The notes below the pieces were generated by a model that was given only the letters and a program-made list of their open reading frames with translations, was not told the origin of the DNA and searched no databases. The translations under genes and the position numbers were made by a program. A stretch of 64,000 nucleotides of DNA from Bacteroidia bacterium. GTDB lineage: Bacteria; Bacteroidota; Bacteroidia; AKYH767-A; OLB10. Below, one piece after another: positions 1 to 64,000 of this stretch (its first letter is position 1; each line of letters starts with the position of its first letter). The stretch spans positions 1 to 64,000 of the forward strand of contig JAEUTI010000042.1 in NCBI GenBank assembly GCA_016788065.1, read 5' to 3'.

Positions 1-254
1 TGGATGGCAGAAAGTAAGTCCATTATTGTTGCTGCATTGGCACTTCCCATTCCAAAATTGATGATGGTAATCCCTTTAGCAGTTGCATTTGGCATTGGTT
101 TATCCTTGCCGGAGATGGCAACTTTATGCCATTTCGCAAACTGTTCCACATAATTGCCAAAATTGGTGAGCAAAATATATTTTCCGAATTTATCGAGTGA
201 TGTTCCGGTATAGCGTGGTAACCAATTTGCTACAATGTCTTTTTTATTTTCCAA
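1..254 (-). CDS. amn: AMP nucleosidase, N-terminal part (cut by window edge)
   Basis: The reverse frame reads ENKKDIVANWLPRYTG, then ITIINFGMGSANAATIMDLL, which I recognise as the short Bacteroidota form of AMP nucleosidase (AMP + H2O to adenine + ribose-5-phosphate, purine salvage). The NFGMGSANAAT stretch is the nucleoside-phosphorylase-fold glycine-rich segment. The frame has no ATG before an upstream stop at 327-329. A TTG at 252-254 gives a start directly before ENKKDIV, where family members begin, so I chose it. The gene runs off the left edge, so about 85 N-terminal residues are visible and the catalytic remainder is not. It is divergent from the HSDR_N gene at 341. Confidence 0.8.
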   Translation of the reverse strand, partial: MENKKDIVANWLPRYTGTSLDKFGKYILLTNFGNYVEQFAKWHKVAISGKDKPMPNATAKGITIINFGMGSANAATIMDLLSAI

Positions 255-340
255 TTTTATTTCGGTTAGATGATCAAAAATAAATTGTTTAATTTGAACA
301 GCGATAACTACCTTAGCATCGGTCTCTTAACAGGATCATT

Positions 341-781
341 ATGGCCGAGCTCAATCTTCCTTCCTATCCGTTCAAAATCCGAACTACCGGGCAAAGTAAG
401 GAAATTTTTGACTCATTACGCAGAAAATTTGTGCTTCTGACTCCTGAAGAGTGGGTACGGCAGCATTTTGTGGAATTCCTGAAAAATGAATTGGGCTATC
501 CTGCATCTCTGATCGCAATTGAAAAAGGATTTAAAGTCAATCAGCGAAGTAAAAGAGCCGATATTGTGGTACATAACCGTTCCGGCATGCCCTGGATGAT
601 TGTAGAATGCAAAGCTTCACATGTGGTGCTTACGGAAGAAGCCTTTTATCAGGCAGCTTCTTACCATCTTAAATTAAATGTCAGCTATTTAATTATTACC
701 AATGGATTGCAACATTATTGCTGTAAATTTGAAAATGGTACCTTCGCATTCGTAGAAGGATTTCCTGCCTTCAATTCATAA
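341..781 (+). CDS. Stand-alone HSDR_N-like (PD-(D/E)XK fold) domain protein
   Basis: A 146-residue protein consisting only of the N-terminal nuclease-like domain of type I restriction R subunits (HSDR_N_2 family). D74 (RADIVV) and the E89-C-K91 triad (IVECKA) match the PD-(D/E)XK core, and Q104 (FYQAASY) follows as in the family. No helicase, methylase or specificity subunit is nearby, so this is not a restriction system. Such lone copies are widespread in Bacteroidota and of unknown role. The nuclease residues look intact, so it may bind or cut nucleic acid, but that is inference. The ATG at 341 is the first in frame. The acylase gene begins 19 bp after its stop. Confidence 0.8.
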   Translation: MAELNLPSYPFKIRTTGQSKEIFDSLRRKFVLLTPEEWVRQHFVEFLKNELGYPASLIAIEKGFKVNQRSKRADIVVHNRSGMPWMIVECKASHVVLTEEAFYQAASYHLKLNVSYLIITNGLQHYCCKFENGTFAFVEGFPAFNS

Positions 782-800
782 AATATCACTGTCTGCTCAC

Positions 801-3209
801 ATGAGATTTGTAAAATGGTTTATTATAGGGATTCTGGTAATCACCACCGGTATACTTTCGTTTTTGTTGCTGTATGTTCAAAGCAGTCGGCCTGTTTATC
901 ATGGAGAAGTACATACTACAAAAGTTGCTGCAAATGTGAAAGTCTATTTCGATGACTTTGGTATCCCCCATATTTATGCACAAACAGCAAAGGACGCATA
1001 CTTCACTTTAGGATATGTGCATGCTCAGGAACGTCTCTTTCAGATGGAGATGCTGCGTCGCGTTGGTGGTGGCAATCTGGCAGAAATATTTGGGTCTGAT
1101 CTTTCCGAAGTAGATGCATTTTTCAGAACTATTGGTATAGGAAAAGCTGCTGATCAATCCAATGCACTTTTCTTTAATAATCCAACCGAGCAATGGCAAA
1201 AAGATGCTTTGGCTTACATGGAAGGAATCAACCACTTCATTGAGAATGGTAACATGCCACCTGAATTTGCATTGCTTGGTATTCCTGCAAAACCATTTAC
1301 CACCCGTGATTTTTTTCTTATTACCGGTTACATGTCGTTTAGTTTTGCCGAAGCTCTGCGCACCGATCCTGTCTTCGATAAAATTTCCCGAACATTAGGC
1401 CCCGAATACATGAAAGTATTTGGCCATTCTTATATCGCCGGAAATAAAAAAATTGAAAATCATCACGACTCGCTGCTTACCGGCACTTCCAAATTATCGG
1501 CTTTTACCGATCAGGTCATCAGCAAACTGCCAATTCAACCCTGGCTGGGCAGTAACGGATGGGTGATGTCGCCTTCTAAATCTGCTTCCGGAAAAGTATT
1601 GCTTGCAAACGATACACACATTGGCTATCAGCAACCTGCTGTATGGTACGAAGCACATATTGAATATCCCGGTTTTGCTCTCTATGGAAATTATCTTGCA
1701 GGTTTTCCGTTCCCATTAGTTGGTCATACCAGAAATATTGCATGGGGACTTACCATGTTTGAGAACGATGACATGAATTTGTATCGTGAAAAAGAAGACC
1801 CTGCAAACAAAGAATATTATATCTACAAAGGCAACAAAGAAAAATATACTACGCGAACTGAAACAATTGCCATCAAGGATAAACCTGATTCCGTAATTAC
1901 CATACGAGAAAGTATACATGGTCCCATTGTTAATGATGTACTCAAGCAACTCGACTCCACTTCAGTGGAACCTGTGGCATTATGGTGGGCCTACACAAAA
2001 TTTCCCGGCACGGCTTTACAAGTAACCTATCATCTTGCCCATTCGAAAAATGCTGTAGATGCACGAAAGGCAGCATCTATGGTACATGCACCGGGTCTGA
2101 ATATCATGTTTGGTGATGCTTCAGGAAATATAGCCTGGTGGGCAGCAGCAAAACTTCCAATTTATCCTGCAAGAATGAATACCAAATTAATTCTGGATGG
2201 TACATCAGGCCAGGATGATATTCTGGGCTATTATGATTTCGATCAAAATCCAATGTCAGAGAATCCTCCTGAAGGATATGTCTATTCTGCCAACAATCAG
2301 CCCGACACCATTGCAGGAATTTTATACCCCGGATATTATGCACCACACGACCGGGCACTACGCATCACTGAATTATTGAAAGCAAGAAATAAGTGGTCTG
2401 TTTCCGATATGAAATCAATAACTGCAGATGTTACCTCCATGACACAACCCGGCAATGCTGCAATTATTCTGGATGTACTTGCGAATGATCCGGTGCTGGT
2501 TCATTCCGGTGAACATAAACGTTCTGCTTACTTTCTGAAATCATGGACTGGAAATCATCAGTTGAATGATATTGCACCAACCATTTATTACAAATTAATT
2601 TCTCACATTTTCGAATCGGCAATGATTGATGAGTTGGGTGAAGAAGACTACAACTCCTTTGTGAACACTCATCTGATGAAGAATAGCTACACTATTTTCC
2701 TGCAGGATGATAATAGTCCATGGTGGGATGATATTCGCACTAAGGAAATAAAGGAAACCAGAAAAACTATTTTTGTTGAAGCCTTCAAGAGCACCATTAA
2801 TGAACTAAAGGCATCATCAGGTGTAATGGACAACTGGACCTGGGGAAGTGTACATACTTTAGAACATGTTCATCCTGTTGGAAGACAGGCTCCACTCGAT
2901 AAAATTTTTAACGTAGGTCCGTTTCAGGTTCCCGGCGGAATTGAAACCATAAACAATGCCGGCTTCCACTTAAATACTTCCGGTAAATATCCGGTGAGCT
3001 ATGGACCCGCAATGCGGATTCTGCTCGATTTTAATGATATTAATAATGGCTTAAGCATATTGCCAACCGGACAATCGGGGCATATGAGAAGTCCCTATTA
3101 CCAGGATCAGAGCATAATGTATAACACGAATAAATTCCGACCTATGTTAATGGGAAAAGAGTACATTGAAAAGACATGTACGAATATTCTGACATTTGTA
3201 CATAGATAA
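801..3209 (+). CDS. Penicillin acylase family (Ntn-hydrolase) protein
   Basis: An 802-residue precursor of the penicillin amidase/acyl-homoserine-lactone acylase family. These are N-terminal-nucleophile hydrolases made as one chain and self-cleaved into alpha and beta subunits. Residues 5-26 form a hydrophobic signal or anchor segment, so it acts outside the cytoplasm. The conserved G-S-N-x-W motif is seen as LGSNGWVMSP with S251 as the predicted nucleophile and new beta-chain N-terminus. LLANDTHIGYQQPAVWYEAH and GHTRNIAWGLTMFENDDMN follow as in the family. The C-terminal GGIETINNAG and SGHMRSPYYQDQ segments also match. The substrate cannot be told from sequence: beta-lactams, acyl-homoserine lactones and other amides are all possible. 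Length is normal and no frameshift is seen. Confidence 0.9.
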   Translation: MRFVKWFIIGILVITTGILSFLLLYVQSSRPVYHGEVHTTKVAANVKVYFDDFGIPHIYAQTAKDAYFTLGYVHAQERLFQMEMLRRVGGGNLAEIFGSDLSEVDAFFRTIGIGKAADQSNALFFNNPTEQWQKDALAYMEGINHFIENGNMPPEFALLGIPAKPFTTRDFFLITGYMSFSFAEALRTDPVFDKISRTLGPEYMKVFGHSYIAGNKKIENHHDSLLTGTSKLSAFTDQVISKLPIQPWLGSNGWVMSPSKSASGKVLLANDTHIGYQQPAVWYEAHIEYPGFALYGNYLAGFPFPLVGHTRNIAWGLTMFENDDMNLYREKEDPANKEYYIYKGNKEKYTTRTETIAIKDKPDSVITIRESIHGPIVNDVLKQLDSTSVEPVALWWAYTKFPGTALQVTYHLAHSKNAVDARKAASMVHAPGLNIMFGDASGNIAWWAAAKLPIYPARMNTKLILDGTSGQDDILGYYDFDQNPMSENPPEGYVYSANNQPDTIAGILYPGYYAPHDRALRITELLKARNKWSVSDMKSITADVTSMTQPGNAAIILDVLANDPVLVHSGEHKRSAYFLKSWTGNHQLNDIAPTIYYKLISHIFESAMIDELGEEDYNSFVNTHLMKNSYTIFLQDDNSPWWDDIRTKEIKETRKTIFVEAFKSTINELKASSGVMDNWTWGSVHTLEHVHPVGRQAPLDKIFNVGPFQVPGGIETINNAGFHLNTSGKYPVSYGPAMRILLDFNDINNGLSILPTGQSGHMRSPYYQDQSIMYNTNKFRPMLMGKEYIEKTCTNILTFVHR

Positions 3210-3235
3210 TGATTGAATTTAATTCATCAATCATT
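3208..3235. terminator. AT-rich hairpin between convergent genes
   Basis: A 9-bp inverted repeat (AATGATTGA / TCAATCATT) lies between the ends of the acylase gene and der. It overlaps both coding ends and has no strong T-tract, so it is only a possible bidirectional terminator. Confidence 0.3.
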
Positions 3236-4534
3236 CTTTGGCCGGAAGTGCAATGATATTGGCACACCCTGAAAATTAAAACTCTCTCTAAGTTTATTTT
3301 CTATATACCGGCGATATGGATCTTTAACATATTGCGGCAAATTACAGAAGAACGCAAAGTGCGGATTTCCTCCCGGTAATTGCGTAACATATTTTATTGA
3401 AATCGTTTTACCTTTTGTTGCAGGCGGCGGATAATGCTCAATAAATGGCAGCATCACTTTATTTAGAACGGAAGTAGCTATACGCTGTTTTCTATTCTGA
3501 TAAACCTCTAAAGCAACTTCAAGAGCTTTGTGAATTCTTTGCTTGTGTAAAACAGAAGTAAAAATAATAGGAATGTCGTTAAACGGAGCAAGCTTGGCGC
3601 GGATTTCCTCCTCCACCTTTTTAGTGTTCTTAGTTGCGGTTTCAATAAGATCCCATTTATTAACCAGCAACACTATTCCCTTTTTGTTTTTTTCTGCAAG
3701 ATGGTAAATGTTGATATCCTGTGCGGTTAATCCAACTGTTGCATCAATCATAACGATACATACATCCGACTCTTCAATAGCACGAATGGTTCGCATGACT
3801 GAATAAAATTCGATATCTTCTTTTACTCTTGCTTTGCGACGCAATCCTGCCGTGTCAATTAAAAAGAAATCGAAACCGAATCCTTTATACCTTGTGTAGA
3901 TGGTATCCCGAGTGGTTCCTGCTATAGGTGTAACAATTGTTCTCTCTAATCCGAGTAATGTATTCAGCAACGAAGACTTTCCAACATTAGGTTGTCCGAC
4001 AATAGCAATTTTTGGAATTTCCGTTTCTTCGGGCTCTTCTGAATTAAAATCTTTAACAACCTCATCCAATAATTCTCCCGTTCCACTTCCACTAATTGCA
4101 GATATCGTATATATCTCGCCCAATCCCAATTTATAAAAATCGGTATGCTCGAATGCTCTTGCAGAACTATCCACTTTATTTGCAACCAGCACCACCTTCT
4201 TCCCTGATTTACGAAGCATTCCTGCAACCTCATCATCCAAATCGGTCAAACCGGTAGTTACATCAACTACAAAAATTATTACATCGGCTTCTTCAACAGC
4301 CAACACAACCTGCTTTCTTATTTCGTCCTCAAAAACATCATCCGAACCACGAACATATCCACCGGTATCGATTAATGAAAAAGACTTTCCATTCCAATCT
4401 GCTTTACCATAATGACGATCACGCGTAACTCCACTTGCTTCATCAACAATTGCCTTACGGGATTCTGTTAACCGGTTAAAAAGAGTCGATTTCCCTACAT
4501 TGGGACGACCTACTATTGCTACTATATTTGCCAC
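3227..4534 (-). CDS. der: Ribosome-assembly GTPase Der (EngA)
   Basis: A 435-residue double-GTPase that acts in maturation of the 50S ribosomal subunit. The first G domain has a P-loop at residues 9-16 (GRPNVGKS), DTGGY near 56-60 and NKVD near 119-122. The second has GQPNVGKS at 180-187, [11 protein letters not shown] and NKWD. The C-terminal KH-like domain (about 350-435) ends in [12 protein letters not shown]. Length and order are normal for Der. It lies 10 bp downstream of era and is almost certainly co-transcribed with it, which pairs two ribosome-assembly GTPases in one unit. Confidence 0.97.
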
Positions 4535-4544
4535 GTATTATTTT

Positions 4545-5426
4545 TTATTCTTCGTTATAACCAAACTTATCTAACTGCTTTTCATCATCACGCCAATTCT
4601 CCCGAACTTTTACGGTTAGTTCCAGATAAATATGACAATCGACCAGCTTTTCTATTTTCTTTCGGGCATCAGTTCCCAGCTTCTTAATCGCTTCTCCTTT
4701 GTGACCAAGCAAAATTGCTTTCTGTGATTCACGATCGACATAAATCTCACAGCGGATACGGTGAATTTCAGGCTCTTCTTTGTAGTCGGTAACCACTACT
4801 TCACATGAATAAGGAATTTCTTTCTGATAGTTCACTAAAATTTTCTCACGGATAATTTCCGTTACAAAAAACCGAACATTTCTGTCGCTGATATCTTCTT
4901 TATCAAAAAATGCCGGTGATGCAGGCAGATAACTCACTATTGTCTGCACCAACGGCTGAATGTTGAACTTTTCTGTTGCTGAAACCGGAATGATTGCTCC
5001 CGGATTCAACAATTCCTTCCAAAATATCACTTTCTGCTCTAACGTTTCCTGATCAGCCAAATCAACCTTATTGATGACCAATATAAAAGGCACCACCAAA
5101 TTCTTTAAACGCTCGGCCACTTCTTCTGAAAGTGCTCTTTCGTGAATTTCCACAACCAGCATAACCAGGTCGGCATCCACCAAAGTTGAATCAACTGCAT
5201 CCATCATTTTCTTATGCAACTTGTAAGCAGGCTGCATAATTCCAGGGGTATCCGAGAAAACGATTTGGTACTCAGGATCATTCAAAATACCCTTAATTCT
5301 ATGTCGTGTAGTTTGTGCTTTAGGCGTAACAACCGACAATTGTTCACCAAGCATTTTGTTCAATAAAGTAGACTTCCCGACATTGGGTTTACCTATAATT
5401 GCAACAAAACCAGCCTTATGTGTCAT
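4545..5426 (-). CDS. era: GTPase Era
   Basis: A 293-residue GTPase that binds 16S rRNA and acts in 30S maturation. The P-loop GKPNVGKS is at residues 12-19. DTPGIMQPAYKLHKKM (switch II) and NKVD follow. The C-terminal KH domain shows the typical IYVDRESQKAILLGHKGEAI core with the GHKG loop that contacts RNA. It starts at ATG 5426 and is the first gene of the era-der unit. A promoter-like box (TACCTTTG) lies about 45 bp upstream. Confidence 0.97.
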   Translation of the reverse strand: MTHKAGFVAIIGKPNVGKSTLLNKMLGEQLSVVTPKAQTTRHRIKGILNDPEYQIVFSDTPGIMQPAYKLHKKMMDAVDSTLVDADLVMLVVEIHERALSEEVAERLKNLVVPFILVINKVDLADQETLEQKVIFWKELLNPGAIIPVSATEKFNIQPLVQTIVSYLPASPAFFDKEDISDRNVRFFVTEIIREKILVNYQKEIPYSCEVVVTDYKEEPEIHRIRCEIYVDRESQKAILLGHKGEAIKKLGTDARKKIEKLVDCHIYLELTVKVRENWRDDEKQLDKFGYNEE

Positions 5427-5469
5427 TTTTTAAATATTCCCCGAACTCTCTGAATCCGGAATCAGTGCG

Positions 5470-5477
5470 CAAAGGTA
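5470..5477 (-). promoter_or_regulatory. Putative -7 box of the era-der unit
   Basis: On the reverse strand this reads TACCTTTG, matching the Bacteroidota consensus TAnnTTTG. No clear TTTG -33 element is seen at the usual spacing. A transcript from here would have a leader of roughly 40 nt before era. Confidence 0.5.
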
Positions 5478-5514
5478 CGAAATTTGTATGTAATTGAGTT
5501 ATAATAGTTTTCAA

Positions 5515-5690
5515 GTTAGCAGTGAGCAGTTAGCAGTAGGCAGTAGGCAGTGAGCAGTAGGCAGTGAGCAGTAGGTAGTGAGCAGTAGGCAGTGTGCAGT
5601 AGGCAGTGAGCAGTAGGCAGTTAGCAGTAAGCAGTAAGCAGTAATCGGTGAACAGCAAAAAGTGCATAGTGAGCAGTAATCTGTGTGCAG
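5515..5690. repeat. Heptameric minisatellite (GCAGTRR-type)
   Basis: About twenty imperfect copies of a 7-bp unit (AGCAGTG, AGGCAGT, AGCAGTA variants). The array is cleanest from 5515 to about 5645 and decays after that. The open reverse frames across it encode only low-complexity [12 protein letters not shown]-type sequence and are not genes. The array begins about 90 bp upstream of era and abuts the broken end of a GIY-YIG gene remnant. Confidence 0.9.
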
Positions 5691-5699
5691 GGATCTGAC

Positions 5700-5781
5700 C
5701 AATTATAACTTGCAAATCTTCAGCTTGCCTGCTGTAAATTATGTTACATGTATCTGAATACAAAGCATAAGTGAAAAACAT
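5700..5781 (-). pseudogene. GIY-YIG nuclease remnant (5' end only)
   Basis: From ATG 5781 the reverse frame reads [20 protein letters not shown], closely matching the first 25 or so residues of the intact GIY-YIG gene at 6035-6277. The conserved GQT is changed to RQA. Similarity stops at about 5700, where the heptamer minisatellite begins, so the catalytic Arg and Glu region is lost. The flanking 60-70 bp upstream of the start also match the intact copy. This is a truncated duplicate. Confidence 0.8.
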
Positions 5782-5821
5782 ACCTTTCAAATCAAAAAGT
5801 GTAACTAAAAAAAGTCAAAAA

Positions 5822-5847
5822 AAAACCGACTCAAATGAGTCGGTTTT
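5822..5847 (-). terminator. Terminator copy of the decayed tRNA module
   Basis: AACCGACTCA-AA-TGAGTCGGTT stem with an A-run to the left (T-run on the reverse strand). It equals the terminator of the intact tRNA at 6319-6346 with one compensated base-pair change (GC to AT), so the stem has stayed paired. Confidence 0.75.
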
Positions 5848-5862
5848 AGTAGCGGGGACCGG

Positions 5863-5880
5863 TCCCGATAGCTATCGGGA
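5863..5880. repeat. Palindrome type B, 18 bp
   Basis: Perfect self-complementary sequence TCCCGATAGCTATCGGGA, placed in the T-loop position of the tRNA remnant, where four bases (ATTC) of the intact gene are replaced. Confidence 0.9.
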
Positions 5881-5889
5881 GAACCGATG

Positions 5890-5905
5890 TCCGCCAACTG
5901 GCGGA
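5890..5905. repeat. Palindrome type A, 16 bp
   Basis: TCCGCCAACTGGCGGA replaces five bases at the variable-region position of the tRNA remnant. The arms TCCGCC/GGCGGA are shared with the copies at 5922-5949, 6443-6458 and 6493-6508. Confidence 0.9.
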
Positions 5906-5921
5906 TGGGTTATGAGCCCAA

Positions 5922-5949
5922 TCCGCCAGACGGCGGACCAGCTGGCGGA
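5922..5949. repeat. Nested type A palindromes
   Basis: TCCGCCAGACGGCGGA followed by CCAG and CTGGCGGA. It reads as a 16-bp palindrome (TCCGCCAG|CTGGCGGA) split by a 12-bp insert ending in CCAG. It sits where the D arm of the tRNA should be. Confidence 0.85.
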
Positions 5950-6034
5950 CTCCACCCCGCACTCCAGTAGAATGGCCTTTGAAATATTAACTTGCACACA
6001 CAGATTCATTGGTGATGCTATTTTTCAGGAAAAA

Positions 6035-6277
6035 CTAAATCAAGGAACGAAGAAATTTCCTGCCTTGCCCGGATTTAAATTGGTCTTCTCTTGCCATAGC
6101 ACCCTGTCTGGTTGAAAATTCTTCCACATATAATAACCTCCATGGTTTATATCTGCAAGCCCAAGTTTTGAATTCACCCAAACCATTATGTTCATTGATT
6201 CTTTTTTGCAAGTTGTCAGTTTGCCCGCTGTAAACAATGTCAAATGTATCTGAATATAAAGCATAAGTGAAAAACAT
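6035..6277 (-). CDS. GIY-YIG nuclease family protein
   Basis: An 80-residue single-domain GIY-YIG protein (UPF0213/YhbQ-like size class). It shows TYALYSD (GIY position), IVYSGQT (YIG position), NLQKRINEHN with the catalytic Arg, WRLLYVEEF and AMAREDQFKSGQGRKF with the metal-binding Glu. I chose ATG 6277 because MFFTYALYS matches family starts; the longer frame uses TTG and would run into the tRNA terminator. Such proteins occur in several copies in many Bacteroidota genomes and their role is unclear. It lies just downstream of, and in the same direction as, the initiator tRNA, and a truncated duplicate is at 5700-5781. Confidence 0.85.
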   Translation of the reverse strand: MFFTYALYSDTFDIVYSGQTDNLQKRINEHNGLGEFKTWACRYKPWRLLYVEEFSTRQGAMAREDQFKSGQGRKFLRSLI

Positions 6278-6318
6278 ACCTTTCAAATTAAAAAGTGTAA
6301 ATAAAAAGAAGTCCAAAA

Positions 6319-6346
6319 AAAAGCCGACTCAAATGAGTCGGCTTTT
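6319..6346 (-). terminator. Rho-independent terminator of tRNA-fMet
   Basis: Perfect GCCGACTCA-AA-TGAGTCGGC stem extended by A/T pairs, with an A-run on its left that is a T-run in the transcript. It starts 3 bp after the tRNA 3' end. Confidence 0.9.
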
Positions 6347-6348
6347 AG

Positions 6349-6420
<72 letters not shown>

Positions 6421-6430
6421 ATATTTCTTT

Positions 6431-6530
6431 CCCAACGAGCTATCCGCCATGCGGCGGACTCCACCCCGCAATATTTCTTTCCCAACGAGCTATCCGCCAT
6501 GCGGCGGAATCCACCCCGCAATATATCTTT
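6431..6530 (-). repeat. Two tandem 50-bp tRNA-fMet 5'-half copies with palindromes
   Basis: Units 6431-6480 and 6481-6530 are near-identical. Each repeats the tRNA 5' half plus leader found at 6391-6430 (40 bp), but six bases of the D loop (CCACTG on the forward strand) are replaced by the 16-bp palindrome TCCGCCATGCGGCGGA (6443-6458, 6493-6508). They lie between the predicted promoter and the intact tRNA, on the same strand. Confidence 0.9.
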
Positions 6531-6576
6531 TTCACTTTTCAGATTGAATCTCAAAGAGGGCATCTGAATGGGATTG

Positions 6577-6607
6577 CAAAAGTAAACAATTCAATTGGAT
6601 TACCAAC
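6577..6607 (-). promoter_or_regulatory. Predicted promoter of tRNA-fMet
   Basis: Reverse strand: GTTG (6604-6607), 19 bp, then TACTTTTG (6577-6584), close to the Bacteroidota TTTG-N19-TAnnTTTG promoter. The start site would be near 6572, giving a leader of about 150 nt that contains the tRNA-half repeats. Confidence 0.65.
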
Positions 6608-6810
6608 AACTGATTGCCAATAATTTTATTTCGGCAATCAATGAATCATTCCATTGATTAGCAATCAATTAATATACATGATAACTGATAACCTGATTAC
6701 TGGTCAATGATTTCTAGTCACTCATAGTTGATTTTCTTGAATACGGTCACTTAAAAGTGACCTCCATTGATAACCCATCGACTTCGCTTCGCTCCGCTCA
6801 GGGCGGCGCT
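6608..6810. other. Gene-free stretch rich in inverted repeats
   Basis: No credible gene. It holds TGATTGCC...GGCAATCA (6611-6640), the palindrome GGTCACTTAAAAGTGACC (6745-6762) and a CTTCGCTTCGCTCCGCTC element (about 6783-6800). It looks like a sink for small palindromic repeats. Confidence 0.6.
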
Positions 6811-6883
6811 GATAACCGATAACTGATAACTGATAACTGATAACTGATAACTGATAACTGATAACTAATAACTGATAACTAAT
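6811..6883. repeat. Heptameric minisatellite (ATAACTG)
   Basis: About ten tandem copies of the 7-bp unit GATAACT with few changes (GATAACC, AATAACT). It has the same period as the array at 5515-5690 but an unrelated unit. It ends at the terminator of the histone-like gene. Confidence 0.95.
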
Positions 6884-6917
6884 AAAAAAAGCTGCCCTTC
6901 GAGCAGCTTTTTTTATT
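6881..6917. terminator. Strong terminator after the histone-like gene
   Basis: AAAAAAAGCTGC / GCAGCTTTTTTT, a 12-bp stem extendable to 15, loop CCTTCGA. Runs on both sides allow use in either direction. It lies 2 bp after the stop of the gene at 6920-7795. Confidence 0.9.
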
Positions 6918-6919
6918 AG

Positions 6920-7795
6920 TTAAAATAGATCATCATCCAGATCATCTACATCTTCGTCTTCATCATCATCGTCGCGGGTGAGTAATTCACCCCAGTCATG
7001 CATTTTCTCACCGGGCATTTTAAAATCGTCGATATTATCATCATCCGCATCCAATTCTGAATCTATTTCAGTTAAGCGGGTAGTGATTTTACCTTTCATC
7101 CCATCCTTGTCAATTTTCGTTTCGGTTTTGGTTTCACGAATAGTTGTCGCCGGTGGAATAAAAGTAACTTTTTCCGTCACTTCTGTTTTTGGAACTTCTG
7201 GCTTTGGTTCAGGTGATTTTTTTGCTTTTGGAGCTGGAGCCGGCTTCGGAGCAGGAGCTGGTTTAGGAGCAGGCGCCGGTTTAGGAGCCGGAGCAGGTTT
7301 TGGAGCTTCTGCCTTTTTAACAGGAGCAGCTTTCACAGGAGCGGGCTTTGGAGCAACCGCTTTAGGCTTTGGCGCCGGAGCTTTTGGAGCTACAGGAGCT
7401 TTGGCCTGAACCACCTTCTTTACCGGAGCTGCTTTAGCAGGTGCTTTTGGAGCAGCCGCTTTTGCTTTAACAGATACTTTAGGCTTAGCAGCCGGTTTTG
7501 CTTTAGCTTTTGCCTTAGCTTTTACAGCCGGCTTTTTAGCCACCGGTTTTTTAGTTGCCGGCTTAGCTGCTTTTTTAGGTGCCGCCTTTTTTACGGGCTT
7601 CTTTGCTACCACTTTTTTAGCAGGTGCTTTCTTAGCTGCAGTTTTTTTAGATTTTACTGCAGACTTAGCCTTTGCTGCAGACTTTTTAGGAGCCGCCTTT
7701 GCTGCTTTTTTCTTAGGAGCAGCTTTTGCCTTTTTAGGAGCAGCTTTTGAGGCAGGTTTTGAAGCTTTGCCTTTTTTAGAAGTACGGGTTGCCAT
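6920..7795 (-). CDS. Histone H1-like Lys/Ala/Pro-rich protein with acidic tail
   Basis: A 291-residue low-complexity protein. Residues 1-200 are built from AAPKKA, PAKK, AKAKAK and later APKPAPAPKP units, the composition of bacterial histone H1-like DNA-condensing proteins. The last third changes character: TEVTEKVTFIPPATTIRETK, then a strongly acidic end (DDDDEDEDVDDLDDDLF). The basic part suggests binding to DNA or another polyanion, and the acidic tail could moderate it. Composition alone supports the call, because low-complexity proteins of this kind have no fold signature. It is a single gene with its own terminator. Confidence 0.7.
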   Translation of the reverse strand: MATRTSKKGKASKPASKAAPKKAKAAPKKKAAKAAPKKSAAKAKSAVKSKKTAAKKAPAKKVVAKKPVKKAAPKKAAKPATKKPVAKKPAVKAKAKAKAKPAAKPKVSVKAKAAAPKAPAKAAPVKKVVQAKAPVAPKAPAPKPKAVAPKPAPVKAAPVKKAEAPKPAPAPKPAPAPKPAPAPKPAPAPKAKKSPEPKPEVPKTEVTEKVTFIPPATTIRETKTETKIDKDGMKGKITTRLTEIDSELDADDDNIDDFKMPGEKMHDWGELLTRDDDDEDEDVDDLDDDLF

Positions 7796-7933
7796 AGCGT
7801 ATCTGTTTTGTTTAAATCAGAAATTTGGAGTAAAAATAATGGATTTAATAATCAAATGTTCAAGTAATGAAAAAATTTATATAAGGTTCGTGGCTGTAAT
7901 CTAAACTCCGGCTTTCAGATTCATATTTTTTTA

Positions 7934-7941
7934 TACTTTTG
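7934..7941 (+). promoter_or_regulatory. Putative -7 box before the lipoprotein gene
   Basis: TACTTTTG, matching TAnnTTTG. Only a weak TTTC lies upstream (about 17 bp). It would give a leader of about 40 nt before 7988. Confidence 0.45.
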
Positions 7942-7987
7942 CTTCAGTTCAGGCACTAAATAAAGGCCAAATTAAGTTTTAGCAGGT

Positions 7988-8548
7988 ATGAATCTATTTA
8001 CAGGCAAGTTTAAATTTCCAACATCAGGTCTATTTTTAATTCTGTTTTTTGCTTTACTAATTACGGCTTGCCAGGAAGATCCTGTTCTTGAACCAGCTGA
8101 CAATGAAGATGTTATAATAACTCCCAAGTCAAGAGCTTTTATTACAGGCATTCAAATCAATAGCTTCCCGGGTACCGATCCTTCCGGTAACAGCTGGGAT
8201 GCAATAGATACAACTACCGGTGATGTTAATGGCAAGGCTGATATTTTCTTCAATATTAGCGACCCCTCCCCTAATCCACCGGTTTTCTGGAGTCAGAATT
8301 CTCACTTTTCCGACGTGGGATCGAATGATACTACCCGCTACAACTTATTGGAAAACTATGAAGTGATTCCCTTCGGCTCCAATATCGATGTGAATGTTTA
8401 CGACTATGAACTTCCCGATTCTACTTTAATAGGTACCGTGAACTTTTTTGTCGGCACTTATCCCGACCCCCAAAACCCTTACCCCTCTGCAGTGCTTGCC
8501 GAACAAAACGGTTGCTCTGTCATTCTATTTCTGAGGTGGGAAGATTAA
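7988..8548 (+). CDS. Lipoprotein of unknown function
   Basis: A 186-residue protein with a lipoprotein signal: hydrophobic residues 14-27 and lipobox LITAC with Cys28 as the lipidated residue. The mature part (TGIQINSFPGTDPSGNSWD, then DIFFNIS and FGSNIDVNVYDYELPD) resembles a small C2-like or beta-sandwich domain with several Asp residues, but I do not recognise a named family. It ends 7 bp before acpH on the same strand, so the two may be co-transcribed. Confidence 0.75.
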   Translation: MNLFTGKFKFPTSGLFLILFFALLITACQEDPVLEPADNEDVIITPKSRAFITGIQINSFPGTDPSGNSWDAIDTTTGDVNGKADIFFNISDPSPNPPVFWSQNSHFSDVGSNDTTRYNLLENYEVIPFGSNIDVNVYDYELPDSTLIGTVNFFVGTYPDPQNPYPSAVLAEQNGCSVILFLRWED

Positions 8549-8555
8549 CCCCGCA

Positions 8556-9155
8556 ATGAACTTTCTGGCCCATCTTTACCTTTCCGGAACCGATGAACAA
8601 ATTCAACTGGGAAATTTCATCGCTGACTCCGTTAAAGGCAAAAGCTACCTAAACTTCCCTGAAAAGGTCCTCCAGGGAATTCTTTTACATCGGTCAATTG
8701 ACAATTTTACCGACAATCACCCAATCGTTGAAATCACTAAAAAACGACTTAGAGGAAGTTTTCACAAGTATGCTCCTGTTATCAGTGACATCTATTACGA
8801 TCACTTTCTGGCTAAATACTGGCATGAGTTTTCTGAAATAAATCTGGAAAATTATGCATCAGATTTTTATGAAGTTTTAAATGCAAACAAGGATATTCTT
8901 CCCGAACGAACTTTACAAATGATGCCTCATTTAATTAAAGGCAACTGGCTGGTCTCTTACCGTTCGGTAGAGGGAATCCATCGCGTACTTTCGGGAATGT
9001 CGAGGCGAACTACTTTCGTATCAAATATGGAACATGCAGCGGAAGAACTAAATGCTAATTACAATTTTTACGAGCAAGAGTTCAGGCATTTCTTCCCTGA
9101 ACTTATCGCACATGCCAAGGCAATAAGTTCGACTCTTGAAAATGGTAAAAAATAA
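8556..9155 (+). CDS. acpH: Acyl carrier protein phosphodiesterase family (DUF479)
   Basis: A 199-residue member of the AcpH family, which removes the 4'-phosphopantetheine arm from acyl carrier protein. MNFLAHLYLS, LGNFIADSVKG and LHRSIDNFTDNHP are the conserved N-terminal motifs, with His and Asp residues of the HD-like metal site. YYDHFLAKYWHEF follows. Length is typical. Whether it acts on ACP in this group or is a paralogue is not decidable here. It is transcribed after the lipoprotein gene and ends before a bidirectional terminator. Confidence 0.85.
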   Translation: MNFLAHLYLSGTDEQIQLGNFIADSVKGKSYLNFPEKVLQGILLHRSIDNFTDNHPIVEITKKRLRGSFHKYAPVISDIYYDHFLAKYWHEFSEINLENYASDFYEVLNANKDILPERTLQMMPHLIKGNWLVSYRSVEGIHRVLSGMSRRTTFVSNMEHAAEELNANYNFYEQEFRHFFPELIAHAKAISSTLENGKK

Positions 9156-9170
9156 GACTAACCACATGTC

Positions 9171-9207
9171 AAAAAAAAAGAGTCCCGATGACCGGAACTC
9201 TTTTTTA
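9171..9207. terminator. Bidirectional terminator between acpH and sdhB
   Basis: A-run/GAGT...ACTC/T-run stem with one internal mismatch and an inner CCG/CGG part. It can serve both converging genes. Confidence 0.8.
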
Positions 9208-9224
9208 TAAATATTATTATTTTT

Positions 9225-9980
9225 TCAGGAGAACAATTTAGCTCTTAAAAACTCCCGGTTCATTCTTGCAATATTGGTTACTTTAATTTCTTTCGGGCAT
9301 TCTGCTTCACATGCTTCAGTATTCGAGCAATTGCCGAATCCTTCCTGATCCATCTGAGAAACCATTTTCAGAACGCGTTCTTTTCGCTCCACATTTCCCT
9401 GTGGCAACAATGCATATTGCGAAACTTTTGCAGAGACAAACAACATTGCTGATGAGTTCTTACAAGCAGCAACACATGCGCCACATCCGATACAAGCCGC
9501 TGATAAAAAGGCTTCATCTGCATTTTCTTTAGATATTGGAATTGCATTCGCATCAGGTACGGAACCGGTGTTAACAGAAACATATCCTCCAGCTTGCTGA
9601 ATTCTTTCAAATGCTGTTCTGTCAACAACTAAATCACGCAAAACAGGGAATGCAGTTGCACGCCATGGCTCAATCGTAATGGTTTCACCACTGCTGAAAC
9701 TTCTCATGTGTAACTGGCAAGTTGTAACACCCTTTAACGGTCCATGAGCTCGTCCATTAATGTACATACTGCACATTCCGCAAATCCCTTCGCGACAATC
9801 GTGATCGAATGCGATAGGTTCTTTACCTGCTTTAATCAGGTCTTCATTTACCACATCCATCATCTCTAAAAATGACATGTCGGGAGAAATATTTTTTGCT
9901 TCATATGTTTCGAAAGCGCCCTGGGCATTTTGACTTTTTTGTCTCCAGACTTTCAACGTAAGATTCATATTACCACTCAT
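9225..9980 (-). CDS. sdhB: Succinate dehydrogenase/fumarate reductase iron-sulfur subunit
   Basis: A 251-residue subunit that passes electrons from the flavoprotein to quinone. [2Fe-2S] ligands lie in CREGICGMC plus a later Cys (GVTTC). The [4Fe-4S] and [3Fe-4S] ligands lie in [13 protein letters not shown] and [18 protein letters not shown] 9980 ([11 protein letters not shown]) or the Met four codons later (9968) could be the start. It is the third gene of sdhC-sdhA-sdhB and ends at the shared terminator. The three-gene form with one large cytochrome b is the type-B complex usual in Bacteroidota. Confidence 0.95.
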
Positions 9981-10029
9981 ATGCTTTATTATTTACTGTG
10001 CTGTTAAATGAAATAAAAAACTGTAATTG

Positions 10030-11943
10030 TTATTTGTAAGAACGTTGTGATCGCTTGATGAATTCATATTCCAATGCTTCTTTATGCATTTCGGAAGGTT
10101 GATTCTCACCTTTGTATTCCCATGCCGCTACATAAGCATAGTTATCATCATCACGTAATGCTTCTCCTTCAGGAGTCTGGTATTCTTCACGGAAGTGACC
10201 ACCACAACTTTCATTTCTCTGAAGTGCATCCTGCATCATCAATTCTCCTAACTCGAGGAAATCGGCAACACGACCGGCACGCTCCAGATTCTGATTCAAT
10301 TCTTCACCAACTCCGGGAACTTTAATGTTTTTCCAGAATTCTGCACGAAGTGCTTTTATTTTCTCAATTCCTTCTTTCAAGCCATTCTCATTTCGTGCCA
10401 TACCGCAATGATTCCACATAATGAGACCCAACTCCCGTTGAAATTCATGCACTGTTTTATTACCGTTAATGCTAAGCAGTTTTTGCAACTGATCTTTTAC
10501 ATTTTTCTCGGCGGCTACAAACTCAGGTGAATCAATAGAAACTTCTTTCCTTTCTTCACCTGCCAGATAATCACCAATGGTATAAGGAAGTACAAAGTAT
10601 CCATCTGCCAAACCTTGCATCAGTGCACTTGCTCCTAATCTGTTAGCGCCATGGTCAGAAAAATTTGCTTCTCCACAAGCATACAAACCGGGAATAGTAG
10701 TCATTAAATTATAATCAACCCAAAGTCCGCCCATTGTGTAATGCACGGCAGGATAAATTCTCATTGGTGTTTTATAAGGATTTTCACCTGTGATTTGTTT
10801 GTACATATCAAACAGGTTGCCATATCGGGATGCAACTGTAGATTCACCCAGACGATTAATGGCATCAGAAAAATCGAGATATACAGCCAATCCGCTAGCT
10901 CCTACTCCTCTTCCCTGATCACACATTTCTTTTGCCTTACGGGAAGCAATATCACGTGGCACCAGATTTCCGAATGAAGGATAGATACGTTCCAAATAAT
11001 AATCTCTTTCTGCCTCAGGAATATCTTCAGGTTTTCTGTTATCACCTTTTTTCAAAGGCACCCAGATGCGGCCATCATTACGTAAGCTTTCGCTCATCAA
11101 TGTAAGCTTGCTTTGGTGATCACCTGAAACAGGAATACATGTTGGATGAATTTGTGTGAAGCAAGGATTTCCAAAATAAGCACCTTTTTTATGTGCTCTC
11201 CAAATAGCTGTTACATTGGAACCGCGTGCATAGGTTGTAAGATAGAATACGTTTCCGTAGCCACCGGTACAAAGCACCACTGCATGTGCACTGTGTCGTT
11301 CAATTTGACCTGTCACAAGATCTCTGGCAATAATTCCTCGTGCTTTGCCATCTACCATCACTACATCCAGCATTTCATGACGGGTATAGCTTTGTATTTT
11401 ACCGGTAGCAATTTGTCTGTTCATTGCACTGTAAGCACCTAACAACAATTGCTGACCTGTTTGGCCTTTCGCATAAAAGGTGCGGGAAACCTGTGCACCT
11501 CCGAATGAACGGTTATCTAGTAATCCTCCATATTCACGCGCAAAAGGCACACCTTGTGCCACGCACTGATCAATAATATTTACACTCACCTGAGCCAAAC
11601 GGTAAACATTGGCTTCCCGTGCGCGGTAATCACCTCCTTTTAGGGTGTCGTAAAATAAACGATAAACGCTGTCTCCATCGTTTCTGTAATTCTTCGCAGC
11701 ATTAATCCCTCCCTGAGCAGCAATACTATGCGCACGGCGCGGACTATCCTGAACACAAAACGTTTTTACATTGTAACCAAGCTCAGCTAGAGATGCTGCT
11801 GCCGATGCACCGGCAAGTCCGGTACCTACAATGATAATATCATACTTTCTTTTATTCGCAGGATTAACCAGTTTAAGATTAAACTTGTGATTATTCCACT
11901 TTTCAGCAAGTGGCCCTGATGGTGCTTTCGAATTCAATGTCAT
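10030..11943 (-). CDS. sdhA: Succinate dehydrogenase/fumarate reductase flavoprotein subunit
   Basis: A 637-residue flavoprotein that oxidises succinate to fumarate in the TCA cycle, on the inner face of the membrane. The Rossmann motif [17 protein letters not shown] is near residues 41-57. [18 protein letters not shown] carries the His for covalent [14 protein letters not shown] and the [18 protein letters not shown] segment hold active-site residues, and [10 protein letters not shown] the FAD-binding end. Length is typical for the Bacteroidota type-B enzyme. It sits 21 bp after sdhC and 49 bp before sdhB. Confidence 0.97.
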
Positions 11944-11964
11944 TTCAGAAGGTATTTAAATTAA

Positions 11965-12762
11965 TCAGGATTTCATGAAATAAAAATAAACAGGCATGGC
12001 TGCAAACAAGAGAGGAATCAGTATACCAAAAACCCACACTCCGATTCCCTGTATTAGGGAAGCATATGAGGGGTGACGAATTCCCAACGACTGGAATGAA
12101 CTCTGGAAGCCATGAACCAGGTGATAGGCAAGCGCAATCATACCCAACAGATATAAAACAACTAACCATGTTTCCTGGAAAGCCATTTTCACCACATTGT
12201 ACAAATCTCTTACTATAACAAGTTTTACCGGTTGTCCGTTTGCATCAGAGGCCATAATTTCATGTGGCTTCATATGTCCGCTGTCTGTTAGTCCCACCGG
12301 AGCACCTAATACCTCACCGGAATTAACATCCAACATGTATTGCACATAAGGAACATCTCCAAATTTGTATTTGAACCAGAAGTTAGCCATGTGCGTTACC
12401 AGGAACAACAAAATGATGGTTCCTAAAATTCCCATATTTTTAGATGCCCAGGATGATGACCGTGGATCTTTGGCAGCACCATAACCAATTTTGCGGGCTG
12501 CACGGTTTTGCATGGTTAAACGGAATCCACTGATTGCATGCAGTATAATGGTCAGATACAGCAGATAAGAAACCACTTTAATGGGTGTGAAGGTGGTCAT
12601 GAATACCGAATACTGGTTAAATGCCAGTCCGTAATCATTTTTAAAGAGCTGCATATTACCGGAAACGTGTACAATAAGAAAGGTACACAGAAAAAGGCCG
12701 GTAAGCGACATTAATACTTTACGACCAATGGATGTGTCGAGAAACTTAAACGCTGAATTCAT
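11965..12762 (-). CDS. sdhC: Succinate dehydrogenase cytochrome b subunit
   Basis: A 265-residue membrane subunit with about five membrane segments. It should carry two haems and the quinone site. Candidate haem ligands are H32 (IVHVSGN), H75 (ILHAISG), H124 (VTHMANF) and H214 or H217 (AYHLVHGF). No separate sdhD is present, as expected for the single-subunit type-B anchor. It is the first gene of the operon and has a well-matched promoter 23-54 bp upstream of its start. Confidence 0.95.
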   Translation of the reverse strand: MNSAFKFLDTSIGRKVLMSLTGLFLCTFLIVHVSGNMQLFKNDYGLAFNQYSVFMTTFTPIKVVSYLLYLTIILHAISGFRLTMQNRAARKIGYGAAKDPRSSSWASKNMGILGTIILLFLVTHMANFWFKYKFGDVPYVQYMLDVNSGEVLGAPVGLTDSGHMKPHEIMASDANGQPVKLVIVRDLYNVVKMAFQETWLVVLYLLGMIALAYHLVHGFQSSFQSLGIRHPSYASLIQGIGVWVFGILIPLLFAAMPVYFYFMKS

Positions 12763-12784
12763 TTTCAGAAAGATTGTTATGGTG

Positions 12785-12816
12785 CAAATTTAGGTTCTGA
12801 TTTGATCTTATTCAAA
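12785..12816 (-). promoter_or_regulatory. Predicted promoter of sdhCAB
   Basis: Reverse strand: TTTG (12813-12816), 20 bp, TAAATTTG (12785-12792). This is a full match to the Bacteroidota TTTG-N19/20-TAnnTTTG promoter. Expected start site is near 12780, about 18 nt before the sdhC ATG. Confidence 0.75.
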
Positions 12817-12904
12817 TAAATAACAATATTTATAGTTGTGTGTTGCCGCTTCCCTTCCTGAATCTTAATTTTACAGGCATCAAATTCTTTAATCGAATCG
12901 GGAT

Positions 12905-14200
12905 ATGAAATACCTACCTATTGATAAGCAACTGTTTATAGAAAACAGAAAGCGTTTTGCGACACATTTGAAAGCCGGGATGGCAGCAATTTTTAATGCC
13001 AACGATGAAATGCCGCGTAATGGAGATGGCACTTTTGCCTTCCGTCAGAACTCCGATTTGTTCTATCTTTCAGGTATTGATCAGGAATTGACCGTTTTGG
13101 TGATTTGTCCCGATTGCCCATTGCCTCAATATCGGGAAGTACTATTTCTAAGACAAACCAATGAGAAGATTGCTGTTTGGGAAGGTCACAAATACACAAA
13201 AGAAGAAGCCAGAGCTACTTCCGGCATTCAGTCTGTTTATTGGCTGGAAGAAATGGATGCAATCGTAAATGTGATTCTGAATCACAGCACAGGAATTTAC
13301 ATCAATATCAATGAAAACGACCGGTTTGCCTCCGAAGTTCCTTACCGGGAATTGCGCTTTGCAGCAACTATCCAAAAGAAATATCCCGCCCACCAGATTG
13401 AACGATCAGGTCCAATCATGGCTAAGCTGCGATCTATAAAATCTGATACCGAAGTCAAATTGATGCAGGTAGCAATGGACATTACTGATAAAGCTTTCCG
13501 CAGAGTGTTGGCATTCACTAAACCCGGAGTTACCGAATATGAAATTGAAGCTGAAATTATACATGAGTTTATAAGAAACCGCGCTACAGGTCATGCCTAT
13601 AATCCTATTATTGCTTCCGGAAAAAATGCCAATGTTTTGCATTACAACGATAATAATCAGGTTTGCCTGGATGGCGATGTAATTCTAATGGACTTTGGGG
13701 CAGAATATGCCAATTATGCTGCCGATCTTACCCGGTGCATTCCGGTAAATGGCAAGTTTACTGCCCGTCAAAAGGATGTTTATAATGCTGTCCTTAGAGT
13801 AATGAAAGCTGCAACTGCCATGCTCGTTCCCGGTAATACTATTGAAAAATATCATGTTGAGGTTGGGAAAGTGATGGAAGAAGAATTGGTAGGATTAGGC
13901 TTGTTAAATCAGGCAGCCGTGAAAGCTCAGGATCCCAATAATCCATTGTATAAAAAGTATTTCATGCATGGCACTTCGCATTTCCTTGGTTTGGATGTAC
14001 ATGATATTGGTGACCGATATTCGCCAATGGCTGCGGGAATGGTTTTTACTTGTGAACCAGGGATATATATTCCGGAAGAAGGCTTGGGAATCCGTCTTGA
14101 AAACGATATTCTGATTACCGATTCTAAGCCTGTCGATCTGATGGCTAAAATTCCTTTGGAAGTAGCTGCTATTGAGGATTTAATGCAACAGGGCCGCTGA
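12905..14200 (+). CDS. pepP: Xaa-Pro aminopeptidase (aminopeptidase P)
   Basis: A 431-residue M24B metallopeptidase that removes an N-terminal residue preceding proline. The N-terminal creatinase-like domain (1-170) contains SDLFYLSGIDQ. The pita-bread domain shows the five metal ligands: Asp in VILMDFGAEY, Asp in YAADLTRCIPV, His in HGTSHFLGLDVHD, Glu in FTCEPGIYIPEE and Glu in IRLENDILIT. Length matches bacterial PepP. It is divergent from sdhC and convergent with the barrel gene at 14211. It probably acts in the cytoplasm, as no signal peptide is seen. Confidence 0.93.
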   Translation: MKYLPIDKQLFIENRKRFATHLKAGMAAIFNANDEMPRNGDGTFAFRQNSDLFYLSGIDQELTVLVICPDCPLPQYREVLFLRQTNEKIAVWEGHKYTKEEARATSGIQSVYWLEEMDAIVNVILNHSTGIYININENDRFASEVPYRELRFAATIQKKYPAHQIERSGPIMAKLRSIKSDTEVKLMQVAMDITDKAFRRVLAFTKPGVTEYEIEAEIIHEFIRNRATGHAYNPIIASGKNANVLHYNDNNQVCLDGDVILMDFGAEYANYAADLTRCIPVNGKFTARQKDVYNAVLRVMKAATAMLVPGNTIEKYHVEVGKVMEEELVGLGLLNQAAVKAQDPNNPLYKKYFMHGTSHFLGLDVHDIGDRYSPMAAGMVFTCEPGIYIPEEGLGIRLENDILITDSKPVDLMAKIPLEVAAIEDLMQQGR

Positions 14201-14210
14201 TTGCCAGCGA

Positions 14211-15110
14211 TTAATTAGGTGTCATTCCCCACCATCCTTTTCGGCCGGTGAAAATCTGACTGAAAATACCAGGCTTGGAATTAGGTCCGCTTTTGCGGGA
14301 TCCGGGAGTGTACACAATACTCAATCCAACTGTTACGATAACATCATCGCGATCGGGATTGCCTCTGCGACGTCCGGAATCGGGAAATCCTTTTGGACGT
14401 CGGCTAGAAAACAACACTGCCAACTCACCCTTTGGAGTTGCAGCAAGAGCCGTCGAGTCAGGATAAATTGTACTTGTATCATCCAGATAATCGGTAAAAG
14501 TTAATTGAGGTGCAGCTTCTAAACGAAGTGAAAAATTATCGTTTAATCGCATAAATACTCCTGCACCAAAAGTCAGTGATGAGCTGGTTAATTTATAAGG
14601 TTTTTCATAGTCGCCGCCCTCTATAAATTGCCCTTCAGTACCTAATGGTTGAAGTTCGTAAACCACACCATTCAATTCTGCCTTTGGCCGGAACCAAAAG
14701 TATCCCAAACCAAACATTCCGTATGGGTTGAACCTACGTTTATCTTTAACACTAAAGAACCTGAATCGAAGCAAGGCTGAAAGTTCATCAATGTTTGAAA
14801 AGAAATGCTGATTACGGGCCAGATTGTCATTTTCATTCGAAATTCGATCATCTCCCTCCACTTTTCCACGCATGTAGCGGAACGACAAATCAGTACGATC
14901 TACCAACAAAAGCGAAATATCTCCTCCGTAATACAGATTCAACAATTCGGCCTTTGGCAGGAAGCCTTTTTCACTAAGATCTCCATTATAAAACATAACT
15001 CCTCCGCCAACCGCAAATGAAACATTGGATTGGGCGTTAAGATTTGTACTAAAAATTAAAACAACCATTAAGGTTGATAAAAGATGCTTTATTTTTTTGC
15101 TGCTTTGCAT
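14211..15110 (-). CDS. Outer-membrane beta-barrel protein (DUF6089-like)
   Basis: A 299-residue protein with a signal peptide (hydrophobic 9-24, cleavage after LNAQ). Alternating aromatic and charged strands such as LSFRYMRGKVEGD, GMFGLGYFWFRPKAE and SLRLEAAPQLTFTDYLDD indicate an 8- to 10-stranded barrel. It resembles the DUF6089 family found throughout Bacteroidota, of unknown function. The end, FSQIFTGRKGWWGMTPN, lies outside the barrel pattern. It is a single gene. Confidence 0.75.
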   Translation of the reverse strand: MQSSKKIKHLLSTLMVVLIFSTNLNAQSNVSFAVGGGVMFYNGDLSEKGFLPKAELLNLYYGGDISLLLVDRTDLSFRYMRGKVEGDDRISNENDNLARNQHFFSNIDELSALLRFRFFSVKDKRRFNPYGMFGLGYFWFRPKAELNGVVYELQPLGTEGQFIEGGDYEKPYKLTSSSLTFGAGVFMRLNDNFSLRLEAAPQLTFTDYLDDTSTIYPDSTALAATPKGELAVLFSSRRPKGFPDSGRRRGNPDRDDVIVTVGLSIVYTPGSRKSGPNSKPGIFSQIFTGRKGWWGMTPN

Positions 15111-15237
15111 CGCATAAGTTATCTATTCAACTTATCCACAAAGATACGGCCGAAAATTAGCGAAAAGGGGGATTTTCAAGGACTTATTAAAAAAACCATT
15201 GTTAATAACCTTGACTTTTAGGCCATTAAGCACTACT

Positions 15238-16773
15238 TTATTTGCTCAAAAGGACCTTTCCGGTCATTTCCACAGGAATTTGCAAACCCATCAATGTCAA
15301 TATAGTAGGAGCTAAATCAGCCAGTTTACCATCTGATATTTTTAAAGTAGGGTTATGTTTACTTATCAAAAAGCACGGAACCGGATTGGTGGTATGGGCT
15401 GTATTTGGAGAGCCATCAGGATTAATCATCATATCGGCATTTCCATGGTCGGCAGTAATTAAGAAGGAATACCCATTTTTAGTCCCGGCTGCAACAACAT
15501 CAGCTACACAGGTATCAACTGTCTCAACTGCCTTCATGGCAGCACTGAAAACACCTGTATGACCAACCATATCGGCATTGGCAAAATTGAGGCAAACAAA
15601 ATCAACTTCCCCTTTATTCAATTCAGCAACCAATGCATCCCGAACCAAAAAGGCACTCATTTCAGGTTGTAAGTCATAGGTCGCTACTTTCGGCGAAGGA
15701 ATCATTATGCGTTGTTCATCTTTGAAAACAGATTCCCGTCCACCGGAAAAGAAGAAGGTAACGTGCGGGTATTTTTCAGTTTCAGCAATACGAATTTGTT
15801 TTTTGCCTGCATCTGCGATTACTTCACCAAGGGTATTAGATAAATTATCCTTATCATAAATAACATTCACATCAACATACTTACTATCATAATTCGTCAT
15901 GGTCACATAATGCAATTTCATTTTGTGCATTCCGAATTCAGGCAGATCATGTTGCGTAAGAACTTCGGTAATTTCACGACAACGATCGGTTCTGAAATTA
16001 AAACTGATCACCGCATCACCATTCTTTATAGTTCCAACCGGTAATCCGTTTTTTTGAATTGAAACCGGCTTAATGAATTCGTCTGTTACCCCACTTGCAT
16101 AGGAAGCATTGATTGCATCTGTAACCGAATCAAAAGGAGTACCGGTACCATGTACCATCAAATCATAAGCAAGTTTTACCCGCTCCCATCTCTTGTCGCG
16201 ATCCATTGCATAATACCTGCCAATGATTGAAGCAACTTTTGCAGAAGTACCGCTTAGACTTCCTTCCAAATATTGCATGTATTGCAAACCACCATTTGGG
16301 TCGGTGTCTCTACCATCTGTAAATGCATGAATGTAAATTTCTGAGATTCCTTTTTGTGAAGCCAACTTACATAGATGAATAAGATGCTCGGTATGTGAAT
16401 GGACACCACCATCCGAAATTAAACCAAACAAATGCAAGGGCTTTTTATTTGTTATGCAATATTCAAATGCATTATTAAGGACAGGGTTTGCATCAATTGT
16501 TTTTTCGCGGATTGCTTTATTAATCAATGCCAGTTCCTGAAAAACTACCCTTCCGGCTCCAATATTCAAATGGCCTACTTCAGAGTTGCCCATCTGGCCA
16601 TCAGGCAATCCAACGTTTTCGCCCGAAGTTAGCAGGTGTGAGTGAGGAGTATTGGCATATAAACTATCAATAAATGGGGTATTAGCAGAAGCTACAGCAT
16701 TTCTATTGGTGGCAGGAGCTTCACCCCAACCGTCCATAATAATCAAAACTACTTTCCCTGTTGTGATTTCCAT
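15238..16773 (-). CDS. gpmI: 2,3-bisphosphoglycerate-independent phosphoglycerate mutase
   Basis: A 511-residue metalloenzyme that interconverts 3- and 2-phosphoglycerate in glycolysis. IIMDGWGEAP and QMGNSEVGHLNIGAGR hold the metal ligand and phospho-accepting Ser of the alkaline-phosphatase fold. HSHTEHL, HAFTDGRDTDP and GRYYAMDRDKRWERV belong to the transferase domain. LNFANADMVGHTG and ITADHGNADMM carry the second set of metal ligands. Length is typical. It lies 10 bp downstream of the histidine kinase gene and is probably co-transcribed with it. Confidence 0.96.
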   Translation of the reverse strand: MEITTGKVVLIIMDGWGEAPATNRNAVASANTPFIDSLYANTPHSHLLTSGENVGLPDGQMGNSEVGHLNIGAGRVVFQELALINKAIREKTIDANPVLNNAFEYCITNKKPLHLFGLISDGGVHSHTEHLIHLCKLASQKGISEIYIHAFTDGRDTDPNGGLQYMQYLEGSLSGTSAKVASIIGRYYAMDRDKRWERVKLAYDLMVHGTGTPFDSVTDAINASYASGVTDEFIKPVSIQKNGLPVGTIKNGDAVISFNFRTDRCREITEVLTQHDLPEFGMHKMKLHYVTMTNYDSKYVDVNVIYDKDNLSNTLGEVIADAGKKQIRIAETEKYPHVTFFFSGGRESVFKDEQRIMIPSPKVATYDLQPEMSAFLVRDALVAELNKGEVDFVCLNFANADMVGHTGVFSAAMKAVETVDTCVADVVAAGTKNGYSFLITADHGNADMMINPDGSPNTAHTTNPVPCFLISKHNPTLKISDGKLADLAPTILTLMGLQIPVEMTGKVLLSK

Positions 16774-16783
16774 AACGACATTT

Positions 16784-17740
16784 TTAGTCCACCGGCAAAA
16801 TTACTTTAAAAATGGTTCCATTCGGCAAGTTATCCAGAACTTCGATTGTACCATGATGAAAATCAACAATGTGTTTAACTATAAAAAGTCCGAGTCCGGT
16901 ACCTTTGGTGTTTCGGGTATCTTCATTACCTACGCGATAAAACTTCTCAAATATTTTAGTTTTTTCCGTGTCTGCAATACCAATTCCATGATCAGCAACC
17001 TCAATGATTAAATGGTTCTTTACCTGCTTCAGCGAAATTGATATTGATGATTTATCATGGGTATACTTTTCAGCATTTTCAAGCAGATTCAAAATTAAGG
17101 AGGAAATTGCCAAAGCATCTCCCTTCATGTACAAATTATCTTCCAGATCGAGTTCTATATTTTTAAGTTCAGCACCGGGAATAATTCTGCTTTGAATTGT
17201 AGATGAAATGCAATCCGTAACATTAAATTCTTCCACATGCATTTGAAAGCTGTGGCTTTCTATTCGCGCAGCTAATAAGGCGTTTTCTATCAGATTGTGG
17301 ATCCGTTCAGTTTCATTTAACGCCTTGGCAATAATAGATGTTCGCTGTTCTTTTTCCAACTCTCTTTTTTGAAGTGTTTGAAGATTTAGTTTAACAGCAG
17401 CGAGTGGCGATTTAAACTCATGCGTAATCGATAAGAGGAAGTTCTTTTGCTGACGGGCTAAAGCGAATTCCTTGTTAAAGGACCTGCGAGTAATGTAAAT
17501 TCCGATCAATAAAATTGCCAGAAACACCAGCCCCTCTCCAACAACCATTGCCGTTCGCTGATTCAGCTCTTTTGAGAAAAAATCAACTTCATGGGCTGGC
17601 ATTTGATCCTTTTGCAACTCATACAATTCGGTCTTTTGTTCAACAACTTCATTGTTTAACTCAAGCAGTAAATATGCCCACCACGAAAATTGAAGCAACA
17701 CATAGATCACAAGCAAATAAAACAATACCAGGGGTCTCAT
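16784..17740 (-). CDS. Sensor histidine kinase (two-membrane-segment, HAMP-less)
   Basis: A 318-residue kinase. Membrane segments at about 5-27 and 66-83 flank a short 38-residue extracytoplasmic loop. HisKA has H107 in FLLSITHEFKSPLAAVK. The ATPase domain shows the N box LILNLLENAEKY, G1 VADHGIGI, the F box IFEKFYRVG and G2 GTGLGLFIV. There is no HAMP and no adjacent response regulator, so its partner is elsewhere. The sensor loop is too small for a known ligand domain. It precedes gpmI by 10 bp. Confidence 0.9.
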   Translation of the reverse strand: MRPLVLFYLLVIYVLLQFSWWAYLLLELNNEVVEQKTELYELQKDQMPAHEVDFFSKELNQRTAMVVGEGLVFLAILLIGIYITRRSFNKEFALARQQKNFLLSITHEFKSPLAAVKLNLQTLQKRELEKEQRTSIIAKALNETERIHNLIENALLAARIESHSFQMHVEEFNVTDCISSTIQSRIIPGAELKNIELDLEDNLYMKGDALAISSLILNLLENAEKYTHDKSSISISLKQVKNHLIIEVADHGIGIADTEKTKIFEKFYRVGNEDTRNTKGTGLGLFIVKHIVDFHHGTIEVLDNLPNGTIFKVILPVD

Positions 17741-17856
17741 AAGGAAGAGCGTTTTTCAGTAAGGGATTAAAGTACAAATATAACTACTCCCGCTTCAATT
17801 TTTCAGATAGCCATAAATTTAATTGTGATTTTGACATACTCCTCACAAATCTGTCT

Positions 17857-17891
17857 AAAAAAAGGAAAACCGCAGAGGGAGCCCTGCAGTT
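17857..17891 (-). terminator. Terminator after the giant PKD gene
   Basis: Reverse-strand stem AACTGCAGGG / CCTCTGCGGTT with one G-T pair, followed by a T-rich run (forward A-run 17857-17863). It lies about 55 bp after the stop codon. Confidence 0.75.
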
Positions 17892-17944
17892 AACCTTCAT
17901 TAATGGAATTAAATAAAAGGAGCTTCTTTATATAGTGATTTGCA

Positions 17945-20900
17945 CTATTCGTCTAATGTTGTTTGTGTTTCATTACCATCCACGGTCTTCACCGGATCCC
18001 ATTGACCAAAAGAATTCTCTTGTTCAATTATATAGTAATCAACACCGGTATCCCAATTGGTATATTTAGTCCACCATAGTTTGGTTTTTTCATTCTGCCA
18101 GTCAGATTTCAATAAAATAGACGAACTGTTATTGCTTAACGCTCCGGCAATTTCACAATCGCTGACCACATCAATGCGGTAATAATATTCCTGCTGATGC
18201 ACATCGGTATCATAGTCGATATAGCTTAACGCTGATGCAGGCAGATTTGCAATTTCAACAAAACTGATATTGTCTGCTGAGCGAAGTACATTGTACTGCA
18301 ACACTCTGTTAGGAGCAAGCACAGGTGGCAACCACTCAGTCAATACATCTTTGTCATTTATTACTGTTGAACGAACAACTTCCACTTTTTGATCCGCTAA
18401 AGGATTTGCCGGAACAGCAACTGAAGTATCACTTAATGAAATATAAGCATTTCCACAAAGTGATGTCGCTGTAATACGATAAGAATATTCATCGGGACAA
18501 TAGAATCCCTGATCAAGATAACTAGTTGTGTTTGGAGGAACTGTAGCTACAAGTTGCGATGTTCCATCAGCCAGGTTCACCCTGTTGACTTCATAAGATG
18601 AAACATTACACCCAAAATATTTAGTCCAGGTAACTCTGATATCATCATTCTGTGGCACAGCAGTAACATTCATTGTTGTGTGAGGAATAGAAGCTGTCAA
18701 TGGCAATGCATATTCACACTGGTCGAGTGTTTGCAACTTATAGGTGTATACATTTTGCAAAGTGGCTAGCCCTTGATCAACATAAGTTGAAGTTACAGAC
18801 ATCGATGAGTTATTCGGTGTATTATCGCGATAAATCTGATCATAAACACCGGTTACATTGTTCAAACGATACAGTATGTATGCTCCAAGATCAAGTGCCG
18901 AACTGTTTTGCCAGGTAATCTCAACAGACGTGTTGTTTACAACAGAAACACTAAGAATTGGAGTAGCACCCGGAGGTAATGTATCATAAACCTGAATGTA
19001 ATTAGGCTGATCCATGGTATCGGAACATCCGAACTGATTGGTTACAATTAAGCTGGCATTGTAAAACCCTGGCGCCAGAATTGGAACCGCAGGATTTTGA
19101 GTTGTATAAGATGTACCAGCTATATTCCAGTTATATGTTAATCCGGTGGTAGGTGTCGATTGACTCATAAACTGGAAGGTAGTACCGGAACACGAAGCTG
19201 TTTGATTTACTGTGAATGCAGCTGTTGGAACAGGATTCACCTGAACCGGAGTTGCAAAGAAGAAAGTATCGGCACAACCTGCTGTTGTTGAAGCAATCAG
19301 ATATGGGAAATAGGTTCCTGCAACAGGGTAGTTGTGAACTATCTGACTTAAACCTGAAGTAGTTCCATCTCCGAAATTCCAGATAATAGTATCTGCTAAC
19401 AAAGAAGTGCTGTTGAAAGTAATTGCATGTGGAGCACATCCATCCGGATCAATGCTGGCGGCTTGTGCTATCGGAGTCAGATTAGCTGTTACACTTGCTG
19501 TTGCTGTATCTGAACATCCTTCACTATTCGTAACAGTTAAAACCACTCCGAATGTACCACCTACAGTGTAGGTATAAGAAGGATCTTTAACTGAGCTCCC
19601 TGCTCCTGTTCCAAAATCCCAGTTAAACGCAGGACCAACCAAACCGGTTGAAAGGTTTGTAAAGTTGATGGTCAAAGGAGTACAACCTGTAACGGATACA
19701 GGACCGAAGTTTGCAACCGGTTGTGCTTTAATATGTATTGGATAATTGAAGACAATGGTATCTGCACAATTTCCAGCACCGGTAACAATCAGGGAAACAA
19801 TATAATTTCCTGCAGTGGTGTAAGTATGTGAAGGAGCCTGCAAAGTTGAGGTAGTTCCATCTCCAAAATTCCATAAATAACCTGTTCCATTCAATGAATT
19901 GTTTACAAACGTTACAGTATGTGGTGCGCAGCCTACTGTATCAATTGTAGAAGCAATTGCTACCGGCTGATCAAATGCAGTAACTGTGGCAATTGCAGTA
20001 TCTGCACATCCCGCATTGTTGGTAACAATGAAAGAAACCGGATAAGTGCCTCCTGTGGTATAGGATGCTGATGCATTTGCAGACGCTGATGTTTGTCCGT
20101 TACCAAAATCCCAGGTATAAACCGGCGAATTTAATAATGTAGAAGTGCTTGTGAAATTAATATTCAACGGTGTACAACCGCTCAAACCGGTATGAGTGAA
20201 AGATGCAACCGGTGTTTGATTTACCATAACCTGATTAGGGAATACAAATGTATCGGAACATCCGAACTGATTCATTGCAACCAAAGTAACGGTATAATTT
20301 CCACCTGCAGTATAGGTATGAGAAGGTGATGCTGCCGCAGATGTCGTGTTATCACCAAAGAACCAGGTATAAGAACCGGCACCCGTTGATATATTTGTGA
20401 ATGATGTTATCAGGGGACTGCAACCTGTTGTATTGGTCATTGTTGCCTGAGCCACAGGAAGTGGATCAACCACTATTGTTGCACTTGCGGTATCGGAACA
20501 ACCTTCATCATTGGTTACTACCAATTGAACGGTGTACGTTCCGGCAGCGGTAAAGGTAGCTACAGGATTTTGTTGAGATGAACTTTGTCCATTCCCAAAA
20601 GCCCATGCATATTGCGCTCCAACCAAACCTGTCGACATATCACTGAAATTAACTGTCAATGGCATACAACCTGCTGTTACATTCGATGTAAATGCAGCAG
20701 AAGGTGTGGCTTTTACATGAATTTGAGGAGCAATTATAAGTGTATCCTTACATCCTCCTGCACCTGTTGCAATTAATGTTACGGTGTAATCACCTGCAAC
20801 TGTATAAGTGTGTGATGGATTAGCATTGGTGCTGGTTGATCCATCGCCAAAATTCCAACTGTAAGATGTTGCGTTGAGCGAATTATTGGCAAATGTAACT

Positions 20901-23900
20901 GCGTATGGAGCACAACCATTGGTTCCACTAACAGTTGCTATTGCATCAGGAGTCTGATGAACAGTAACAGGTTTTGAAAGTGTATCTGAACAACCATTGC
21001 TGTTGGTTACTATAAGCGTAGGCTGATAAACTCCAGCATTGACATACAAAACTGTATCACCAGTGCCTGTGGTAGTTTGTCCGTTGCCAAAATCCCATAG
21101 ATAAGTCGGACTTTGCTGTTGTTGCGAAGCATTGTTGAACACAACAGTCAATGGAGAACATCCCGATGATGGAGTCCTGCTGAAGTTGGCTATCGGAGAC
21201 TGATTGATATGAATACTATTTGGGAAAACTAAAGTATCTGCACAATTATTTGCGTTAGTAGCAATTAAAGTTACTGTATAAATTCCGGCAGTGGTATAGG
21301 TGTGTGAAGGATTAACACCTGTTGATCCAGACCCATCACCGAAATCCCAGGTATAAGAAGTAGCTCCGGTGGATGAATTTGTAAATACTGCATTGAATGG
21401 TGTACACCCAACTGTATCATTTACGGTAGCAGATGCGATAGCAACACCATAAACGGTTACATTTTTTACAATTGTATCGCTGCATCCACCTGTGTTCGTT
21501 ACAATCAATTGTACCGGATAAGTTCCCGGATTTGTAAATGTAATAGATGGATTCTGAGAAGTGCTTGATTGTCCATTACCAAAATCCCAGGCATAAGTAG
21601 CAGACACAAGAGAAGAGGAGGTATTATTAAACGCCACATTTACAGGGGCACAACCGGACGAGGGAGTTCTTGAGAAATTCGCTACAGGAATCTGATAAAC
21701 ACTTATTGGAAGTGGCAAAGTAACGGTATCAGAGCAGCCTGCACCTGATGTAGCTATCATGCTAACAGTATAAACTCCAGGTGTAGTATATGTATACACA
21801 GGATTCGAAAGGGTTGAAGTTCCTCCATCCCCAAAATTCCAGCTATATGTAGATGCACCTACAGAATTGTTGGTAAAGTTTACAGTTACCGGCGAGCACC
21901 CTTGAGCAGCACCTAATGATGCAGCTGCTACTGGTGTCTCATGTATGGTAACAGGTTTGGTTACTGTATCTGAACAGCCGGCATCATTTGTTACAACAAG
22001 CATAACCTGATAGTTGCCGGCGGTAGTGTAATTAAATGTTGGCGAAGCTAATGAACTGGTTTGACCATTTCCAAAATTCCAGGCATAAACAGGGTTATTT
22101 AACTGGTTAGAAGTATTGGTAAATGTCACCAAAACAGGTGTGCAACCATTAACCGGCGTTCTGCTGAAATTAGCATTCGGAGTCTGATTAACAACAATTG
22201 GATTACTAAATAATAAAGTATCTATACAACCATTGGCATTTGATGCAATAAGCATAACCTGATAACTACCGGCAGCGGTATATGTATGATTAGGATTTGC
22301 TGCAGTCGAAGATGTTCCGTCTCCAAAATCCCAGGTATAGGTGGTAGCATTCAGCGAACTATTCGTAAAGGTAACTGCCAGAGGAGAACATCCCGACATC
22401 ACTGAGGCACTGGCGATCGCATCTGGTTTTGGGTAAACAATAACCGGCTTAACCACTGTATCATTACATCCACCATCATTAGTAACAATTAAAGTAACGT
22501 TAAAGGTTCCTGATGAATTAAAAGTGTGAGTAGGTGTTGAAACTGCACTTGTCCCACCATCCCCAAAACTCCAGTTGTATTGTGGATTATTCAGCAAAGT
22601 GGATGTACTGTTAAACAAAACAGTCAATGGTTCACAGCCATTATTCTGAGACCGGGAGAAGTTTGCATTTGGCGTTTGATTAACAGTAATTGGTGTCGCA
22701 AAAACCAAAGTATCTGTACATCCTGTTGCGCTGGTAACTACTAAAGTTACTGTATAAGAACCACCGGATGTATAGGTATGCGATGGAGTTTGACTTGTCG
22801 ATGTATTTCCATCACCAAAATCCCACAAATAGGATACAGCATCTGTCGAAGATTCCGAGAAATTCACTGTTAAAGGCGAACAACCAACTGTAATGTCTGG
22901 TTGTGCAATAGCAACAGGTGATGGAGCTACAACTATCGTTGCTGATGCTGTATCCGTGCAACCGCCAAGATTTGTAACAATCATCTGCACCGTGTAGGTA
23001 CCATGATTATTAAATGTGTAAGAAGGATCTTGCAATGCACTGGTGGCTCCTGTTCCAAAACTCCAGTTAAATACCGGATTATCAAGTGGCGTTGATTGAT
23101 TAGCGAAATTAACAGTCAGAGGCGAACAACCATTTGAAACATTTGGTGTGAAAGCTGCATTCGGCGTTGAATAAACCACCACACTCGAATTTAAATAAAA
23201 TGTATCAGTACAGCCAAACGATGTAATAGCAACAATGTATGGCTGATAAACTCCCGGAGTTGTATAGGTGTAAGTAGGATTTGAAACAGTTGACGAATCC
23301 CCGTTTCCAAAATACCAGATGTTAGAAACTGCACCAGTAGAGTTATTAACGAATGAAGTGGTTAATGGATTACAACCATTTTTAATAGTAACCGAACCTG
23401 ATGCAACCGGATCAGGGTGTACAACAACAGGATTCGGACTTGAATAAAATGAAGAACAACCAACACTATCGGTGGTAATCAATGTTACTGTAAAGCTACC
23501 TGTGGTGACATAAGTGTGGGTCGGATTTTGAAGTGTAGAAGTGAATCCATCACCAAAATTCCAGAACCAGTTAGAAGCATTTATTGACTGATCAACAAAC
23601 TGCGCAATTGTTTGAAGACAAGTTGACTGGGAGGTAATGGTATAATTAGACAAGGTTCCTGGTACAAGAATATAATCCGGACGGACCAATGTATCGGAAC
23701 AACCAGCTGCAGATGTTGATATCAATGTTACGGTGTATGTTCCCGGAACATTGTAAATGTGCGATGGATTCTGATTTGTTGACGAAGTTCCATCGCCAAA
23801 ATCCCAGAACCATGATGTTGCTCCGGTAGATTGGTTAACAAAATTCACCAATGATGGTGCACAAACAGCCACGGTTGGTGACATGAAATTTGATACCGGT

Positions 23901-26900
23901 GCTAACACATCAATAAATCCTGGCTTCACCGTTGTAGTAGTACAACCTGATGCCAACACACAAGTTAAAGTAACTGTATATGATCCGGCAACAGTATATA
24001 AGTGAGTTGGGTTCTGTAATGTAGATGTAGTTCCATCTCCGAAATCCCATAAATAGGAAGTCGCCGGAGTTGCAGATGTGAAGTTGACATTAAAAGGTCG
24101 GCAACCTGTACTATCATTCACACCTATCTGTGGCAATACAACAGAAACAGGGGTTTTAGTTCTGGTTCCGGTGCAACCGTTTGCATCGGTGATTGTAAGA
24201 CTCACATCTGTAACAGGTGCAGTCACATAAGTATGAACGGGATTTTGCAATGTAGATGTGGTACCATCTCCAAAATCCCATAACCAGGATACAGGTGATG
24301 TACTTTGATCAGTAAAACTTACATTGACCGGTAAACATCCTGATGCAGGAGTGAAAGTAAAATTGGCAACAGCAAGATTTACGGTAATGTAATTTGGCAC
24401 TGTCACAGTTCGGGTACAACCATTACCGGTTGCTTGCAATGTAACGGAAAAAGTTCCCGGATTAATATAAGTGTTTGATGGATTCGTTGCGACAGAAGTG
24501 TTCGTGTTTCCGAAATTCCAGAAATAGCTTGTTGCACCTGTGGATGTATTTGTAAAAGGAACCACAAAAGGTGAACAACCGGTTGTATTTTGATTAACCG
24601 TAAATGAAGGTACAGGGTTCGAAATTAACACCGGACTTAAGGTGTAATTATTCACACAACCTGCTGTATCAGTCAAGGTTGCTGTAACTGTAAAACTTCC
24701 GGATGTATTATAAATATGCGAAGGTTGAAATGCTGTTGATGTGTTTCCATCACCAAAATTCCAGCTTGCAGATACAAATGCCGATGGAGGATTAAGCGTA
24801 AAATTAAGTGTATCACCCTGACAGGCATCAGCGTCAGATACTGCCAGTGGGGAAACGTGTCCAACTGTTACAGATGTTGATAATGAAACCAGACAGCCAT
24901 TAACAGATACGAGTTGCAAAGAAATATTATAGGTCCCTGGCTGTGTATAAGTATGCGATGGATTTGCCAAAGTTGATGTGGTGCCATCACCGAAATCCCA
25001 TAAATAAGTGGCTACATTTACAGTGCCATTATTAAATTGAACTGTGTATGGTCCACATGGGGTTACTACTACCGATGTAATTGGAGAAACCAGGAATGGT
25101 AATACTTCGATAATCGCATACGGATTAAATGTTTGAGAACATCCTCCGGCCATGGTTGTGGTTAATGTAACAGTGTAAACACCGGGCACAAGATAACTAT
25201 GGGAAGGATTTTTTATGGTCGATGAATCCCCATCTCCGAAATGCCAAATCCAGGTACTACTTCCCAAAGTAGGGTCAGTAAAACTAACTGCACCGGGAGG
25301 TGTACAAACCAGAATTGTATCAGGAACTGTATACGGAACAGTTCCACTGTAAACTTTAACATAATTTGTCTTTACAAGAGTGTCTTTACAACCATTAGTA
25401 GATGTAATAATTTGTGTAATATTATAATTACCAACATTTGGATAAACGTGATTTACAACCAATCCCGTACCCGTAGTTCCATCACCAAAATCCCAAAAAG
25501 ATCCGGCTGCACCAGGTGTGGTGGAGGTAAATGTAACTGACAAAGGCGCACATCCTGACCGGGGTGTTGCACCAAAAGAAGCAGTTATACCATTCACTGT
25601 TACAGCTGCAGGAATACTCACGCTATCGGAACAACCATTGGTAGATGTTGCTATCATGCTAACTGCATAAGAACCGGTAGTGCTATAAATATTTACAGGA
25701 TTAAATGCTGTTGATGTATTACCATTTCCAAATGTCCATGAATAAGTTGCAGCCCCTGTTGAGGTATTTGTGAATTGTGCGGAATGAGGTCTGCAGCCGG
25801 TTGGATTGTTTACTGTAAAGGATGCATTTGGGTAGGCATCAACTGAAATGTATCCCGGCAAGGTTACTGATCCATTACACCCTGATACAGTCGTAACAGT
25901 TAAAGTGATATCGTATAAGCCCGGATTCGCATAGGTATGAGAAAAACTTTGCTGTGTGGAAGTTGTGCCATCACCTAAATCCCATGACCATGTTAGCGCT
26001 CCCGGAACAGTACAAGTAAAGGTGGTGCTCAAAGGTGAACATCCTGCCTGATTAGTTACTGTGAAAGAAGGCACTAATGATGGTCCAATATTAATATACG
26101 CAGGTTTAACAAGTGTATCGGTACAACCATTTGCATTGGTAACAATCAATGTTACATCATATGATCCCATTGCACCATATACATAAGAAGGATTTTGAGC
26201 TGTTGATGTTACACCATTTCCAAAATCCCAAAACCAGGAGGTTGCTCCCGGTGTTGTTGCAAGAAAATTAAAATTTGTTCCTGTATTACAAGAAGACTGC
26301 TGATTAACAGTAAAAGATGCTGGAGGATTCGGTACAATTGTTATGTATGCTGGTTTAATTTCAATCTTTGAACAATTAAAAGCATTTCGTGCAATCAATT
26401 TAACGGTGTAAGTTCCTACGGATGAGTAGCTGTGAACAGGATCTGAAAGAGTTGAAAAGTTACCATCACCAAAATCCCAGATATAAGAAGTCGCATTTGA
26501 TGATAGATTGGAGAAAGCAATAACATTATTCCCCTGACATCCGATTAATGGATTTGCAACAAAATCAACTGTAGGATCATCTACAACAGTAATGTAATTG
26601 GTTGCAACTAAAGTATCCGCATCTCCGGTCAATGGATTAATAGCAACCAAAGTTACTGTATACTGACCAGGTGTCAGGTAAACCGTAGTCGGATCCTGCA
26701 AGGTAGATGTATTACCATTGCCAAATGACCAAACATAACTGCTTGCCTGAGTCGACATATTAATAAAATCGACAGATAATGGCGCACACCCTGTGATAAC
26801 ATTGGATGTGAATGATGCACTTGGAACCTGAGCATTTGCCCGCCCCGGCATCAATTGCAACAAGGCAAAAATTCCGGTTACTATAACCAGAAATTTAAGT

Positions 26901-26929
26901 GCCTTAATTTTTTGTTCAGATAAGTTCAT
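17945..26929 (-). CDS. Giant secreted PKD-repeat protein
   Basis: A 2994-residue secreted protein. A signal peptide (hydrophobic 13-32, RANAQ) is followed by about 32 tandem PKD domains of about 82 residues, each with the W-x-FGDG or W-x-FGNG core and a closing TVTLI pattern. I counted them from the translation. Most domains carry two Cys (GCSPL near the start, GCSDT near the end), which suggests one disulfide per domain. From about residue 2655 several Fn3-like modules follow (VSVVNNTSVEITWQ, DIRVTWTKYFG, DVLTEWLPP). The protein stops at TQTTLDE with no T9SS sorting domain. A role in adhesion, surface attachment or gliding is likely from domain type only. It is preceded by a small Fn3-like protein (27000-27587). 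Confidence 0.92.
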   Translation of the reverse strand: MNLSEQKIKALKFLVIVTGIFALLQLMPGRANAQVPSASFTSNVITGCAPLSVDFINMSTQASSYVWSFGNGNTSTLQDPTTVYLTPGQYTVTLVAINPLTGDADTLVATNYITVVDDPTVDFVANPLIGCQGNNVIAFSNLSSNATSYIWDFGDGNFSTLSDPVHSYSSVGTYTVKLIARNAFNCSKIEIKPAYITIVPNPPASFTVNQQSSCNTGTNFNFLATTPGATSWFWDFGNGVTSTAQNPSYVYGAMGSYDVTLIVTNANGCTDTLVKPAYINIGPSLVPSFTVTNQAGCSPLSTTFTCTVPGALTWSWDLGDGTTSTQQSFSHTYANPGLYDITLTVTTVSGCNGSVTLPGYISVDAYPNASFTVNNPTGCRPHSAQFTNTSTGAATYSWTFGNGNTSTAFNPVNIYSTTGSYAVSMIATSTNGCSDSVSIPAAVTVNGITASFGATPRSGCAPLSVTFTSTTPGAAGSFWDFGDGTTGTGLVVNHVYPNVGNYNITQIITSTNGCKDTLVKTNYVKVYSGTVPYTVPDTILVCTPPGAVSFTDPTLGSSTWIWHFGDGDSSTIKNPSHSYLVPGVYTVTLTTTMAGGCSQTFNPYAIIEVLPFLVSPITSVVVTPCGPYTVQFNNGTVNVATYLWDFGDGTTSTLANPSHTYTQPGTYNISLQLVSVNGCLVSLSTSVTVGHVSPLAVSDADACQGDTLNFTLNPPSAFVSASWNFGDGNTSTAFQPSHIYNTSGSFTVTATLTDTAGCVNNYTLSPVLISNPVPSFTVNQNTTGCSPFVVPFTNTSTGATSYFWNFGNTNTSVATNPSNTYINPGTFSVTLQATGNGCTRTVTVPNYITVNLAVANFTFTPASGCLPVNVSFTDQSTSPVSWLWDFGDGTTSTLQNPVHTYVTAPVTDVSLTITDANGCTGTRTKTPVSVVLPQIGVNDSTGCRPFNVNFTSATPATSYLWDFGDGTTSTLQNPTHLYTVAGSYTVTLTCVLASGCTTTTVKPGFIDVLAPVSNFMSPTVAVCAPSLVNFVNQSTGATSWFWDFGDGTSSTNQNPSHIYNVPGTYTVTLISTSAAGCSDTLVRPDYILVPGTLSNYTITSQSTCLQTIAQFVDQSINASNWFWNFGDGFTSTLQNPTHTYVTTGSFTVTLITTDSVGCSSFYSSPNPVVVHPDPVASGSVTIKNGCNPLTTSFVNNSTGAVSNIWYFGNGDSSTVSNPTYTYTTPGVYQPYIVAITSFGCTDTFYLNSSVVVYSTPNAAFTPNVSNGCSPLTVNFANQSTPLDNPVFNWSFGTGATSALQDPSYTFNNHGTYTVQMIVTNLGGCTDTASATIVVAPSPVAIAQPDITVGCSPLTVNFSESSTDAVSYLWDFGDGNTSTSQTPSHTYTSGGSYTVTLVVTSATGCTDTLVFATPITVNQTPNANFSRSQNNGCEPLTVLFNSTSTLLNNPQYNWSFGDGGTSAVSTPTHTFNSSGTFNVTLIVTNDGGCNDTVVKPVIVYPKPDAIASASVMSGCSPLAVTFTNSSLNATTYTWDFGDGTSSTAANPNHTYTAAGSYQVMLIASNANGCIDTLLFSNPIVVNQTPNANFSRTPVNGCTPVLVTFTNTSNQLNNPVYAWNFGNGQTSSLASPTFNYTTAGNYQVMLVVTNDAGCSDTVTKPVTIHETPVAAASLGAAQGCSPVTVNFTNNSVGASTYSWNFGDGGTSTLSNPVYTYTTPGVYTVSMIATSGAGCSDTVTLPLPISVYQIPVANFSRTPSSGCAPVNVAFNNTSSSLVSATYAWDFGNGQSSTSQNPSITFTNPGTYPVQLIVTNTGGCSDTIVKNVTVYGVAIASATVNDTVGCTPFNAVFTNSSTGATSYTWDFGDGSGSTGVNPSHTYTTAGIYTVTLIATNANNCADTLVFPNSIHINQSPIANFSRTPSSGCSPLTVVFNNASQQQQSPTYLWDFGNGQTTTGTGDTVLYVNAGVYQPTLIVTNSNGCSDTLSKPVTVHQTPDAIATVSGTNGCAPYAVTFANNSLNATSYSWNFGDGSTSTNANPSHTYTVAGDYTVTLIATGAGGCKDTLIIAPQIHVKATPSAAFTSNVTAGCMPLTVNFSDMSTGLVGAQYAWAFGNGQSSSQQNPVATFTAAGTYTVQLVVTNDEGCSDTASATIVVDPLPVAQATMTNTTGCSPLITSFTNISTGAGSYTWFFGDNTTSAAASPSHTYTAGGNYTVTLVAMNQFGCSDTFVFPNQVMVNQTPVASFTHTGLSGCTPLNINFTSTSTLLNSPVYTWDFGNGQTSASANASASYTTGGTYPVSFIVTNNAGCADTAIATVTAFDQPVAIASTIDTVGCAPHTVTFVNNSLNGTGYLWNFGDGTTSTLQAPSHTYTTAGNYIVSLIVTGAGNCADTIVFNYPIHIKAQPVANFGPVSVTGCTPLTINFTNLSTGLVGPAFNWDFGTGAGSSVKDPSYTYTVGGTFGVVLTVTNSEGCSDTATASVTANLTPIAQAASIDPDGCAPHAITFNSTSLLADTIIWNFGDGTTSGLSQIVHNYPVAGTYFPYLIASTTAGCADTFFFATPVQVNPVPTAAFTVNQTASCSGTTFQFMSQSTPTTGLTYNWNIAGTSYTTQNPAVPILAPGFYNASLIVTNQFGCSDTMDQPNYIQVYDTLPPGATPILSVSVVNNTSVEITWQNSSALDLGAYILYRLNNVTGVYDQIYRDNTPNNSSMSVTSTYVDQGLATLQNVYTYKLQTLDQCEYALPLTASIPHTTMNVTAVPQNDDIRVTWTKYFGCNVSSYEVNRVNLADGTSQLVATVPPNTTSYLDQGFYCPDEYSYRITATSLCGNAYISLSDTSVAVPANPLADQKVEVVRSTVINDKDVLTEWLPPVLAPNRVLQYNVLRSADNISFVEIANLPASALSYIDYDTDVHQQEYYYRIDVVSDCEIAGALSNNSSSILLKSDWQNEKTKLWWTKYTNWDTGVDYYIIEQENSFGQWDPVKTVDGNETQTTLDE
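19230..23180 (-). repeat. Two-domain super-repeat inside the PKD gene (eight A/B pairs)
   Basis: Domains 16 to 31 alternate between type A (PNANFSRTPxxGCxP, a longer LxxPxYxW loop, FGNGQ) and type B (AIASxxxxxGCSPxxVTFTN, NATSYxWDFGDG, HTYTxAGxYTVTLIA, CxDTLVF). The period is therefore about 164 residues (about 490 bp). Domains 1-15 do not alternate. This suggests later expansion by duplication of a domain pair. Confidence 0.8.
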
Positions 26930-26951
26930 ACGCTCCCTTTTAAAACTTATT

Positions 26952-26990
26952 AAAAAAAATAAGAACTGCCCATTCCATTACAGGCAGTTC
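26952..26990 (-). terminator. Hairpin between the small Fn3-like gene and the giant gene
   Basis: Perfect 8-bp stem GAACTGCC / GGCAGTTC (26963-26970, 26983-26990) followed on the reverse strand by TTATTTTTTTTAA. It would end or reduce read-through from the 27000-27587 gene into the giant gene 23 bp further on. Confidence 0.75.
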
Positions 26991-26999
26991 AATAACTTT

Positions 27000-27587
27000 T
27001 TATTGCTTAATCACAGGTGGCTCATCACCTTGTGCATAATTCGATTTGGGATTAAAACTCGATCCCTGATTAATAATCGTATTCGTTGCAGAATAAAACT
27101 GCGTACCGTCTTTGGCTATTTTCTTTACACGGTAGTATGCGAAACCTCCCGGAGGATTGTGATCCATCCAGCTGTAGAATAATTCAACATTGGTTCCAAT
27201 ACCTTCTTTAACACCTACCGATTCAAACTGACGACCATCAGCTGAACGCTCTACAATATAGATGCAGTCAGCAGGTTCCTCTTTTGCTGTCCAGTTCAGA
27301 AATACTTTCCCTGAATTGTAAACTGTAGTATAATTATAGATATTGGTGCTTTGCTGAGAATATGCAGATGCATGCATCATTGGTGATTGTTGAACTTCTT
27401 GTGCCATTACATTTCCAGCAGCAAATGCCAACATAAAAAATACCATTACCTCAACAAGGAATAGAAACTTGAAGGCAGAACCCTTCTCGCCTTCTCTGTT
27501 GTAGTAACGTCTGGGCTTTGAGTACATCGCCATCCGGTTTTCCCTGATCATCTGGTACAATTCCATGGATTCTGATTGATTTGTCAT
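27000..27587 (-). CDS. Small membrane-anchored Fn3-like protein upstream of the PKD giant
   Basis: A 195-residue protein of no named family. A basic N-terminal stretch (RENRMAMYSKPRRYYNREGEK, residues 15-35, cytoplasmic or an unusually long signal n-region) precedes a hydrophobic segment 40-60 ending AGNVMAQ. The exported part has one Fn3-like fold: KVFLNWTAKEEPADCIYIVERSADGRQFESVGV, then YYRVKKIAKDGTQFYS, similar in style to the C-terminal modules of the adjacent giant protein. It has an unusually good Shine-Dalgarno sequence (AGGAGG, 27596-27601). A terminator hairpin separates it from the giant gene. Confidence 0.7.
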   Translation of the reverse strand: MTNQSESMELYQMIRENRMAMYSKPRRYYNREGEKGSAFKFLFLVEVMVFFMLAFAAGNVMAQEVQQSPMMHASAYSQQSTNIYNYTTVYNSGKVFLNWTAKEEPADCIYIVERSADGRQFESVGVKEGIGTNVELFYSWMDHNPPGGFAYYRVKKIAKDGTQFYSATNTIINQGSSFNPKSNYAQGDEPPVIKQ

Positions 27588-27595
27588 AGTTTATT

Positions 27596-27601
27596 CCTCC
27601 T
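27596..27601 (-). promoter_or_regulatory. Canonical Shine-Dalgarno sequence, AGGAGG
   Basis: AGGAGG, 8 nt before ATG 27587. Most genes in this window lack any such sequence, in line with the weak use of Shine-Dalgarno pairing in Bacteroidota, so this one stands out. It fixes the start of the 195-residue protein. Confidence 0.75.
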
Positions 27602-27895
27602 CTATTTATTATAGACTTAATTTACAGTGTTGCTCACGCTAATGTTGCGCTCTTTGCCGACCCTTCTTACTGATGTAAGATTTTAGGATTTTAGAACATT
27701 TTCTGCTATCCCTATTATCGGTTAAGGGTCTGAAACGGGATTCAAGGCAAAAGGGTTACAAATACATACTATCCTTATTTTAAAGGAAAGAAAACCAGTG
27801 ACTTACAGCCACTTTAATCATTTTTCCAGCTTCCGCGAACCTTCACAATAAACCTGCGTAGAAAGTCAGGAATTTGAGATGTTCACTTAACCAGA
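27602..27895. other. Divergent intergenic region with no gene
   Basis: About 300 bp between the PKD-linked gene and the divergent 487-residue gene. A small inverted repeat CTTACTGATGTAAG lies near 27667-27680. I see no TAnnTTTG box at a convincing spacing and no small gene. Confidence 0.5.
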
Positions 27896-29359
27896 ATGAT
27901 TATGGATGTACTTAACAAGACGATTAAAAAATTAAGTGAGGAAGAGTACCAGGCATTATTGATGCAGGTCTCCGGAAAGAAAAAGAATAAGCCTTTTGTA
28001 GTTTTGGAAACTACCCGCCAGCGGGATATCGCCGATTCGGAAATGATGGAAATGCTGCAGGTAAATGCCAGCACTTATTATACATTGAAGTCGAGACTGA
28101 ACTCCAAAATTGCTGCTATTCTTTCTAAAAGTGTGCAAAACCCCATCAGCTCATTGATGGATGAGGTTACCCGTGTCCCGGCGAATTTGTATGGAAACAA
28201 TAAAGACTTTTCTATAAGAGCATTGAAAGAACTCGAAAAGCAACTTATTGAGTATGATCTTTCAGCAGAACTTATTATTGTTTATAAAACTTTGGCTCAA
28301 TTGCATTTATATAATGAGGATTTTTCTCACTATGATAATCTTTATAAAAAGCATGTCGCCTTTTCTCTTGCAGTATCGAAAGCAGAAGGATTATTCTATC
28401 AGTTTATTTTAAGAACGGGTAAATACCTGCTTACAAAATCAACTGATGACTACAATTCTATCATTGATATCAAAAGAGAAATTTCAAACATCTGTGAACT
28501 TTATGACTCACACCGGTTGTATGTAATTTACAACATTGTGCGTCTTTATCACATGATCACCATTGAAAATTCAACCGAAGGCTTGAAAGCTAAGGAACTG
28601 GAAGTTGATGGCATTCTTCAGGAAATGAATCGTATTTTCCAGAAGTATCATATGGATACTTTCTACCAGAATATTAAGTTCATATCAGAATTTATTTATT
28701 TCGAATATTATCAGCTAACAGGCAATCAGGTTCGCGCTGATTATTACCACGACAAAGGAATTTGTCATATCGAAGATCTCTGTGGTAAACATTTCATGTC
28801 ATTCCATGTAATTCGTTTCCTTGAAAGCAAAATTGAGAAATATCTCGCAGATGGGAATATCGATAAATTGATGTTATCGCATGATCAGATCATTCAACAT
28901 CTCGATATTGACACCAATGAAGCATATCAGTTTGTAGCATTCAAAAGGTATGTTGCTGTTTGTAAATTCTACCAACGCGATTTTACCGGTGCAGCACGTA
29001 CTATGAACGATCTGCGAAATCAGGTTTCATTGAAGCAATACCTGATGACCGACATTGAATGTAAATTATTCCAGGCTTTACAATATTGCATTTTAGGTGA
29101 AGACGGATTGTGCATGCAGATTCTTTCGAGTCTGAAACGCCAGATCCGGGATCAGGATGCAGAGTTTGAATCGACCAGACAATTCATAAAAATCCTGAAA
29201 TCGGCTTTAAAACCGGCTGACTACAGAAAGAAAGTCAAGAAAATTACTGAAATGTGGAATGATTTTCAAAAATCGAACCATGGTCAGTATGCAATTCTTA
29301 AATATGTAAAACTGGACGAAGTCACTATCCGGAAAATGACAAATCCTATTAAAGAATAA
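27896..29359 (+). CDS. Alpha-helical protein of unknown function (TPR-like)
   Basis: A 487-residue protein without signal peptide or membrane segment, so cytoplasmic. It is not recognised. The N-terminal 75 residues (SEEEYQALLMQVSGKKKNK, then EMLQVNASTYYTLKSRLNSKIAAIL) could be a helix-turn-helix-like module. The rest is helix after helix with TPR-like spacing (LEKQLIEYDLSAELIIVYKTLAQLHLY, YYHDKGICHIEDL, FYQRDFTGAARTMNDL). It is divergent from the PKD-linked genes. A regulatory role toward them is only a guess from position. ATG 27896 or the Met two codons later may be the start. Confidence 0.65.
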   Translation: MIMDVLNKTIKKLSEEEYQALLMQVSGKKKNKPFVVLETTRQRDIADSEMMEMLQVNASTYYTLKSRLNSKIAAILSKSVQNPISSLMDEVTRVPANLYGNNKDFSIRALKELEKQLIEYDLSAELIIVYKTLAQLHLYNEDFSHYDNLYKKHVAFSLAVSKAEGLFYQFILRTGKYLLTKSTDDYNSIIDIKREISNICELYDSHRLYVIYNIVRLYHMITIENSTEGLKAKELEVDGILQEMNRIFQKYHMDTFYQNIKFISEFIYFEYYQLTGNQVRADYYHDKGICHIEDLCGKHFMSFHVIRFLESKIEKYLADGNIDKLMLSHDQIIQHLDIDTNEAYQFVAFKRYVAVCKFYQRDFTGAARTMNDLRNQVSLKQYLMTDIECKLFQALQYCILGEDGLCMQILSSLKRQIRDQDAEFESTRQFIKILKSALKPADYRKKVKKITEMWNDFQKSNHGQYAILKYVKLDEVTIRKMTNPIKE

Positions 29360-29378
29360 AGAATAGGAAATCCAAAAC

Positions 29379-29765
29379 TTAAACAGCCTCTAAGTACTTC
29401 TCACTTAGGGGCTTGTTTATATACTTGTAAACGTACTGATTGGTGGATGCACGATTTATGTCTTCAGGACTTATTGAAGAAGACAAAACAATAACTTTAG
29501 CTTTTTGACGAATTTTTGCGTCGAGCTTTTCAAAGTCCTCAAGAAAGCCAAACCCATCTTTCACAGGCATATTCAGGTCTAAGAAGATAAATTGAGGGAT
29601 TTTTTCTTCATCTGTGGCAACTTCACGAAGAAAATTGAGTGCGCCATCAGCCGAATTCCTGACAATTACCTCACCGGCAAATTTGGAGGATACAATGATT
29701 CTTTCATTGATAAAGTTATCAATTTCATTATCATCTACCAATAATACATTCCTGAATTTTGGCAT
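29379..29765 (-). CDS. Single-domain response regulator (receiver only)
   Basis: A 128-residue CheY-like receiver. The acidic pair is D11-D12 (LLVDDNEID), the phospho-acceptor D63 (FLDLNMPVKDG), the Ser switch is in VLSSSIS (about 95-97) and K118 is in INKPL. There is no output domain, so it acts by protein contact or in a phosphorelay. LDLNMPVKDGFGFLEDF resembles the Bacteroidota receivers related to Rcp1. No kinase is adjacent; the orphan kinase at 16784-17740 is 12 kb away and a link is unproven. It converges on the 487-residue gene. Confidence 0.9.
   Translation of the reverse strand: MPKFRNVLLVDDNEIDNFINERIIVSSKFAGEVIVRNSADGALNFLREVATDEEKIPQFIFLDLNMPVKDGFGFLEDFEKLDAKIRQKAKVIVLSSSISPEDINRASTNQYVYKYINKPLSEKYLEAV
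29380..29419. terminator. Long hairpin at the convergent gene ends
   Basis: A stem of about 16 bp with one bulged base (TAAACAGCCTCTAAGT / ACTTAGGGGCTTGTTTA). It overlaps the last codons of the receiver gene. A T-rich tract is weak on both sides, so terminator function is likely but not certain. Confidence 0.55.
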
Positions 29766-29831
29766 TGTTGAGTTGTTTTAAGCCTGTAAACTAACTATAC
29801 CGGGCAGGGGGGATCCGAGTGGAAGTGTGTG

Positions 29832-29907
29832 TGGTGGTGATGGACGGGATCGAACCGCCGACACAAGGATTTTCAGTCCTTTGCTCTACCAACTGAGCTA
29901 CATCACC
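29832..29907 (-). tRNA. tRNA-Phe (GAA)
   Basis: 76 nt on the reverse strand. Acceptor stem GGTGATG/CATCACC, D arm GCTCAGTTGGTAGAGC, anticodon loop CTGAAAA (GAA), T loop TTCGATC. The CCA end is encoded (ACCA), unlike the initiator tRNA at 6349. Confidence 0.96.
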
Positions 29908-29928
29908 ATTTTAAAACTGCAATGGGCG

Positions 29929-29936
29929 CAAAAGTA
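29929..29936 (-). promoter_or_regulatory. Putative -7 box of tRNA-Phe
   Basis: Reverse strand TACTTTTG, identical to the box of tRNA-fMet. TTTG occurs upstream but only 15 bp away. It predicts a leader of under 20 nt. Confidence 0.5.
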
Positions 29937-30028
29937 AAATTTTTTTTCATTCAAAACCGAAAATAAATTTCTAAATATTTTATTCTTTTCACTTTTAGCC
30001 AGATTTCCAATAAAGTGATCAGGATAAT

Positions 30029-30036
30029 TACTTTTG
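30029..30036 (+). promoter_or_regulatory. Putative -7 box of coaX
   Basis: TACTTTTG. A start site 4-6 nt downstream would fall at about 30041, on the first possible ATG, which argues for the ATG at 30056 as the real coaX start. Confidence 0.45.
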
Positions 30037-30055
30037 CCAAATGGATTCTGGTCAC

Positions 30056-30790
30056 ATGGTTAAGTTCATTTTTGATATAGGTAATACCCGAACTAAAATT
30101 GCGGTTTTCGAAAATGCTAATATGCTCGAATTGCGCAATGTAAAAGGAAACTTCATTAATGAAGCTAACCGGATATTTTCACTTTATGGTCGTCCGTTTA
30201 GTGTTATGGTTTCAACAGTTAGCATTCCTGAAAAAGAGGTAATTGCTATGCTGTCAGCCTTTTATGATGGAAAAATCTTCTTTTTCAGAAGCGGAATGAT
30301 GCTCCCGGTGAAAAATGGCTATAAAACTCCGCAAACGCTTGGCCAGGACCGGATTGCAAATGCCTGTGCCGCCTGGAAATTCAATCCTGATAAAAACACA
30401 CTGGTAATTGATTTGGGTACTTGCATCAAATACGACTTTGTTGATGAAACCGGCCTGTATCATGGAGGTGCTATTGCTCCCGGACTTGCCATGAGGTACA
30501 AAGCGTTAACCCGTTTCACCGGACAACTACCTTATTTTAAGCCAATTGAAGAATTTCCGGAACTTATCGGACAATCTACAGAGTCTTCCATACGTTCGGG
30601 TGTTGAAAATGGAATTCTATTTGAACTTAAAGGTGCCATCGAAGCTTATAGTCAACAATTTGGTCGAACTTCTGTAATTCTTACCGGTGGCGACCATCCT
30701 AAGTTTGCCGATAAGCTAAAAAGTCCCATCTTTGTGGCCCCAAACCTGACTTTGAACGGTTTAAAAGTAATACTGGATGCAAATGATTAA
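30056..30790 (+). CDS. coaX: Type III pantothenate kinase
   Basis: A 244-residue ASKHA-fold kinase for the first step of coenzyme A synthesis (ATP + pantothenate). FDIGNTRTKIAVF is the P-loop-like phosphate-1 motif. GQDRIANACAA is the pantothenate-binding segment. LVIDLGTCIKYDFV is phosphate-2, GGAIAPGLAMRYKAL follows and ILTGGDH is near the end. I chose ATG 30056 (MVKFIFDIGNT) over 30041 from family length and the promoter position. It overlaps the next gene by 8 bp, so translation is probably coupled. Confidence 0.94.
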   Translation: MVKFIFDIGNTRTKIAVFENANMLELRNVKGNFINEANRIFSLYGRPFSVMVSTVSIPEKEVIAMLSAFYDGKIFFFRSGMMLPVKNGYKTPQTLGQDRIANACAAWKFNPDKNTLVIDLGTCIKYDFVDETGLYHGGAIAPGLAMRYKALTRFTGQLPYFKPIEEFPELIGQSTESSIRSGVENGILFELKGAIEAYSQQFGRTSVILTGGDHPKFADKLKSPIFVAPNLTLNGLKVILDAND

Positions 30791-32039
30791 TAAGAAACTC
30801 TTTGTTTTTGTGCTCTTTTTGATGGTACTAGCTACCAAAGGTTTTAGCCAAACCGGCTCACTCAGCCCCTATTCCAGATATGGAATTGGTGATGTTTTGC
30901 CTGAAGGCTTTACTTATCAGTTAGGCATGGGTGGAATTGGTGCTGCTCTAATTTCGCCAAACCAGATTAATTTTATCAATCCTGCAGCATTGGCCTACGA
31001 TACAATTACCATATTCGACTTTGCAGCTAATGGTGAAATTCGTCGTCTCGAAAGAAACACCCAGAATTCCACACTGAATAGTGCCTCCTTTTCTTATTTC
31101 AGTTTGGCATTCCCTGTTATTAAACATAAAATGGGCATGGCTTTTGGCCTGCTCCCCTTCTCTTCCGTTGGTTATAATATTAATGTGTTTGAAGAAGTAC
31201 AGAATGTAGGGACAGTAAAATATCGCTATGAAGGCGAAGGTGGATTCAACAAAGTTTATCTTGCTTCCGGAATTAAAGTTTTCGATGGATTGAGCGCCGG
31301 TGTGAATGCTTCCTATATTTTCGGCACCATTGAAAACAGGAAAAGTATTGAATTCCCATACAACGTAAATTATTTTAACAGTCGGTATATAAATGATGTA
31401 ACTGCAAAGGGATTCTATTTTAATTATGGATTGCTTTATAATAAGATGTTGAAGAAAGAACAGTTTATAAGTGTTGGACTGACCAGCTCACTTTCTACTG
31501 GCGTGAATGCTTCCAATGTTCAGAATTACTACAACTATTCTATTTCAGCATTTGGTGGCGAAATTGTTAAAGATTCCATTTATGAAGAATCGGAAAAGTC
31601 AGGTAAAATCAGACTTCCGGATTACTACCGTGCAGGAGTATCTTATGGCAAAACCGGCAAATGGATGGCAGGTGCTGATTTCTCTTACAACAACTGGGAA
31701 AAATTCCGTAATTTCGATTCAAAAGACTCATTAAAAAACAGTTACACATTTTCCATTGGGGGCGAATACCAAACTAAAAAACTGATTTATCGTGTTGGTG
31801 GAAGATATACACAAACCTATCTTAGCCTTAACAACAACCAGCTAAATGATTATGGCATAACTTTTGGGTTAAGCATCCTGAAGTTGTTTCCAAAACGTCC
31901 ACCTTCAGCAATCAACATTGCTGTTGAACTTGGGTCAAGAGGCACAACAGAAAGTAACTTGATAAAAGAAAATTATATCAGATTAAATCTCGGATTCACA
32001 TTAACAGATATCTGGTTTATCAAACCAAAATACGACTAA
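30783..32039 (+). CDS. Outer-membrane beta-barrel protein of the FadL-like type
   Basis: About 418 residues. The signal peptide (LFVFVLFLMVLATKGFSQ) is followed by SPYSRYGIGDVLPEGFTYQL and GMGGIGAALISPNQINFINPAAL, the start typical of Bacteroidota FadL/OmpP1-related barrels. Amphipathic strands continue to KLFPKRPPSAINIAVELG and a C-terminal NLGFTLTDIWFIKPKYD. It is conserved beside coaX in this phylum as far as I recall, but its substrate is unknown. It overlaps coaX and is followed 22 bp later by the TPR gene, suggesting an operon. Confidence 0.8.
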   Translation: MINKKLFVFVLFLMVLATKGFSQTGSLSPYSRYGIGDVLPEGFTYQLGMGGIGAALISPNQINFINPAALAYDTITIFDFAANGEIRRLERNTQNSTLNSASFSYFSLAFPVIKHKMGMAFGLLPFSSVGYNINVFEEVQNVGTVKYRYEGEGGFNKVYLASGIKVFDGLSAGVNASYIFGTIENRKSIEFPYNVNYFNSRYINDVTAKGFYFNYGLLYNKMLKKEQFISVGLTSSLSTGVNASNVQNYYNYSISAFGGEIVKDSIYEESEKSGKIRLPDYYRAGVSYGKTGKWMAGADFSYNNWEKFRNFDSKDSLKNSYTFSIGGEYQTKKLIYRVGGRYTQTYLSLNNNQLNDYGITFGLSILKLFPKRPPSAINIAVELGSRGTTESNLIKENYIRLNLGFTLTDIWFIKPKYD

Positions 32040-32061
32040 ATTTAACCCAATAAAAACCAAA

Positions 32062-33357
32062 ATGAAAAAGTACCTATTGTTAACTGCATTATCGTTCGCA
32101 GTCATCACTTCTTCTATTGCTCAAACAGGCTCTAAATACGGAACCGATAGCGTTACCTGTATCACGAATATCTCCCTGTTTAATGAATATTTCAAACAGA
32201 ATAATTACGTAGATGCTCTTGAGCCATGGAGATGGGTATTCACCAACTGCCCTGCTGCTACCAAAAGAACATATTTGAATGGTGCCACCATGTTTGAAAA
32301 ACTTATTGCAGATGAAAAAGATCCTGCAGTTAAATCCAAATATCTGGATTCATTGTTGGCAATCTATGATCAACGTATAAAATATTTTGGTGAAGAAGGT
32401 TTGGTTCTTGGAAAAAAAGCAATTGCTATCTACGATTACGCACCTGAGCGTAAAGAAGAAATCAATGCCTTATTCAAAAAATCTGTAGAAATAGAAGGTC
32501 CTAAATCAGGTCCTGCTGTGTTGTACAAATACTTTCAGGTAAACACGGAATTGTTTGCTGAAAAGAAAATCACCAAAGAAGATGTGATTGATGTTTATGA
32601 TCAAGTCAGTGAACAAATTGATGCCAATCTGGATGGACCGGACTCTGCAAATTATGACAAATCCCGAATGAATGTGGAAACTTTCTTCGGCCCGTTTGCA
32701 ACTTGCGAAGACCTGGTTGAGATTTATACTCCACGATTAAAAGCAACACCTGATAATGTGGTATTACTTCGTAAAATCGTAAATTTATTTGGTAAAAAGG
32801 GATGTAATGATGCAGCTATTTACATGCAGGCTGCAGAAAATCTTCACAAAACTGAACCTACTGCAAAAGCCTCTTTAAGTCTGGCCCGTATGTATGCAGC
32901 AAAAGGACAATCTGCAAAAGCATCATCATACTATAGTGAAGCTGCTGAACTCGAATCCGACAATAATAAAAAAGCAAATATTGTTTTGGAAACTGCAGAC
33001 TTTAATTTGAGAACTCTGAAAAACTATTCTCAAGCTCGTACACTGGCACTAAGAGCTGCATCACTCCGTCCGGGTTGGGGTCGACCATATATCATGATTG
33101 GCGACATTTATGCTTCAAGCTCTTCCGGTTGTCCTGATGAATTCAGCGGAGCATCTGTATTCTGGGCTGCAATTGACAAGTATCAAAAAGCTAAATCAGT
33201 TGACCCTTCTCTTGCAGATGAAGCCAACCGTAAAATTGGAACTTACACTAAATACTTCCCTAAGAAGGATGACGTATTCTTTAACAACTTAAAAGTTGGT
33301 GATTCCTATACAGTGAAATGCTGGATCAACGAAACAACAACTATTCGCGTCAACTAA
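32062..33357 (+). CDS. Exported TPR-repeat protein
   Basis: A 431-residue protein with a signal peptide (KKYLLLTALSFAVITSSIAQ). Repeated helix pairs match TPR units, for example FNEYFKQNNYVDALEPWRWVFTNCP and SLSLARMYAAKGQSAKASSYYSEAAELE. It probably sits in the periplasm or is attached to the outer membrane and binds a partner protein. It lies in the coaX-barrel-TPR-lptC-ppiD-like series, a context linked to outer-membrane biogenesis. A strong terminator-like hairpin follows 30 bp after its stop, inside the start of lptC. Confidence 0.8.
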   Translation: MKKYLLLTALSFAVITSSIAQTGSKYGTDSVTCITNISLFNEYFKQNNYVDALEPWRWVFTNCPAATKRTYLNGATMFEKLIADEKDPAVKSKYLDSLLAIYDQRIKYFGEEGLVLGKKAIAIYDYAPERKEEINALFKKSVEIEGPKSGPAVLYKYFQVNTELFAEKKITKEDVIDVYDQVSEQIDANLDGPDSANYDKSRMNVETFFGPFATCEDLVEIYTPRLKATPDNVVLLRKIVNLFGKKGCNDAAIYMQAAENLHKTEPTAKASLSLARMYAAKGQSAKASSYYSEAAELESDNNKKANIVLETADFNLRTLKNYSQARTLALRAASLRPGWGRPYIMIGDIYASSSSGCPDEFSGASVFWAAIDKYQKAKSVDPSLADEANRKIGTYTKYFPKKDDVFFNNLKVGDSYTVKCWINETTTIRVN

Positions 33358-33358
33358 A

Positions 33359-33958
33359 ATGTATTGCTCCTGCAACATAATTTTTTTACATAAAAAAGCT
33401 GGTTATGCCAGCTTTTTTATGTTATTTTTGTTTGCGCTTACCCTAACGTCGTGCGAAAATGATATTGAAAAAGTTTCGCTGGTAACAGGGAAATCCAAGT
33501 TGCCTATAGAATCTTCTACTGATATGGAAATTCTATACAGCGATTCGGCAAAAGTAAAGGTCAAGGTAAATACACCGGTCATGAATCGTTATGATGGTGA
33601 AAATCCATATACCGAATTACCCAAAGGAGTATCTGTAAAGTTCTTTGATGAGAATCTGAATGTCACTTCAACACTCACTTCCAAATATGCTATCCGAAAA
33701 GATAACGAAAATATAATGGAGGCTAAAAATGATGTGGTTGTGGTGAATGAAAAAGGAGAAAAGTTAAATACCGAACACCTGATCTGGAATGAAAGAACTC
33801 ACAAAATTTACAGTGATAAGTTTGTGAAAATTACCACTCCTGATAAAATTCTATTCGGCAACGGATTTGAAGCAAATCAGGATTTTACCAATTATAAAAT
33901 TTTTAATATTAAGGGAACTATAACCATTGACAAAGATGAACATACCACGAATCCTTGA
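33359..33958 (+). CDS. lptC: LPS export protein LptC (lipoprotein form)
   Basis: 199 residues from ATG 33359, or 179 from ATG 33419. The mature protein (MEILYSDSAKVKVKVNTPVM, KGVSVKFFDENLNVTSTLTS, RTHKIYSDKFVKI, GNGFEANQDFTNYKIFNIKG) is the OstA/LptC-like beta-jellyroll that bridges LptFG and LptA in LPS transport. A lipobox LTSC is present. The longer start supplies the positive residues (HKK) before the hydrophobic core and lies 1 bp after the TPR stop. The shorter start gives a very short, uncharged signal. A 15-bp terminator-like hairpin covers codons 11-22 of the longer form. Confidence 0.88.
   Translation: MYCSCNIIFLHKKAGYASFFMLFLFALTLTSCENDIEKVSLVTGKSKLPIESSTDMEILYSDSAKVKVKVNTPVMNRYDGENPYTELPKGVSVKFFDENLNVTSTLTSKYAIRKDNENIMEAKNDVVVVNEKGEKLNTEHLIWNERTHKIYSDKFVKITTPDKILFGNGFEANQDFTNYKIFNIKGTITIDKDEHTTNP
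33388..33422 (+). terminator. Terminator-like hairpin inside the lptC signal-peptide region
   Basis: Perfect 15-bp stem ACATAAAAAAGCTGG / CCAGCTTTTTTATGT with loop TTATG. The T-run is in the right arm, and the alternative lptC ATG (33419) is also in the right arm. It would end the TPR transcript unless ribosomes translate through it. Confidence 0.7.
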
Positions 33959-34151
33959 AGTTTCCTGGTTGATAACCAGTATAGTTGCTTTAGGCCTGTT
34001 CGTTTACCATTTCTTCAGCGATGGGTTATCTGCCGCCTTTTTCCCCCTGATTTTTGCCTTTATCACCTTTTGCATGTACCTGGTGAGAAGGAAACAACGG
34101 ATCTCGTACGAAAAAAAGCCTCCTGTCACTCCTCCGGCAGATGTGGAATAA
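33936..34151 (+). CDS. Small two-segment membrane protein
   Basis: 71 residues from ATG 33936 (a TTG three codons earlier is also open). Two hydrophobic segments (SWLITSIVALGLFVYHFF, then AAFFPLIFAFITFCMYLV) are followed by a basic stretch RRKQR and a Pro-rich tail. It overlaps the end of lptC by 23 bp in another frame, which implies co-translation. I do not recognise a family. Confidence 0.7.
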   Translation: MNIPRILEVSWLITSIVALGLFVYHFFSDGLSAAFFPLIFAFITFCMYLVRRKQRISYEKKPPVTPPADVE

Positions 34152-34307
34152 CAGTTGAATTTCAACTAGTCCATTCGTTCAAACCTTTTAATATTGGAAT
34201 TTCCGTCGTATATTCGCACGCTATTTCGGTGTAGAGGGTGAATTATATTCGTCTGCCGATACCTAACTAATTATATATCAAAAACATAATTTAAAGAAAA
34301 ACAACAA

Positions 34308-36443
34308 ATGGCTGTAATTGGAAAAATCCGCCAGAGAGCAGGCCTGCTAATTGGTATTGTGGGTTTTAGCTTAGTGGCTTTTATTCTGGGGGACCTTCTC
34401 ACATCAAACAGAAGTTTTATAACCGGTTCCGGAAATGAACTTGCTATCATTGGTAGCAAAAAGGTTGATATTCAGGAATTTGAAGCATTGGTTAAACAGC
34501 TTGAAGAAAACTACAAGATAAATACCGGCAACCAGACGGTAGATCAAAATACCTTAGAGTCACTTCGTGAACAAGCATGGACTCAGCTTTTGAACGAAGA
34601 AATACTTGGGAAACAAATTGAAAAAACCGGAATCAAAGTAAGTGCTGATGAGCTTTTTGATATGATTCAGGGAAAAAATCCACATCCTCAGATCAAGGAG
34701 GCGTTTAAAGATCCTAAAACCGGCGAATTTTCAGCTGCGAATGTAATTCAGTTTTTGAAAAACATGGATAACGATGCAACCGGTAAAACCAGAAATCAAT
34801 GGGTAGCATTTGAGAAGTACATTAATGAAGAACGGGTTAAAGAAAAGTATAATGAAATGATCAAACATGGTTTGTTCGTTACTACTGCCGAAGCAAAAAG
34901 AATGTATGAGAATCAAAATCGTACAGCCTCTGTTCGTTTTATTGACTTCAATTACACATCTATTGAAGATTCAACAATTAAAGTTGAAGATAAAGAATTA
35001 CGTGAATATTATAATTCACACCAGAATGACTTCAAACAGGAAGCTTCTCGCAAACTTGAGTATGTTACCTTCGATGTAGTTCCTTCAACAGAAGACAAAC
35101 AAAATGCTATTTCCAGTCTTGAAAAATTGGTGCAGGCTTTCCGTGAAACTACCGACGATTCGTTGTTCACTTCTATCAATTCTGATAACAAAATTGAAAT
35201 TGCATACTTCAAACAAAATTCTCTTGCTCCGGTTATCGATACTCCATTTTTTGGAGGCGCTGCAGTTGGCACAGTAATCGGACCATACGAAGAAGGAAAT
35301 GCTTATAAGGTTTCTAAATTGCTTGCTTCCAAAAACATGTCAGACTCTATCAAAGTGAGTCATGCATTGGTTGCATTTGCTGGCGCTGAACGTGCTCCTG
35401 CAGAAGTTACCCGCACTAGAGATCAGGCCAAAGCAACAGCTGACAGCTTACTGGCAATTATTAAAAAAGACGGCAATCGCTTTGCTGATATTGCAAAAAA
35501 TGCTTCTGACGATAAAGTTGCAGCAGAAAAAGAAGGTGATCTTGATTGGATCACTCAGGCAAGCCCAATGGATCCTAAATTTAAAGCCGGAGCTTTCGAA
35601 ACTGCAAAAGGTCAGGTTTCATTAGTTGAATCTCCATTCGGATTTCACTTGATTAAAGTAACGGATCAGACTGCAGCTGTTCGTCAGGTACAGGTTGCTT
35701 CTATCGATCGCCGCATTGAACCGGGCTCTAAAACATTCCAGGCAGCGTTTGCTAAAGCCAATGAGTTTGCAGCGAAAAATAAAACTCCTGAAGCCTTTGA
35801 AAAAGCTGTTCAGGAACAAGGATTAAACAAGCGTGTAGCTGATAATCTTAAAGAAACAGACAAATTCATTCCAGGATTGGAATCCCCTCGTGCATTGGTT
35901 CAATGGGCTTACAATTCTAAAAAAGGAGATGTTTCTAAAGTTTATGATTTCGGAAACAAATTTGTTATTGCTGTTCTTACTGAAGTGAAAGAAAAAGGTA
36001 TTGCTCCATACGAACAAGCGCTTGATCTGGTAAAAGGTAAAGTGATTACTCAGAAAAAAGCTCAAATGTTCATCGAGAAAATAAATGCCAAGATGAGCGG
36101 TGCAACTACTATCGATGCATTGGCATCAGCATTAGGTGTTCAGGTTAAAAATGCTGAAGGTGTTAATTTTAATTCCAGTTTCGTTGCAAATCTGGGTGTT
36201 GAACCAGCTTTGGTTGGAACCATATTCAGTCTTAAACAAGGTGTACTGTCTAAACCTGTGGAAGGAGCAACCGGTGTTTTTGTTGCTGTTATAGACAGAA
36301 TTTCAGAACCTGCTGCTACAACAGATTATTCTAATAACAAAAAGCAAGCAATCCAGCAGTTACAGCAAAGAACAACTTATGAAGTGTTCAATGCGCTTAA
36401 AGAGAAAGCCAATATTACCGATAACAGAGGTAAATACTACTAA
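34308..36443 (+). CDS. Membrane-anchored peptidyl-prolyl isomerase (PpiD/SurA type)
   Basis: A 711-residue envelope foldase. One N-terminal membrane helix (GLLIGIVGFSLVAFILGDLL, 12-31) anchors it in the inner membrane with the rest in the periplasm. A SurA_N-like helical chaperone region (45-220) precedes a parvulin domain (about 345-460: SHALVAF, FADIAKNASDD, EGDLDWITQASPMDPKFKAG, SPFGFHLIKVTD). A second, diverged parvulin-like unit may lie at about 480-600. The end is helical. PpiD-like proteins help outer-membrane proteins leave the Sec translocon, which fits the lptC neighbourhood. It ends before a strong terminator. Confidence 0.9.
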   Translation: MAVIGKIRQRAGLLIGIVGFSLVAFILGDLLTSNRSFITGSGNELAIIGSKKVDIQEFEALVKQLEENYKINTGNQTVDQNTLESLREQAWTQLLNEEILGKQIEKTGIKVSADELFDMIQGKNPHPQIKEAFKDPKTGEFSAANVIQFLKNMDNDATGKTRNQWVAFEKYINEERVKEKYNEMIKHGLFVTTAEAKRMYENQNRTASVRFIDFNYTSIEDSTIKVEDKELREYYNSHQNDFKQEASRKLEYVTFDVVPSTEDKQNAISSLEKLVQAFRETTDDSLFTSINSDNKIEIAYFKQNSLAPVIDTPFFGGAAVGTVIGPYEEGNAYKVSKLLASKNMSDSIKVSHALVAFAGAERAPAEVTRTRDQAKATADSLLAIIKKDGNRFADIAKNASDDKVAAEKEGDLDWITQASPMDPKFKAGAFETAKGQVSLVESPFGFHLIKVTDQTAAVRQVQVASIDRRIEPGSKTFQAAFAKANEFAAKNKTPEAFEKAVQEQGLNKRVADNLKETDKFIPGLESPRALVQWAYNSKKGDVSKVYDFGNKFVIAVLTEVKEKGIAPYEQALDLVKGKVITQKKAQMFIEKINAKMSGATTIDALASALGVQVKNAEGVNFNSSFVANLGVEPALVGTIFSLKQGVLSKPVEGATGVFVAVIDRISEPAATTDYSNNKKQAIQQLQQRTTYEVFNALKEKANITDNRGKYY

Positions 36444-36465
36444 AAATACTGCCATTTGGCAATCA

Positions 36466-36497
36466 AAGCCGTTCTGAAACCCAGAACGGCTTTTTTA
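36466..36497 (+). terminator. Terminator after the ppiD-like gene
   Basis: 11-bp stem AAGCCGTTCTG / CAGAACGGCTT, loop AAACC, then TTTTTAT. Confidence 0.92.
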
Positions 36498-36534
36498 TTT
36501 ATTAACGTTTGAAGGTAACTCTAAAAGTTAATTT

Positions 36535-36542
36535 TATATTTG
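36535..36542 (+). promoter_or_regulatory. Putative -7 box of the membrane-protein gene
   Basis: TATATTTG, 10 bp before ATG 36553. A TTTG lies 23 bp upstream, longer than the usual spacing. It predicts a leader of about 6 nt. Confidence 0.45.
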
Positions 36543-36552
36543 TAATTCAGGT

Positions 36553-37191
36553 ATGGATATTAAAAGTCAGTTAAGAGTTTCAGCGCCCGTGTTGGTGATG
36601 GTTTATGCCTTTACCACCGCAATTCTTTCCATTGTTATTTTCCTGGGCATTGAACATAATATTGAACTGGATCATTTTACCCAGGATCCAGCAACTATTA
36701 TGTCGACACCTTTTTATCTTGGATTCTTTTCCTATGTAGGAATTCTATTCTGGTGTGCTGCAGCAGTGATTTGCTTTTATACCAGAGCCATCCTACCGGA
36801 AACAACCGAAAACATCAGACTCCGCAGTTTTATGCTTTATTCCGGTCTGGTTACCTCTTTGCTTATGTTTGATGACTTATTCCTGCTACACGAATTAGTC
36901 CTTCCGGAAATATTCCTGCTTCCTGAAGAAGTAGTTTATCTCCTTTATCTGAATATATTGCTGGTGTATGCCGTACTCTTTCGTGCAGAAATTCAGAAAA
37001 GCGAATATATTGTTCTTGTTATTGCTGCTGGAATGATTGGTGCTTCTCAATTTGTTGATTCGATTCCGATGCCTTTACCCGAAGATTCATTTCTGGAAGA
37101 TGCTGTAAAACTTTTCGGAATTGTAACTTGGTTCACCTATTTTGCAAGACTTGGTCACACAAAAATTCAAGAAAGATTGCAATTAAAGTAA
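36553..37191 (+). CDS. Polytopic membrane protein of unknown function
   Basis: 212 residues with about six membrane segments (15-32, 55-76, 92-108, 124-142, 150-166, 185-200). Acidic residues within or beside them (MFDDLFLLHELVLPE) are notable: a D-D...H-E pattern could bind metal, but this is a guess. No family is recognised. It is a single gene between a terminator and the convergent gldH. Confidence 0.65.
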   Translation: MDIKSQLRVSAPVLVMVYAFTTAILSIVIFLGIEHNIELDHFTQDPATIMSTPFYLGFFSYVGILFWCAAAVICFYTRAILPETTENIRLRSFMLYSGLVTSLLMFDDLFLLHELVLPEIFLLPEEVVYLLYLNILLVYAVLFRAEIQKSEYIVLVIAAGMIGASQFVDSIPMPLPEDSFLEDAVKLFGIVTWFTYFARLGHTKIQERLQLK

Positions 37192-37198
37192 AGGCGCT

Positions 37199-37663
37199 TT
37201 AATCAACCTTTTCAATCCTGATTCCTGCATCCATAATTCCAGGCAAAGGATTTATCCGCATAGCCTGATTCAATTCAAATCTATATTCTCCTGGCTGTGT
37301 GAACTGAACATTTTCTTTAAAAAGTATCCTGTTATCCCAAATATCGCCTAAGCCTTCTCCCAGCCATCGTCCCTCAGGAGAGGCAAGAATGCATTCAACC
37401 GTATCACGATGAACTTGTCCCTGTGGGAAGGTAGTATTCACAAAAAGATACAGATTGCTGAACCGGTAAAACCCGGCATTACGAACATTAATGTAAACAT
37501 TGTAACCCAACGAAGTGTCTTCTACAGAAACTAAAAAACTGATTGGTACATCTTTGTCCCATTCCATTTTTGGTATTTCTTTATTCTCTTCAAAATAGCG
37601 AGACGAATCACATGAAGTGAATGCAATAGCTACGAACAACAAGCACACGAAAACCCGGGTCAT
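37199..37663 (-). CDS. gldH: Gliding motility lipoprotein GldH
   Basis: A 154-residue lipoprotein (signal FVCLLFVAIAFTSC, lipidated Cys18). FEENKEIPKMEWDKD, YNVYINVRNAGFYRFSNLYL, PEGRWLGEGLGDIWDNRILF and PGIMDAGIRIEKVD match GldH. In Flavobacterium GldH is needed for gliding, although homologues also occur in non-gliding Bacteroidota. It follows the ricT-like gene with a 3-bp gap, and ricT-like, gldH and holB clustering is common in this phylum as far as I recall. Other gld genes are not in the window. Confidence 0.92.
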   Translation of the reverse strand: MTRVFVCLLFVAIAFTSCDSSRYFEENKEIPKMEWDKDVPISFLVSVEDTSLGYNVYINVRNAGFYRFSNLYLFVNTTFPQGQVHRDTVECILASPEGRWLGEGLGDIWDNRILFKENVQFTQPGEYRFELNQAMRINPLPGIMDAGIRIEKVD

Positions 37664-37666
37664 ATC

Positions 37667-39361
37667 TTATTCCTTTGGAGGTTCTGTTTTAGGAGGTGCC
37701 TGACGAACACGTTGTGGCCTCGATGACTCACTTCCTGATGATGATGCATTTGATGGATTTGAACTTGCAGGAGGAGTTGCAGGCCTAGGTGGCTGAGGAG
37801 CAGCTGACTGTTGTGGTGGAACAGGTGGTTTTGATTCTGAACTGGATGATGGTGAAGTCGGTCTGCGCTCGGGGCGATTCCCTTGTGAAGGGGCCGGTTG
37901 TGATGAATTTCCCGGAAGCTGACCTTCCTCGGTCGGAAGTGGTCTTGATTCCTGACTTTGACGTGGTGGCAAAGGTTTTCGTTCCGTACGTTCATTTGAA
38001 GTATTATCCTGCGCTGGCCTTGGAGGTCTTTGATCCTGACCTTGCCGGGGTGGTAAAGGCTTCCGATCATTTCTTTCATTCACATTTCCGGAATTTGCCT
38101 TTTGCGGTTGCGATTGACCTGAATCCGGGGATGTCCGGTTTTTATTTTTAAAACGATCCTGTGGTTGTCCCGATGGTCTTGCCTGAGATGGTCCTGCGTT
38201 TTTATTGTTCTCTGCCCCACCCTTTTTCTTTTTCTTCTTACCTTTTTTCTCCATCATGCGGGTCAGACTATCTTGTCCGACAACATCAGCATAATCGAGT
38301 GGCTTTTCATATAAAGTGGTTTCTACATAATCATTCAGATCGACGGGCTTTTCACCTTGTTTGTTCAAGGCAATTACTTCCTTTACTCTGTCAACTGACA
38401 ATGCAATCCAGTTATCGGAATTCACAAATTCACCTGGTGCACCGGTCTCAACATAAGCGAACCACATCATTCTTTTGAAAATATCTGTTTTGCGGTGCAG
38501 TGCATATCCCTTTTTAGTTTCCAAACGGGAATTAGAATCAGGTATGTCTGCAATAGCATCTAAGTAAGAATCGAGTTCATAATTCAGGCAGCATTTTAAT
38601 TTACCACATTGCCCGGCTAATTTCAGCGGGTTCAGCGATAAATTCTGATACCTGGCAGCACTTGTGCTTACTACTTTAAAATCGGTTAACCACGTCGAGC
38701 AGCACAATTCTCTTCCACAAGATCCGATTCCACCTAAGCGACTTGCTTCCTGGCGCATTCCAATCTGGCGCATTTCAATACGAACCTTAAATTCTTCAGC
38801 AAGTTTTTTAATGAGCTCTCTGAAATCTACCCGTTCCTCGGCTGTGTAAAAGAAGGTGGCTTTTTTACCATCACCCTGATATTCTACATCACTCAGCTTC
38901 ATCCTCAGATTCAGACTAAGTGCAATGGAACGAGCCCTGTACATGGTTTCTACTTCCAATGCCTTTACAGCATTGAATTTTTCGACATCAGCAGGACGCG
39001 CTAACCGATATAGTGCTTTAATTTCATCACTATCTTCTGTAACACCTTTCTTCTTCAACTGAAAACGAACCAGCTCGCCCGCAATAGAAACTGTGCCAAT
39101 ATCATGACCCGGATTTCCTTCCACCGCAACCATATCTCCGGTTTTCAATTCCAGATATTCAGAGTTTCGGAAAAATTCTTTGCGACTCCCTTTGAATCGG
39201 ACCTCAACTATGTTGTAAGGCTTTTCTCCCTGAGGAAGCTCCATATCGGCAAGCCAGTTATAAACATTCAGCTTATTACAGCCACTGGTACCACATGTGC
39301 CATTATTTTTACAACCCGGAGAAGTATCACCTGTACTGGTTGAACATGAACTGCAACCCAT
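37667..39361 (-). CDS. PSP1/RicT-family protein with long Pro-rich tail
   Basis: 564 residues. The N-terminal part starts MGCSSCSTSTGDTSPGCKNN, a Cys-rich segment. Residues 40-300 are the PSP1 domain: VEVRFKGSRKEFFRN, FFYTAEERVDFRELIKKL, ELCCSTWLTDF and LAGQCGKLKCCLNYE, with conserved Cys. In Bacillus RicT (YaaT) forms an Fe-S complex with RicA and RicF that affects RNA processing and development; the role in Bacteroidota is not clear. From about 370 the chain is disordered and rich in Pro, Gln, Arg and Ser (RPERRPTSPSSSSESKPP), much longer than the Bacillus protein. It lies between holB and gldH on the same strand. Confidence 0.88.
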   Translation of the reverse strand: MGCSSCSTSTGDTSPGCKNNGTCGTSGCNKLNVYNWLADMELPQGEKPYNIVEVRFKGSRKEFFRNSEYLELKTGDMVAVEGNPGHDIGTVSIAGELVRFQLKKKGVTEDSDEIKALYRLARPADVEKFNAVKALEVETMYRARSIALSLNLRMKLSDVEYQGDGKKATFFYTAEERVDFRELIKKLAEEFKVRIEMRQIGMRQEASRLGGIGSCGRELCCSTWLTDFKVVSTSAARYQNLSLNPLKLAGQCGKLKCCLNYELDSYLDAIADIPDSNSRLETKKGYALHRKTDIFKRMMWFAYVETGAPGEFVNSDNWIALSVDRVKEVIALNKQGEKPVDLNDYVETTLYEKPLDYADVVGQDSLTRMMEKKGKKKKKKGGAENNKNAGPSQARPSGQPQDRFKNKNRTSPDSGQSQPQKANSGNVNERNDRKPLPPRQGQDQRPPRPAQDNTSNERTERKPLPPRQSQESRPLPTEEGQLPGNSSQPAPSQGNRPERRPTSPSSSSESKPPVPPQQSAAPQPPRPATPPASSNPSNASSSGSESSRPQRVRQAPPKTEPPKE

Positions 39362-39439
39362 TTTTTGTTTCTTTTAGTTATGGAAATAGGAACGAATCAG
39401 GCTGTCATCGCATTCAATCTTAATCGCCATCATGGCATT

Positions 39440-40594
39440 TTAAGGTTTTGCAATATTCAATAACTGATTCATTTTAAAAGACAAATCTAAGAATAATATT
39501 TTGGCATTAGCATTCCGCTCGACTGCGTAATGAGCCCTGTTCAGCAATTTAGCTATTTCTGCTATATTTCCTTCATGAATGAATCGTGTGAATTTACTGA
39601 AATTCGGAATCACTTCATCATCAAACCGCACCATGGACCGATCGGCATGATTTACGAGCATGCATTCACGCCCTGCTTCCAGGCAAAAGCCAAGGAATGT
39701 CTTTTGATATTCCCGACCGGCTTTCGCAATGTTTTCAATCCAGTTGTTGAGTTCATGCCAGGCATGCTTCCCTCCTTTTTCATGAAACGGATTGTAGCAG
39801 AGCCGCATCCACATTATAAAGTCGTTTTCAACCCTAAAATCATTTTCTGAACTTCCAGCCAGTGTTAAAGCAACATTGTACCTTCCATCAGCGAGATTCG
39901 CAATTCTGCGAGCCTGAACTGCATCAACCCGCATTTTACTCATTATGCCTTCTGCAATTTCAGAAACGGTAAGTAGCGGAATTTTAATCAATTGAGTTCG
40001 TGAAAGAATGGTAGACAGCAATTGTTCACGATGTTCTGAAACCAAAATGAATAGGGTCTTCTCTGGTGGTTCTTCCAGAATTTTCAGCAATTTATTACTT
40101 GCATCTACCCGCATTTTTTCCGGAAGCCATACAATCAAAATTTTATAATCAGCTTCATATGGTTTCAGACTCAGCTTTCTTTGAATGTCACTGCTTTCTT
40201 CAACCGACATGAATCCCTGTTTCGAGTCGGAGCCCAATGCTTCATACCATTGATTAACATCCAGATATGGGTTTGCTAGTACTGCTTCCCGCCATTGAGT
40301 AAGAAAATCGGTGCTTTTTGATGGTTTACTTTTGCCGGAGAAAACCGGATAGGCATAATGCAGGTCGGGATGTGTCATTTTGCGGTGCTTAATACACGAC
40401 CTACAAACTCCGCAAGAGTCTGTTAATGAAGGATTTTCGCAATGAATAAAGGCAGCATAGGCCATTGCTAGTGCTAATCCTGTATGGCCTTCATAGCCAG
40501 CAAATAATTGAGCATGACTAATACGCTTGTCGTGCACCGACTGCAGCAGTCTATTTATAACATCTTGTTTACCAACTATTTCAGAAAATTTCAT
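39440..40594 (-). CDS. holB: DNA polymerase III subunit delta' (clamp-loader)
   Basis: 384 residues. It starts MKFSEIVGKQDVINRLLQSVHDKRISHAQLFAG as clamp-loader AAA+ subunits do. The P-loop region (GYEGHTGLALA) lacks the GKT triad, as expected for delta', which does not hydrolyse ATP. The Zn module is CGVCRSC with an upstream Cys (IHCEN). ILIVWLPEKMRVDASNKLLKILEEPP is the Walker-B region and ILSRTQLI the sensor-1 region. It is the first gene of the holB-ricT-gldH series. Confidence 0.92.
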   Translation of the reverse strand: MKFSEIVGKQDVINRLLQSVHDKRISHAQLFAGYEGHTGLALAMAYAAFIHCENPSLTDSCGVCRSCIKHRKMTHPDLHYAYPVFSGKSKPSKSTDFLTQWREAVLANPYLDVNQWYEALGSDSKQGFMSVEESSDIQRKLSLKPYEADYKILIVWLPEKMRVDASNKLLKILEEPPEKTLFILVSEHREQLLSTILSRTQLIKIPLLTVSEIAEGIMSKMRVDAVQARRIANLADGRYNVALTLAGSSENDFRVENDFIMWMRLCYNPFHEKGGKHAWHELNNWIENIAKAGREYQKTFLGFCLEAGRECMLVNHADRSMVRFDDEVIPNFSKFTRFIHEGNIAEIAKLLNRAHYAVERNANAKILFLDLSFKMNQLLNIAKP

Positions 40595-40672
40595 AAGCTA
40601 TCTCTCCACAAAAATACTAAGGATTTCCCGGATGTCGGAATTCCGCCTATTGAATTAACAGCCTTATTGATG

Positions 40673-40680
40673 TAAATTTG
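40673..40680 (+). promoter_or_regulatory. Putative -7 box of pgk, 4 bp from the start codon
   Basis: TAAATTTG with ATTG 20 bp upstream. The box ends 4 bp before ATG 40685, so the transcript should begin at or next to the start codon. Confidence 0.6.
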
Positions 40681-40684
40681 CACC

Positions 40685-41881
40685 ATGAAAACAATCGACC
40701 AATATAATTTCTCCGGAAAGAAGGCATTAATTCGAGTAGACTTTAACGTACCTCTTGATAAAGCTACTTTGGCTGTTACAGATGATACCAGAATCAGAGC
40801 AGCGATAGATACTATTCGTAAAATTCTTGCTGATGGTGGTTCTGTAATATTAATGTCGCATCTGGGCAGACCGAAAGAAGGGCCAGCAGATAAGTATTCA
40901 CTTCGTCATGTTGTGAAGACTCTTTCAGAATTACTGAAAAAGGATATCAAGTTTGCCGATGATTGTATTGGTGAGCAGGCAAAAACACTAGCGGCGGGTT
41001 TAAAGCCAGGAGAAGTTCTTTTGTTGGAAAATTTGCGTTTTTATAAAGAAGAAGAAAAAGGCGATGAAGCTTTTGCACAAAAACTTGCTTCATTGGGAGA
41101 TGTATATGTAAACGATGCTTTCGGAACTGCACATCGTCGTCACGCATCTACAGCTGTAATTGCACAGTACTTTCCAGGAAATAAATTATTCGGCTATGTA
41201 ATGGCGAATGAATTAACCAATGCGAACAGAGTATTGAGCAGTGCACAAAAACCATTCACTGCAATTACGGGTGGTGCGAAAGTATCTGACAAAATATTAA
41301 TCATTGAACAATTGCTGAATAAAGTTGATCATCTGATTATTGGTGGAGGAATGTCGTACACATTTTTCAGAGCCATGGGAGGTCAAACTGGATCGTCTCT
41401 TTGTGAAGAAGATAAGCTGGATCTTGCAAGAGAAATTTTAGACAAAGCAGCAGCTAAAGGAGTAAAAATTCATTTGCCTGTTGACTCCATTATTGCGGAT
41501 TCATTCAGCAATGAAGCCAATCACAAAACATGTCCATCCGGTGAAATTCCTGATGGCTGGATGGGATTAGATATTGGACCTGTTGCAGCTATGCAATTTG
41601 CAGAAGTAATCAGTCATTCCAAAACAATTCTTTGGAATGGTCCAATGGGAGTTTTTGAAATGTCGAATTTTGAAAGAGGAACCCGCATGGTTGCAGATGC
41701 AATTGTACATGCAACATCGATGGGAGCTTTTTCACTGATTGGAGGAGGTGATTCCGCTGCAGCGATTAATAAATTTGATCTGGGAAGTAAAGTTTCCTAT
41801 GTATCTACCGGAGGCGGTGCATTGTTGGAATACATAGAAGGAAAAGTGTTGCCGGGTGTAGAAATGCTACTCGCCGATTAA
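40685..41881 (+). CDS. pgk: Phosphoglycerate kinase
   Basis: A 398-residue glycolytic enzyme making ATP from 1,3-bisphosphoglycerate. [23 protein letters not shown] and [14 protein letters not shown] are the substrate-binding segments. GGAKVSDKI and [10 protein letters not shown] belong to the hinge and C domain. [18 protein letters not shown] and [14 protein letters not shown] bind the nucleotide. The start [20 protein letters not shown] fits family length. The promoter box almost touches the ATG, so a leaderless mRNA is likely. Its last 15 bp overlap the convergent cvpA gene. Confidence 0.97.
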
Positions 41882-42397
41882 CGAACCCGAGCCTAAGTTT
41901 TCACGGAATTCATCTTTCACATCTTTCACTGCAGGTGCGAGTGCTGATGCTGCTTTTAAAACATAGGGATATAAAACCGATTCTTTCCGTGACTTTTCAG
42001 GAATCGGATTCCAGCTTCCTTCAAGTGGTTTCAACAACCAGAAAATCACAGATACTGCAAGAGCAAATTTCAAAACACCTAACACTGCACCTGCAATTTT
42101 ATTGAACACATTGAGAGAAGCAATTTTCAAAACGGCTTCCATCAATTTCGCATAAAAAATGAAAATTACAAGGATTACTCCGAATACAATCAGGAATGAA
42201 ATGTAATGCAGTAAATGCCCTTCATCATCTGTAATCTTTTGCAATAAATCATAAGCTAAGCCGGAGAATTTAAATCCAAGATACACGCCGAGAATCAGGC
42301 CAATGATCATGGCTACTTCGAAAAGTAATCCTTTTTGAAATCCTTTGTATGCACCATAAACTAATGGCACAGCAATAATCACATCCAGAAAATTCAT
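41867..42397 (-). CDS. CvpA-family membrane protein
   Basis: 176 residues with four membrane segments (5-22, 28-46, 64-83, 98-122) and a hydrophilic tail. [25 protein letters not shown] is the CvpA start, and [16 protein letters not shown] and [16 protein letters not shown] follow the family pattern. CvpA was named for colicin V production, but its general role is envelope-related and not well defined. The start overlaps the stop of the VWA gene by 4 bp, so the two are translationally coupled. The 3' end overlaps pgk convergently. Confidence 0.88.
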
Positions 42398-43563
42398 CGT
42401 CTGAATTCAATGCTGGCTGAAGTTCCGGTAGTGAAACCTTTTTCTGCAGCACGGCGATTTAAATCTTGAATAACTATTCTTTCGAAAATATCTGACTTAT
42501 CAATGTCACGGGCCTCGAGCCTTTTATTGATAGTAATTTGTCTGTCGTAAGGAATATGTCTTCGTAAGTCAGAAATAGTTTTGGTTCTTTTCTCCTTCAG
42601 GTTTAGAGCAGAATTTCTGACATACTCCGGAGTTTTAAATTTTAGAGAATCGGGAAGCAAAGACATTTCCAAAGCTTCGAGATTAGAGTTCGTCATCTTA
42701 ATATAATCGATCAAATCCCAGTTTTGCTGATGAAACTGATAGCGATCTGAAATCTTATAAAACAACCTCGATTCAAATGTCATTTCATTGGCAAGCAAAG
42801 CGTTTTTGTCGATGTTGGTCATCATCTTATAACGTTCCGAACCATTATTCCCGTAATAAAGATAAGTAGCATTTAATTTGCCGGCCAACTCTTTGAATTC
42901 CGGAACATTGGTGGATGTTAAAACCAAAGGTGTACGCTTATGAATTTTCATATCGTATTGCTCACCACCTGCAAGCCGCGCAATTTCTCTCCATCCCGGC
43001 AATTCTTTATCGGCATTATTGCGGGTCCTGCAATACAAGGTATTTACAATTATTTTTTTGTCTGATGCTAATTCACAAGCGTCCCGATAATTGTCACCAC
43101 CCGAATTCACCATTCCATTTCCTACGAGATAAATCACCTTAAGAGCATCATTATCATCAGACCAGTTCATTTGTTTGACTGACACGCGCAAAGCTTCACC
43201 TACTAACTGATCACCTTTCTCGATGGTAGGTTTCAATTTATACAATTCAAAACTGAGTTGATCGAAATCACTGGTTAGGTTTTGAAGCACCTTGACATAC
43301 CCTGATTTTGCACCAAATGAAGGACGGGAAAAGGCAACTACTCCAATGCGAAGTTCCGGTGCCGGGCGATACGAATTCACCTGATTAATTATATCCCAGA
43401 GTTTTTCTCTGACGTCATCAAGAAGTCCATTGGTGCTACCACTTAAATCGAGACAAAGCACTACATCAATAGCCTCACGACCACGGGATGGCGATGAAGT
43501 ATTGCCGGTGTAGAACAACAGGAAAAAGAAAAAAATGAATATTTTGATAATTTTCATGGGCAT
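42394..43563 (-). CDS. Exported von Willebrand factor A domain protein
   Basis: 389 residues with a signal peptide (IIKIFIFFFFLLFYTG). The VWA domain spans about 30-235 with a MIDAS motif DLSGST (start of domain) and further LTSDFD and LVGNGMVNSGGD segments, so metal-dependent protein binding is possible. The C-terminal 150 residues are helical and basic (LNLKEKRTKTISDLRRHIPYD) with no family recognised. It overlaps the CvpA-family gene by 4 bp. The partner protein is unknown. Confidence 0.82.
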   Translation of the reverse strand: MPMKIIKIFIFFFFLLFYTGNTSSPSRGREAIDVVLCLDLSGSTNGLLDDVREKLWDIINQVNSYRPAPELRIGVVAFSRPSFGAKSGYVKVLQNLTSDFDQLSFELYKLKPTIEKGDQLVGEALRVSVKQMNWSDDNDALKVIYLVGNGMVNSGGDNYRDACELASDKKIIVNTLYCRTRNNADKELPGWREIARLAGGEQYDMKIHKRTPLVLTSTNVPEFKELAGKLNATYLYYGNNGSERYKMMTNIDKNALLANEMTFESRLFYKISDRYQFHQQNWDLIDYIKMTNSNLEALEMSLLPDSLKFKTPEYVRNSALNLKEKRTKTISDLRRHIPYDRQITINKRLEARDIDKSDIFERIVIQDLNRRAAEKGFTTGTSASIEFRR

Positions 43564-43663
43564 GTCCGAATCAGGGATTTACCGGAAGAAGTTCGGAAAA
43601 CCCTGAAATATGAGGACTTGTGCAAAATTAAGACCCGAAAATGCACAGTAACTGCGGGTTTCG

Positions 43664-43671
43664 TATTTTTG
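43664..43671 (+). promoter_or_regulatory. Putative -7 box before the 114-residue gene
   Basis: TATTTTTG, 8 bp before ATG 43680. It supports that start over the upstream ATG at 43641, which would lie before the transcription start. Confidence 0.45.
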
Positions 43672-43679
43672 TTAACAAT

Positions 43680-44024
43680 ATGGATTTAAAAAGTATTGAA
43701 GAACTGAAGGATGAATGGACCTTCCTGACCAAGCGTTTGGAGGCTCAATTTGGTGAAGAACCTGATTTGCAGGCAATCTTGTTTCTAATTGGTGTTCAGG
43801 AACTTGGCAAAGGACCTTCCAATTTTAGCAAAGATCAGAAACAAGATCTGATGCATATTGCAACGTGCAGACTATTAAGCACTTACGGATATTACGAATT
43901 AGATGGATTGGACGATGATGGCTGGCCTCACTGGCGCAGAGTTGGCAAATTGCCGGTACTAACTCTCAAGGAACAGGATCTGGTATTAAAAAGAGCCGTG
44001 CTGGATTATTTCAGAGACAATTAA
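43680..44024 (+). CDS. Conserved-looking small protein of unknown function
   Basis: 114 residues, soluble and acidic at the start (MDLKSIEELKDEWTFLTKRL). AILFLIGVQELGKGPSNFSKDQKQDLMHIATCRLL is a helical core, and the segment LDDDGWPHWRRVGKLPVLT is distinctive. I believe similar proteins are common in Bacteroidota but cannot name the family. I preferred ATG 43680 to 43641 from the promoter box. Confidence 0.75.
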   Translation: MDLKSIEELKDEWTFLTKRLEAQFGEEPDLQAILFLIGVQELGKGPSNFSKDQKQDLMHIATCRLLSTYGYYELDGLDDDGWPHWRRVGKLPVLTLKEQDLVLKRAVLDYFRDN

Positions 44025-44027
44025 AAA

Positions 44028-44378
44028 TCAGCGAATTACCACAGTTTTAGTCACTGTTTTGGATTGCTCCAGACGAATATAATCTTTGGCAACCTTAGTG
44101 CCTTTAACCACTTCTACATTAAGTACGGCTTCCAACTTAAAGGAAAAAAATGCCTGTCCTGCAGCATCCGACTGTTTTACCTGATTAGCACTTGCCTGAA
44201 CATTATTGACCGGATTGATCACACTATCCTGACTTAAAGTTACGAGCGCCCCTGAAATTCTTTGGCCGGTGGAATCAACAACCGTGATCATTGCTTCAGC
44301 GGGACCGCTTTTTTTGCAGGATGAAAATGCTGCAGAAGCCACTACCAATGCGAATAAGAGGAATTTGAATGCTTTCAT
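44028..44378 (-). CDS. Small lipoprotein with carboxypeptidase-regulatory-like fold
   Basis: 116 residues from ATG 44378. A longer upstream frame exists but MKAFKFLLFALVVASAAFSS is a clear lipoprotein signal, with Cys at 21 in FSSCKK. The rest (AMITVVDSTGQRISGALVTLSQD ... AGQAFFSFKLEAVLNVEVVKG) looks like one Ig-like CarboxypepD_reg module, usual in outer-membrane lipoproteins. Function unknown. It is divergent from the cyclophilin gene. Confidence 0.72.
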   Translation of the reverse strand: MKAFKFLLFALVVASAAFSSCKKSGPAEAMITVVDSTGQRISGALVTLSQDSVINPVNNVQASANQVKQSDAAGQAFFSFKLEAVLNVEVVKGTKVAKDYIRLEQSKTVTKTVVIR

Positions 44379-44499
44379 TTTTCTATCAATTTGACTAATT
44401 TTGCCTGAACAATCGGTCTTAAAATCCAAAAGTATATTAACTTTACGTGAAAAGGAAACTTTTGTTTCCGGAATATTACAAAAATTTAAAATCAACCAT

Positions 44500-45168
44500 A
44501 TGAAAAAGATCTTTGCCATCATTGCATTATCACTAATTACAATTACCGCTGTTCAGGCTCAACAAGCTAAAGGGCAGTCAGGCGAAAAAGAACGCATAGT
44601 AGAAATCAGCACCTCTTATGGTAAGATGAAAATCAAACTTTACAATCAAACGCCAAAGCACCGCGACAATTTCATCAAACTTGCCAGCGAAGGATTTTAT
44701 AACGACTTATTATTTCATCGTGTGATCAATGGATTTATGATTCAGGGTGGCGATCCAAATTCCAAAACCGCCGGTCCGGATGTACAATTAGGAGCAGGAG
44801 ATGTTGGATACAAAGTACCAGGAGAGTTTGATAAAAGTTTAATCCACAAAAAAGGAACTTTGTGTGCTGCCCGTGACGGAAATCCTGAAAAGGCTTCCAG
44901 CGGATGTCAGTTTTATATTGTACAGGGCAAGACTCATACTGATGCTGAACTGGACCAGATGGAACAACGTATGGGTTCGAAATACACTCCTGAGCAACGT
45001 AACATTTATAAAACCATTGGAGGTACTCCTTTCCTTGATCAGAACTACACTGTATATGGTGAAGTAATTGAAGGAATGGATGTAATCGATAAGATTGCTG
45101 CAGTTAAAACAAAACCAGGTGATCGTCCGGTTGAGAATGTAAAAATGCAGGTAAAAGTTATAAAATAA
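44500..45168 (+). CDS. Exported cyclophilin-type peptidyl-prolyl isomerase
   Basis: 222 residues from ATG 44500, chosen because MKKIFAIIALSLITITAVQAQ is a clean signal peptide; the longer frame upstream is not plausible. The cyclophilin core shows TSYGKMKIKLYNQTPKHRDNF, the catalytic FHRVINGFMIQGGDP, and SSGCQFYIVQGKT. A 45-residue insertion (DAELDQMEQRMGSKYTPEQR) precedes YTVYGEVIEGMDVIDKI, as in other Bacteroidota members. It probably assists folding of exported proteins in the periplasm. Confidence 0.93.
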   Translation: MKKIFAIIALSLITITAVQAQQAKGQSGEKERIVEISTSYGKMKIKLYNQTPKHRDNFIKLASEGFYNDLLFHRVINGFMIQGGDPNSKTAGPDVQLGAGDVGYKVPGEFDKSLIHKKGTLCAARDGNPEKASSGCQFYIVQGKTHTDAELDQMEQRMGSKYTPEQRNIYKTIGGTPFLDQNYTVYGEVIEGMDVIDKIAAVKTKPGDRPVENVKMQVKVIK

Positions 45169-45211
45169 ATTTCGTTTAAATACCAATACAGATTTCTATT
45201 ATCCGGTTTTT

Positions 45212-46225
45212 ATGTTTCAGAAAATTGAAGAGTTAATTCTTGAAGTTGAGAATTTCAAAGTAGAAAGCCGGGAAGAACTGGAATCATTCCGCATACAATA
45301 TCTTAGTAAAAAAAGTCCACTCACCGATCTCTTCGCTGCAATGAAAACCATTGCACCCGAAGAAAGGAAAAACTTTGGCCTGAAAGTAAATGAATTAAAA
45401 AATAAAGCCGAAGAAAAATTCCGTGCCCTTGCAGAGAATTTTGGAGAAGTGGCAAAAGACAATGGTCCGCAACTGGATCCTACGTTGCCTGGTGAACCAA
45501 TAACCATTGGAAGCAGACATCCTGTATCGATCATCCGCAATCATATTATTGAAATCTTCAATCGCATTGGATATGCAGTTGCCGAAGGACCGGAGATTGA
45601 AGATGACTGGCACAACTTTACGGCACTGAATTTCCCACCTGAGCATCCTGCCCGCGATATGCAGGACACCTTTTTTATGGATGACGAATGGGGTATGGCA
45701 CTTCGTACACATACCTCATCGGTGCAGGTTCGTGTTATGCAAAACTCAAAACCACCTATTCGAATAATTGCACCCGGAAGAGTATACCGCAATGAAGCGA
45801 TTTCGGCCAGAGCACATTGCTTGTTTCATCAGGTCGAAGGATTATATATAGATGAGAATGTTTCATTCGCCGATCTCAAACAAACACTTATGTACTTTGC
45901 ACAAGAGATGTTTGGCAGCGAAACAAAAATACGTCTTCGCCCTTCATACTTCCCTTTTACAGAACCTTCGGCTGAGATGGATGTCTCGTGCAACATTTGT
46001 AATGGCAAAGGGTGTAATGTGTGTAAATACACCGGTTGGCTCGAAATTATGGGCTGCGGAATGGTCGATCCGAATGTATTGGAAAATTGTGGTATCGACA
46101 GTAAAAAATATTCCGGGTTTGCATTCGGAATGGGAATTGAAAGGATTGCCATGTTAAAATATACAATCAGTGATTTACGATTGTATTTTGAAAACGATAT
46201 GCGGTTTCTGGGGCAATTCAAATAA
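45212..46225 (+). CDS. pheS: Phenylalanyl-tRNA synthetase alpha subunit
   Basis: 337-residue class II synthetase subunit. The N-terminal coiled coil (1-90) binds tRNA. Catalytic motifs: LRTHTSSVQVRVM (motif 2 approach), RVYRNEAISARAHCLFHQVEG, PYFPFTEPSAEMDV and FGMGIERIAMLKY (motif 3). An unusual Cys-rich stretch CNICNGKGCNVC (near 262-273) sits where many PheS proteins have CxxC, and may hold Zn. pheT is not adjacent, as is often so in Bacteroidota. The terminator follows the stop directly. Confidence 0.96.
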   Translation: MFQKIEELILEVENFKVESREELESFRIQYLSKKSPLTDLFAAMKTIAPEERKNFGLKVNELKNKAEEKFRALAENFGEVAKDNGPQLDPTLPGEPITIGSRHPVSIIRNHIIEIFNRIGYAVAEGPEIEDDWHNFTALNFPPEHPARDMQDTFFMDDEWGMALRTHTSSVQVRVMQNSKPPIRIIAPGRVYRNEAISARAHCLFHQVEGLYIDENVSFADLKQTLMYFAQEMFGSETKIRLRPSYFPFTEPSAEMDVSCNICNGKGCNVCKYTGWLEIMGCGMVDPNVLENCGIDSKKYSGFAFGMGIERIAMLKYTISDLRLYFENDMRFLGQFK

Positions 46226-46263
46226 TTGTCGCGGAAAGCGGGTAGCATTCCACGACAATTATT
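46221..46263 (+). terminator. Terminator after pheS
   Basis: Perfect 11-bp stem AATAATTGTCG / CGACAATTATT with a 21-nt loop, then TTTAG. The left arm overlaps the stop codon. Confidence 0.6.
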
Positions 46264-46266
46264 TTA

Positions 46267-46288
46267 GAGACGCATTGCTATGCGTCTC
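46267..46288. repeat. GAGACGCAT palindrome
   Basis: 9-bp perfect stem GAGACGCAT / ATGCGTCTC with loop TGCT. It has the look of a dispersed intergenic palindrome, and also lies in the leader of the GNAT gene. Confidence 0.7.
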
Positions 46289-46319
46289 CACCACCAAACA
46301 TTTAAATGAAAAGTGACAA

Positions 46320-46838
46320 ATGGCAACCATGAATCTTAATCCTGTTTTAAGACCGTGGCAACCGGGTGATATTGATGACTTGATTTTTCATGGCAACAAT
46401 CCCAGGGTGGCAGCATTCATGATGGATCAATTCCCACATCCTTACACCAGAGAAGCTGCAGAGCAGTTTATTAGTAAAACCATGCAGTCTAACCCTGCAC
46501 AGGTTTTTGCAATTACCATTGAAGATAAGGCCATAGGTGGTATTGGCATTTTTCCTCAAACCGATATCAGCAGAATGAACGCTGAAATCGGGTATTGGCT
46601 GGGGGAAACTTATTGGAATAAAGGAATTATAACGAAGTGCATTCCAAAAATTGTTGAATATGGCTTTTCAACTTTCGATATTGACCGCATTTTTGCACGG
46701 CCTTTTGGCACCAACATAGCTTCACAGAAAGCACTTGAAAAATGCGGATTTATTTTAGAAGGCAGGTTTAAAAATACCTGGATCAAAAATAATGAGCGCT
46801 TTGATGAATTGATATATGCTATTCGTAAAGCTGAATAG
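46320..46838 (+). CDS. GNAT-family N-acetyltransferase (RimJ/RimL type)
   Basis: 172 residues. LRPWQPGDIDDLIFHGNNPRV, AIGGIGIFPQTDISRMNAEIGYWL, WNKGIITKCIPKIVEYGF and NIASQKALEKCGFILEGRFK follow the RimJ/L-like acetyltransferase pattern. The acetyl-CoA loop is NKGIITK, a variant of the usual R/Q-x-x-G-x-G/A. The substrate is unknown. A second Met (codon 4) could be the start. It converges with rodA with no gap. Confidence 0.85.
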   Translation: MATMNLNPVLRPWQPGDIDDLIFHGNNPRVAAFMMDQFPHPYTREAAEQFISKTMQSNPAQVFAITIEDKAIGGIGIFPQTDISRMNAEIGYWLGETYWNKGIITKCIPKIVEYGFSTFDIDRIFARPFGTNIASQKALEKCGFILEGRFKNTWIKNNERFDELIYAIRKAE

Positions 46839-48101
46839 TTAACGGAGAATAAAAGTCCGGTAACTATCGAGCTTTACCAGAATAAATAGCAGAATGGTGA
46901 ATGACCACAAGGATGAACCACCATAACTGAGGAAAGGCAAAGGAATTCCAATTACAGGCAATAATCCTATAGTCATTCCAATATTTACCATCAGGTGAAT
47001 GAATAAAATGGAAGCTACTCCATAAGCGTAAATCCTTGTGAAATCCGACTTCTGTCGTTCCGCAATAAATAAGATGCGATAAAGCAGTGCTGTAAACAAT
47101 CCAAGTATCACTAAAGACCCTAGAAATCCCCACTCCTCTCCTACCGTACAGAAAATAAAATCGGTACTTTGTTCCGGAACAAAGTCAAACTTGGTTTGTG
47201 TTCCGTTTAAAAACCCTTTGCCAGTTAAGCCACCGGAACCTATTGCAATCAAACTTTGATTAACATTATAACCGGCACCTTTCAGATCGGTATCTTTTCC
47301 CAGAAGAAAATTGATCCGTTGCTTTTGGTGTGGCTCGAGAACATTATGAAAAAAATAATCGACGCTAAATACAACTCCGGCAGCCATGGCAAGAATAACT
47401 GAAATCGTAATAATATTTTTTCTGGTTTTCCGAAGTAATGCAATTGCCAGAACAGCAATGCCGGCAAGTACACTCACAATAATTATTTTCGATACCATTA
47501 AAGCCAAAACAAACAACAGTACAGCGAAGAAACCAATAATCAATACATTTTGAGATAATCCTTCGCGATACAAAACGAAAATAAAAGAACAAAAAACGAG
47601 CGCAGATCCGGTGTCGTTTTGTAGCAAGATCATTGCTATGGGTATGATAATAAATGTACCGGCAACCAATTTGGTACGAAAATCTTTCATGTTAATATTC
47701 ACGGTACTCAAATATTTTGCGAGAGCCATGTTGGTGGCAAACTTGGCGAATTCGGCAGGTTGCAACCTGAATGCTCCAATTTCGAACCAGGATTTGGAAC
47801 CTGCAACTTCCTTTCCGAATAACAACACTGCGACCAGTATCAAGAGAACAAAACCATAGATAGGATAGGCAAATGCTTCAAAGAATTTACCATCAATCAC
47901 CAAAATAAAAATAGCAAGCACCAAGGAGGTGGCAATCCAAACCATCTGGCGACCATAGTTCTGGGAAATATCCAGGATCGATTTATGATCTTCGTTATAC
48001 ACCGCGGCATAAATATTCACCCAGCCAATCAGTACCAATGCCAAATAAATTCCGACAATAAGCCAGTCGATATTTTCGAAGATGCTCTTCTGTTTCCTCA
48101 T
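46839..48101 (-). CDS. rodA: Peptidoglycan polymerase RodA (SEDS family)
   Basis: 420 residues, ten or so membrane segments. SEDS glycosyltransferase of the elongasome, paired with PBP2. Family signatures include AGSKSWFEIGAFRLQPAEFAK, LQNDTGSALVF, GSGGLTGKGFLNGTQTKFDFVPEQSTDFIF (residues about 290-320) and GIPLPFLSYGGSSLW. A long internal loop around 195-255 is typical for Bacteroidota RodA. It overlaps mrdA by 4 bp and is the last gene of the mreB-mreC-mreD-mrdA-rodA series. Confidence 0.96.
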   Translation of the reverse strand: MRKQKSIFENIDWLIVGIYLALVLIGWVNIYAAVYNEDHKSILDISQNYGRQMVWIATSLVLAIFILVIDGKFFEAFAYPIYGFVLLILVAVLLFGKEVAGSKSWFEIGAFRLQPAEFAKFATNMALAKYLSTVNINMKDFRTKLVAGTFIIIPIAMILLQNDTGSALVFCSFIFVLYREGLSQNVLIIGFFAVLLFVLALMVSKIIIVSVLAGIAVLAIALLRKTRKNIITISVILAMAAGVVFSVDYFFHNVLEPHQKQRINFLLGKDTDLKGAGYNVNQSLIAIGSGGLTGKGFLNGTQTKFDFVPEQSTDFIFCTVGEEWGFLGSLVILGLFTALLYRILFIAERQKSDFTRIYAYGVASILFIHLMVNIGMTIGLLPVIGIPLPFLSYGGSSLWSFTILLFILVKLDSYRTFILR

Positions 48102-49999
48102 GGTTGATCTGTTTTAATATCAACAATCACATCCTCTTCAGATTCGAATTCGGGGACCTTGGGCCTATCGGTTTTCTTAAATAACGAATCTTTCCTTGTA
48201 GGCAACAGATTACCCTTAATCATACGCTCATACAATTCAGGTCTCGAAATGGAATCGGTTAAATATTTCTCCATCATGAGACTTGCAACCGGTGCAGCCC
48301 ATGTTGCACCGAATCCGGAATTTTCTACCATTACTGCAATGGCGATTTTAGGATTTTCACGAGGGGCGAATGCAACAAAAAGAGAGTGATCTTTACCATG
48401 TGGATTTTGTGCAGTTCCGGTCTTTCCACAAATAACAAAATCGCCGAAACGGGCAACCCTTGCAGTACCTGCCTCCACTACTTTTTGCATACCATCCTGA
48501 ATTGCTTCAAAGTGTGAGGCATTAACCATGGTGACATGTTTCTCAGCAAGATTTCTGGTTGTATTTTTCTTATCACCAATCTTCTTCACAATGTGTGGCG
48601 TATAATAGTAGCCTTTGTTGGCAATGATGCACATAATATTTGCCATCTGCAGTGGGGTAACGCCTAGCTCACCTTGACCTATGCCCAATGAAAAAATGGT
48701 TGAAGCTTTCCATCTTCCTTTACCATAATAACGATCATAAAAATCAACCTTTGGTACATTCCCTGCCAGTTCATGAGGCAAATCGACTCCAATTTTTCTA
48801 CCAACACCAAAACTAAGAACATAATCGCGCCACAGTTTATAACCCTTCTCACTCGTAACAAACTTTCGGTTGTCGACAAAGGCGCGGAAGGTATTACAGA
48901 AATAAGGATTACACGAATATTGAACAGCACCTTCCAGACTTAAGCCGCCGGGGTGCGGGTGACATTTAACAGATTTACTACCTACCACAAAAGAGTGAGG
49001 GAACACAGTTCCTGGATTTATTATTGATTCCTGCTGTGCAATAAGTGCATTTACGAGTTTGAATGTGGAACCGGGAGGATAGTATGCCATCATAGCACGA
49101 TTAAAAAGCGGCTTCAGTTCGTCTTTCAATAATTGGGAATAATTTTTAGAACGAACCCTTCCTACAAGCAAATTCGGGTCATATCCGGGCTTGGTTACTA
49201 TTGCAAGAATTTCTCCGGTGGAAGGTTCTATTGCCACCACACTACCTATTTTATTTTCCAGCAGGCGCTCACCCAACATTTGCAATTCAAGATCGAGTGT
49301 AGTAACCAGGTTCTGTCCTGAAACAGCCGCTGAGTCATAATCGCCATTTGAAAAACTTCCCTTTTCCCTGTTGAATACATCCACCATAACAATGCGAACA
49401 CCACGCTGTCCTCGTAATTCTTCTTCATAAGATTGCTCGAGACCACTGACACCGATATAATCACCAGACTGATAATAAGGATTCTTAGCTACCAGTTTAT
49501 CATCAACCTCACCAATGTAACCAAGCGTATGGCCTGCAACTTTATTAGGATATTTCCTTAAGGTTCTTGGCTGTACATAAAAACCATGAAATTTAAAAAG
49601 CTTTTCCTGTAAGACGGCATACGTTTCAGCCGACAATTGCTTTTCAAAAATAGAGGACTTTACTCTGGAATAAGTTTTGGCCTTCTTTAATTTTTTCTCG
49701 AAATCCTCTTTGGTTATCCCAATAATATCACAAAAGGAAGTCGTATCAAAATCCTTCACCTGTTTCGGGATCACCATGAGATCATAAACCGCTTCATTGT
49801 AAACTAACAATTTTCCGGTACGATCATAAACCAAACCTCTTGCAGGATATTCGGTAATATATCTTAATACATTGTTGTTCGCCGATAATTTATAGCTGTC
49901 GTCAATTACCTGTATATAAAATAATCGAACCAGGTAAATGAAAATCACCACCGTAAAAATTCCCAAAATCACAAAACGTTGACCAGAGTTTTGCATCAC
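48098..49999 (-). CDS. mrdA: Penicillin-binding protein 2 (elongasome transpeptidase)
   Basis: 633 residues. One N-terminal membrane helix (10-27), then the dimerisation domain with PARGLVYDRTGKLLVYNEAVYDL. Transpeptidase motifs: SxxK in PPGSTFKLVNALIA, SxN in YSCNPYFCN and KTG in CGKTGTAQNPHGKDHSLFVAF. It cross-links peptidoglycan with RodA during cell elongation. Translational overlaps of 4 bp with mreD upstream and rodA downstream show tight coupling. Confidence 0.96.
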   Translation of the reverse strand: MMQNSGQRFVILGIFTVVIFIYLVRLFYIQVIDDSYKLSANNNVLRYITEYPARGLVYDRTGKLLVYNEAVYDLMVIPKQVKDFDTTSFCDIIGITKEDFEKKLKKAKTYSRVKSSIFEKQLSAETYAVLQEKLFKFHGFYVQPRTLRKYPNKVAGHTLGYIGEVDDKLVAKNPYYQSGDYIGVSGLEQSYEEELRGQRGVRIVMVDVFNREKGSFSNGDYDSAAVSGQNLVTTLDLELQMLGERLLENKIGSVVAIEPSTGEILAIVTKPGYDPNLLVGRVRSKNYSQLLKDELKPLFNRAMMAYYPPGSTFKLVNALIAQQESIINPGTVFPHSFVVGSKSVKCHPHPGGLSLEGAVQYSCNPYFCNTFRAFVDNRKFVTSEKGYKLWRDYVLSFGVGRKIGVDLPHELAGNVPKVDFYDRYYGKGRWKASTIFSLGIGQGELGVTPLQMANIMCIIANKGYYYTPHIVKKIGDKKNTTRNLAEKHVTMVNASHFEAIQDGMQKVVEAGTARVARFGDFVICGKTGTAQNPHGKDHSLFVAFAPRENPKIAIAVMVENSGFGATWAAPVASLMMEKYLTDSISRPELYERMIKGNLLPTRKDSLFKKTDRPKVPEFESEEDVIVDIKTDQP

Positions 50000-50514
50000 T
50001 TTTCGTTTATCGGTTTACCAAAAAGATATTGACTGATCATAATGGTAAGTAACGTAGCAACGGAGCTTAATAGTACACGCAGGAACGTTGTAAAAAATTC
50101 GGAGAAACGAAACACTTCAATATAAAATAAAATAAAATGATGAATAAAAGTCAATGTAGCAGCATAAATCAGAAACCAGGTAAATCCCAGTTCCTTAACT
50201 GATGGACTAGATTCTGTTTCATAACCATCACGCGGAGCCATGATACGCAAAACCGTTGGCCTGACATAAGCCATGAACACGCAAGCTGCTGCATGCATAC
50301 CCATGGTATTTGAAAAAACATCAACTACCAATCCTGTTAAGAATGCTGCTAATAGTAAAAATGTTTTGGGCATTCTTACAGGCAGCATCATAATGAACAT
50401 GATGTAAACAAATGGATTTATAAAGCCACTGAACTGCACGTTGTTCAGCACTACTACCTGAACAAGGATCAGTATTAAAAACCGAAACAGAAATACCAGC
50501 AGTTCAGTTATCAT
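49996..50514 (-). CDS. mreD: Rod shape-determining protein MreD
   Basis: 172 residues, about five membrane segments. PFVYIMFIMMLPVRMPKTFLLLAAFLTGLVVDVFSNTMGMHAAACVF is the MreD core (residues about 34-81), including the conserved G-x-x-x-D of the third segment. It overlaps mreC by 11 bp and mrdA by 4 bp. It links MreB to the membrane part of the elongasome. Confidence 0.93.
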   Translation of the reverse strand: MITELLVFLFRFLILILVQVVVLNNVQFSGFINPFVYIMFIMMLPVRMPKTFLLLAAFLTGLVVDVFSNTMGMHAAACVFMAYVRPTVLRIMAPRDGYETESSPSVKELGFTWFLIYAATLTFIHHFILFYIEVFRFSEFFTTFLRVLLSSVATLLTIMISQYLFGKPINEK

Positions 50515-51343
50515 CTGTTGAAAGAGTTTGAGCTTCTAATCCTAATTGTTCTGACTTTAAAAGATTATCGACAATGTAAACATGTGAGAGATTGGCAAAG
50601 TTGGTTGACAGGCGTACTTTAATGGCATAAAAATTATCTCCCGGTTTCAATTCTGAACCGCTAACAATTCCTACCATTACACCTTCGGGAAATATTGTTG
50701 AATAAACAGTTGTTACCAAAGTATCACCATTATTAAATTTCACATGTTTGGGCACTTCCAGCAATGAAGCAATTTTACTATCACTTCCATCCCACACCAG
50801 TGAACCAAAATAATTGCTATTCTTAAAACGTGTACTAATTCTGGTATTTTTGTGAAGCACCGACATGACCGTGCAATAATGCTCAGAAACATCTTTAACT
50901 ATACCAACAACACCTGAGCTTGAAATTACACCCATATCTTTTTTCACACCGTGTACGGAACCTTTGTCAAGAGTCAGGTAATTATTTCTTCTGTTTACAG
51001 AATTATTCACCACCCGGGAAGTGATAAATGAGTATTGTTGTGATCGGGTTGAATCAGCTACGATAGTTTTCACAACTCCATTCTCATAATAAGCATCAGG
51101 GAGCAGACTTTTCAATCGTGCATTTTCACGAGCCAGACTGGCATTATTTTCTTTCAGGTTAATGTACTCTTTTACATAATTTACAGCTTCAAGCACAGAA
51201 GCCGTAACTTTATTGGTTGAATTAAAAACTGATACCTGCTGAAAATTATTATTTCGGATAATAAGGTAAAAACAAATCGTCCATAAAAAGAGGAAAAGAA
51301 GCGTGAAGTTATTTCTCCATAATAGCAGGAACAGACTTCTCAT
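50504..51343 (-). CDS. mreC: Rod shape-determining protein MreC
   Basis: 279 residues. One membrane helix (10-27), a coiled coil (about 60-92, NLKENNASLARENARLKSLL), and the beta-barrel domain with GSVHGVKKDMGVISSSGVVGIV and GDTLVTTVYSTIFPEGVMVGIV. It organises PBP2 in the periplasm. It starts 44 bp after mreB. Confidence 0.94.
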   Translation of the reverse strand: MRSLFLLLWRNNFTLLFLFLWTICFYLIIRNNNFQQVSVFNSTNKVTASVLEAVNYVKEYINLKENNASLARENARLKSLLPDAYYENGVVKTIVADSTRSQQYSFITSRVVNNSVNRRNNYLTLDKGSVHGVKKDMGVISSSGVVGIVKDVSEHYCTVMSVLHKNTRISTRFKNSNYFGSLVWDGSDSKIASLLEVPKHVKFNNGDTLVTTVYSTIFPEGVMVGIVSGSELKPGDNFYAIKVRLSTNFANLSHVYIVDNLLKSEQLGLEAQTLSTDDN

Positions 51344-51387
51344 CGAATATGCAGCTTATTTTGGTGTCAGCAGATTACAGCGACAAA

Positions 51388-52410
51388 TTAAGGAATCAGG
51401 AACTTGAACCTGTCAATATTTTTCAAGGCAATACCGGTACCACGAACAACAGCTCTTAACGGATCTTCCGCAACGTGAACAGGTAATTTCGTTTTCATTG
51501 AAATCCGTTTATCGAGTCCGCGTAATAAGGCACCACCACCTGTCAGGTAGATTCCGGTACGGTAAATATCGGCAGAGAGTTCGGGAGGAGTAATTTCAAG
51601 TGCTTTCAGAATAGCCTCTTCAATTTTAGAAATTGATTTATCGAGTGCATGTGCTATTTCAGAATAGGAAACAGTAATTTCCTTTGGTATACCGGTCATT
51701 AAATCGCGACCATGAACAGCAAAATCAGGTGGAGGATTGTCGAGTTCAGGCAATGCAGAACCAACTTCAATCTTTATGCGCTCAGCAGAGCGTTCACCGA
51801 TGAGGATGTTATGCTGACGACGCATGTAATCCCAGATATCGGTTGTAAAACCATCACCGGCAACACGAATGGACTGGTCGCACACTATACCGCCCAGAGC
51901 AATAACTGCAATTTCACTTGTACCACCACCAATATCAATAATCATATTTCCCATAGGCTCTTCCACATCGATACCAATACCGATTGCAGCTGCCATAGGT
52001 TCATGAATCAGGTACACTTCTTTTCCACCGGCATGTTCAGCTGAATCACGCACCGCACGTTTTTCCACTTCTGTAATTCCGGATGGGATACAAATTACCA
52101 TCTTCAGTGATGGTGTAAAAAGTTTCTTGCCTGGATTAATCATTTTGATCATCCCTCTGATCATATGCTCAGCAGCATCGAAATCGGCAATTACACCATC
52201 TTTCAGGGGACGAATTGTTTTAATGTTTTCATGGGTTTTTCCATGCATCATCATGGCCTGCTTACCAACAGCAAGAACCTTTCCGGTAGTGCGGTCGATT
52301 GCCACAATAGAAGGTTCGTCTACCACAACTTTGTCATTGTGGATAATAAGCGTATTGGCAGTTCCCAGGTCAATTGCGATCTCCTGGGTCAGTAAATCAA
52401 ACAAGCCCAT
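51388..52410 (-). CDS. mreB: Rod shape-determining actin MreB
   Basis: 340-residue bacterial actin that guides the elongasome. IAIDLGTANTLI is phosphate-1, MIIDIGGGTSEIAVIALGGI phosphate-2, and YLTGGGALLRGLDKRI the adenosine region. Sequence and length are typical. It is the first gene of the mre series and lies 106 bp downstream of purH on the same strand. TATCTTTA in that gap resembles a weak -7 box. Confidence 0.97.
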   Translation of the reverse strand: MGLFDLLTQEIAIDLGTANTLIIHNDKVVVDEPSIVAIDRTTGKVLAVGKQAMMMHGKTHENIKTIRPLKDGVIADFDAAEHMIRGMIKMINPGKKLFTPSLKMVICIPSGITEVEKRAVRDSAEHAGGKEVYLIHEPMAAAIGIGIDVEEPMGNMIIDIGGGTSEIAVIALGGIVCDQSIRVAGDGFTTDIWDYMRRQHNILIGERSAERIKIEVGSALPELDNPPPDFAVHGRDLMTGIPKEITVSYSEIAHALDKSISKIEEAILKALEITPPELSADIYRTGIYLTGGGALLRGLDKRISMKTKLPVHVAEDPLRAVVRGTGIALKNIDRFKFLIP

Positions 52411-52516
52411 AATATAATTTTTTCGGTAACGGATTAATTGCTTAACCCGGGGTTAAAGATAGTGATGTATTTTACTTATTAATAAAAGAAATATGGAAGA
52501 TACTGACAATTAATTG

Positions 52517-54040
52517 TCAATGGCGGAAATGCCGGACACCGGTCATCACCATTGCCATTCCGTTGGCATTGCAATAGTCAATCGACTCCTGATCTTTTTT
52601 CGATCCTCCGGGCTGAATAACTGCCATAATTCCAGCTTTTCGGGCAATTTCAACACAATCGGGAAATGGAAAAAATGCATCAGAAGCCATCACAGCCCCT
52701 TCCAGACTAAATCCGAATTTCACTGCTTTATCGATTGCCTGTTCCAGGGCATCCACTCTGGATGTTTGTCCAACTCCGGCAGCTACCAGTTTGGAATCTT
52801 TAACCAGAACTATGGTATTCGATCTGCTGTGCTTCACAATTATGTTGGCAATCAGCAAATCGTTAATTTGGTTTTTAGTCGGCTCGACATTTGTAACACA
52901 CTTAAGATCAGACTTTTTCTCGACACATGCATCTCTTTCTTGCCAAAGCACACCGTTAAGAATTGTCCGGAATTGAGCTGGTTGAGTAATCTTCTTTTTT
53001 AATTTTAAAAGCATTCTGTTCTTTTTGGAATTCAGAATTGCGAAGGCTTTTTCAGTAAAAGATGGGGCAATTAGTACTTCAAAGAAGAGATTCCCTATTT
53101 CAGTTGCCAGAGCTTCATCCACCGGAGAAGTAGTAACAATCACTCCACCGAAAGCAGATACAGGATCAGCAGCAAGTGCGGCTTTCCAGTTTTCAAGAGG
53201 AGTACCTCCGGTTGCAACGCCACAGGCATTGTTGTGTTTTAGGATTGCTGTAACCGGAGTTTCAAAATCGAATGCGAGGGAAAGAGCAGCATCAATGTCC
53301 AATAAGTTATTGTAGGATAGCTCTTTGCCGGCAAGTTGCTCCAGCATTTCATCCAATTCCCCATAAAAAACACCTTTCTGATGTGGGTTTTCACCGTACC
53401 GTAATGGGGTTGATGATTCTAAACTTTGTTTGAAAAAGCCCTGATGAGCAGGATCAAACCATGCTGAAATTGCAGTGTCATAATGAGATGTGATTGCAAA
53501 AGCTTTTGATGCCTGTTGCTTGCGGAAATTCAAATCGGTAGAACCATTAGTTGTCTCCAGTGTTTGCAGCAGCAATGGATAATCATTCACAGAAGGAATA
53601 ATGACTACATCATTAAAGTTTTTAGCAGCTGCACGAATGAGGGAAATACCCCCGATATCTATCCTTTCAATGATATCATGTGCAGGAGCTCCCGAGGCAA
53701 CTGTCTTTGAAAACGGATACAAATCCACAATTACCAGATCGATATGAGGTATTTCATATGATTGAAGCTGAGCCACATCATCCTGTAATTCACGACGACC
53801 TAAAATCCCACCAAACACTTTGGGGTGCAATGTTTTAACCCTACCGCCTAAAATCGAAGGGTAATCGGTAATATCCTCAACAGGTACTACAGGAATGTTC
53901 AGTTTTTCAATGAAAGTCTGCGTACCGCCAGTAGCATAAAGTGTAACACCCAATTGGTGCAATTTGATAATTAATTCATCAAGCCCTTCCTTGTGATAAA
54001 CTGAAACAAGGGCTGATCCTATTTTTTTGATATCCGACAT
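52517..54040 (-). CDS. purH: Bifunctional AICAR transformylase/IMP cyclohydrolase
   Basis: 507 residues from ATG 54040 (MSDIKKIGSALVSVYHKEGL matches the family; the frame extends 17 codons further). The last two steps of IMP synthesis. The cyclohydrolase domain (1-130) contains LYATGGTQTFIEK and GGRVKTLHPKVFGGIL. The transformylase domain has RYGENPHQKG, LKHNNACGVATG, SDAFFPFPD and ends QESIDYCNANGMAMVMTGVR. It is upstream of mreB on the same strand, an arrangement common in Bacteroidota. Confidence 0.96.
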   Translation of the reverse strand: MSDIKKIGSALVSVYHKEGLDELIIKLHQLGVTLYATGGTQTFIEKLNIPVVPVEDITDYPSILGGRVKTLHPKVFGGILGRRELQDDVAQLQSYEIPHIDLVIVDLYPFSKTVASGAPAHDIIERIDIGGISLIRAAAKNFNDVVIIPSVNDYPLLLQTLETTNGSTDLNFRKQQASKAFAITSHYDTAISAWFDPAHQGFFKQSLESSTPLRYGENPHQKGVFYGELDEMLEQLAGKELSYNNLLDIDAALSLAFDFETPVTAILKHNNACGVATGGTPLENWKAALAADPVSAFGGVIVTTSPVDEALATEIGNLFFEVLIAPSFTEKAFAILNSKKNRMLLKLKKKITQPAQFRTILNGVLWQERDACVEKKSDLKCVTNVEPTKNQINDLLIANIIVKHSRSNTIVLVKDSKLVAAGVGQTSRVDALEQAIDKAVKFGFSLEGAVMASDAFFPFPDCVEIARKAGIMAVIQPGGSKKDQESIDYCNANGMAMVMTGVRHFRH

Positions 54041-54199
54041 GGGTATAATAAGTAATGAATGCAACTGAAAAAGAACCGCAAAGTTAGTCATTACATCCCT
54101 ACAATTTATATGTGGCTATAAAGATTAACCATCAAATAAAAATTCTAAAAGACCATTAATCGGGAAGGTTTCTGTAATTTTGGGATTCAATCGGGAACT

Positions 54200-55453
54200 G
54201 TGTTTATTTATCTGAAACTTCTTAGAGAAAGTGTGCTGTTTGCCTTCCATGCACTGTCGGTGAATGTGCTTCGTACAGTCCTTTCATTACTGGGAATTAC
54301 TATTGGGATTTTCACCATCATCGTAGTTTTTACGATAGTTGATGCACTTGAGCGAAATGTAAAATCATCGGTTGCATCTCTGGGAGAGAATGTAATTTAT
54401 GTCCAGAAATGGCCCTGGGCTTTTGGTGCAGAATACCCCTGGTGGAAATACTGGCAGCGCCCCTTACCCACCTTTCGTGAAATGGAAGAACTCAGCGAAA
54501 GATCAGGGCTAGCTGAAGCCATGGTATTTCAGGTTTTCCTTTCGGGGAAGACATTGAAATTTGGAGGATCATCACTGGAGAATTCCGATATAGCTGCAGT
54601 CTCCCATGATTTTAACAAAGTAAAAAGCTTTGAACTATCGGATGGCCGTTATTTTACCGAAATGGAGTCTGCGGGAGGCCGACCCATGACTTTAATAGGA
54701 GCTGAAATTGCAGCCAGTTTGTTCAATGAAAGTGACCCGATTGGTAAAGAAATTCAAGCCATGGGCCGTAAACTCACTGTGATTGGAGTCTTTAAAAAAG
54801 AAGGCAGCAGTTTGCTGAATAGCAGTCTCGACAATACCGTTATTATCCCAGTGAATTTTGCCAGAAATATTATGAATCTGAAATCGGAACGACTTGGCCC
54901 GATGATTCAGGTAAAAGGCAAACCCGGTGTTTCCAATGATGAGCTAACCGAGGACTTACGTGGCGTTATGCGTTCTATTCGGAGATTGCGTCCTTTTGAA
55001 GAAGATGATTTTGCATTGAATGAATCCAAATTACTTTCCAATCAGGTCTCTAGCTTATTTGATGTTGTCGGATTAGCAGGCTGGATCATAGGTGGATTTT
55101 CGATTCTTGTTGGTGGTTTTGGCATTGCCAACATTATGTTTGTATCGGTTCGTGAGCGAACCAACCAAATTGGAATTCAAAAATCGCTGGGTGCAAAAAA
55201 TTACTTCATCCTTTTTCAGTTTCTGGCTGAAGCAATTACCCTCTGTCTAATTGGTGGAGCTATTGGATTACTAATTGTATACGTCGTAGCATTAGCAGCA
55301 ACTGAAATGATTGGGTTCGATTTAACCTTAACCATGGGTAACATCATTACCGGACTCCTCATTTCGGCAACAATTGGTATCATTTCAGGCTTTATTCCTG
55401 CCTACACTGCCTCCCAATTAGATCCGGTTGAAGCCATTCGCTCGAACGGATAA
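54200..55453 (+). CDS. MacB/FtsX-type ABC transporter permease
   Basis: 417 residues with a GTG start at 54200. An N-terminal membrane helix (VLRTVLSLLGITIGIFTIIVVF), a MacB_PCD periplasmic domain (about 45-260), then three membrane helices in the FtsX domain (LAGWIIGGFSILVGGFGIANIMFVSVRERTNQIG is its start, with the conserved RERT/IG coupling region) and the end SGFIPAYTASQLDPVEAIRSNG. No ATPase gene is next to it, so it must use one encoded elsewhere. Substrate unknown. It is a single gene. Confidence 0.92.
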   Translation: MFIYLKLLRESVLFAFHALSVNVLRTVLSLLGITIGIFTIIVVFTIVDALERNVKSSVASLGENVIYVQKWPWAFGAEYPWWKYWQRPLPTFREMEELSERSGLAEAMVFQVFLSGKTLKFGGSSLENSDIAAVSHDFNKVKSFELSDGRYFTEMESAGGRPMTLIGAEIAASLFNESDPIGKEIQAMGRKLTVIGVFKKEGSSLLNSSLDNTVIIPVNFARNIMNLKSERLGPMIQVKGKPGVSNDELTEDLRGVMRSIRRLRPFEEDDFALNESKLLSNQVSSLFDVVGLAGWIIGGFSILVGGFGIANIMFVSVRERTNQIGIQKSLGAKNYFILFQFLAEAITLCLIGGAIGLLIVYVVALAATEMIGFDLTLTMGNIITGLLISATIGIISGFIPAYTASQLDPVEAIRSNG

Positions 55454-55665
55454 TTGTTAAAAACTTGTTAAATAATATTGAATTTTAGAAATTTCTGCAA
55501 GCATGATAAAATATGATATATATCATATTTAGTTTCACTTTCGAATGTAGAATTTTTTCGACCAAGTTGATTTTTAGGGTAATAGATGCCACATAAGCCA
55601 ATTTTCAATTGACCTCCCAGCAGGAATCAGATTGGTAATTGAGCTTGAAAACAAGCTCATCATCC

Positions 55666-55881
55666 TTAATTTTTAAACAGTTCGCTGATATGAACGTTTA
55701 ATGCATTGCTGATTTTAAAAAGTGTAAAAATGGTCACGTTTGTCTGCCCAGATTCTATTCTTGACATAGTGGCCTTTTCAAAATCGCATAAATTCGCAAG
55801 ATCTGATTGTGATAATTTTTTGTCTTTCCTGATAGATTTGATGCGAGCACCAATCTCAATCAGGATCTTAGTTTGTGGCAT
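55666..55881 (-). CDS. XRE-family helix-turn-helix regulator
   Basis: 71 residues, essentially one HTH_3 domain: IGARIKSIRKDKKLSQSDLA, NLCDFEKATMSRIESGQTNV, TIFTLFKISNALNVHISELF. It is a small cytoplasmic DNA-binding protein. No partner toxin or phage gene is adjacent. An inverted repeat (GAGCTTG AAAA CAAGCTC, about 55638-55655) lies just after its stop and could be a weak terminator. Confidence 0.88.
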   Translation of the reverse strand: MPQTKILIEIGARIKSIRKDKKLSQSDLANLCDFEKATMSRIESGQTNVTIFTLFKISNALNVHISELFKN

Positions 55882-56166
55882 AGGTTGTTACTTACGCAAT
55901 GATGTAAATAATTCTTAACATAAAAGTTGTTTTAAATAACAATCGCAGTAATGTAGATTCATTATAAATAAATTGAGGATTTGTTAAAGGTTTTTCAATC
56001 AAATTTGTTCCAAGTAGCGTGAGACCGCCTTTGTCAGGTTGGTGCAAAAACATGTTAGCAAACTGTCAAAAAGCCTTGATTTTCCCGTTTTTTGTATTTA
56101 ACTTAGCGTTCTGATTTTCCCAATCAATTCTACCCCAGGGATGCCAAACAATCCTAATTTCATCTA

Positions 56167-58104
56167 ATGAAAAACAGTTTACTGGTTCTAGGAGTACTTT
56201 GTAGCCTCATACTCATATTAAGTAATTTCACGATTAAAATGGATGCGGCTCAGCCGTTTCATACTCCGCAGGAATTAGCCATAATTCAGCACCGGATGCA
56301 GACACCTATTGGTCCCGGGGAATACTTTCAGCCTTCTTCAAGTTGCAGAGGTTGCCATGGGTTTGATACTTTGGGTTTTGCAAATGTTGATGAAAATGGA
56401 ATCGATGTGAACTTATTTGATCGCTGGCAAAGCACTATGATGGCACTAAGTGCTAAAGATCCATTATGGAGAGCAAAGGTTAGCCAGGAAATATTAGTAA
56501 ATCCGGCTCATGCATTAGGGTTACAGACGAAATGCACATCGTGTCATGCTCCAATGGGACATTACAATGCTATTTACCATGGAGCCACTTCCTATACCAT
56601 TGCAGATCTTGTAAATGATTCTTTGGGTTTGGATGGTGTTTCTTGTGCGGGTTGTCATACCATCGGACCATCGGTTGGTTCAACTTTTTCAGGAATCATT
56701 CCCTACGATACCACCCGAAATATATATGGGCCTTTTACATTCCCATTTGCGGGCCCCATGCAATTATATGAAGGATATACTCCTGTTTACAGTCCGCATA
56801 TGGACAATTCAGCAGTTTGTTCTTCCTGTCATACCCTAATTACTGAGACAGTTGATTTAGCAGGAAATTATACCGGCGGACAATTTGTTGAACAAGCAAC
56901 GTACCATGAATATCTGAATTCTGATTTTCCGGCAAACAATATAAAATGCCAGACCTGCCATATGCCTCAGGTTGCCGATCCAATTGTAATTGCGAACGGC
57001 TATTTATCTTTACAGGCCAGATTTCCATTTAATCAGCACACATTCGCAGGGGCCAACCATTTTATGCTTGACCTGATAAAGAATAATAAGAGCAGCCTGG
57101 ATATAAATGTTCCTGATGCCAATTTCGATAGTTCGATGGCTGCGAATTTGCACATGTTGCAAAAGCAGTCTGTCGAATTTGAATTGATTAATGATGGCAT
57201 TACCGGAGACACTGCCTATTTCAGAGTAAAAATCACTAATAAAGCAGGACACAAGTTCCCATCTGGTTATCCATCGCGTCGGGCCGTATTACAACTCGTA
57301 ATGCTGGATGCATTCAATGATACGATCTTCCGTTCCGGAATTTTCGATTCAGAATACAGGGTTACCGGAGAAACACCGCAATTCGAACAACATCATGCGG
57401 TAATTAATCAGGATAACAAAACACAGATTTATGAAATGGTGATGGGTGATGTAAATGGCGACTTTACCTCTGTGTTAGAACGTGCAGCAATTTTATTAAA
57501 AGATAATCGGATTCCTCCTACCGGATTTACCACAACTGCTCCGATGTACGACACTGTAATGATATCGGCCGATGCACTTGCAGATGCTGATTTCAATAAA
57601 GTTGGTTCTGTAGAAGGAAGTGGAATTGATGAGGTAATTTACAAAATTCCGGTTGCCGGTTATACCGGGACGGTTTCTGTCAAGGCCAAACTATATTATC
57701 AGGCAGTTCCTCCAAAATGGCTCGATGAAATGTTTACTTTGAACAGTGCAGCTATTGATACCTTCCGGAATATGTACATGGCAGCTGATAAGGATCCTAT
57801 TCTGGTTGCTGCAGATAGTCTCACCGATGTTTTGAGCGGCATTAATCAATTAAACACTGTTAAAGAAGACATACAGGTTTGGCCAACCATTACGTCCGGG
57901 CGTGAAATAAATTTCACTATCCACACAAACAATCCGGTTGTCACTGTCAGCTTGTATACTTCCAATGGAAAAAAAATAAGTCAATTGAATAACAGATACA
58001 CAAAAGGCACTCATAAGTATACGCTGCCTGATGTTGCCGGGACTTATCTGTTGAAAATAACGACATCTGAAAAATCATATTACAAAAAAATAGTAAAATA
58101 TTAA
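56167..58104 (+). CDS. Exported five-heme cytochrome c with T9SS sorting domain
   Basis: 645 residues. A signal peptide (4-22) is followed by five CxxCH haem c sites: C60 (CRGCH), C123 (CTSCH), C160 (CAGCH), C218 (CSSCH) and C261 (CQTCH). The middle (about 320-560) is beta-rich with FRVKITNKAGHKFPSGYPSRR, like the C-terminal half of multihaem cytochromes of the c554 type. The end (about 570-645, VSLYTSNGKKISQL ... GTYLLKITTSEKSYYKKIVKY) is a T9SS type-A sorting domain, so the haems should end up on the cell surface or outside. It lies 53 bp before the FG-GAP protein. Electron donor and acceptor are unknown. Confidence 0.92.
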   Translation: MKNSLLVLGVLCSLILILSNFTIKMDAAQPFHTPQELAIIQHRMQTPIGPGEYFQPSSSCRGCHGFDTLGFANVDENGIDVNLFDRWQSTMMALSAKDPLWRAKVSQEILVNPAHALGLQTKCTSCHAPMGHYNAIYHGATSYTIADLVNDSLGLDGVSCAGCHTIGPSVGSTFSGIIPYDTTRNIYGPFTFPFAGPMQLYEGYTPVYSPHMDNSAVCSSCHTLITETVDLAGNYTGGQFVEQATYHEYLNSDFPANNIKCQTCHMPQVADPIVIANGYLSLQARFPFNQHTFAGANHFMLDLIKNNKSSLDINVPDANFDSSMAANLHMLQKQSVEFELINDGITGDTAYFRVKITNKAGHKFPSGYPSRRAVLQLVMLDAFNDTIFRSGIFDSEYRVTGETPQFEQHHAVINQDNKTQIYEMVMGDVNGDFTSVLERAAILLKDNRIPPTGFTTTAPMYDTVMISADALADADFNKVGSVEGSGIDEVIYKIPVAGYTGTVSVKAKLYYQAVPPKWLDEMFTLNSAAIDTFRNMYMAADKDPILVAADSLTDVLSGINQLNTVKEDIQVWPTITSGREINFTIHTNNPVVTVSLYTSNGKKISQLNNRYTKGTHKYTLPDVAGTYLLKITTSEKSYYKKIVKY

Positions 58105-58157
58105 TTTGAATTCCTGACCACATCATATCAATCGCAAAAACCAAAAACTCCAATTAA

Positions 58158-61025
58158 ATGAAAAAAACATTACGTATTGCAACCATGGCGATGCTTCTCT
58201 GCAGCATGAATGCGCTTCAACAGCAGGCAGCAGCTCAGCCAACCTTTACCAATGCCAACAGCAGACTTACTAACTCCAACTTCCGAAGTGGATGTGCAGT
58301 TACAGTTGTTGACGTTAATAATGACGGGCTTGATGATATCGTCAGGATGAATCAGGGTCATATGATTAACCTGGAGCTACAGGACAGAGAAGGGAATTTT
58401 GAAAACTACTTTATTGCCGATATTTCTCCGGGAGGTGGAAGCTCATGGGCGATGACCATGGCTGATGTGGATCACAATGGATGGAAAGATGTTGTTGCTG
58501 ATGGCGCAAGTGGAATTCGCTTGGTGAAGATATTCGAATCGGGAGGTGTGATTACTTCTACTAATACACTTCTTGCCAATTCAGGCTTCTTTTTGCAGAA
58601 TGCAACTTTCTGCGATATGAATAATGATGGATGGATTGATCTCTTTTGTTGCGATGACAACGATGCAAGTAAGCTTTATCTGAATGATGGCGCCGGGAAT
58701 CTGAACCCTTCTACCTTTGTGAATTTTGCAGTAAACCCAACAGTATTTTATGGTGGTGATCCTGCTGATTCCGGAAATTACGGAAGTGCATGGATTGATT
58801 TCGATAATGATCAGGATCTTGATTTATATGTTGCACATTGCCGTCAGAGCACTTCCAGTCCAACTGATTTACGCAGAATTAACCGCTTGTTCGTAAACGA
58901 TGGCTCTAACAATTTTACGGAGCAGGCAGGAGCATTTGGTATTGATGTAGGCTGGCAAACATGGACTTCAAGTTTTGGAGATATTGATAATGATGGCGAC
59001 CTGGATCTGATGCTTACCAACCATGATCATACAAGCCAGATATTTGAAAATGATGGCACCGGTCACTATACTGAACTTACCAATACAGGATTTAACACCA
59101 ACTCTATCACACCAATTGAATCTGTAATGGAAGATTTTGATAATGATGGATTCATCGACATTTTAGTAACCGGTGATGAGTGGGTTTACCATCGTAACAA
59201 CGGTAACAAAACTTTCACCAGAGTAACATCCATGTTTGCAAACAATGGAATGCTGTCATTTGCAACAGGTGATTTGAATCATGATGGCTTCATTGATATT
59301 TATGCTTCCTATGGAAATATTTATCAATCACCTTCCAACACCTATGATGATGTGTTGTATCTGAACAATAAAAACAGCAATAATTTTATTACTTTCAATC
59401 TTGAAGGAACAACCAGTAACAAAGGAGCAATTGGAGCACGCGCAACCATCTATGGTCCCTGGGGAGTTCAAATCCGTGAAGTAAGAGCCGGCGAAAGCTA
59501 TGGTACCTGCAACTCATTTCAATTGCATTTCGGTTTGGGACAAGAAACCGATGTAGATTCTGCTGTTGTATGGTTTCCTTCAGGAAACACCACTACATTT
59601 ACGAATTTAGATGCAAATCAATTTGTAACTGTTGTTGAAGGAGGCTGTACTGTTACAGGAAATATCATTCCTGGTCCATATATTATTTGCACCGGACAAA
59701 CACTTACATTAAATGCCCCTGCAGGATTTACTTCTTATTTATGGAATGATGGAAGTACAGGTGCTTCCCTTACTGTTTCTGCTGCCGGAAGTTATAATGT
59801 AATGGTAACTGATGCTTTAGGTTGTTCTAACATTTCTGCAAGCATAGAATTACTGGTTAGTCCTGATGAAACTCCAACTGTTTCCACTACCGGTGATCTT
59901 ATTTTCTGCGAAGGCGGATCAACAACACTCACAAGTACTGCCGCACTCTCCTATGTGTGGTCTGATGGCTCCACGTCTCAAAGCATTACACCATCCACAA
60001 CAGGATGTTATACTGTAACTATTCAGGGAGTTTGTAACACTTTCTCCTCTACTCCTGTTTGTGTAACGGTATTGGATGCTCCTGAACCTGTAACAACAGG
60101 TGCTGCAGGACCGCCATTATCTACGCTGTTGCTTTCAGCTACCGGCGATAGTCTTTCCTGGTATGATCAGCAAACAGGTGGCACATTGCTGGCTAATGGA
60201 AGTTCTTATACTACTCCACCATTGGCGACTACTACAACCTATTGGGTTGACAATACTACGAGCTACCCTGGAGATGTTTCATTTACCGGACAAACTTATC
60301 ATTCAGGAACAGCATTCAGCGGAAGTGGAGCAACCAATTCCAATGTTGAGTTTGATGTATTGGGTAATGCTACTCTGGTATCAGTAAAAGTTTATACCGA
60401 CACTCCGGGTGATCGTGAAATTCAGCTTAAGAATGCTGCCGGCACCGTTTTAAACAGCTTACTGGTAAACATTCCTATTGACAGTTCACGAGTAACATTA
60501 AACTTTCCATTAGTACCTGGTACCGGTTATGAACTTACAACAAATCCTGTAGTTAATAATTCAAGTTTCGGATTTAACGGACCACGTTTGCGCAGAAGCA
60601 GTACAGGTGTTGCTTATCCTTATCAGGTAGCAAATGTTATTTCCTTGACCGGATCAAATCAAGGTGGGTCATTCTACTACTATTTCTATGACTGGGAAGT
60701 ACAAGAGCCTTCATACGTATGTGTGAGCGACCGTGTTCCTGTTGTTGCTGATATTACAACCGGCATAGGCTCTGTAAATGCTACTGATGGAATTCAGGTT
60801 TATCCTAACCCTGCAAGCTATGAAGTAACCGTTGAATTTGCTGAAGCAACCATGGGCAGTGTTGAATTAACTGATCTTTCAGGAAGAGTAATTAAAACAC
60901 AAGCTATTGCTCTTGCTACTTCAGGTAAAGTTAAAATCGATCTTTCAGGAATTGCAAAAGGATCTTATCAGTTGAGAATTTTATCTGACAAATCAGAATC
61001 AGTTAAAAGAATCACAGTAAAATAA
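58158..61025 (+). CDS. Secreted FG-GAP/UnbV-domain protein with T9SS sorting domain
   Basis: 955 residues with a signal peptide (1-27). Seven calcium-binding-type FG-GAP motifs (DVNNDGLDDIV, DVDHNGWKDVV, DMNNDGWIDLF, DFDNDQDLDLY, DIDNDGDLDLM, DFDNDGFIDIL, DLNHDGFIDIY) form a probable seven-bladed propeller over residues 40-400. An ASPIC/UnbV domain (about 420-500, GAIGARATIYG, LHFGLGQ) follows, then two Ig-like CHU-type domains, a jelly-roll-like section and a T9SS type-A sorting domain at the end (IQVYPNPASYEVTVEF). The pair with the cytochrome suggests co-expression at the cell surface. It has a strong terminator. Confidence 0.9.
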   Translation: MKKTLRIATMAMLLCSMNALQQQAAAQPTFTNANSRLTNSNFRSGCAVTVVDVNNDGLDDIVRMNQGHMINLELQDREGNFENYFIADISPGGGSSWAMTMADVDHNGWKDVVADGASGIRLVKIFESGGVITSTNTLLANSGFFLQNATFCDMNNDGWIDLFCCDDNDASKLYLNDGAGNLNPSTFVNFAVNPTVFYGGDPADSGNYGSAWIDFDNDQDLDLYVAHCRQSTSSPTDLRRINRLFVNDGSNNFTEQAGAFGIDVGWQTWTSSFGDIDNDGDLDLMLTNHDHTSQIFENDGTGHYTELTNTGFNTNSITPIESVMEDFDNDGFIDILVTGDEWVYHRNNGNKTFTRVTSMFANNGMLSFATGDLNHDGFIDIYASYGNIYQSPSNTYDDVLYLNNKNSNNFITFNLEGTTSNKGAIGARATIYGPWGVQIREVRAGESYGTCNSFQLHFGLGQETDVDSAVVWFPSGNTTTFTNLDANQFVTVVEGGCTVTGNIIPGPYIICTGQTLTLNAPAGFTSYLWNDGSTGASLTVSAAGSYNVMVTDALGCSNISASIELLVSPDETPTVSTTGDLIFCEGGSTTLTSTAALSYVWSDGSTSQSITPSTTGCYTVTIQGVCNTFSSTPVCVTVLDAPEPVTTGAAGPPLSTLLLSATGDSLSWYDQQTGGTLLANGSSYTTPPLATTTTYWVDNTTSYPGDVSFTGQTYHSGTAFSGSGATNSNVEFDVLGNATLVSVKVYTDTPGDREIQLKNAAGTVLNSLLVNIPIDSSRVTLNFPLVPGTGYELTTNPVVNNSSFGFNGPRLRRSSTGVAYPYQVANVISLTGSNQGGSFYYYFYDWEVQEPSYVCVSDRVPVVADITTGIGSVNATDGIQVYPNPASYEVTVEFAEATMGSVELTDLSGRVIKTQAIALATSGKVKIDLSGIAKGSYQLRILSDKSESVKRITVK

Positions 61026-61040
61026 TAAAGTACCGATATA

Positions 61041-61074
61041 AAAAAAGGCTCCGGAATCCGGAGCCTTTTTTTTT
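61041..61074. terminator. Bidirectional terminator between the FG-GAP gene and pyk
   Basis: 8-bp stem GGCTCCGG-AAT-CCGGAGCC with an A-run to the left and T-run to the right, so it works in both directions. Confidence 0.93.
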
Positions 61075-61094
61075 GGCAAATATTTTTATTTTTT

Positions 61095-62525
61095 TTAGTT
61101 GATCACATTTAATTTGATCGTATTCGCCATTCCTCTTTCATCCAATGGTGTACTGAAAACATTGATAGCCATGTCGCCGGTTTCCAGATAACCTTTTTCT
61201 TTGAGAAAAAATTTGATATCTTTAATAGTGTTGTCGGTACTTTCATATTTATTGTAGAAAAAAGCCTGAACACCCCAAACCAGACTAAGCATATTCAAAA
61301 TACTTCTGTTGTCCGTAAAAATAAAAATATTGCAGTCGGGGCGCTGACTCGAAATGCGGTAAGCGGTATAACCTGAATGCGTCATCGCAATAATTGCTTT
61401 CGCACCCGATTGCTGTGCCATTACACAGGAATTATAACATACCGAATCAGAAATAAAAGATTTAGAATGCTTCACCGGTTGAATATGACGGTTGTAAATC
61501 ACAGATTCACTTTCCACCATTGCAATAATCTTTGTCATTGATTCAATAACCTTAACGGGGAACTGTCCAACAGAAGTTTCGGCGCTTAACATCAGTGCAT
61601 CTGCGCCATCGAAAACAGCATTGGCAACATCATTAGTTTCGGCTCTGGTCGGGCGATAGTTCAGAATCATGCTTTCCATCATTTGAGTAGCGATGATTAC
61701 CGGCTTGGAGGCTGCAATGGCTTTGCTCACAAGCATTTTTTGAATCACCGGCACTTTCTCCATGGCCATTTCCACACCCAAATCGCCTCTTGCAACCATG
61801 ATAGCATCGGTTGCTTTCACAATATTATCGATATCACGAACTGCTTCCGGTTTTTCGATTTTGGCAATTACTCGGGTGGTTTTATTGTTTTGCTTTATAA
61901 TTTCTTTAAGTTCTGAAATATCTGTTGCCGAACGAACAAAGGAGAGACCTATCCATTCCACATTATTTTTAAGAGCAAACTCCAGATCTTCTTTATCCTT
62001 TTCAGTAAGAGATGGGAGTGAAATTTTAGTGTAGGGAAGATTAATTCCTTTCTTAGAAGATAAAGGACCACCATGAATTACTTTTGCAGTTACTTCTTCC
62101 TTTTCGGCTTTAGCAATAACCTGCAGTTCAATTTTCCCATCATCAATCAATACTGTATCCCCAACATGCACATCATCATGAAACAGTGGATACTTAATTT
62201 GTATTTTTTCTTTTGTACCGATGCATTTAACGATTGTCAGAATCAGAGTTTCATCTTCAGTAAGATGAATAAGATTATTTTCAATATCACCGATACGCAT
62301 TTTGGGGCCTTGTAAATCATACAGAACGGCAACTTTCAGCTTTTTATCTTCATTCAGCTTCCGAACCATATCAATTGCTTCCTGATGCATTGCATGATCA
62401 CCATGAGAAGCATTAATTCGGCAAACATTTACACCGGCTTTAATCATTGCTTCAAGCACACCCGGAGCCATTGATGCAGGCCCCATGGTGGCAATGATTT
62501 TAGTTTTATTTAATTTTTTTACCAT
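61095..62525 (-). CDS. pyk: Pyruvate kinase
   Basis: 476 residues. ATP formation from PEP at the end of glycolysis. TKIIATMGPASMAP and VCRINASHGDH form the N-terminal substrate site, KVAVLYDLQGPKMRIG follows, IMVARGDLGVEM carries the Mg/PEP ligands, and MLSAETSVGQFPVKVIESM closes the barrel. The C-terminal domain is short and ends DERGMANTIKLNVIN. It follows the IPExxxVDY gene by 15 bp; this pair is a known Bacteroidota arrangement. Confidence 0.96.
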   Translation of the reverse strand: MVKKLNKTKIIATMGPASMAPGVLEAMIKAGVNVCRINASHGDHAMHQEAIDMVRKLNEDKKLKVAVLYDLQGPKMRIGDIENNLIHLTEDETLILTIVKCIGTKEKIQIKYPLFHDDVHVGDTVLIDDGKIELQVIAKAEKEEVTAKVIHGGPLSSKKGINLPYTKISLPSLTEKDKEDLEFALKNNVEWIGLSFVRSATDISELKEIIKQNNKTTRVIAKIEKPEAVRDIDNIVKATDAIMVARGDLGVEMAMEKVPVIQKMLVSKAIAASKPVIIATQMMESMILNYRPTRAETNDVANAVFDGADALMLSAETSVGQFPVKVIESMTKIIAMVESESVIYNRHIQPVKHSKSFISDSVCYNSCVMAQQSGAKAIIAMTHSGYTAYRISSQRPDCNIFIFTDNRSILNMLSLVWGVQAFFYNKYESTDNTIKDIKFFLKEKGYLETGDMAINVFSTPLDERGMANTIKLNVIN

Positions 62526-62540
62526 TTCTTTTTTCGAAAT

Positions 62541-62981
62541 CTAATTTTCTGTAAGTAACAAAAATCCATCAGCCGATTTTAATTCAAACGGATCGGCTTC
62601 ATAGGCACCTGAAACAAGTTCAATGCTGCGAACTAATTTTATAAAATCACCGGGATCAATTCCGGTATAGGCACCGGAAATAAGAATGAAATAATCTATA
62701 TTTTTTAATTCAGGAATAAAGAATCCGGTACCGGCTTTATCGCGATTGGATATAACATGGTAGGTTTCATGATCATGACCATCTCCTGTAAAATGAGAAT
62801 GTCGTGTGGATGAGCCCGGTTTACCTGCCGGCAATACAATATCATCCATCCGGCACAGATTAATGCCAAGTGCTTCATTTAATTCGAATACAAATCGATA
62901 ATCGCGAAAACCGCAAAGCACAGCTATAAGAAGGAAATCATATTCCTGCTCAAAATCTAATTTCAGGATTTTCTTCGACAT
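62541..62981 (-). CDS. IPExxxVDY family protein
   Basis: 146 residues from ATG 62981. The family-naming motif is present as FIPELKNIDYFILISG (Val replaced by Ile). A conserved N-terminal LKLDFEQEYDFLLIAVLCGFRDYRFVFELN precedes it. The family is restricted to Bacteroidota and of unknown function, typically encoded next to pyk as here. Small and cytoplasmic. Confidence 0.88.
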   Translation of the reverse strand: MSKKILKLDFEQEYDFLLIAVLCGFRDYRFVFELNEALGINLCRMDDIVLPAGKPGSSTRHSHFTGDGHDHETYHVISNRDKAGTGFFIPELKNIDYFILISGAYTGIDPGDFIKLVRSIELVSGAYEADPFELKSADGFLLLTEN

Positions 62982-63067
62982 TGAATTCAACCGGTTGCGC
63001 GAAGCGAAGTTACTTCAATGCAAGGGCTGCAGGTGTTAACCTGAAAAAAAATATGAACACTAAAATG

Positions 63068-63778
63068 TCAGAATTGTTGCAGGCGACAAGAGAGTGCTAA
63101 ACCAAAAGAAATATTTGTAAACTCCGATTTTGGATCTTTAACATCCATAAGTCCTTTGCTATAAAAACCACTGATTTCCAGTCCATCACGTAAAATATAT
63201 CCGGCTGAAATGAGTATACCTGCATCGTTTTTGGTGAAGTCTGCCATATCGGAACTTTGCTCTTTAATTTCAGTGATTGTTAAGTTACCGTTATTGACTG
63301 TTGATATGGATCTGTTATCGGCGTAGCGCGCTTTCATTAACATGGCACCATATATACCGGCACCAAGGGTCACTTTACTTTCCATCTTATAAGTCACCAT
63401 AATTGGCCATTCAACATAATACAAATCCGTTTTCTGCAGCCCTTTTTCATGAATGCTCAGCGATTGTTCATCAGTTGTAACAACGGTTGTATAGTCGGGT
63501 TTTACTCGCGAACCTTTTATAGAAAATGAAATTCCCGGCTCAACGTGAAGATGGTCATTTATAGCAACACTGAAAAACCCACCGAAGGCAGGACCACTTT
63601 TCATTATTGGTTTCGATTGTTTCTTAGAGTAGCTTCCCTGAATATTTGCAAACTGCAACGCAGTTCTGGAATACCAGGAAATCTTAATTTCTTCCGAAAT
63701 GAACCGATTTTGTCCCATCGCAGGAACACTCAATAACCAGATCAGACAAGATAAAATGAAGATATAAGTGTTCTTCAT
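63068..63778 (-). CDS. Outer-membrane beta-barrel protein (porin-family-like)
   Basis: 236 residues. Signal peptide (YIFILSCLIWLLSVPAMGQ), then beta-strands of the PorT-like OMP_b-brl_2 type: GPAFGGFFSVAINDHLHVEPGISFSIKGS, YVEWPIMVTYKM, VTLGAGIYGAMLMKARY, GILISAGYILRDGLEISGFYSKGL, ending in SFGLALSCRLQQF with the C-terminal Phe usual for barrels. Function unknown. It is divergent from tadA. Confidence 0.82.
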   Translation of the reverse strand: MKNTYIFILSCLIWLLSVPAMGQNRFISEEIKISWYSRTALQFANIQGSYSKKQSKPIMKSGPAFGGFFSVAINDHLHVEPGISFSIKGSRVKPDYTTVVTTDEQSLSIHEKGLQKTDLYYVEWPIMVTYKMESKVTLGAGIYGAMLMKARYADNRSISTVNNGNLTITEIKEQSSDMADFTKNDAGILISAGYILRDGLEISGFYSKGLMDVKDPKSEFTNISFGLALSCRLQQF

Positions 63779-63856
63779 GTGTAATTTGTTTTAGGGGAAA
63801 TTGTAATATTGCTTCCTTGTACGGAAATGTTTCCGTTCAGGTTTACTTTTAAGGAA

Positions 63857-64000
63857 ATGGATTCAGTTTTTTCAGACGAATATTTCATGCGGGCAGCCCT
63901 GAATGAGGCCAGAAGAGCATTTGAGGAAGAGGAAATCCCTGTTGGAGCGGTAATTGTGTGCAAAAATCAGATTATTGCCAGAGCGTATAACATGACTCAA
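63857..64000 (+). CDS. tadA: tRNA adenosine deaminase TadA, N-terminal part (cut by window edge)
   Basis: 48 codons: MDSVFSDEYFMRAALNEARR, then EEEIPVGAVIVCKNQIIARA. This matches the start of TadA/CMP-deaminase family nucleoside deaminases that make inosine-34 in tRNA-Arg. The zinc-binding HAE and PCxxC motifs lie beyond the window, so TadA is inferred over other deaminases from the IPVGAVIV segment. Confidence 0.85.
   Translation, partial: MDSVFSDEYFMRAALNEARRAFEEEEIPVGAVIVCKNQIIARAYNMTQ

Follow-up and report, generated by a model that had tools for sequence, protein, structure and literature searches.

In the window, by which we mean the whole 64,000-nucleotide stretch of Bacteroidia DNA analysed here, two adjacent genes encode a cytochrome with five CXXCH motifs (haem-binding histidines 64, 127, 164, 222 and 265) and an FG-GAP/ASPIC propeller protein. 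The explanation that best accounts for this unit as a whole is, in our judgement, a cell-surface redox pair consisting of a haem-loaded cytochrome exported by the type IX secretion system (T9SS) and a CRTAC1-like propeller, and we hold it with moderate confidence.

The two open reading frames lie on the forward strand with 53 bp between them (Table 1). A gap without predicted fold, together with the strong inverted repeat that follows the second gene, fits a two-gene transcript; the repeat sits between the pair and a convergent gene that we named by eye as pyruvate kinase. Upstream of the cytochrome gene, on the reverse strand (window 55666-55881), is a gene for a small XRE-like helix-turn-helix protein of 71 aa, also named by eye. 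It is retained in a genome of the same genus (G001, locus L010) and could either regulate the pair or be a bystander.

Table 1. Features of the cytochrome/propeller locus, in window coordinates; residue numbers are those of the respective protein
Feature	Position	Strand	Basis
Cytochrome gene: 645-aa pentahaem protein ending in a T9SS type A sorting domain	56167..58104	+	ORF, domain models, predicted fold
Haem-binding domain, about residues 51-334, pentahaem c552 fold	56317..57168	+	predicted-structure comparison (5ze8 match spans 51-554)
Haem motif 1, CRGCH, residues 60-64	56344..56358	+	sequence
Met92, predicted axial ligand in place of the His of 5ze8, MccSep and deeper relatives	56440..56442	+	alignment inference
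Haem motif 2, CTSCH, residues 123-127	56533..56547	+	sequence
Haem motif 3, CAGCH, residues 160-164	56644..56658	+	sequence
His211, invariant, candidate distal haem ligand	56797..56799	+	alignment
Haem motif 4, CSSCH, residues 218-222	56818..56832	+	sequence
Haem motif 5, CQTCH, residues 261-265	56947..56961	+	sequence
His291, invariant, candidate distal haem ligand	57037..57039	+	alignment
Ig-like beta domain, about residues 335-556	57169..57834	+	predicted structure
Candidate distal haem ligand His362, in the Ig-like domain (AGHKFPSGYP); invariant	57250..57252	+	alignment
Candidate distal haem ligand His409; invariant within the clade	57391..57393	+	alignment
T9SS type A C-terminal sorting domain of the cytochrome, residues 568-645	57868..58101	+	domain model, conservation, predicted fold
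Intergenic gap, 53 bp	58105..58157	+	fold 0 kcal/mol; terminator scan lists no terminator-like site
Partner gene: 955-aa propeller protein (FG-GAP/ASPIC, CRTAC1-like) ending in a T9SS type A sorting domain	58158..61025	+	ORF, domain models, predicted fold
Propeller and ASPIC region, residues 27-496, CRTAC1 fold, six D-x-[DN]-x-[DN]-G-x-x-D loops	58236..59645	+	predicted structure, sequence
UnbV_ASPIC domain	59427..59630	+	domain model
Sorting domain (T9SS type A) of the partner	60798..61022	+	domain models
Probable bidirectional terminator: strong inverted repeat, A/T tails	61040..61072	.	-22.3 kcal/mol, z -5.3; absent from the separate terminator-scan list

By its predicted structure the first protein is a pentahaem cytochrome of the c552/ExtKL-type fold, to which a sorting domain has been added. 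Profile searches returned weak relatives only, with 5ze8 and MccSep at E values of 0.0002 to 0.002. A model predicted from a 78-sequence alignment (mean pLDDT 86.7) has as its best structural match 5ze8, the pentahaem c552 of Thermochromatium tepidum (Foldseek E 1.4e-17; VIA Z 26.2, rmsd 2.7 and 24% identity over 347 residues, covering model residues 51-554), and its haem domain is followed by an Ig-like domain, as in 5ze8. All 80 loci that we took from named genomes likewise encode five CXXCH motifs. Two assignments to established families were rejected: the ExtKL equivalog model (NF040886), which matches weakly in 61 of 74 cytochrome members at E<=0.001, gives 21.1 bits against a curated cut-off of 250, and the OmcA/MtrC model (TIGR03507) gives 21 bits against a curated cut-off of 209.3. 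The protein exceeds the cut-off of a shorter domain model, PF22113 (33.6 bits; cut-off 30).

Passages of a cable-bacteria study published in 2025 (PMC11976967) propose a pentahaem cytochrome family that includes ExtKL, Gsu2801 and sPHC/lPHC, describe it as structurally similar to the T. tepidum c552, propose a role in extracellular electron transport for ExtKL, and call members of the family potentially catalytic. The same passages cite a suggested relation of the T. tepidum c552 to the archaeal extracellular nanowire protein AvECN, and the general statement in our first-pass annotation that five-haem cytochromes are usually periplasmic needs qualifying in that light.

Domain models, predicted folds, conservation and an SprA gene together give good support for export of both proteins by the T9SS, as the first-pass annotation had predicted when it described a five-haem cytochrome and an FG-GAP protein that both carry sorting domains. 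The NCBIfam model TIGR04183 (cut-off 23) is exceeded by each, at 38.3 bits in the cytochrome and 35.1 bits in the partner; the Pfam model PF18962 (cut-off 27) is passed by the partner with 43.8 bits and missed by the cytochrome with 21.1. In the cytochrome model, residues 568-645 superpose on 8glk_D, the C-terminal domain of a T9SS cargo bound to the translocon (Z 10.8, rmsd 1.8, 74 residues), and residues 567-645 match two further translocon-bound cargo domains, 8gl6_D (Z 9.7) and 8gl8_D (Z 9.5). TIGR04183 was found in 74 of the 74 cytochromes scanned, which is not an unbiased rate because the 80 named loci are the best 80 of 560 relatives and lean towards full-length, tagged homologues; it was also found in 40 of 40 partners. 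The cytochrome set comprised 78 members after removal of L108, L144 and L148, whose frames are truncated or broken, and 74 after removal of four near-duplicates as well; the partner set comprised the window protein and 39 of 59 intact partners.

The genome from which the window comes encodes SprA (SprA_N, E 4.9e-173), at least 150 sorting-domain matches, and cytochrome-c assembly proteins. At its N-terminus the cytochrome has a high-scoring hydrophobic stretch of 19 residues (5-23) with no signal peptidase site obvious by eye, and this stretch could be an anchor. The annotation had remarked that export of haem-loaded proteins by the T9SS is poorly documented; in agreement with this, we found no paper on a T9SS-exported multihaem cytochrome among the matches listed in the open-licence literature, and the part of PMC3174227 that mentions ASPIC/UnbV and cytochrome says nothing about the pair.

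The partner combines FG-GAP repeats, a UnbV_ASPIC domain, a CHU_C-type Ig domain and its sorting domain, with PF13517 and PF07593 both above their cut-offs. Its model (mean pLDDT 87.4) is matched best by murine CRTAC1 (9etn; Foldseek E 3.2e-20; VIA Z 37.7, rmsd 2.6 over 435 residues, 27-496). The earlier description of the propeller as seven-bladed is consistent with its closest structural matches, and the six D-x-[DN]-x-[DN]-G-x-x-D loops are of a type that would bind calcium. We stress that the fold gives no function, because many propellers with other functions score Z 22-29 in the same match list. Within the Ig-like part, the region at window 59650-60270 (about residues 500-705) resembles repeats of GhpA, the giant grappling hook protein of Aureispira, over 10 stretches (profile E 2.9e-98).

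That the cytochrome and its partner form a functional pair is strongly supported. The search for the gene pair in other genomes that the first-pass annotation had put forward as a check bore out the association. Among 100 related genomes we found the cytochrome in 28 (30 loci), and the partner directly adjoins it in 22 of the 30 loci, typically 30-63 bp downstream, in flanks that otherwise vary. In the 80 best loci from named genomes, whose record titles all indicate Bacteroidota, the partner stands beside the cytochrome in 67, in 59 of these downstream on the same strand and in eight downstream and convergent. Since adjacency is retained across the strand inversion of those eight loci, inertia explains it poorly. 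Of the 13 named loci without a downstream partner, one (L146) contains a match at another place in the locus; the other 12 have none, and in six of these there is less than 3 kb of downstream sequence.

The two genes also co-occur across genomes. Scoring the eight best first-look candidates in each genome and taking 400 bits or more as positive, we found the partner in 27 of the 28 related genomes with the cytochrome and in none of the 72 without it (Fisher 1.5e-23, uncorrected for kinship); the best match in a cytochrome-free genome, 328 bits in G063, covers the propeller only. The pair is non-adjacent in six of the 28, five of which keep the partner elsewhere (G049, G050, G093, G094 and G029, the last scored from a fragment that lies where a contig ends), and G086 has no partner. 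Pairwise distances between cytochromes correlate with those between partners (r 0.82, 40 pairs, 0 of 999 permutations). One genome, G061, has a second full-length copy of the partner away from the cytochrome (C10:16810-19662, 973 bits).

In both tagged and untagged homologues, as judged from the 78-homologue alignment and the far groups described below, four histidines outside the CXXCH motifs (211, 291, 362 and 409) are invariant, the one exception being His211, which is kept in 92% of the far tagged group. Several methionines are likewise invariant among the homologues, including Met92, which is retained in 78 of 78 sequences of the alignment (A3), in 11 of 12 far tagged and in 11 of 11 untagged cytochromes. 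The corresponding position, in a W-x-x-S-x-H motif, is a histidine in 5ze8 (by alignment), in MccSep (the motif found by eye) and in four deep relatives (L219-L222). Met92 together with His211, 291, 362 and 409 would supply five distal ligands for the five haems, one of them a His/Met pair. From the invariant change of histidine to methionine, we hypothesize that one haem is probably His/Met-ligated and hence of higher potential.

In a phylum-wide sample the haem core is present in 33 of 395 genomes, from which we took 35 stretches. The cytochromes of 13 far loci (L189-L201) look tagged, with TIGR04183 above its cut-off in ten, below it in two (L193, L195) and not found in one (L191); only in L190 is the partner alongside. 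In 11 further loci (L202-L212), which belong to other classes of the phylum, the cytochrome has no sorting domain. We considered whether the sorting domain tracks the presence of the T9SS and rejected this: all 32 genomes that have far homologues encode SprA, those with untagged cytochromes included, so the missing domain of the 11 untagged loci is not due to a missing secretion system.

All 11 untagged cytochromes are instead preceded, on the same strand and at distances of -26 to 58 bp, by a gene of one family (for example L203:6679-7866 and L205:3696-4856). The three products that we scanned contain a class I single-haem cytochrome domain and a weak match (15 of 22 bits) to Phenol_MetA_deg, a family that we take to be outer-membrane barrels. 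Outer-membrane barrels end in an aromatic residue, and so do these three proteins, whose end is FEGW. The cytochrome-barrel protein occurs, full-length or nearly so, in all 11 genomes with an untagged cytochrome and in none of the 38 searched that have a tagged one, where weak hits to its cytochrome part are all that was found. Together with the untagged pentahaem cytochrome it is possibly an uncharacterised outer-membrane electron conduit. Given this barrel partner in the untagged sister lineages, T9SS export looks like an alternative use of the cytochrome at or beyond the outer membrane, and our reading of the distribution is that a single pentahaem core is used with either of two outer-membrane partners, the barrel or T9SS export with the CRTAC1-like protein.

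In the deep relatives L219-L222 the pentahaem domain is fused to about five predicted N-terminal membrane helices; two of these proteins were scanned, and one of them gave a weak match of the cytochrome b561 type. In four of four, the cytochrome gene is followed by one for a CRTAC1-like protein and then by one for a TPR protein (for example L222:2063-6695; the N-terminus of the L222 TPR protein is lipoprotein-like). No sorting domain was found in the one CRTAC1-like protein of this group that was scanned, and none was seen at the ends of the others. Given the CRTAC1-like neighbour in this group, the association of pentahaem cytochrome and CRTAC1-like protein probably predates the T9SS version.

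How electrons would reach the surface is a separate matter. An outer-membrane porin-cytochrome conduit would need a porin or barrel to accompany the cytochrome, but in the window's genome we found no MtrB-type porin (MtrB_PioB, 0 matches) and no match to the cytochrome-barrel protein of the untagged relatives. By these searches we found no route that would take electrons from the inner membrane, across the outer membrane, to a cytochrome on the surface. Because neither the porin nor the cytochrome-barrel protein was found, we make no claim that the organism respires solids. Surface redox chemistry is likely. Extracellular respiration remains unproven, and its energy-conserving form is not supported. 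The first-pass proposal of an extracellular electron-transfer or surface redox module is thus upheld in part: extracellular electron transfer is compatible with a haem core from the family that contains ExtKL, but neither conduit protein was found in the genome. A pattern for paired CXXCH motifs, applied to the DNA of the genome, returned only L224 (G000:C92), although its narrow spacing misses most multihaem genes, that of the window cytochrome included. L224 is another multihaem cytochrome gene, whose product has a cytochrome c domain at its N-terminus; an oxidoreductase-like gene comes after it, and by eye it looks like alternative complex III.

We propose the following sequence of events. 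Sec would take both proteins into the periplasm, where the cytochrome would fold and gain its five covalent haems by means of the encoded assembly proteins. The T9SS would then carry the folded, haem-loaded cytochrome and its partner across the outer membrane by way of their type A C-terminal domains. On the surface the two may remain joined, the propeller with its loops of calcium-binding type serving as a binding or docking module, and the pentahaem core may relay electrons among its tightly packed haems, to or from an extracellular partner. The sister lineages without a sorting domain would employ the same core, encoded there with an outer-membrane single-haem cytochrome-barrel protein. Stated more generally, environmental Bacteroidota would use secretion instead of a conduit, the T9SS delivering a haem-loaded cytochrome into a surface complex with a CRTAC1-like protein where their sisters use a cytochrome-barrel protein; this broader proposal is tentative, and we put it at somewhat below an even chance.

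The main rival, which we consider unlikely while still giving it real weight, is a surface enzyme system and not an electron conduit, in which the CRTAC1-like protein or the cytochrome is a catalyst acting on an outside substrate and the cytochrome handles electrons locally. In its favour, no trans-outer-membrane conduit was found in the genome, the propeller also matches aldos-2-ulose dehydratase (4a7k, Z 24.8), and the description of haem-family members as potentially catalytic in the passages of PMC11976967 cited above points the same way; however, many propellers of unrelated function stand at Z 22-25 in the same list, and we identified no active-site residues.

Less probable again, in our estimate, is a periplasmic cytochrome tethered by its N-terminal helix, with a C-terminal domain that is vestigial or structural. 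The long N-terminal hydrophobic stretch, a similar one in the cytochromes of the untagged relatives, and the failure of the C-terminal domain to reach the Pfam cut-off would all suit such a protein. A vestigial domain would decay, however, whereas TIGR04183 is present in every one of the 74 homologues scanned and in all 40 partners, and the fold matches the translocon-bound cargo domains tightly. We regard as very improbable an extracellular haem filament, formed by polymerization of the secreted cytochrome in the manner of distant archaeal fold relatives: the tagged protein would end up outside, where polymers form, and the cable-bacteria paper likens the pentahaem family to AvECN in the passages cited, but the bulky Ig domain, a sorting domain that is normally processed and surface-anchored and an equally conserved propeller partner better suit a surface complex. 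Accidental neighbourhood of two genes among many for T9SS cargo, not rare in a genome with so many sorting-domain matches, is contradicted by the data and can be practically discounted, given that the same partner adjoins across many families with differing flanks, even after inversion, that the two genes co-occur as described, and that the genome encodes only three UnbV_ASPIC proteins.

If the surface redox pair is as we propose, the T9SS would be a route for cofactor-loaded redox proteins and a further general way of placing multihaem redox proteins outside the Gram-negative cell; the routes by which multihaem cytochromes are known to reach the outer face rely, to our knowledge, on porin-cytochrome conduits or type II secretion. 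Environmental Bacteroidota would gain a surface redox function missed by screens for known conduits, and bacterial CRTAC1-like proteins would get their first strong functional link. The fold of each half and the tag are known; new to us are their combination, the fixed CRTAC1-like partner, and the complementary distribution with respect to the barrel partner.

Four known systems bear comparison. MtrCAB and Cyc2 are outer-membrane porin-cytochrome conduits, with which the pair would share, if our preferred explanation is right, redox chemistry of a c-type cytochrome at the outer surface; here, by contrast, the genome yielded neither an MtrB-type porin nor a cytochrome-barrel fusion, and delivery would be by secretion. 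With the T. tepidum c552 (5ze8) and the pentahaem family the window cytochrome shares five haems and the fold of a haem domain plus Ig-like domain, and it differs from them in its T9SS sorting domain, its CRTAC1-like partner and the methionine that replaces histidine at W-x-x-S-x-H. The partner resembles CRTAC1 (9etn) in its propeller and ASPIC domain, with the UnbV_ASPIC model well above cut-off, and differs in having about 370 extra residues of Ig-like domains, a T9SS sorting domain, a bacterial origin and a fixed cytochrome partner. Finally, both proteins share the TIGR04183 C-terminal domain with T9SS type A cargo such as NucA/endonuclease I (8glk), RemA (8gl6) and RgpB, the predicted fold of this domain in the cytochrome matching the first two at Z 10.8 and 9.7; what sets the present case apart from known cargo of this type is that the cargo is a five-haem cytochrome.
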